Below are positions 1-28,195 of a stretch of DNA of 28,195 nucleotides, in pieces. Within the stretch, counting starts at the first letter, position 1, and every line of letters begins with the position of its first letter. Below the pieces are notes generated by a model that did not search any database, was not told the origin of the DNA, and saw only the letters and a list, made by a program, of their open reading frames with translations. The position numbers and the translations under genes were made by a program. Source of the DNA: a virus; the IMG/VR virus record IMGVR_UViG_3300032053_000400, positions 1 to 28,195 of that record; one strand, given 5' to 3'.

Positions 1-2
1 TT

Positions 3-707
3 GATTATACTATTGGGTTTTCGCCAAGCAGTTATGGCGTTTGGATCGACAATTGGGTTGGAATTTTAAACGGTTTTCGAATAGAGGCAAGCTTTAATTT
101 CGTAGTTTTACATACGGACGTGCCAGCTCTAAATACTGATGGCTATTATCATCTGGGAGATGATCCAGGATTTAATTATAGCCAAGTCGAAATATATAAT
201 ATAAATAAATTACTTAAAACTTTAAAAGCCAGATTAAATTCTTCCGGCAAATCTAAAAGCACCGATAGTTTTGGAAATATTACATATGTAGATTGTAGTA
301 TGTTTTCGGTAGAAATGTTAGTAACATTTTTAGCTAATGCAATAACATTATTTAATGAAATTCCCCATTTTACATTTTTTACATTTGCTGATTCATCCTT
401 TGTTGCTCAATTTCACGATGTATTAGTTGAGGGCGCTACATTGGCAGCATTATCAAGTCAAGCGTTGCTCGAACGCGGCGCCGAATATAGTATTTCTGAT
501 AATGGAATTAGCTTTACTCCTCCAACAATGAGCGAGTTGTTAAATACACAATATACGACTTTACTAACTCATCATTATGAGAAGGTGAAGTTTATAAAGA
601 ATAGCTTTAAGCCACACCCGATCGGTATGGGCTCGTTCTCGATGTCGGGTTCCAACAACCCCTCGTTCAGGCGCTTGCGTATGCTTCGACAGAGACAAAT
701 TATTTGA
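3..707 (+). CDS. Phage virion/baseplate-type protein, 5' truncated
   Basis: The reading frame is open from the left edge to the TGA at 705-707, so this is the last 234 residues of a longer protein. The GTG at 120 has no ribosome binding site and the frame is open upstream of it, so it is probably internal. I do not recognise a catalytic domain. The C-terminus is Gly/Ser-rich followed by an Arg-rich end (NPSFRRLRMLRQRQII), which I associate loosely with phage structural proteins. It contains one DGY tripeptide, as do several structural proteins downstream. The last roughly 30 codons (about 605-695) are clearly richer in G and C than the AT-rich body, suggesting a recombination junction next to the accessory pair. 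The structural role is inferred from context only. Confidence 0.6.
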   Translation, partial: DYTIGFSPSSYGVWIDNWVGILNGFRIEASFNFVVLHTDVPALNTDGYYHLGDDPGFNYSQVEIYNINKLLKTLKARLNSSGKSKSTDSFGNITYVDCSMFSVEMLVTFLANAITLFNEIPHFTFFTFADSSFVAQFHDVLVEGATLAALSSQALLERGAEYSISDNGISFTPPTMSELLNTQYTTLLTHHYEKVKFIKNSFKPHPIGMGSFSMSGSNNPSFRRLRMLRQRQII

Positions 708-805
708 CAATCTGCGTATTATCAGAAATTGCTAACTTTCTTTACAAAGATGCCACCATCTACTTACCTAGAAAACATAATATTATCAAACACCTATTAA
801 AATAG

Positions 806-831
806 CACTTTTTTCGCATCTTCTTGCAATG
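806..831 (+). promoter_or_regulatory. Shared SD-less leader motif, copy 1
   Basis: The bases running into the ATG at 829 contain a T6 run, then CGCAT, then a pyrimidine-rich TCTTCTTGC stretch. Aligned without gaps to 2828-2853 upstream of the metallopeptidase gene, 21 of 26 positions match including the ATG, and all five differences are transitions. No purine-rich Shine-Dalgarno is present, unlike the sheath, tube and tape-measure genes. It may be a promoter with a leaderless or near-leaderless start, or a translational signal. I saw no third copy in the window. Confidence 0.5.
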
Positions 832-2781
832 TTTGTTTCAAGGCTTTATAAATTATTTACATTATCTACTGTAATTGATAAGGCTAATTTATATTTAAAA
901 ATTTGTAATGCAATTTCTAAAGAAAAAGCGTTGCACAAATTTCCAGAATTTGCAAAAGAAATAGAATTGTTTATAAGTCAAGACCCATCCAGTTCTAAAA
1001 AATATTTAGAATGGCAATTAAATATACTTAAATCCCAACCGGCGCTCGCTCCAGAAATTGCCGATGTTACCAATTTATTTCATAAATATCATCCATTTTT
1101 AGAAAATAAAGAATTAAATAGTTATCAGCCACAAGATTTTACCGAATTATCTGAAAAGCTACAGACTATTAAAGAAGAGCGGGAAGCAAAAAAACAAAAA
1201 AGAAAAACATATAATATAGACCCCGCAAAAGTTGCCTGCGGTCATAAAATTGTTTATACAAGTCCTGGTGAAAATCCAAAATATGAAGTATTATTAATTA
1301 CCAATAAAGATGCCTCAATGCATTTTGGCAAAGATAGTAGGTGGTGTATTCGCCGCGGCGATAAATCATTTTTTGAAGATTATGATGCAAATAATGTTGT
1401 ATTTTTCTTTATTTTTAATAAACATTTGCCAAAAACAGATAAATTTGCACAAATCGCTTTATCATATCAAAGAGATGCACAAAATAATATTTTAGAGCTT
1501 CAATGTTGGGATGCATTTGATACTCAAATGGTCGCGGCTGATGTAGAACAAGAGCTTGACGATAATGAAATTCATTCCATAATAAATTTAACAGAGTCTA
1601 TAGCTCAAGCGCAACCTAAATCCTTATTAGCTAAAATAGATTCTGGAGAAGTGCCAGAAGAAGAGCTTTATAAGTTATATTTAAAAGAAAATAATCCAGA
1701 AACTAAAACACACTTACTTGGAGCATTAATGCTGCAAAGTAAAAATCCAGATCTGTTAAGAAAATTATATAATGAAACAGAAGAACATTATTATTTATTA
1801 TCTAATAAATATTTGCCATTAGATTTAGTTGAGGATGGGTTAGGCGATGAAGATTATAATGCAAGACAAGTTGCCCTTGAAAATCCAAATATAACTATGG
1901 AACTATTGTTGCGGAATATGGATAAACCAGAGATAAAATCTGTAATATCTAATCGAACAGATGCTCCGCTGCCAGTAATATATGAGCTTGCAAAAGAAAG
2001 AAAATATTGGACTAATTTAATAAATAACCCAATTACTCCATCAGAGATATTAGTGCTAATATCCAATGATGGACATTTTAGTGCCTCTGATGGCGTTCAA
2101 AGCGCTGTGCTTGAACACCCTAATCTTACATTAGAATTAGCATATAAGTTTATTGATCGCGGCAACGCATTAAAAAGAATTGAAGATTTAGCGGGTAAAA
2201 ACTATACGTTATTTGTAGGGGATTTGAAGAATTATAGATTACCAATATATAAAGCAGAAAAAATGTTAATGTCTAATACATTAGATGATGTTGAAAAACA
2301 TTATTTAAGAAAATATATTGCGAGCAAATCTGCTAATGAAACTATATTATCAGAACTATTAGCTTTAAAAGATAGTGATTTTATCACTAAAGAAGATAAA
2401 AGCAATCTCCGATTAGCTATGTGTCACAATAAATATTTACCATTAACAATATTAGAAGCTTTAGCTTACGATAAGGATATTAATCCTGGCAATATTGCTT
2501 TAAATCCAAATATTACAACTGATATTATTAAAATATTATTAGATCGTGAAGATTTTTCCCCTTCAACGTTTGCCACATTAGTTGCAAATCAAAAATTATC
2601 ACCTGATGCATTGCGTTTAGTTGCAAATCAATGGCTACAATACAATGATGATGACTTTAAGGGCATATTGCATATGATTGCTATACATCCCAATACACCC
2701 GCAGATGTGTTAAAAAAACTTATACAATCCAATATGTCAGATCCTGCCAAAGAATATGCACAAAATCGTATAATAAAATAA
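829..2781 (+). CDS. WC-motif phage protein with LRV-like repeats
   Basis: This 650-residue, AT-rich gene begins with an alpha-helical region of about 135 residues including a Lys/Glu-rich stretch (about 110-130). Residues about 145-235 resemble a domain scattered through phage proteins: a G-x-x-(T/S)-x-W-C core (here W172-C173) followed by an aromatic/Tyr segment and beta strands. From about 320 to 650 it carries imperfect helical repeats around the motif N-P-N-(I/L/T)-(T/P), for example ENPNITMELL, EHPNLTLELA, LNPNITTDII and IHPNTPADVL. This pattern is like leucine-rich-repeat-variant (LRV) solenoids, which usually bind other macromolecules. No catalytic residues are obvious. It begins at an SD-less ATG with the same leader as the next gene and is probably a nonstructural accessory gene inserted among tail genes. 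Function unknown. Confidence 0.75.
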   Translation: MFVSRLYKLFTLSTVIDKANLYLKICNAISKEKALHKFPEFAKEIELFISQDPSSSKKYLEWQLNILKSQPALAPEIADVTNLFHKYHPFLENKELNSYQPQDFTELSEKLQTIKEEREAKKQKRKTYNIDPAKVACGHKIVYTSPGENPKYEVLLITNKDASMHFGKDSRWCIRRGDKSFFEDYDANNVVFFFIFNKHLPKTDKFAQIALSYQRDAQNNILELQCWDAFDTQMVAADVEQELDDNEIHSIINLTESIAQAQPKSLLAKIDSGEVPEEELYKLYLKENNPETKTHLLGALMLQSKNPDLLRKLYNETEEHYYLLSNKYLPLDLVEDGLGDEDYNARQVALENPNITMELLLRNMDKPEIKSVISNRTDAPLPVIYELAKERKYWTNLINNPITPSEILVLISNDGHFSASDGVQSAVLEHPNLTLELAYKFIDRGNALKRIEDLAGKNYTLFVGDLKNYRLPIYKAEKMLMSNTLDDVEKHYLRKYIASKSANETILSELLALKDSDFITKEDKSNLRLAMCHNKYLPLTILEALAYDKDINPGNIALNPNITTDIIKILLDREDFSPSTFATLVANQKLSPDALRLVANQWLQYNDDDFKGILHMIAIHPNTPADVLKKLIQSNMSDPAKEYAQNRIIK

Positions 2782-2827
2782 TGCAACAAGGTTTGAACGT
2801 AATTGAGTGACTTTAACTTGTAAGTAT

Positions 2828-2853
2828 CATTTTTTTCGCATTTTCCTATAATG
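2828..2853 (+). promoter_or_regulatory. Shared SD-less leader motif, copy 2
   Basis: Second copy of the element at 806-831, ending on the ATG at 2851. It has a T7 run, CGCAT, a pyrimidine stretch, then CCTATAATG. The TATAAT could be read as a -10 hexamer, but it touches the start codon, so a conventional promoter for this start would not fit. Copy 1 has TTGCAATG at the same place and so lacks the hexamer. The conserved part is the T-run plus CGCAT plus pyrimidines. Confidence 0.5.
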
Positions 2854-3348
2854 CCCTCTTTAGACCATATGCAGAAAATTTCTCCCCAAATACTTCTGAA
2901 ACTCATTCAGAAAAGTAAGGATTTCCTTAAACAAAATAAGGTGATGCAAGAGGTTTGTCATAAATATGACTTTGATATAGAAGATTTAGATTTAATTCCC
3001 GTTAAATTTGATGATATTGATGTAAGCGCTAAAACCGATAAAGGTATCATAACGCTAAATGTTAGTTTATTAGAGCTAGATAATATACACGAAATACCTG
3101 GCTATTTATGTCACGAGATGACCCATCACATTCAGCAATCTAATAAACCTACACAATCCGCTGATGACGGAGATTATTTAAGCAATCCTTCGGAACAAGA
3201 AGCATTTCAATTCCAAATCAAATATATCGATGAACAGTTTGGCGAAGATAAAGCAGAAGATTATGTAGATCAAGTATTAGATCATCACGAAGAAACTGGT
3301 AAAGAGAGAGCAAAGAAGCAAGATATATTAATGAATAAGGTAGAGTAA
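2851..3348 (+). CDS. Small HExxH metallopeptidase-like protein
   Basis: A 165-residue protein with a helical N-terminus (1-45), a short beta region (about 50-75), then a zinc-protease signature: H88-E89-M90-T91-H92 inside the context LCHEMTHHIQ. A downstream acidic helix (NPSEQEAFQFQ) offers E117, or possibly E115, as a third zinc ligand, the gluzincin-like arrangement HExxH...E. No signal peptide or membrane segment is seen, so it would act in the cytoplasm or be packaged. It starts at an SD-less ATG with the leader shared with the preceding gene, and its TAA directly abuts the ATG of the next gene. It could be a prohead/virion processing protease or a host-directed protease; its small size and pairing with the LRV-type gene favour an accessory role. 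The fold assignment is by motif only. Confidence 0.7.
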   Translation: MPSLDHMQKISPQILLKLIQKSKDFLKQNKVMQEVCHKYDFDIEDLDLIPVKFDDIDVSAKTDKGIITLNVSLLELDNIHEIPGYLCHEMTHHIQQSNKPTQSADDGDYLSNPSEQEAFQFQIKYIDEQFGEDKAEDYVDQVLDHHEETGKERAKKQDILMNKVE

Positions 3349-5358
3349 ATGCCCTATTACTTAAATCCCAAGAATTCTGGCATTTCACTTGTTACCGCCA
3401 AAGGCGATGGTGACATTATTACTTTAAAATGGAATAGGGCTTTTCCTACTACTCCTGCTAATCTAATAGCTTATAATATTTATATGGATGAAGTGCGTCC
3501 AGATTTTGAATTTTTATTTTTTAATAAAAGTCCGGTCTTCGTTTCAACTAATGGCGCATTGACCGCAGACATTGCTGATCTTACGCCCGGACAAATGTAT
3601 CGTTTTGCTGTTCGAGCTGTAGAATACGATCCTGCTGTTTTTGATTTACGCACGCTCCCAGCCGTATTTAATAATCTGCGAGTATATCCTGAAAGCCCAT
3701 TGCGCGCCAATATGACAACGGTATCTGCAGTGGTGCCGCTATTAAGCATAGATGACTTCCCTCTTGCCGGAGTAGTCCGCGTAGGAGCGGAACTCATCCA
3801 ATATAATGCGGTTGATATTATTAATAATAATCTCGCTATAGTGGGAGCTGGCACTTCTGGCAATGCATATTTAATTGATCAGGTTCCGCCCACAGATGCT
3901 TATTATAAAGCAGCATCAACAAATGTTGGTGATGGTTATATACGCAATCTATCATTAGTTGATACGCAAGCGCCCGCCGAAACTTGGACCATTAAATGTA
4001 TCTTTACAGATGGATATTATGGAATTGGTAATACTTTTATAAAGACTGCACAATTTGAAGCTTTTGGCTCTATTTCCGGTAATTTACGAGACGGGTATGG
4101 AGAGCCATTTGTATGGAATGATGTTAATCAAATCCTTTCAAATAATATTTTGAGCTTTTCCATTGATGGCTATGCGGTAGGCGGAGGGTATGTTCCCTTT
4201 GCTTTGGGAGATTACTTTACTATTCAGGTTGGCGCAGTAACCACCGGATCCAATATCGGCAGAGGGTTTAATAATACGGACATAACTATTCATAATACTG
4301 ACGGTTATGATGGGTATGTATATTGGGATCCAACCGTATTATTTTTTCCTGTTGATAGTGAAGAGCAAAATACAATTGTATTTGCAACGCAAGATCGTTT
4401 TGATAAAGGCAATTATGCATTTACAGTAAATGACGGTTATCGTCAAAATACTAAAGATATTGTAAATGCAGATTTAAGCGTTAGCGATACAACAAATGCT
4501 AATTTTCCAGTTTATGATTATGTGGGATACCATCGTATCGATCCCGTTGCACTATTTAATGGCGAGTGTGTAGGTAGCTATTTCGGCGGACAATTATATT
4601 GTGCAGATGGCTATAGTGGCGTCGGGCGCCAAATTCGCGGCATCTCGGTTGATGATCGTAATACACAACGACAGGAAGTATTATTGTCGGTAATAGGGGA
4701 GTCCGTTTGTTTAGTAAAAAGACAATGGACCGGCATTCGTTGTTATTGTGTGCTTTCAACCAGCGAACATCCAGATGCAAGATGTAAAAAATGTTATGGA
4801 ACTGGATATGTTAGCGGATATCAGCAATATTTTGATTCACGACATTCAGATGGTAAGATACGCATTAAGTTTGAACCCTGGGTCGATGATCTTCCCTTAA
4901 CAGATAGCGGTTTAGAAGTAGAGGCGACAAAGCCGTCTGCCTGGACACTTGTATTACCAGCTTTAAAAAAGAGAGACTTTATTGTTAGGTTCGATCAAGA
5001 TGGCAATGAAGAATATCGTTATGAAATTCTTAATATAACAAGAAATATTTTATTTAATCAACAGTTTGGCGCTCAAAAGATGGCTTTGCAACGTATTAGA
5101 AAAACAGACATCATATATATGACACCTGTATTCCGAGATACTAGTGCTATGCCAACTACTATACAAACAAGCATAGTATCCTCTGCCGGAATTCTTCCAC
5201 ATAGTCACTCATTGGTAAAAAATGAAAAGCATCCTATGTTTTGGCAACAGCTAACATCTACTAGTGCTGGACATAATCATACTGTGCGTTGGAACGCAAC
5301 GACCGGCTTTTTAGAAGTTAGCGTAGAGCTTGGGCATACACATATTTTGACTTATTAA
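3349..5358 (+). CDS. Baseplate/tail protein with FN3, Cys4 and HxH motifs
   Basis: A 669-residue virion protein. Residues about 5-100 read as a fibronectin type III domain (TLKWNRAFP, then LTPGQMYRFAVRAV). Residues about 175-300 form a module homologous to part of the sheath protein downstream (shared AYLIDQ, NVGDGY, ETWT.KC, AFGSISG, GDYFT.QV). A likely zinc site follows: C465-Y-C467 and C479-K-K-C482 in the CxxCYGTGY form. The extreme C-terminus has three HxH pairs (H618/H620, H642/H644, H663/H665), an arrangement associated with metal-stabilised tips of phage spikes and short fibres. DGY occurs eight times. The start abuts the previous stop, with AAGGTAG as ribosome binding site. A baseplate-peripheral role is the best inference; exact position unknown. 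Confidence 0.75.
   Translation: MPYYLNPKNSGISLVTAKGDGDIITLKWNRAFPTTPANLIAYNIYMDEVRPDFEFLFFNKSPVFVSTNGALTADIADLTPGQMYRFAVRAVEYDPAVFDLRTLPAVFNNLRVYPESPLRANMTTVSAVVPLLSIDDFPLAGVVRVGAELIQYNAVDIINNNLAIVGAGTSGNAYLIDQVPPTDAYYKAASTNVGDGYIRNLSLVDTQAPAETWTIKCIFTDGYYGIGNTFIKTAQFEAFGSISGNLRDGYGEPFVWNDVNQILSNNILSFSIDGYAVGGGYVPFALGDYFTIQVGAVTTGSNIGRGFNNTDITIHNTDGYDGYVYWDPTVLFFPVDSEEQNTIVFATQDRFDKGNYAFTVNDGYRQNTKDIVNADLSVSDTTNANFPVYDYVGYHRIDPVALFNGECVGSYFGGQLYCADGYSGVGRQIRGISVDDRNTQRQEVLLSVIGESVCLVKRQWTGIRCYCVLSTSEHPDARCKKCYGTGYVSGYQQYFDSRHSDGKIRIKFEPWVDDLPLTDSGLEVEATKPSAWTLVLPALKKRDFIVRFDQDGNEEYRYEILNITRNILFNQQFGAQKMALQRIRKTDIIYMTPVFRDTSAMPTTIQTSIVSSAGILPHSHSLVKNEKHPMFWQQLTSTSAGHNHTVRWNATTGFLEVSVELGHTHILTY
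3871..4248 (+). repeat. Module shared with the tail sheath, copy in FN3 protein
   Basis: Codons about 175-300 of the FN3 protein align with codons about 125-250 of the sheath. The matches come in the same order: AYLIDQ, NVGDGY, AP.ETWT.KC, TA.F.AFGSISG, a Trp, N.IL.F.I, and GDYFT.QV. The DNA has diverged enough that this is a protein-level repeat rather than a recent copy. Confidence 0.65.
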
Positions 5359-5396
5359 TAGGCTATTATCACATAATAATAGATTTTGGATCTTAA

Positions 5397-7919
5397 ATGG
5401 TAAATCAACTTTTTACAGACGGATATGGGCGACTTGCTTTAGACAGATACGCGTTCCAGCGTCATCTTGCGGGATTTGATCCATCATTTAATACTCGGCA
5501 TAAAGCCGGTCACGTTGATTTAGACCCCGCATTAAATATCAATGATACTGACGTATATAATGTTCAAGATGCTTTAGCAGCGACGAGCACCGAATTAAAT
5601 ATACTTGAATTATCCGGCAAGGGTTTTATCACTATAGGTGATGGCTATGATACATATCATTTTTCTAATTATGCAGATCCGGCATATGTAAGTGATGCAC
5701 CAGATCCGGCTTATGATTCTTCCGTTCCTGCACTTAATACATATTTAGACAATTTACTCAATATTATTGATCATACTCTTCCCGGTTATAATCCATTAAA
5801 CGCCCGCATCAGAGACGGCGGCATTGTGCTCATTAAAGCTGGCACGTATAAATTTACCGGAACAGTCAATATACCTGCCGGTATAATTTTAATGGGCGAA
5901 AATTATGGCACAAAAATAGTCAATCAAATGGCTAGTCCAGCACCATTATTTAAAAGCATAGCCCCTCTCAATAGAATTCCTGACATTGGTGTTGACGTAT
6001 TAAATACATTTATGTTTAATAGAGATTCAGCATTAGTTAATCTTACTATCGCTGATAATTTTCTTGTTCCTAAATTTACAGGAGATCCTTCCTATCTAAC
6101 TCCGATTAATAATGATTCTATTATGCCGTTAGTTAGCGTTGAAGGAGGATCTAGTCTTATATGTGAAAATGTAAAATTTATTGGTAAAACTACTTATACT
6201 GGACCTTCCGTTACCGATCTTGTAGATGTTACATCTTTTGCCATTAAACTTAATAATCCTGTTACAACTGGCACGTATTTAAAAGTTAATAATTGTTTTA
6301 TGGATGGATTTGCCCAACCTATTTCATTTGATTCGACTGGCGGAAGAAATGACTATTTAGAAGTAACTAATTCTAAAATTAGATCTCACGGTTATTTGGG
6401 AGCCGCTCCCGCGGCAACCGACCCTGCAACAATGTTTGGCGACAACTTTATACATTCTTGGGACAGCTACGACGGGACGACATGGACGGATAGCGTCGGT
6501 GAGCTGAACGGGACCATGTGGGGCGGCGTTGGTCTTCCTGGGGTGGCGACGCAGAACGGGCACACGCATCCTGTCTTCGTGGACGCCAACAACGACCAGC
6601 TTGCTACAGTGCCCGACGATATGCTTGGTGGACTGACATCGTGGACAATCTACTTCGCATACAAAGGATCGAATTTCTACAACGGCATCATTACCAAGCC
6701 GCTCTGTTTCTTCGTGGAGCCAACAGGTGGATTTGTAACCACCAAGTTCGCTTACTACAACTTCTCGGGTGGGACCGACTTGCTCACAACAACGGTCATC
6801 AACGACAATGCGTGGCATCGAGGCATCATCACGGTAAACGGTAACGCGGGACAATTCTATGTCGACGGCGCGCTGGAGGCGAGCGGAGTGGTCTCGACGA
6901 TGCCGAGCGACCCGTCTCAGGGCGTATTCCTGGGCGGTGCTCCGAGCCCGTTCGGGTCATGCGACGGCTCAATAGCAATTATTGGAGTGGCTGTCACCGG
7001 ACTATCTGGACCTGAAGTCACTGAGCTTGACACATATCTTGATCAATATATTAATGGCATAGTGGCTCCAGCGGGAGAAGAAGCTAATTGTGTCATTCAT
7101 ATGAATGATAATAATGCTCTGATTAGTAATAATGAATTTTATGGTAATCACGACGGATTAACTACGATTTGTTATATTAAAGATAAAATTGTCGCGCCGG
7201 CAGCCCAAGATAAATCACACATTATTATTAGCTCTAATATATTTACTGTCGGCAAAGGCGGGTCAGTTGTTCAAGGAAATCCATTTGTAATAGATGCTGG
7301 TATAATTGGAACATTTAGCTCTAATGCATTTACTATATATGATGGAAATCTAACTGGAAGTGGATACGTAGTAGGTGCAAATGGAGTTATAGCGCTACAA
7401 GCAGATACAGGGTTCGGTTTAGTTGCTAATGGAGATTTTGCTTTTGGTAACAGTATTGTTGAGGTTGCCGAGAATAACATATCGATCGAATCAACAGCCG
7501 GAAGCTATAGTTTACTTACTGCTCAAGATGTAAATATAACGGCAACAAACGATATAATGATAGAATCATCTACCGCTAGAATTACATTAAATGCGGGAAT
7601 AGCAACAACTAAAATTGCAAATGTAACAGCATCAACGTATGCGATAACTGCTGCCAATTATATTTTATTAGTAGCAACAAGCACTATAGCCGCTATTTGT
7701 AATATAACTTTACCTACCCCAACTACAGGGACCCGTATTATTATTAAAGATAAACAAGGTTTAGCCGGAACTTATAATATAATCTTACACCCAAATGTAG
7801 CTGAATTAATAGATGGTGTTACTGGCTCTTTTGGGACGCCATCAAATGGGATAATACTTTCTGCAAATTGGGGAACATGGGAATTTGTTTCTGATGGTAC
7901 CAATTGGTTTAAACTATAA
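5397..7919 (+). CDS. Beta-helix tail spike/fibre with LamG-like insert
   Basis: An 840-residue adhesin-like virion protein. The N-terminus (1-60) resembles phage attachment segments (DGYGRLALDRYAFQRHL). From about 138 a pectate-lyase-like right-handed beta-helix begins (GGIVLIKAGTYKF, then PAGIILMGENYGT) and continues through N-rich rungs to about 335. Residues about 338-560 form a separate lectin-like domain of the LamG/concanavalin type (WTIYFAYKG, then AWHRGIITVNGNAGQFYVDG). The helix then resumes (NDNNALISNNEFYG). The last roughly 130 residues form a C-terminal domain common in phage fibres (ITLPTPTTGTRIIIKDKQG to the terminal WFKL). The lectin domain DNA is distinctly GC-rich. Likely a receptor- or glycan-binding spike. 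The start is the ATG at 5397 with a weak GGAT ribosome binding site. Confidence 0.8.
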   Translation: MVNQLFTDGYGRLALDRYAFQRHLAGFDPSFNTRHKAGHVDLDPALNINDTDVYNVQDALAATSTELNILELSGKGFITIGDGYDTYHFSNYADPAYVSDAPDPAYDSSVPALNTYLDNLLNIIDHTLPGYNPLNARIRDGGIVLIKAGTYKFTGTVNIPAGIILMGENYGTKIVNQMASPAPLFKSIAPLNRIPDIGVDVLNTFMFNRDSALVNLTIADNFLVPKFTGDPSYLTPINNDSIMPLVSVEGGSSLICENVKFIGKTTYTGPSVTDLVDVTSFAIKLNNPVTTGTYLKVNNCFMDGFAQPISFDSTGGRNDYLEVTNSKIRSHGYLGAAPAATDPATMFGDNFIHSWDSYDGTTWTDSVGELNGTMWGGVGLPGVATQNGHTHPVFVDANNDQLATVPDDMLGGLTSWTIYFAYKGSNFYNGIITKPLCFFVEPTGGFVTTKFAYYNFSGGTDLLTTTVINDNAWHRGIITVNGNAGQFYVDGALEASGVVSTMPSDPSQGVFLGGAPSPFGSCDGSIAIIGVAVTGLSGPEVTELDTYLDQYINGIVAPAGEEANCVIHMNDNNALISNNEFYGNHDGLTTICYIKDKIVAPAAQDKSHIIISSNIFTVGKGGSVVQGNPFVIDAGIIGTFSSNAFTIYDGNLTGSGYVVGANGVIALQADTGFGLVANGDFAFGNSIVEVAENNISIESTAGSYSLLTAQDVNITATNDIMIESSTARITLNAGIATTKIANVTASTYAITAANYILLVATSTIAAICNITLPTPTTGTRIIIKDKQGLAGTYNIILHPNVAELIDGVTGSFGTPSNGIILSANWGTWEFVSDGTNWFKL
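6400..7000 (+). other. GC-rich LamG-like domain insert within spike gene
   Basis: Within an otherwise AT-rich gene, codon third positions switch to G/C at about 6400 and return to AT-rich by about 7000-7080. The segment encodes the lectin-like domain and interrupts the beta-helix between N-rich rungs. Its edges are Ala/Pro-rich linkers (GAAPAATDPA and IVAPAGEEA). This looks like a horizontally acquired domain; boundaries are approximate. Confidence 0.65.
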
Positions 7920-7927
7920 GGTATAAT

Positions 7928-8821
7928 ATGAGTAAACTAGTTAGTAAAGTTTTTTTGGCAAATGGTAGTTGGACTGCGCCGCCTGGAGTAACGGTAGTTA
8001 CTCTTGTTGGCCACGGCGGTGGCGGCGGCGGCGGCAACGGCTTCGTCGGCAACGCTTCCATTACTTTTAAATCCGGCGGAGGCGGAGGCGGAGGCGGAGC
8101 CCTTAGCAGCACTAGGATCGTTATAGTTGTTCCGGGAACCTCCTATACAATTACTCTCGGTACGGCGGGCGCGCCGGCGGGCGGGGATGGTGGCAGTACA
8201 ACTTTTGGATCGTTAGCAACATTTGTTGGGGCTAAAGGTGGAAGATCAGGAAATGCAGGAACTTTTGGAACTGACTATGCGTTTGCGGCAGGCGGCATAG
8301 CGACAAAGGGCGGCACAGTAAATTCTGAAAATATTCCTGCAAGTGCGTTGGCTCTTCTATATGTATTTGGGTCACCAAGCCAAGGTGGAACTGGAGCTGA
8401 TGTTGAAGCGAGCACATTTCCCGGATTTTATTCTCCGGAAGGACAACCTGGCGGAAATCCAGGAGTAAGTGGCGGGATTGCACCTTACTATGGTGGAGGC
8501 GCTGGGGCAGGAGGCGGCGCAGGTCCATTTGGAACTGGCGGCAGCGGCGGCGGCGGTGGCGGTGGTTATAACACCGGTACTGGAGGCGCTGGCGGCATAT
8601 CTGTTACTGCAGTTAATGGTGGAATTAACGGCGGTGCCGGAGGGACAGGAGCAACTTGGGGTTCTGGTGCAGCCGGCGGCGCAGGCGGCGCAGGAGGAGC
8701 TAATTCAGGTGCCGGTGGCGGCGGCGGCGGCGGTGGTGGGAGCGGCGGTGGCTCGCCCGGCAGCGCCGGCAACGGCGGTGCGGGCGGAACGGGCAGATTG
8801 ATCGTGAGTTGGGTTGAGTGA
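7928..8821 (+). CDS. Polyglycine-rich adhesin/tail fibre protein
   Basis: A 297-residue protein with a beta-rich start in a form typical of phage glycine-rich adhesins (SWTAPPGVTVVTLVGHGGGG), a middle domain, and a C-terminal half (about 180-285) of long Gly runs ending GTGRLIVSWVE. Related glycine-rich phage adhesins, such as the gp38 adhesin of Salmonella phage S16, pack such runs as polyglycine type II helices that present variable receptor-binding loops. The ribosome binding site TAAGG overlaps the stop of the spike gene, so translation is probably coupled. GGN codon tracts (about 8020-8036, 8076-8100, 8716-8745) make in-frame length changes possible. Likely a host-range determinant at the tip of the neighbouring spike or fibre, by inference. 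Confidence 0.8.
   Translation: MSKLVSKVFLANGSWTAPPGVTVVTLVGHGGGGGGGNGFVGNASITFKSGGGGGGGGALSSTRIVIVVPGTSYTITLGTAGAPAGGDGGSTTFGSLATFVGAKGGRSGNAGTFGTDYAFAAGGIATKGGTVNSENIPASALALLYVFGSPSQGGTGADVEASTFPGFYSPEGQPGGNPGVSGGIAPYYGGGAGAGGGAGPFGTGGSGGGGGGGYNTGTGGAGGISVTAVNGGINGGAGGTGATWGSGAAGGAGGAGGANSGAGGGGGGGGGSGGGSPGSAGNGGAGGTGRLIVSWVE
8716..8745 (+). repeat. GGN codon tract (polyglycine)
   Basis: The longest of three near-perfect glycine-codon runs in the adhesin gene. Slippage in units of three bases would change the length of a Gly run without breaking the frame. Confidence 0.6.
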
Positions 8822-8845
8822 CGAATATACGCATCACCTGATATA

Positions 8846-8998
8846 TTGTATGAAGATGAATACGAGAATGTATTATTTACACAAGAAGTTGAGATAATAA
8901 AATTGTATCAACTTGGAATCAGTATGCGTCAGTTAGCACGAGATTTTAATATAGATCGTACGTGTATTAAAAGAATTATATGTAAGGTATTACAATGA
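8846..8998 (+). CDS. Small helix-turn-helix protein
   Basis: An ORF of 50 codons starting at a TTG; the same frame is open back to the stop of the adhesin gene at 8819-8821. Residues about 15-48 form a homeodomain-like helix-turn-helix (EVEIIKLYQLGISMRQLARD, then FNIDRTCIKRII), the type found in resolvases, transposases and small phage DNA-binding proteins. Its TGA overlaps the ATG of the membrane protein gene in an ATGA junction, which supports real translation. No clear ribosome binding site precedes the TTG. Alternatives are a remnant of a larger mobile-endonuclease gene, since an HNH gene lies just downstream, or a read-through extension of the adhesin, whose stop is in the same frame. 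Confidence 0.5.
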   Translation: MYEDEYENVLFTQEVEIIKLYQLGISMRQLARDFNIDRTCIKRIICKVLQ

Positions 8999-9546
8999 AT
9001 GAGTTTTTAGCAATTTTTATTACGTGGCAATTTTTAGTGCTATGTCTTGGTATAGCGGCAGTTACATTTATTGTAAGAACAATTGTAGAATTCGCTATAT
9101 TAAATAATCCACGTATGCCAGGTAACAGCTCTTCGAGATTATGGAGAGATGTTATATTGGTTATTTTGCCAATTTTATTGGGTATATTATTTTTCTTTGT
9201 GGGAAAATCATTTGCTTATCCAACAGCAATTACCGAATCTTATGGTAAATTTTTATTTAGCGCCGTTGCTGGACTATTAAGTCCAACTCTTTATCGTGTT
9301 ATTAAGGCGATGCTGTGGAATCAGGCGAATATCAATCCTACGCCATCACCTTATACTCCAAATTTTCCACCCAATCCTTCCCCATTTCCACTATTTCCTC
9401 CAACTAATGACCCAAACATTTTCCCTCCGGTTAATTCACCCATTCAAAATGTGAATGTTAATGTAAATGCGCCGCCTATTGCACCAACAAATCCCGAACA
9501 AGCTCCCTCTGATTTGAATCAAGATTTAGTTGAACCAAAAATTTAA
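8995..9546 (+). CDS. Three-TM membrane protein with proline-rich tail (holin candidate)
   Basis: A 183-residue protein with three hydrophobic segments at about 8-30, 51-72 and 80-100 and a basic loop around residue 40-50. The remaining 70 residues or so are a hydrophilic tail rich in Pro and Asn (for example PPNPSPFPLFPP). Size and topology fit a phage holin or another inner-membrane protein, but no family motif is visible. No endolysin is recognisable nearby. The start overlaps the stop of the helix-turn-helix ORF by four bases. The long Pro/Asn tail is unusual for a holin, so a different membrane role is possible. Confidence 0.6.
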   Translation: MNEFLAIFITWQFLVLCLGIAAVTFIVRTIVEFAILNNPRMPGNSSSRLWRDVILVILPILLGILFFFVGKSFAYPTAITESYGKFLFSAVAGLLSPTLYRVIKAMLWNQANINPTPSPYTPNFPPNPSPFPLFPPTNDPNIFPPVNSPIQNVNVNVNAPPIAPTNPEQAPSDLNQDLVEPKI

Positions 9547-9559
9547 TAAAATTAGATAG

Positions 9560-9838
9560 TTGGGAAAAAGAATTGAGGAGAGACATAATTTTGCATATTT
9601 ATGCAAAAGGTGTTGGGTTGTATGCAAAAGAGAGCAATTTAATCAAAGAATGTCAATGTTTAATTTTAAATGTGCTTATTGTGGTGGATTATTTGAGCAA
9701 ATAGATCATGTAAAATCTATTTCCAAGAATGGTCCCCATTGTTTAAGTAATTTACGACCAGCTTGCCAATGTTGTAATAATAAAAAGTCTAATAAAGACG
9801 CAAAACAGTGGTTATTAAGTGTAAAGGCTAAAATATGA
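9560..9838 (+). CDS. HNH endonuclease
   Basis: A 92-residue HNH nuclease. An N-terminal Cys pair (C15/C18) is followed by the canonical zinc-bracketed core: C38-A-Y-C41-G, D49-H50, N64-L65, C69-Q-C-C72-N73 and K75-K76. Such proteins nick or cut DNA; small free-standing ones in phages are often homing endonucleases. The frame opens just after a TAG at 9557-9559, so the TTG at 9560 is the first possible start and keeps the first Cys pair. A GAGGAG at 9575-9580 lies inside the ORF and suits no in-frame start I can see, so the true start is uncertain. The end overlaps the next ATG (ATGA). Its position among fibre genes fits a mobile element inserted at a mosaic site. Confidence 0.85.
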   Translation: MGKRIEERHNFAYLCKRCWVVCKREQFNQRMSMFNFKCAYCGGLFEQIDHVKSISKNGPHCLSNLRPACQCCNNKKSNKDAKQWLLSVKAKI

Positions 9839-12800
9839 CATCGTATCCTAATGCTATTGATTCGGACTTAGATTTACCGCCAATTTATGATAACATAGTA
9901 GAATTAGGGGCTGAAGCTATTCAGGCTATTAGAGCCGCAATGTTTGCTGTTGAAAATGAAATAGGTATTGGAGCTTCTGGCACGATGGGATCTGTTGCTG
10001 GACGACTCGACGTATCCATCAATAATGATGGAACAATTAAACCATCGTCTATAATCGGTATAGGCGCTGGTTTAGTAAGTAATGCGCAAGTTAATGTTTC
10101 TGCAAATATAGATGAATCAAAAATTAATTTAACTTATACTACTGCATTTCTACATACTTTATTTAATAATTTATTTAATAATCTTGATAATCGTGTAGAT
10201 ATAGTAGAAGGATTTGTTGCCGCAAGTGGGGTCAAAATTGAACCACACATAGCCGGATCTGGATTTAGACATAAACTTTCCCATATTGATGTTGATAGTG
10301 GTAGTCTGTTAAAGGCTAATATTGCTGCTGGCACAGTAATTGCACGCAATCTAACCAATGCTTATACTTTTGGCGCAGAATTATCGGCAGATCTCTTATC
10401 TCACACTAGAGCTGATAAGTTAAGTAATACAACTACACCTCCAGCTAATCAAGCCCATAATGCGGCTGGTATTTATATTAATCCAAGTAATTTTGCATCC
10501 GTTCCACATACGGCTAATGATTTGCAAAGTTTTGCTGAGTATGTTGACGGCTCAAGCTTAGCCCTATTGGGCAGTAGAACTCAAAATTTATATGCTAACG
10601 GTATTCCAAGATCAACCCGCAATACCTCATTAACAAATAATCTGGGCGCTGAGGCGCTACTGGATCCTACTCCAGCTATTACATATTTGTTGTATAGCGC
10701 CGCCACTACACCAGTAGATAATATTGATCACGGCGATGATGTAATTTTATTAGTGCCGAGCGCTGGCGTATTATCTAACAATACTTTTGATGCACAATTT
10801 GCTCAAGTCAAATCTGGCGATTATATTACGGTAGATTATGGCAATGGCACTGCGTCTATTAAATTTACTATCGATTCTACTAAAAAGTTTTTAAATGGCT
10901 CGACACGCGTATATACGATTAGAATTAATGGAAAAAATCTTTATGCATCAAGCACTGCGACTGTTAAAATTGATCGTGCATTTTATCACGATTCAAAATT
11001 TAATTCATTAGCATTAGCCATTGCGAATAATTCATTTAGCGAGCTGCCAAGTTTAATAGTCTCTAATCCATCTGGCGCCTCGGCGCTGGGTATTGGGTTT
11101 GACCCGGACAAATTAGATCGCACACATTATAATTTATATTTGGAATTATATCCTAATGGTAACCCGCTTCAAAAAACTTTATTACTACCAGCCATCGATG
11201 TAACGGCTGATGCTGGTAATTCGGTTGGTAGTTATAGCTTAGCTTCTGTTGTAGAAAATATTAATAATAAATTTAGAGCGCCAGGTTTTAATTTTAGATT
11301 TATTGCTTTCGCCTATCAAGGACAACTTGGTATTGCATTAGCTGATCGTTATAATAATGCTAGCTTTTCTATTATTGCTGGAGTTCCAAATAGTTCTGGC
11401 ACTTATATTACAACTTCTAATGCATCGTTTCCAGGCAACGTAGTTGATAATTATAATGTAATCGATCCTCTTGGATTTGGTTTGACGGGTGCTAATATTG
11501 CAAGCCCACCATTTACAATTAGCTACTCTAGTCCGACAACTGCTTTACAAGCTCCAGTTGTTATTTTTTCACCACTTAAAAAGAATTTTTTCTATGTCGA
11601 CGGTATAGAGAAAGAAACTTTATTTAGTGACGGCTATACGGTTACTCAAGATGGCTATGGAGATGGTTTTTGGTCAGCAACACTGACTACTAAAAGTATT
11701 CTTGCAGGGCGAGTTGAAGTCACATACGAAATTGCATTAGATTTATCTACATCTGGTTTGAAAATAGGAAAAACCCTTGTTATACAACCTGCCGTTGCAA
11801 TAAGTTCTGGTAGTTATAATATAGTAGATTATGGTCGCTTCTTAATTAAAGATATAGCATTTAATAATTGCCCCGGACCATCGCCAACCACCATCATTAC
11901 TGTATATGATGCCGTGCACGGAACAGGCACGTCTCCTTACTTATCTTCTGTTAATCTTCCGGTATATGTGTATTTTTCTGACGATTCTGTATCTTTTAAT
12001 GCGGAAAATGTTAATGATCCGCTTACTAATGTAAGTTTCAAGAGATTTTTTGAAATTTATGTAGATGGAAATGGACGCTCTTTTGCACACGAACGTGCCC
12101 GCTTTAATGAAGTCGGTACTGATTTGGTAATAGATTCAGTTAATAGTTTTACGTTATATAGTTCGATCGAGTTATCAAGTATTAATTTGGTTGATGTATC
12201 GCCCAAGTTACGCGGATATACTTTTGGACAATATAAAAAATTAGCACTATTTATTAATAGTTATGACTCTACTACGGGCGCCTTTAATGGTTATTTATGT
12301 AAATTTGAATCTCCATCTACCTATACACGTTTAGGTCCTGTCACTTATGGTAAAAAAGGAGAAACGACCAGATTCTATGATGATACTACAGTAGATTATA
12401 TTGATATTATTATTCCTTTCAGCGTATCCGTCTCTTCATTTACTAATAAAAAAATAGATATTCAATTATACCCAACATTACAACTTAATCAAGAAAAAAT
12501 TCTTATTGGCACTTGTCAATTAAGTGATACGGCTAAACAAATCTCGTATCTAACTGATAAAAGACAATTTGGTAATGTTAGTGAAAAACAATTATCTACA
12601 TCTGCATTAAGTTATATTAATGCTCCACAAAGATTATTGCACGAAAATGGCGTCGTCCGCGGATTTGATTTAGTTACTTCCACTACGCTTACTAATGATA
12701 ATAAAATTAGCGTTCGAGGCGGCGTCGTTCTTGCCGATGGCAAGCTTGTCGATTTTAATGATACGACTGTCGCTATTCCAATCGTTCAAGAATCCTTATC

Positions 12801-14556
12801 TCCCGCTTTTACCACGGCAGTTACTACTATTAAATGGTATTTGTGTGTAAATTCAAATAGCGAATTTGAATTTGTCGCTTCCACTGATTATGATCTTTCT
12901 ATGACGGGCACATATGGTGCATTAAATCATAATCGATTATTTTATGTTAAAAATCCAGCTTCCGCCTCACCAACAGCTTATCCAATTAGAGGTTCTTATC
13001 TTAATAAGATTTTAACAGATTCTAAAGATCTGGTTCCTCTATATTTGGTAACCGCTACCGTCGCTTTAAGCGGCACCTGGAAAGTAACCTCTGCAACTAT
13101 AACTGATTTGCGCCGTTTTGTAGAAAAAGGTTATAACGGATTATCCAATACATTTACTTTAGGACAACAAGCTTCATTTCGTAATTTAACATCTGTTAAA
13201 GCCTACATTAATGAATTAACCAGTTATATTTCTTATAATACGGATAAAAGAAATCCATTTGGAAAAACCGTTTATGTGCGCGATATAGTAGATGCTTCCG
13301 GGTTTAATTTTGATTTTGCAGTAAGGGTGCAATTTGTAGGAGATAATGGTAAATTCACATTGTCTAGCTCGGCAACATTAACAAAAAATATTGAATTTAA
13401 AGAGCTTGATATTGCAGTTACTTGCGCAACTGGATTCAATATTATTGGTGACAATATATCTTTTGATAATTGTAATATAGATTATGTGTTCGATGCAACG
13501 GGAGATGGTTATTTTACGACCGCTAATCTTTCAAATCCAGCAAAGGCTTGTATCTTGTCATCTGGTACGGATATAGTAGTTACCAATGCTACCGCCACCA
13601 ATCCAATACAAATAACAACAAGCACCGCAACACAACTCGTAACTGGCGATACAGTCAATATACTTGGTGTAGTTGGAATTACTGCTGCTAATGGAACTTT
13701 TACTATTACTGTTATAGATTCTACTCATTTTACATTAGATGGTATTTCTGGAGTTGGAACTTATACCAGTGGGGGTATGGTTGGTTCTAAAAATAAAAAC
13801 ATCCAAATAACTAATTGTAAATTTACAAGCAGTATTGCTACTAGATTTGCCTTTGTAAGTCTTTTGCTTGGCGGACAGGAATCTTATTATGGAAATATTT
13901 TAATTGATAAGAATAAAGTTAGCACAACAGCCACCGGCGATGATAAGCGTGCCGCTTTCGTTATAGCTTGCACACAGACCGCTACCCCCACATCACAAAT
14001 AGGACCTAGAGTAGCAAATTGTAATATTACGAATAATGTTTGTAATAAAAATCAATTAATACTTATCAGTGGCGCCTATAATGGTTCTTCTAAAGTTGTA
14101 AATATGCCGGTGCCAGTTGGCATACATATAGAAAAAAATATATGTGGAGCAATTTGCTTTTTAGTTAGACAAGATCGTTCATTAAATCTTGTTAACGCTA
14201 CTAACATTAATGATAAAGATAATATGCTCACTATTTCTAAAAATATGTGTCGCTATATTTATTGTGGCACAAGTAATGGATTTATTAATGTTATCGGCTC
14301 TGCCAATAGAGTAATTAATGATATAGTTGTTGGTTCTGATATTTATTCTAGCTCCGCTATCATCGATCAGAATACTTGTTCTTGGATTCAAGTGGGTGTT
14401 AAGAATCCCACAACTTATGCGTTTGAAACGCCTATGCTTGATGTGTCATCTAACAAGTTAAATGCTTATGTGTCTACCTTTTTAACTGATTATTGCGGTT
14501 CTGGTTATTCTGCTTTTAATATTGCATTAATTATAGATAGCGTAGTAGGTACTTAA
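9835..14556 (+). CDS. Large tail fibre/baseplate protein with beta-helix
   Basis: A 1573-residue structural protein. The N-terminus (1-75, SYPNAIDSDLDLPPIYDNIV through VENEIGIGASGTMGSVAGRL) is a recurrent start in long phage tail proteins and probably the virion attachment part. The middle (about 100-1100) is beta-rich and has no motif I can name. From about 1120 the sequence becomes right-handed beta-helix (KNIEFKEL, ISFDNCNIDY, IQITNCKF, ILIDKNKV, LTISKNMC). At about 1245-1320 the helix is interrupted by a small beta module (TGDTVNILGV, then FTITVIDSTHFTLDG). Three DGY motifs occur. The start overlaps the HNH stop (ATGA), and the TAA overlaps the next ATG (TAATG), giving translational coupling. 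The next gene continues beta-helix-like rungs, so the two may be one fibre in two chains. Likely receptor-binding. Confidence 0.75.
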   Translation: MTSYPNAIDSDLDLPPIYDNIVELGAEAIQAIRAAMFAVENEIGIGASGTMGSVAGRLDVSINNDGTIKPSSIIGIGAGLVSNAQVNVSANIDESKINLTYTTAFLHTLFNNLFNNLDNRVDIVEGFVAASGVKIEPHIAGSGFRHKLSHIDVDSGSLLKANIAAGTVIARNLTNAYTFGAELSADLLSHTRADKLSNTTTPPANQAHNAAGIYINPSNFASVPHTANDLQSFAEYVDGSSLALLGSRTQNLYANGIPRSTRNTSLTNNLGAEALLDPTPAITYLLYSAATTPVDNIDHGDDVILLVPSAGVLSNNTFDAQFAQVKSGDYITVDYGNGTASIKFTIDSTKKFLNGSTRVYTIRINGKNLYASSTATVKIDRAFYHDSKFNSLALAIANNSFSELPSLIVSNPSGASALGIGFDPDKLDRTHYNLYLELYPNGNPLQKTLLLPAIDVTADAGNSVGSYSLASVVENINNKFRAPGFNFRFIAFAYQGQLGIALADRYNNASFSIIAGVPNSSGTYITTSNASFPGNVVDNYNVIDPLGFGLTGANIASPPFTISYSSPTTALQAPVVIFSPLKKNFFYVDGIEKETLFSDGYTVTQDGYGDGFWSATLTTKSILAGRVEVTYEIALDLSTSGLKIGKTLVIQPAVAISSGSYNIVDYGRFLIKDIAFNNCPGPSPTTIITVYDAVHGTGTSPYLSSVNLPVYVYFSDDSVSFNAENVNDPLTNVSFKRFFEIYVDGNGRSFAHERARFNEVGTDLVIDSVNSFTLYSSIELSSINLVDVSPKLRGYTFGQYKKLALFINSYDSTTGAFNGYLCKFESPSTYTRLGPVTYGKKGETTRFYDDTTVDYIDIIIPFSVSVSSFTNKKIDIQLYPTLQLNQEKILIGTCQLSDTAKQISYLTDKRQFGNVSEKQLSTSALSYINAPQRLLHENGVVRGFDLVTSTTLTNDNKISVRGGVVLADGKLVDFNDTTVAIPIVQESLSPAFTTAVTTIKWYLCVNSNSEFEFVASTDYDLSMTGTYGALNHNRLFYVKNPASASPTAYPIRGSYLNKILTDSKDLVPLYLVTATVALSGTWKVTSATITDLRRFVEKGYNGLSNTFTLGQQASFRNLTSVKAYINELTSYISYNTDKRNPFGKTVYVRDIVDASGFNFDFAVRVQFVGDNGKFTLSSSATLTKNIEFKELDIAVTCATGFNIIGDNISFDNCNIDYVFDATGDGYFTTANLSNPAKACILSSGTDIVVTNATATNPIQITTSTATQLVTGDTVNILGVVGITAANGTFTITVIDSTHFTLDGISGVGTYTSGGMVGSKNKNIQITNCKFTSSIATRFAFVSLLLGGQESYYGNILIDKNKVSTTATGDDKRAAFVIACTQTATPTSQIGPRVANCNITNNVCNKNQLILISGAYNGSSKVVNMPVPVGIHIEKNICGAICFLVRQDRSLNLVNATNINDKDNMLTISKNMCRYIYCGTSNGFINVIGSANRVINDIVVGSDIYSSSAIIDQNTCSWIQVGVKNPTTYAFETPMLDVSSNKLNAYVSTFLTDYCGSGYSAFNIALIIDSVVGT
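13560..13790 (+). other. Beta module inserted in fibre beta-helix
   Basis: Codons about 1243-1318 of the large fibre encode a compact beta module with the pattern TGDTV.I.GV.G...ANGT..ITVID..HFTL.G, familiar from phage and metagenomic tail proteins (often annotated as E1-FCCH-like). Beta-helix rungs lie on both sides, so it is a domain loop-out. Confidence 0.5.
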
Positions 14557-15521
14557 TGGCATTAGAATCCTCTCTTGCAAACATAGTAATTAGAAATAAT
14601 ACTATTGATCAGGGAAGAGTTTCTGACGGAGCTAGTCCGGTTATTTATAACTATGATTATAATGCATGGATTTTTGGATCTGCAAATATTACCGGCAATA
14701 GTTTTTTAAGCGCTGTTGCAAGTACAGACATGCTTAATATAGATGGTTGTAGCTGTACCATAACAAACAATAAGTTTGTAAGAGGCGCAACATCGATCAA
14801 CTCATATGTCAGAGGATATGGCTCACAGGATCAATTTATAACAAATAATTTATTTGATTCAACTACAATTAATGGATCTTCTCTTACATTAGTAACAGGT
14901 ATAAGCGCAAGATCATTTTATGCTAGAAATAAAAATCAAACCGGAACTTTATACATACCAATAAACGAAACTATTTCTGGAACTATCGGCAATTCAGATC
15001 AATTTTATGTAGCTACACAAGCCGGAACTTCAGATTATAAGCTCGTATCATATAAGCTAGGCGGACTAGTTACGGCAGCCGTAGCGGTAGCATCTATCGC
15101 ATTAGACCTGGTAAAGATTTTTAATATAAGCGCACGTTTAGAGCAGGGGGTTAAGATAACAGAAATAAAACTTGGAGTCTTTGTTCTTGCTGGTACTATA
15201 ACCCCAAGCTCTACTCAGGCAATAGCTAGATATAATATAATGGCGGCGTCAAATGATCAATATATGACCGCAAATAATGCTACTTATATTACGCAGCCAA
15301 CTCTATTTGCTACGGCAGAATATATAGTCGATAGCGCGCAAAAAGTAATTGATGTTGGAACGGCTACGGAATATGTCATTTATACTCCATCAGCAACAGA
15401 TCCGTATTTTACAATGAATAAAGATTATGCGTTTTTTATAAAATTAAGATGTGCTACCCTTTTTGGCGCAACTGACTGGCAGGTTAACTATACTCCTTTA
15501 AAAATTACATACGTTTGGTAA
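14556..15521 (+). CDS. Beta-helix fibre protein, paralogue 1
   Basis: A 321-residue protein beginning directly with beta-helix rungs (NIVIRNNTIDQG, SANITGNSFL, CTITNNKFVRG, QFITNNLFDS). After about residue 130 comes a globular beta C-terminal domain ending KITYVW. It is a clear paralogue of the gene at 15526, with the same rung order and the same end pattern (ITYVW / LKCIW). No attachment domain precedes the helix, so it probably assembles with, or onto, the 1573-residue fibre whose last rungs it appears to continue. The ATG overlaps the upstream TAA by one base (TAATG), so it is probably translated by re-initiation. Confidence 0.7.
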   Translation: MALESSLANIVIRNNTIDQGRVSDGASPVIYNYDYNAWIFGSANITGNSFLSAVASTDMLNIDGCSCTITNNKFVRGATSINSYVRGYGSQDQFITNNLFDSTTINGSSLTLVTGISARSFYARNKNQTGTLYIPINETISGTIGNSDQFYVATQAGTSDYKLVSYKLGGLVTAAVAVASIALDLVKIFNISARLEQGVKITEIKLGVFVLAGTITPSSTQAIARYNIMAASNDQYMTANNATYITQPTLFATAEYIVDSAQKVIDVGTATEYVIYTPSATDPYFTMNKDYAFFIKLRCATLFGATDWQVNYTPLKITYVW

Positions 15522-15525
15522 AAAA

Positions 15526-16506
15526 ATGACATTATCTACATCAGCCAGAGCTATAACAATAAAAGATAATTTAATAAATATTGGTTTTTCATCAACTGGT
15601 ACGTCCGCCGCCAATTATACTTACGCATCTAATGTGGCTTTAGGTGGAGACGCTATTATAAGTGGTAATACATTTACTGGATGCATTGGTAATGGTATAG
15701 GAGCCACCAATTTAGTTACTATTACGTCAGGTTCTTCTATAGTAACGAATAATAATTTTATTAGAGGGGTTGGCTCGCCAGTTACTACATATATAGCCGT
15801 AACTAGTGCATCTGATCAGGTGATAAAAGATAATATTTTTGATCAATCAACAACAGATGGTACTGTTGAAGATTTAGTTTCTGGATTATCTATTAGTTCT
15901 ACTTATCACAGAAATACAAATCAAATTGCTTATATTCCAATATTTAATGGACAATTTAGCGCAGATTCGATAGTCGGTAGTTCTATGGCTACCGGCAGTA
16001 TAGGTGTTACGGCAATTAATAATTATACGCAAATTTATATTTTAACAGCTTCTCTTCGTCATTTATTTTATGAATATGATATAAACGCATTACTCCCCGA
16101 TGATATTAAAATTTTGCACGCTAAAGTCGGCATATTTAATAGTGCAGCTTTAGCAACAATGGATGTTACAAATAATAATTTAAATTTATCATTTGTAATA
16201 CAAGAAACGGTTAGTGCAAATTATACGACTGGAACAAATTCTATTTTAGATGTAAAAAATAGAAGAAATACTTTATTAGAAAGTCTTACTGTTCCTCTTG
16301 ATTTATATGTAAATTATGCAGCCTCTGCAGCTGATACGGTATATTTAATTTGTGATGTTGCTGGCACTGCCTCTAATGCTGACAATTTTATTGTATCAAA
16401 AAATAATTCTATTAAATTAAAAATGTCTCTTAATAGCAATATTACTGTTTTGGGATCTGGTAATAATTGGCTAATTTCACCAATTGTTCTCAAATGTATA
16501 TGGTAA
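15526..16506 (+). CDS. Beta-helix fibre protein, paralogue 2
   Basis: A 326-residue paralogue of the preceding gene. Rungs: AITIKDNLINIG, AIISGNTFTG, SIVTNNNFIRG, QVIKDNIFDQS. A beta C-terminal domain ends VLKCIW. It starts four bases after the previous stop, with little or no Shine-Dalgarno (AAAAA before ATG). The two paralogues differ most in the C-terminal halves, as expected if these bind different receptors or partners. Function by inference only. Confidence 0.7.
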   Translation: MTLSTSARAITIKDNLINIGFSSTGTSAANYTYASNVALGGDAIISGNTFTGCIGNGIGATNLVTITSGSSIVTNNNFIRGVGSPVTTYIAVTSASDQVIKDNIFDQSTTDGTVEDLVSGLSISSTYHRNTNQIAYIPIFNGQFSADSIVGSSMATGSIGVTAINNYTQIYILTASLRHLFYEYDINALLPDDIKILHAKVGIFNSAALATMDVTNNNLNLSFVIQETVSANYTTGTNSILDVKNRRNTLLESLTVPLDLYVNYAASAADTVYLICDVAGTASNADNFIVSKNNSIKLKMSLNSNITVLGSGNNWLISPIVLKCIW

Positions 16507-16516
16507 AAGGTATATA

Positions 16517-16651
16517 ATGTCTTTATCTACATCAATTAGAAATGTAAAAATACGAAATAATTCCATAGATATTGGTTTTTCTTCTAATGCCATCAGTGTG
16601 TCAAATTATACCTATATTTCTTTTATTATTATAAAATATCGGTGGCTTTAA
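16517..16651 (+). pseudogene. Truncated third beta-helix paralogue
   Basis: A 44-codon ORF with a good ribosome binding site (AAAGGTATATA before the ATG). It starts MSLSTSIRNVKIRNNSIDIG and runs on through FSS and NYTY, matching MTLSTSARAITIKDNLINIG, FSS and NYTY of the gene at 15526. The similarity is lost after NYTYIS and the frame ends at TAA 16649-16651. The bases GTGGCTTTA at the end also match the paralogue at the corresponding point, in another frame. It looks like an N-terminal remnant left after deletion of the rest of a third tandem copy. The next gene begins one base after its stop. Confidence 0.65.
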
Positions 16652-16652
16652 T

Positions 16653-17438
16653 ATGGTTTCCTCACATACTTTTAAATCAGATCTTAACGGCATTCACCAC
16701 ATAGTGCAAAATGTTATGAATTTGCATTCTAAAGAGCTTGTATTATTTTCATTAAAAGATTTTTTTGCACAAGATACTTTTTATCGCTATGTAACAGATC
16801 GCTATGGTTATGCCAAGGTAGTCGATGTAACCGATCTTCCATTGGATGCCGGTATTAATGATGATTCTACCACCAGGCTCTGTATACAAGAGGCTTTCCG
16901 AATGGAGGCGGACTTTTTCCCCGCCCTCATTGTAAGGTCTGGTTCCTTTAATTCTGTGCCAATCTCATTTAATAGAGAAAATTCTACGATACAGTGGGAT
17001 AGTCTTATTTTTCAAGATGGCTACGGTAATATTAAAACTTTTAAAACTCCTACTCATTTTATTTTTGCCGGAGCCTGGGAAGGTTCCATCAATGTTGATG
17101 TTTTATCTCGTGATATGAGATCAAGAGATGATTTAGTGGATTTGGTATCTTTGCGTTTCGTAGATATCGCTTTTAACGAATTGGTTAAAGAAGGTATGAT
17201 TGTAACGGGCGTATCTACGGCTGGACCAAGTGAGACGGATGATAGAAATCATAAGCTATTTAAAGATACTGTTACCCTAAAAATTAGAACGGAGTGGAGG
17301 CGAAAAATCCCCGTAGGTAATATTATTGAAATAATAAATACGGCTATTGAGTTTGGAACGGTGCCAGATGGCATTGTTTCGCCCAATTTAACAGTTAATA
17401 GTGAACTAACTCTTACAGAAGTGCTATCTAATTTATGA
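16653..17438 (+). CDS. Tail protein, possibly terminator/completion
   Basis: A 261-residue protein just upstream of the sheath. It opens with a helical segment (about 10-35), then a mixed alpha/beta domain of about 190 residues, including DGYGNIKTF and a strand-rich region ending in LKIRTEWRRKIP. I do not recognise a specific family by motif. Size and position suggest a tail terminator, sheath stabiliser or neck protein, comparable in role to T4 gp3 or gp15, but this is inference from context. The ATG directly follows the truncated paralogue's stop and no strong ribosome binding site is visible. Confidence 0.5.
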   Translation: MVSSHTFKSDLNGIHHIVQNVMNLHSKELVLFSLKDFFAQDTFYRYVTDRYGYAKVVDVTDLPLDAGINDDSTTRLCIQEAFRMEADFFPALIVRSGSFNSVPISFNRENSTIQWDSLIFQDGYGNIKTFKTPTHFIFAGAWEGSINVDVLSRDMRSRDDLVDLVSLRFVDIAFNELVKEGMIVTGVSTAGPSETDDRNHKLFKDTVTLKIRTEWRRKIPVGNIIEIINTAIEFGTVPDGIVSPNLTVNSELTLTEVLSNL

Positions 17439-17505
17439 TTTCAAACTTATGACGGTAATAATATCATATTTTACTGATAGTGCGGAAATATTATGAATAA
17501 TGTAA

Positions 17506-17528
17506 TTTCTAAGGATACAAATGGCTAA
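17506..17528 (+). promoter_or_regulatory. Strong translation start region of the sheath
   Basis: TTTCTAAGGATACAA precedes the ATG at 17521, with AAGGA as Shine-Dalgarno. The 23 bases including the first codons match the tube start region at 20164-20186 at all but two positions. Confidence 0.65.
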
Positions 17529-20076
17529 TCTTCCATCGGGCGCTTCGACATTACCAGGCGTAACTACAAGCATAGAAACAAGTACTTCTGGAGTATCAGT
17601 TCCAGGCGGTGTGCGTTTAGCGCTATTAATGGGTACTGGTGCAAGAACCGAAGTAGTCGTTGCTGCCGCTGTTGGCAGTGGTAATGACGGGCTCAACTCC
17701 ACCTATACCTCTACTGCCGGGCGAGATAGTCGGCATTTTATACTTAAAAATGCGCCCCTGATATCAAATCGAACACAATTATTTAAAAATGGCGTTTCCC
17801 TTACTGGGCTTGAAGAGGTTCCTGGGGTAGATACTTTTGATAATCGTTATGATTATCGAATTGATATTGCTACCGGTAAAATTGAATTACAAACAGCCTA
17901 TCTAATAGATCAGGGTGGCACACTGTATACAACTGGTGCAGCAAATGTTGGCGATGGTTATTTGACCTTAAACGGCATTTCTGGTGTCCCAACATTAATT
18001 GATTTAAATGCACCCACTGAAACTTGGACGGTTAAATGCGTTTCCGTACAACGTGACGGTCTCGGCGCCCCCATAGCACAAACAGCTAAATTTTTAGCAT
18101 TCGGCTCAATTTCGGGTATACAATTAGATTCAACGGGAACTCCAATTATGTGGGTTGCCAATAGCACACAAGTTAATAATAGTATTCTTAAATTTGCAAT
18201 ATCTGAAACAACGCCAGTCTTCCGTGAGGGAGATTACTTTACCCTTCAAGTTAAGGGCGGCGCATTAAATAAAAATGATTCAATAACTGCAACATATATA
18301 GCTACTGCAGATATTAATGATCCTGAATTTTTCACCTCAATGGATGAATTAGTATCTAAACACGGCTCTTCAACGCTCGATAATACGCTTTCTTTGGGCG
18401 CAAGCTTAGCCTTTGCAAATAGTCCTCCTGGCATTTTCGCAATGGAAACAAAGCCAGCCCTTCCTCGTCGAACCTCGATTATTTTAGACTCAAATTTTGA
18501 CGCCATATCAAGCGATGTAAATACATTCGTAATTCCGCTACCTATCGGCGTAACTCCTAATTTTGATTCAAGTATTCATATATTTGTTACCGATCCTACT
18601 ACATTGGTAGAGACTCAATTACTGCCAAATAAAGTTACATTTGATAGTTTAGTTTCGGGCACAGATCCTTTAGCCGCACCAACATCAACTTTTGTGTTTA
18701 GCGATATCGCTGCCCCTGGCGGCACCTCATTCTGTTATACGGTTACTTCAATTTTAAATGGTCAGGTGCTAAATTTTGGTGCAGACGGTTATTTGACTGC
18801 ATTAAACTATTCTCTCTTATCAGATGGTTATTTGGACGGATCCTTTACTGTGCCAGGCGTCACTTTCACAGCAGCTTATATTGGTAAACAAGTTCAAATA
18901 TTTGATGCCGTAAATTCTGTTGATAATAATGGTACCTTTGATATTATCGGCGTTGTTAATGGGGCATTAATTATTGATGGCAGTAATATTACTGAAAGTG
19001 CTCAAGTAAACTTCGTTAGTGAGGGCACTTTAGATTATGAGGTTATAGATCAAAATTCGGGTGACTTACAAAGTTATCTCGTATTGAATCATAATATCGT
19101 TCCAGATGGTAATTCACTTCGCGTCACTCTTGTTGATAACCGAGATGCAGATTTCTTCGATGCTGGATGGGTTACTGCACTCCAAAAATTGGAAACTATT
19201 GAAATAGATATTTTGGTACCACTACCACAACAAACTATGTCGGTTATTTTCCAAAACTGTCTCAATCATTGTTTAACGATGAGCAATCTTCGCAACAAAA
19301 AAGAGCGCGTGCTCTTTACTGGCGCAATTCAAGGATTAACTCCAGAAAATCTTACTGGAGCTGAGCCTGCCGCCGTAGAGGATATCGGAATACTTGAAGG
19401 TATTCAAGGCGATACCGTTGCCGAAGTATTATCTGGCAATACGGAAGATTTAACTAACTATTCAGTTGCGGATGGGTTTGGACATGCATTCCGAGCAATG
19501 TATTTCTATCCAGACGAGATTGTAACTGTTGTTGGTGGAGAGAATACTAAAGTTAGCGGATTCTATATCGGAGCGGCTGCAGCTGGATTAGTATCGGGCA
19601 CTGCCAACATCGCAATGCCTCTTACAAATAAAGTAATTAGCGGATTCAATATCTTACGCGATAAAACGCTATCAGTAACTACATTAGAACAATTGGCAGC
19701 CGCCGGAGTTGCCGTTCTACAGCCTGTTGCTGGCGGTGGAAGAGTGGTTTGGGGACTTACAACTACGCAAAGTGGTTTCCCAGAAGAACAAGAAATGTCA
19801 ATAATCTTTATTAGAGATCGTATTGCCAAAACACTTCGCGCCGGATTTGCTGGATTTGTAGGTATGCCAGAAGAGCCAGATACAATGGTAATTTTGGCAA
19901 CTCGTGCGGTTGGATTATTACAATCGTTTATTAATCAACGCATTATAACTGATTTCGCAGGTTTATTGGTTAGACGCGATTCAGTTGATCCTCGTCAATG
20001 GAATATTTCGGTTAAAGTACAACCCAACTATCCAGTAAATTGGATCTTCTTACGAGTTGGTATCGGGGTAATCTAA
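17521..20076 (+). CDS. Contractile tail sheath protein
   Basis: An 851-residue major tail sheath. It starts with a typical sheath N-terminus (LPGVTTSIETSTSGV, PGGVRLALLMGTG). Residues about 125-250 are a module shared with the FN3 baseplate protein. A middle region follows, and the conserved sheath core lies in the C-terminal third (LRNKKERVLFTGAIQGLTPE, then AVAVLQPVAGGGRVVWGLTT-like strands). The end is the sheath C-terminal domain (NQRIITDFAGLLVRRDSVDP, then WNISVKVQPNYPVNWIFLRV). Subunits form the contractile outer cylinder and exchange terminal strands. It is large for a sheath, because of the extra surface domains. DGY occurs three times. Start at the ATG 17521 with AAGGATA. Confidence 0.93.
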   Translation: MANLPSGASTLPGVTTSIETSTSGVSVPGGVRLALLMGTGARTEVVVAAAVGSGNDGLNSTYTSTAGRDSRHFILKNAPLISNRTQLFKNGVSLTGLEEVPGVDTFDNRYDYRIDIATGKIELQTAYLIDQGGTLYTTGAANVGDGYLTLNGISGVPTLIDLNAPTETWTVKCVSVQRDGLGAPIAQTAKFLAFGSISGIQLDSTGTPIMWVANSTQVNNSILKFAISETTPVFREGDYFTLQVKGGALNKNDSITATYIATADINDPEFFTSMDELVSKHGSSTLDNTLSLGASLAFANSPPGIFAMETKPALPRRTSIILDSNFDAISSDVNTFVIPLPIGVTPNFDSSIHIFVTDPTTLVETQLLPNKVTFDSLVSGTDPLAAPTSTFVFSDIAAPGGTSFCYTVTSILNGQVLNFGADGYLTALNYSLLSDGYLDGSFTVPGVTFTAAYIGKQVQIFDAVNSVDNNGTFDIIGVVNGALIIDGSNITESAQVNFVSEGTLDYEVIDQNSGDLQSYLVLNHNIVPDGNSLRVTLVDNRDADFFDAGWVTALQKLETIEIDILVPLPQQTMSVIFQNCLNHCLTMSNLRNKKERVLFTGAIQGLTPENLTGAEPAAVEDIGILEGIQGDTVAEVLSGNTEDLTNYSVADGFGHAFRAMYFYPDEIVTVVGGENTKVSGFYIGAAAAGLVSGTANIAMPLTNKVISGFNILRDKTLSVTTLEQLAAAGVAVLQPVAGGGRVVWGLTTTQSGFPEEQEMSIIFIRDRIAKTLRAGFAGFVGMPEEPDTMVILATRAVGLLQSFINQRIITDFAGLLVRRDSVDPRQWNISVKVQPNYPVNWIFLRVGIGVI
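17896..18270 (+). repeat. Module shared with FN3 baseplate protein, copy in sheath
   Basis: Sheath codons about 126-250, matching codons about 175-300 of the protein at 3349. The copies share AYLIDQ, NVGDGY, ETWT.KC, AFGSISG and GDYFT.QV in order. It lies in the N-terminal half of the sheath, outside the conserved C-terminal core, so it probably sits on the sheath surface. Confidence 0.65.
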
Positions 20077-20077
20077 T

Positions 20078-20133
20078 CCTTATTACATCTAAAATCAATA
20101 GTTATTCACTTTTCTATTGATTTTAGAATAAGG
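20078..20133 (+). promoter_or_regulatory. Hairpin between sheath and tube genes
   Basis: A perfect 14-bp inverted repeat pairs 20088-20101 (TCTAAAATCAATAG) with 20114-20127, with a 12-base loop. A 6-bp outer stem pairs CCTTAT (20078-20083) with ATAAGG (20128-20133) across a small left-hand bulge. No T-run follows, so it is not a textbook intrinsic terminator. It may be an mRNA processing or stability element. Confidence 0.7.
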
Positions 20134-20163
20134 CATAAAAAGTAATATTATATAGTAAGCTTT

Positions 20164-20186
20164 TTTCTAAGGATAAAAATGGCAAA
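20164..20186 (+). promoter_or_regulatory. Strong translation start region of the tube
   Basis: TTTCTAAGGATAAAA before the ATG at 20179. It differs from the sheath start region (17506-17528) at only two of 23 positions, which fits matched high-level translation of two proteins needed in similar numbers. Confidence 0.65.
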
Positions 20187-20811
20187 CGTAACTTCAAATA
20201 CAGGTAGTACACTTGAAAATGTGGACGGTAGTAATAGAACCGGCACAGGCATATCTACTCAAATTATAATTCGCGTTGGGGCAAATGCTGTAGGTGCGGT
20301 ACAAACTATAGAAATTCGTGAAGAGCGCACCGTTACTCCTGTAGATGAAGTGGGCACAGACGGTCATATCGATAGCGTTCCTACTAAATCTACTAATATT
20401 TCTGGAACTTGTCGCAGAATTCGCTTCGATCAACAGCGTATTGCAGAAGCATTTAGTCGTGGATTTTTACACGCTAAATCACAACGCATTCCATTTAATA
20501 TTGACATCTATGATAGATGGAGTGGTGATTCAAATACAATCGTTACGACTATTAAAAATGTTTGGATTACGGGTATTGACTACTCATATGCGGCAGATAA
20601 CTGGATAATTACAGACAATATGTCTTGGATGGCTGAAGACATTAGTAGCTCGTTGGGCGTCGGTAAAGGCAAAGCGGCATTTGGCGGCTCTCGCGGTATC
20701 CTATTACAAACTGATGTTGCCGGTATTGAACAACAGACTGACGTTGGTAAGCGTCGTGGTGCGCTCGATGCATCAGGGCTAATTAGCGCTGCTTTTGACC
20801 GTACAGTATAA
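20179..20811 (+). CDS. Tail tube protein
   Basis: A 210-residue major tube protein directly after the sheath. The beta-rich body reads TQIIIRVGANAVGAVQTIEI, then VDEVGTDGHIDSVPTKSTN, then SGTCRRIRFD, PFNIDIYDRW and TTIKNVWITGIDYSYAAD, the pattern of contractile-tail tube subunits with a gp19-like beta-barrel. Hexamers stack to form the rigid inner tube. The C-terminal roughly 50 residues are Gly-rich and probably extended. The gene has its own strong ribosome binding site, a hairpin upstream and another immediately downstream of its stop, fitting very high expression. Assigned from sequence character plus position between sheath and chaperone genes. Confidence 0.9.
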   Translation: MANVTSNTGSTLENVDGSNRTGTGISTQIIIRVGANAVGAVQTIEIREERTVTPVDEVGTDGHIDSVPTKSTNISGTCRRIRFDQQRIAEAFSRGFLHAKSQRIPFNIDIYDRWSGDSNTIVTTIKNVWITGIDYSYAADNWIITDNMSWMAEDISSSLGVGKGKAAFGGSRGILLQTDVAGIEQQTDVGKRRGALDASGLISAAFDRTV

Positions 20812-20819
20812 TTTAGTTA

Positions 20820-20866
20820 AATACCTCGCATCATTTGATATATACATTAAATGATTGCGAGGTATT
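20820..20866 (+). promoter_or_regulatory. Hairpin burying the chaperone ribosome binding site
   Basis: AATACCTCGCA (20820-20830) pairs with TGCGAGGTATT (20856-20866), extended by TCATTT (20831-20836) with AAATGA (20849-20854). There is a single bulged T at 20855 and a 12-base loop. The right arm contains GAGG (20859-20862), the Shine-Dalgarno of the ATG at 20868. The folded RNA would hide this site and lower chaperone translation relative to tube. It starts nine bases after the tube stop and could also act as a transcript 3' barrier. Confidence 0.75.
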
Positions 20867-20867
20867 A

Positions 20868-21473
20868 ATGTCTTCATCTTTTTATAAAAAGTCTTCTGAA
20901 CCCCAAACTCCATTACGTGAGTTTAATGTAGGTGAGCCTGACGACGATCAGCCCACATTAAACCCTATGTATAAGGCAGCCCAACCGCCGGCGGGCTATG
21001 AATTATCTGCCGCTGAAAGAGAAGAGTTACAACAGCGCCGTCGTGGCTCCAAAGAAGAAAAAATGGGCGATTACGCTAAAAAACGCATTGAAATATTAGC
21101 CAATATTGGCAGGCTTACTAAAAATGTAGATATGGAGGGTATTACCTTTTCATTACGCACTTTAAAGACCAAAGAAGCTCGAGCAGCTACAATGTCTATC
21201 TTTGGATGTGTTAATGATGTGGACGCATCATTTGAAATTCGTCGTCAAACATTAGCAAGAGCTATTTATGAAATAGACGGTCAACCTACGGAGACCGCGC
21301 TAGGCGGTGATGATTTTAATTTGAAATTGCAGTTAGTTGATGATATGGAAGATGTCACAATAAATAAATTATATAATGAATTTAATACATTACGTAATGA
21401 AGTTCAGACCAAATATGGATTGCAAACAGAACAGGAGGTGAAAGAAGTACTTGAGGACATAAAAAAATCGTAA
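20868..21473 (+). CDS. Tape-measure chaperone, short form (lambda G-like)
   Basis: A 201-residue, mostly helical, charged protein between tube and tape measure, the usual place of tail assembly chaperones. I chose the ATG at 20868 because GAGG at 20859-20862 is five bases upstream; the TTG at 20835 lies in the loop of a hairpin and has no ribosome binding site. The N-terminal 75 residues are Pro/acidic and probably disordered, followed by a helical domain (KRIEILANIGRLTKNVDMEG, then a segment resembling tail assembly chaperones, VDASFEIRRQTLARAIYEID). The end is lysine-coded over an A7 run where a -1 frameshift would make the long form. By analogy with lambda gpG, many copies would coat the tape measure during tube assembly. 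Confidence 0.8.
   Translation: MSSSFYKKSSEPQTPLREFNVGEPDDDQPTLNPMYKAAQPPAGYELSAAEREELQQRRRGSKEEKMGDYAKKRIEILANIGRLTKNVDMEGITFSLRTLKTKEARAATMSIFGCVNDVDASFEIRRQTLARAIYEIDGQPTETALGGDDFNLKLQLVDDMEDVTINKLYNEFNTLRNEVQTKYGLQTEQEVKEVLEDIKKS
21461..21467 (+). promoter_or_regulatory. -1 ribosomal frameshift site A AAA AAA
   Basis: A run of seven A bases in the exact phase for -1 slippage: the zero frame reads ATA AAA AAA TCG TAA, and the shifted frame continues ATC GTA AAA GAG without a stop to 21820. AGGAGGTGA (21433-21441) lies 19 bases upstream and GAGGA (21453-21457) three bases upstream; either could interact with 16S rRNA. Downstream, CGGATCAT (21480-21487) can pair with ATGATCCG (21531-21538), a possible weak stimulator with a long loop. 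Confidence 0.85.
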
Positions 21474-21820
21474 AAGAGCCGGATCATAGATTTTTATGGT
21501 ATTTATGTAAGACTTTTAACAAGCTACCAGATGATCCGACTATTGAAAATATGGATCCAATTATGAAAACGTGGATGTTTAATAGTTGGTTAGAAGATAA
21601 TAATGAAAATATAGATCTATTCAAACATCACGGATATTTGATAGGGTCATTCATTAATCCTGAAGCTGTAAAATCACTTACCGATACAGGCAATTCTTAT
21701 TCAGTTTCTGAAAAAGAATTTGAAGCGACGGCAGATATGGTTCGCGAATCTATCTTGAAAGAGCAAGAAAAAGCAACATCTGATAAACCAAAACGTCGCA
21801 GACGTAAAAAGGTAAATTAA
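21467..21820 (+). CDS. Tape-measure chaperone, frameshift extension (lambda T-like)
   Basis: The -1 frame is open from the slippery site to TAA 21818-21820 and adds about 117 residues, giving a long form of about 317 residues. The extension opens IVKEPDHRFLWYLCKTFNKL, continues through PDDPTIENMDPIMKTWMFNS and ends in a basic KPKRRRRKKVN tail. The ATG at 21551 inside it has no ribosome binding site, so independent initiation is unlikely. In lambda and many other phages the T part binds the tape measure and recruits tube subunits. The context here is the same: chaperone, extension, then the tape-measure ATG at 21828, eight bases beyond the stop. Confidence 0.8.
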   Translation: MVKEPDHRFLWYLCKTFNKLPDDPTIENMDPIMKTWMFNSWLEDNNENIDLFKHHGYLIGSFINPEAVKSLTDTGNSYSVSEKEFEATADMVRESILKEQEKATSDKPKRRRRKKVN

Positions 21821-21827
21821 GGATTCA

Positions 21828-23996
21828 ATGAGTACCGTCGAAGAAATAAAAGCAATGACAAGTGCGCTCATTGAAAATGGAGTGGAAGCGACTAAAGCTT
21901 CAAAATTTGCAGAAGAGTTTGGTGCAAAAACCGTCAAAGCTGCCGCTCTGGGCGCCGAGGCTCAAAAAATGGCTGCTAGCGCTTTTGAACAAACTACAAA
22001 AGCTGTTCAGGCAGCATATGAAAGTATGCTAAATTTAAATACTAGTACTCTTTTATCTGGCGATGCTTTTGACCAAGTAAAGACACGAGCTGGAGCACTA
22101 CTCGCCTTAACTACAAAGTTTGACGCTTTTAATCATATAGGTGTTGATGGAGGCAAGCATATTAATACTATGGGGCAATCTCTTACGGAATTGACCGCTA
22201 AAATGGGAAGTTGGGGCGCAGTAGTAAAAGCATTTCCTAATACTCTTGGGGCATTGGGGGGCAAAACAATGGAAGTGGCTCAGCGTTTTTTAGAGCACGT
22301 CTCTCAAGCACAACATTTGGAAAATGCATATATAAATTTACAAGGCGCTTCTGGCGGATTAGGCAAAGTATTTGATAAAGATGGTCGCATAGTAGATAAT
22401 CTATCTACACAGGTTCAACATTATGGTAAGCAGTTGGCAGACGTAGAGGCTATTACTGGAGAAAATATTGAAACCGTTGCTCAATTTGCTTCTAAATTAT
22501 ATATTATTCCTAATTTATTAAATGAAGTGGTAAATACTGGCGGTAAGGCAGGAGACTCTACTACAGCATTAGCCGCCGCTATGACATTAGCTAAAGGCGC
22601 CGGACAAAGTAACGAAACAGTTCTTTCAGTAATGAAAACTGCATATGAAGATTTAAGCAATTCGCAAGGTAAGGTTACCGATACTGGTAAAAAAGGTACC
22701 GAAATGTTTGCCTTAATGGCACAAGCTACTAAAACATTAGGTTTAAGATTTTCAGATACCGAAAGTTATTTAACTACCGTTGCTAAAGAATTTCAACTGG
22801 TAGGCGATAATACAGAAGGTGCTACAAATATTCTTACTCATTTTTCTGACGCTCTTCAAAATACCGGATTAACAGCTAAAGCCTCTATTGGCATTATACA
22901 AAATATGGTTACATCTATGAACCATTTGGAAATGGGAACTAAATCTTTAATTTCTGCAAGAAGTGGGGGTCCGGGAGGTTTGCAGGGCGCATTTCAAGTA
23001 GAGGAATTGTTAAGAAAAGGTAAAACTCCACAAGTGTCAGATATGCTTATGAAATCTTTCAAGCAACAAGCGGGAGGTAAGATTTATACTCAAGCTGAAG
23101 CCGCACAGAGTCCTCAAGCTGCCGCGCAATTTATGCGACAACGCGAAATGTTAAAAAGCGGAGCATTTGGCGGTATGGCAAAGGACGATCAATCTGCTAC
23201 GCACTTACTAGAGGCAATGGCTAAAGGAAATATGGAAACTACGGCTGTTTTAAATGCTACGACTGCCGTCAAAGATGTAGCCGCACAAGGAACTAATCTC
23301 CAAGAACAACAGGTAGATATATTGAAAGTTTTAAATCAGGGAGTAGATCGTGGTAATATAATAGGTAATCAAATATTATTAGCTACCGCACGCGGCATTC
23401 TTGGTACAGGTCGAAATGATGATGGCACTAAAGAACTTACAGCATTTATGGACGAAGCTAGAAATGATTTGGCAGCTACACCTCGTCGAGCTGACGAGAA
23501 GGCGGGCGAGACCGCTATTACATCGAAGCAATTTGGAATAGCAGCAGATCGTTCAGCGCAAGCCCTTAAAATTGCACCAAGGCGAATAGCTGATTCTGTT
23601 CGAGGCGCCAACCAGCAATTAATTACATATCGCGCACATCAACCTGATAAAGTAACTCAACAAGAGCAAGGACGCTCCACGCGTGCCACTACTCGTGGCG
23701 CAGAAGAAAAATATATGTCATTATTTCATACGCCAAATCCCGCTGCTCATACTCTTGCCGCTCAAGCCACCGCCGTCCGCGCCATAGGGCGCCCTAATGC
23801 CTTGGGAAGAGCTATGATGCCAGCCGGTGCAAAAGCAACTGAACAGGCTCCTGCCAAAGTAGAACTTACCGTTAGATTAGCAGACGGATTAACAGCTACA
23901 CAAACCACCCAATCACCTCATGCAATTGTTAAAGCTAACCCTCTCTCCGGCGGCACCAACTACACAAAATATGATCCGCATAATCCAGGATATTAA
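21828..23996 (+). CDS. Tape measure protein
   Basis: A 722-residue, largely helical, Ala/Lys/Glu/Thr-rich protein immediately after the chaperone pair, the standard position of the tail length ruler. Ribosome binding site AAGGATTCA before ATG 21828. At the commonly cited 1.5 angstrom per residue it would predict a tail of about 110 nm, a normal length for a myovirus. No peptidase or lysozyme motif is visible. The C-terminal 150 residues or so (from about 570) are Arg/Ala-rich and low in order, ending in a Gly/Pro/His tail (SGGTNYTKYDPHNPGY). The inside of the tail tube is its expected location. Confidence 0.85.
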   Translation: MSTVEEIKAMTSALIENGVEATKASKFAEEFGAKTVKAAALGAEAQKMAASAFEQTTKAVQAAYESMLNLNTSTLLSGDAFDQVKTRAGALLALTTKFDAFNHIGVDGGKHINTMGQSLTELTAKMGSWGAVVKAFPNTLGALGGKTMEVAQRFLEHVSQAQHLENAYINLQGASGGLGKVFDKDGRIVDNLSTQVQHYGKQLADVEAITGENIETVAQFASKLYIIPNLLNEVVNTGGKAGDSTTALAAAMTLAKGAGQSNETVLSVMKTAYEDLSNSQGKVTDTGKKGTEMFALMAQATKTLGLRFSDTESYLTTVAKEFQLVGDNTEGATNILTHFSDALQNTGLTAKASIGIIQNMVTSMNHLEMGTKSLISARSGGPGGLQGAFQVEELLRKGKTPQVSDMLMKSFKQQAGGKIYTQAEAAQSPQAAAQFMRQREMLKSGAFGGMAKDDQSATHLLEAMAKGNMETTAVLNATTAVKDVAAQGTNLQEQQVDILKVLNQGVDRGNIIGNQILLATARGILGTGRNDDGTKELTAFMDEARNDLAATPRRADEKAGETAITSKQFGIAADRSAQALKIAPRRIADSVRGANQQLITYRAHQPDKVTQQEQGRSTRATTRGAEEKYMSLFHTPNPAAHTLAAQATAVRAIGRPNALGRAMMPAGAKATEQAPAKVELTVRLADGLTATQTTQSPHAIVKANPLSGGTNYTKYDPHNPGY

Positions 23997-24004
23997 GGAC
24001 TTAA

Positions 24005-24838
24005 ATGGCAACTGATTTATTAGGTAGTATAACTGAAGTATTAGGCACCGCGGGCACAGCTACTCGTTCTTTTGAGGAGGATGGCTTTACCGTGCCACCT
24101 ATGTCATCAGCTAGCGGCGACGGCTTGCCGTCCAGCAAAGTTAAAGCTCAACAAAAAGCTACTACTCATAGACATATTGTGCATTGGTTTATTCCAGAAG
24201 TTGGAATTATTAATATGTATATCAATCCGCAATCTATTCAGTATAATTTTAAGAAATTAATTACACCAGAAAGAACTAAAGGCGGTTATGTTATTCAGTA
24301 TTGGGGCGAAGAGTTAGCCACTTTGAATTTACGAGGACATACGGGCAGTTCAGGTGTGGAGGGGCTAAATGTGCTTTATGAAATTTATAGAGCAGAGCAA
24401 TTTAATTTCGATCCCATTGCTCTAACAATGGCTTCTGACAGTTTAGTTTCTGGATTAGGAGATACCATCGATAGTTTAGGAAAAGGTATTTCTGGATTAG
24501 GTGGGGATATTTTTTCTGGCGTAGCTGGCGGCATATTAGGAACGGATCCCAAGACGCAAAGCTTATTACCCCGTAACCCGCCAACGTTGGCAGCTATGGC
24601 ATTTGGTGTAGAGATGTATTATAATGGTAAGGTATATCGTGGATTTTTTACAAGTATGTCTTATACCGAATCGGTAGATAAATTAGGTTTATTTGATTAT
24701 GATATTCAATTTACAGTAACCCAACAGAGAGGATATAGAACTAATAGTTATGGTTGGCAAAGAAGTGCAAATTCCGGACCTTCTAATAATTCAGAAGGGG
24801 GAGTGCCGCTTTCCTTTGGTAAAGGATTTCGTAGATGA
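24005..24838 (+). CDS. Baseplate/tail tube-initiator protein
   Basis: A 277-residue protein directly after the tape measure, with ribosome binding site AAGGACTT. The N-terminal 50 residues look disordered. A beta domain follows (HRHIVHWFIPEVGIINMYIN, PQSIQYNFKKLITPERTKGG, WGEELATLNLRGHTGSSG). A Gly-rich hydrophobic loop at about 150-180 is followed by more beta structure (MAFGVEMYYNGKVYRGFFTS, FDYDIQFTVTQQRGY). The pattern resembles proteins found between tape measure and hub in contractile-tail phages, often joining the tube to the hub. The Gly-rich loop might insert in a membrane, but it is short and amphipathic. Specific T4 equivalent uncertain. Confidence 0.65.
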   Translation: MATDLLGSITEVLGTAGTATRSFEEDGFTVPPMSSASGDGLPSSKVKAQQKATTHRHIVHWFIPEVGIINMYINPQSIQYNFKKLITPERTKGGYVIQYWGEELATLNLRGHTGSSGVEGLNVLYEIYRAEQFNFDPIALTMASDSLVSGLGDTIDSLGKGISGLGGDIFSGVAGGILGTDPKTQSLLPRNPPTLAAMAFGVEMYYNGKVYRGFFTSMSYTESVDKLGLFDYDIQFTVTQQRGYRTNSYGWQRSANSGPSNNSEGGVPLSFGKGFRR

Positions 24839-24883
24839 TATATAATAACGTACGCCGAATAAGACATAATAGAGTAACAAATA

Positions 24884-27800
24884 ATGAGTGATTTTTTTAA
24901 TGGTCTTGGAGATGTACTTGCGCAACAATTTAGTTTAGGTGATTCTAAGCTTAAGTCATTGGATGTTGTAAAAAATGGGCATACCGTTCCTTACGGAAAA
25001 CTCGGCGCATTCGCAAATCAATTTGATCAATCAGCTGAAAGATCTTATACCGAAGAAGGTTTTCAAAGAACGTCTCTTTTTAATCCTCGACAAAAGCAAC
25101 TGGAAATTTGGATGCAAGAACCTGAGGTAACTATTCTTGTTAAAAAGCGAGCCTTCGCCTCATTGGCAGATAATACTCGTATCGATTTGGCAGACGATCA
25201 AGAAAGATTATTTTTACGTGCTACTAAATTTTTATTTCAAAATAAATGTAAGCAAATTGCTGCTTATGAAAGATTAACCAAATTAGAAAGTGTTGCTATT
25301 GAGATGGGATCGCTCGATCACCATCTAATGCCGGCATTATTTGCCGCCACAGATACATTGGGTTCGTTATTTTCTGGCTCCAGTTCTTTTAATAAATTTA
25401 AAGCCGTTATTGATCAAGTAAAAACCATTACTAATTTGTCTCGCGATACTTTAATCACTAATTGGACTACTAATCAATTAAATTCTTTTAGAACTGATTT
25501 GGGTACAGGTACTGGTGTTATAGAATTTACCACAGCATTTAACATTAGCACCACCACTTCTATTAATTTTGGAGGGGGTTCTTTTAATATTACTTTCGTC
25601 GATCCCTATCAGCTGATGAGGGTAACGCATAATGATATTGAACAAGCAATAGCTGATGCTACAAATACGGTAAAAGGAAGTTCTTTCGTACAATTAAGTT
25701 TAGATATTGTAAATAAAGGTATCCAAGACGATAAGGCTGCTCTTAATAAAATGAGAGCGCGACGTAATGCTAACCCAATTAATTTTATTATTGAACCAGA
25801 TACTTTTCTTGGAAAACGCATTAGAGCCATTATTGATAATAGTGGAATTGAAATTCAATTTACTGGTTCTATTTTTAATGTAAATATAGATCCGGCATAT
25901 TTTCGAGGCGCAGAATTGGCAGGCGCAGATGGTATAGATCCAAACTCATATGGTCGCGCAGCTTCTCTATTGGGTGTTGCCGCCCTTACTCTTTTAAATC
26001 CGGCAGCCACTATTATTGATCCTTCTGGTGTCGCAGAATCCGTTTCTATTCAACCAAATAGTGAGGCTGCACTATTTAATAGAATTGTAAAAAGTGCCTT
26101 TAATCAATTACAAATAAATAAAAATTCTCAAACAGTTATGAAGGCACATAACGCCAAGACCAATGATATAAGAAAAAAACTACGCCTACATTATGGCACT
26201 AAATTAATTATCCAGCCAATGGATGTGGTGCATATATTTGTTAGTTCCAAAACTAAAGTTGATAATAAGATTATTGGCGGTTTGCAAGATGCAATGGGTG
26301 GCGGATTTTTGCAAACTGCAAGTAAAGCTTTTGCAAATATGCAAGATTTTTTTCACGCAGGACAAAATGATTCCGTAGAAAAATCACTATCTGTGGGTAG
26401 AGATTTTCCAAATTGGTTGTGGCTAATCATGCGCAATCAATTTACCAAAGATAAAAGCGGTACGCAGATCTTTGCCGGATTAGTCGCTAATAGCACCTCC
26501 TCTTATGATAGTAATGGGGCTTTTAATGTTGCCATTACAGGCACTGATAATGCGGCATATTTTAAATTTGGAGTTGTAAATCAACGACCAGCAACGGATG
26601 TTTTTGACGGCTCCCTATATGATCCATTAACCCCATTTGATATTAAATTTGATAGAGCTAATGGATTTGAGCCAGATAAGGTGCCAGATTTATTACCAGA
26701 AAATAAAGCATTATTTAAGTCTGTATTTCTTAAATATGCTAGTGGGCGATATGTTGGTAAAAAACCCACCATAAATAATTTTGTACAAGATTCTGAAAGA
26801 ATTCAAAACGCTTCCATTAGAAAGGTATTTTATGATCCAAATGGAATGGTGTATAAATGGAAAGAGGGTATTGGCTCATTGGTAATGTTTGGAAATACTG
26901 CCCAAGAAAGCGCCACTAATACTAGTCTTGCCACTACCACGACAGATCCTTTTGCGGGGCAGGATATTATGAATGTCTTGTCATTATTAATTACTGGAGA
27001 GCCATATAATTTTGCAACTTTTTATAAAGCAACTATACAAGTTGATAATACGGGGCGAGATCCTCATACCGGAGCTGATCCAGCCGTTTCCTTTTTTAGA
27101 AGTTTTCAAACAGATCTAAAATATAGAAATTTATTATATGGTAATTTCGTTCCATTTAAAAAATTAACAATGGATAATGATACATATAAAAATGTTCTTA
27201 ATAATCAAATCAATGCCACCGCTTTTGATGCCGAACTTAAATTTTTATTGCAAGAAAAAGCCGATTTAAATGATAAACTAACTTTTGCAAGTGATAATGG
27301 GCAAGTAGTAAATGCAACTTCGGCAATACTACAGGCTCAAGCAACAGTTCTTAATGATAAAATTACTATCAAGCAACAACAAATTACTACAGAACTAACA
27401 AAAGCTAATAAGCCCATCTCTATTGTTGGTGATGATATTACTATGGATTATGATTTATTTTTTGAAGGTAAAGATCAAAATAAATTAAGTGATATTTATC
27501 AAAGAAATAAAGATTTAAGAAAAAAGACACATTATTTAACACGCAGAATGTCTTGGAAAGTAAGAGCCAATCAGGATGTAAATTTATTCATCGTTGATGA
27601 TTCGTATGATAAAGATTATGATATTCAGGCTTTTGAAAAAGCATTTTCTAATCCCAGTTTATTTAAAAGCGATTATATTACAGTTGCTGAGAAAATTGAG
27701 CATGTTGCTAAATTATTAGAGTTAGAAGTCTTTGCCGACTCACAAGGACATATTCAAATTAGACCACCACAATATAATAAAATGCCAAGTAGCACATTTT

Positions 27801-28195
27801 ATCGAATGTTAAGGTTAAAAGATGAATTTGATATTCAAGTTTATCCTCAATTTTTAGAAGATTTATATGCCGATCAATTAACAAATACTACGGCAAAATT
27901 AGAAGTTATAGAAGATGAAATAAGAATGTATGGATTAGCATTATCTAGATCGACCGATGCTGCCATAGAGGATTTATTAGCCACAAATGCTACTTTTATT
28001 CAAGCCAATCCTGTTGCCAATACATATTTTAAATTTTTATCTGACGATCAAGGCATTATACCACGCATACAGTTAATTAATGCAAGCGCAGATTCCACGA
28101 AAGCAAAGGAAGCGGAAGAGGTATTTGCACAAAGCTTAGAGGCTCTCGGCTCCATTAAAACACAAGCCACTATTAATAATATTTTTAGCGTATCC
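24884..28195 (+). CDS. Baseplate hub protein, 3' truncated
   Basis: The frame stays open from ATG 24884 to the right edge (1104 codons seen), so the C-terminus is missing. The N-terminal 450 residues are mixed helical and beta. A hub-like beta-barrel segment follows at about 440-580 (KLIIQPMDVVHIFVSS, then GTQIFAGLVANSTSS, FNVAITGTDNAAYF), which resembles the pattern of baseplate hub domains of the gp27/YqbQ type. Residues about 770-840 include a probable coiled coil, and about 920-980 repeat a hub-style element (KIEHVAKLLELEVFADSQGH, then IQIRPPQYNKMPS). It would form the ring that initiates the tail tube and holds the spike. ATG at 24884 has no strong Shine-Dalgarno. Length is well above T4 gp27, indicating extra domains. 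Confidence 0.7.
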   Translation, partial: MSDFFNGLGDVLAQQFSLGDSKLKSLDVVKNGHTVPYGKLGAFANQFDQSAERSYTEEGFQRTSLFNPRQKQLEIWMQEPEVTILVKKRAFASLADNTRIDLADDQERLFLRATKFLFQNKCKQIAAYERLTKLESVAIEMGSLDHHLMPALFAATDTLGSLFSGSSSFNKFKAVIDQVKTITNLSRDTLITNWTTNQLNSFRTDLGTGTGVIEFTTAFNISTTTSINFGGGSFNITFVDPYQLMRVTHNDIEQAIADATNTVKGSSFVQLSLDIVNKGIQDDKAALNKMRARRNANPINFIIEPDTFLGKRIRAIIDNSGIEIQFTGSIFNVNIDPAYFRGAELAGADGIDPNSYGRAASLLGVAALTLLNPAATIIDPSGVAESVSIQPNSEAALFNRIVKSAFNQLQINKNSQTVMKAHNAKTNDIRKKLRLHYGTKLIIQPMDVVHIFVSSKTKVDNKIIGGLQDAMGGGFLQTASKAFANMQDFFHAGQNDSVEKSLSVGRDFPNWLWLIMRNQFTKDKSGTQIFAGLVANSTSSYDSNGAFNVAITGTDNAAYFKFGVVNQRPATDVFDGSLYDPLTPFDIKFDRANGFEPDKVPDLLPENKALFKSVFLKYASGRYVGKKPTINNFVQDSERIQNASIRKVFYDPNGMVYKWKEGIGSLVMFGNTAQESATNTSLATTTTDPFAGQDIMNVLSLLITGEPYNFATFYKATIQVDNTGRDPHTGADPAVSFFRSFQTDLKYRNLLYGNFVPFKKLTMDNDTYKNVLNNQINATAFDAELKFLLQEKADLNDKLTFASDNGQVVNATSAILQAQATVLNDKITIKQQQITTELTKANKPISIVGDDITMDYDLFFEGKDQNKLSDIYQRNKDLRKKTHYLTRRMSWKVRANQDVNLFIVDDSYDKDYDIQAFEKAFSNPSLFKSDYITVAEKIEHVAKLLELEVFADSQGHIQIRPPQYNKMPSSTFYRMLRLKDEFDIQVYPQFLEDLYADQLTNTTAKLEVIEDEIRMYGLALSRSTDAAIEDLLATNATFIQANPVANTYFKFLSDDQGIIPRIQLINASADSTKAKEAEEVFAQSLEALGSIKTQATINNIFSVS

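Follow-up and report, generated by a model that had tools for sequence, protein, structure and literature searches.

A conserved leader without a Shine-Dalgarno site ahead of a jumbo-phage peptidase gene and its probable copy before an inserted neighbour

Two short repeat copies that each end on a start codon in a viral contig are probably best understood as the conserved, Shine-Dalgarno (SD)-less start signal of a gene for a minimal zinc peptidase (MP), copied once ahead of the inserted gene ARM and serving as a dedicated start site. The window, i.e., the whole stretch of 28,195 nt that was analysed, carries both genes downstream of a third, gene A (Table 1). According to the proposed scenario, the leader would originally have belonged to MP in the tail-gene region of a jumbo-phage family, ARM would have arrived between gene A and MP, bringing a second leader copy with it, and each leader, as the gene context supports, may allow its own gene to be expressed alone and uncoupled from the gene upstream.

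Table 1 Features of the window and, in the last row, of two related loci
Feature	Coordinates	Strand	Remarks
Gene A, conserved upstream neighbour of MP	3..707	+	5′ end lost at contig end
LAGLIDADG homing-endonuclease gene remnant, 3′ end (peptide ending in EIANFLYKDATIYLPRKHNIIKHLLK, then stop)	708..805	+	Complete counterpart at same place in L004
Leader copy 1, ends on ARM ATG	806..831	+	Distant-MP PWM score 5.9 at d7
ARM, 650-aa protein	829..2781	+	Leucine-rich-repeat-variant-like solenoid; C-terminal model, weak LRV match
Spacer, ARM stop to MP leader	2782..2827	+	No recognised feature
Leader copy 2 (MP leader), presumed ancestral copy	2828..2853	+	Conserved ahead of MP orthologues
MP, 165-aa minimal zinc peptidase	2851..3348	+	HExxH and downstream Glu; downstream of gene A in relatives
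2H phosphoesterase genes	L190:1817-2434; L232:4941-5558	-	Divergent from MP

The repeat and its counterparts ahead of MP orthologues

The two copies, CACTTTTTTCGCATCTTCTTGCAATG at 806-831 and CATTTTTTTCGCATTTTCCTATAATG at 2828-2853, are identical at 21 of 26 positions with no gap, their five differences (808/2830, 820/2842, 824/2846, 826/2848 and 827/2849) are all transitions, and the ATG of ARM (829) or MP (2851) forms the 3′ end of each, which on recomparison confirms the description given in a first-pass annotation of this DNA. Its statement that neither ARM nor MP is preceded by an SD site, while AAGGA is present before the sheath, tube and tape-measure genes, was also confirmed. SD-less starts as such are not exceptional in these phages, and about half of the predicted starts (103 of 219) of a 200-kb relative, G014, lack a 4-base SD core. 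Neither window copy has significant RNA structure or an intrinsic terminator (a GC stem followed by a T run), and no pair of sigma-70 -35/-10 hexamers is conserved among the copies; TATAAT occurs at the ATG in the MP copies only, without a matching -35, and the sigma-70-like total of the region (22) is about that of shuffles (16.5, sd 4.6).

In AT-rich DNA, a repeat of this length and identity is unremarkable in itself: about 60 similar families occur in the window, and no third copy was found in the 28,195-nt record at three or fewer mismatches, shuffles likewise giving 0. The frequent occurrence within the window of ungapped repeats that are about 30 nt long and 75% identical would favour a chance similarity of AT-rich leaders, yet this explanation is contradicted by the recurrence of the element at MP orthologues, by its constraint relative to fourfold-degenerate sites and by an independent test with a position weight matrix (PWM), and we regard it as extremely improbable. 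The repeat stands above chance because of its position at start codons and its recurrence ahead of MP orthologues elsewhere; in G014, only 2 of 23,871 leader pairs reach 18/23.

Constraint was gauged against the homologous leader of MP in contig L003. Over the 22 bases preceding the MP ATG, the window and L003 agree at 20 positions, versus 35-42% identity at the fourfold-degenerate sites of A and MP, where the proteins are 91% (gene A) and 77% (MP) identical. The binomial probability of 20/22 is 2e-6 against 0.42 and 0.003 against 0.62, the value for all synonymous third positions. By these comparisons, constraint on the MP copy itself is clear. The first-pass annotation was right that the signal is real and lacks an SD site, and the signal is also constrained (20/22 versus 35-42%), but a phage-wide promoter class is not supported: in the large relatives, the motif has a single start-associated copy, at MP.

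Profile searches with MP and A yielded 35 MP loci and 80 A loci, and in 16 of the MP leaders ATATGACTATTTNNNCATA or a close variant of it occurs, almost free of gaps and at a nearly fixed distance from the ATG. The leader takes the form (T)ATGACTATTTNNNCATA a few bases 5′ of the ATG in this wider family and ACTTTTTTCGCAT(T/C)TTC in the clade of the window; the most conserved bases of the wider family (ATATGACTATTT) are not a pure U-run and extend about 30 nt upstream. A PWM trained on these 16 distant leaders, none of them from the window clade, scored the L003 MP leader at 13.1, the window ARM copy at 5.9 and the window MP copy at 5.7, all at d7, where most training leaders lie at d4-5. The matrix thus recognises both window copies, at a distance from the ATG similar to that of its training leaders. 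Among 1234 ORF leaders of four genomes, only three score as high as the window copies, and all three are MP training leaders. The bridge from T6-CGCAT to ATGACTATTT leans mainly on L003 and on position, because the MP leader of the nearest large relative, G014, scores just 0.5, a value that 12 of the 1234 leaders match or exceed. In placement, the copy at 2828-2853 precedes an MP orthologue as expected of the family; the only exception encountered is the copy at 806-831, which stands ahead of ARM.

Two other candidate functions of the wider-family leader were rejected. An RNA hairpin (TATGACT..AGTCATA) has nearly invariant outer pairs, and its three inner pairs form in only 9 of the 16 leaders; no Rfam family matched the leader. 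An upstream mini-ORF (ATG ACT ATT TAA) occurs in only some leaders and is missing from the window clade.

Gene layout and insertion history

Two further occurrences of the leader emerged from a motif scan of viral contigs. In L003, the leader and MP come immediately after gene A, and ARM is absent. L004, a close relative, has an ARM that is 92% identical to that of the window and is preceded by an identical leader, and between gene A and this leader lies a complete LAGLIDADG gene, of which the window keeps only the tail (708-805), leader copy 1 starting immediately 3′ of the TAG of the remnant (803-805). In G014, the gene A stop and the MP ATG are separated only by TTACTTTTTTTGCATTCTTGTG, a homologous leader that is two bases shorter. 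Related jumbo phages generally have MP near the same upstream gene, A, and most lack ARM: it was not found in 15 larger relatives, a repeat search of seven records recovered it only in L004, which served as the positive control, and it is known only from the window and L004. Because of these three layouts and the absence of ARM from relatives, MP with its leader is taken as the old arrangement and ARM with its leader copy as an insertion, and we infer that ARM entered together with the second copy. Of the two genes that the first-pass annotation called accessory, ARM would then be so, whereas MP accompanies gene A in relatives.

The same layout could be read as a by-product of the insertion, in which the repeat is merely the duplicated border of ARM, perhaps from repair of an endonuclease cut between A and MP, and has no regulatory meaning for ARM. 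A direct repeat does flank ARM, a LAGLIDADG gene, complete in L004 and reduced to a remnant in the window, does lie between A and copy 1, and several GIY-YIG and LAGLIDADG genes are present in the region. We nevertheless consider this origin rather unlikely: the MP copy is independently constrained, the two window copies fit the distant PWM equally well, and the ARM copy retains the exact junction with the ATG, which a passive border need not. A homing-endonuclease target site was also rejected as the reason for conservation, since the leader is conserved without an endonuclease and stays with MP even when MP has parted from A.

Homing-endonuclease genes of the LAGLIDADG and GIY-YIG types are dense here (708-805 in the window, L004:1780-2793, and L003:2465-3301 and 4903-5673). 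Although its protein is conserved, gene A varies strongly in its last codons among L004, L003 and the window, a pattern that co-conversion would leave. A ATATCAAGCACTTAC-like sequence recurs just after the gene A stop in L217, L222, L227, L254, L266 and L273, in some loci followed by AGTTGACGC..TTGTCG; Rfam gave no match for it in L222, L227, L254, L266 or L273.

Gene specificity and expression

Searching relatives for more copies at start codons, as the first-pass annotation had proposed, turned up nothing convincing besides MP in the large relatives. In scans of relatives at three or fewer mismatches and a core-only scan, as in a pattern scan of 13 large genomes and a PWM scan of four, MP gave the only convincing start-associated copy; before start codons in G014, G020, G024, G028 and the other large genomes scanned, the element occurs only at MP, once in each. 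A loose pattern scan of viral contigs returned unrelated matches, with an ATG nearby in 6 of 80 and none of these opening an ORF longer than 17 aa. The sole other start-adjacent near-copy in G014 is CCTTTTTTTGCATTTATATG (G014:198162-198179), three mismatches from the motif and directly before a 121-aa ORF.

The k-mers enriched ahead of transcription-unit starts are instead GATATA-like. In four genomes, 6/6, 5/6, 2/3 and 8/18 occurrences of TGATATATA fall within 45 nt of an ORF start, against an expected 4-6%, and this is probably the general promoter motif of the jumbo-phage family. Its only sites in the window, 20836-20844 and 24836-24844, stand shortly before two genes, an ORF listed from 20835 that likely starts at a downstream ATG and an ORF at 24884, and its core is absent ahead of ARM and MP. 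The MP leader differs from TGATATATA and is not a phage-wide promoter class. A genome-wide class of phage promoters that make leaderless mRNAs, suggested by an element directly before start codons without SD and by the short late promoter consensuses known from giant phages that have RNA polymerases of their own, such as AACA-6N-TA/G in AR9 (PMC5312081), is accordingly very unlikely and already largely refuted: multiple copies before unrelated genes were not found, the start-associated element being confined to MP in the large genomes scanned, it is TGATATATA that is enriched ahead of many starts, and the 5′UTRs of AR9, reported to be 26-491 nt long (PMC5312081), mean that leaderless late mRNAs are no general rule.

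Gene order also bears on function. MP in relatives often stands back-to-back with an opposite-strand gene, 28-78 nt apart; in L190 and L232, this gene encodes a 2H phosphoesterase, at 36 and 78 nt. In a leave-one-out analysis, the motif was present in 14 of 23 divergent contexts versus none of the 9 in which MP overlaps or abuts an upstream stop, with a Fisher p of 0.002 that is optimistic because the phages are related and the motif cut (5 bits) was set by eye. The divergent partners are mostly 2H phosphoesterases and also include other genes, with the MP motif and its spacing unchanged. Because the motif tracks divergent contexts and not abutting or overlapping ones, the signal appears to go with independent expression, and the leader looks like a signal for it. 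The first-pass annotation had suggested an independently expressed cassette in a late operon; the back-to-back position of MP in the tail-gene region of relatives agrees with independent expression. Two points bear on a promoter role: an upstream antisense gene does not prove a promoter, because read-through is possible, and MP of the window clade need not own one, because it follows gene A in tandem there. Divergence of a 2H phosphoesterase (2′-5′ RNA ligase superfamily, with weak Acb1 likeness) from MP was seen in many jumbo phages.

The leader might alternatively act in translation only, as a U-rich, SD-free ribosome entry site of the ribosomal protein S1 type within a late mRNA and with no promoter role. 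It has the two attributes of such a site, the absence of SD from every leader form and a U-rich run, which precedes the ATG at nearly fixed spacing; the window copies have no significant structure, about half of the G014 starts lack an SD core, and many bacteria are known to initiate translation without SD sites (PMC5397173). The conserved ATATGACTATTT, however, is not a pure U-run and reaches about 30 nt upstream, and specificity for one gene together with the tracking of divergent order fits transcription better, so that we judge a purely translational role doubtful. The dedicated start site favoured here would most likely take the form of a promoter with the transcript start very near the ATG, with translation proceeding without SD pairing through the U-rich, weakly structured leader, and the leader common to ARM and MP would give the two genes the same expression, as a functional pair.

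The peptidase, its solenoid neighbour and known systems

MP has the HExxH motif and a downstream Glu, with H88, E89, H92 and E115 invariant in 33 sequences, and its structural model is confident (mean pLDDT 91). No relative of MP was found in cellular genomes. In the AlphaFold model of ARM, confidence is confined to residues from about 270 to 650, the C-terminal part, which forms an alpha-solenoid; the N-terminal part has a pLDDT below 50, with no recognised domain in the N-terminal half. The match of ARM to Pfam LRV (14.7 bits) is below the gathering cut-off of 21.6, and it resembles the LRV repeats of a protein in L280, a similarity that repeat composition may inflate, so that ARM can be called a leucine-rich repeat variant solenoid by likeness only. 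Named phages matched neither ARM nor MP, and no defence-system model matched either.

ARM and MP are unrelated by sequence, as the first-pass annotation had it in arguing that coding constraint does not account for the repeat, but a functional link is suggested by fusions of peptidase and solenoid in both orders: L280:4157-6811 encodes an 884-aa MP-PcfJ-LRV protein and L202:23-2998 a 991-aa LRV-MP protein of opposite order. The link runs via other solenoid-repeat proteins, ARM itself being nowhere seen fused to MP. Because of these fusions, we propose that ARM and MP are probably functional partners under one signal. More tentatively, the leader may be an undescribed, gene-specific cis signal across jumbo phages for SD-independent peptidase expression, copied to a solenoid partner and thereby setting a two-gene peptidase/recognition module apart from the surrounding structural genes, which we consider possible rather than likely.

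What was an isolated repeat can now be treated as a testable signal, of which uncultivated jumbo phages provide dozens of natural variants. It points to a module of peptidase and solenoid whose parts are joined in one protein in some phages and, in the present phage, are encoded separately, each with the same signal; located among tail genes, this module nevertheless seems to follow expression rules of its own. A further yield is TGATATATA, the probable general promoter motif of a poorly known phage family.

MP shares HExxH and the downstream Glu with minimal metallopeptidases (jannalysin/selecase, SprT/SPRTN-like), and minimal metallopeptidases and SPRTN-type proteases are among the top weak PDB matches of its model, with none at a Foldseek E≤0.001 and no Pfam match above cut-off. 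The late promoters of AR9-type giant phages resemble the MP leader as short phage-specific signals upstream of genes; those of AR9 serve many genes, with 94 start sites carrying the motif (PMC5312081), whereas one gene per genome carries the leader. The family motif TGATATATA is likewise promoter-like and close to start codons, but it precedes many genes (20836 and 24836 in the window) and the MP leader is gene-specific. With non-SD U-rich leaders, finally, the MP leader has in common the absence of SD and a pyrimidine-rich stretch ahead of the ATG, and it differs from them in being conserved as a specific sequence at nearly fixed spacing rather than as a base composition.
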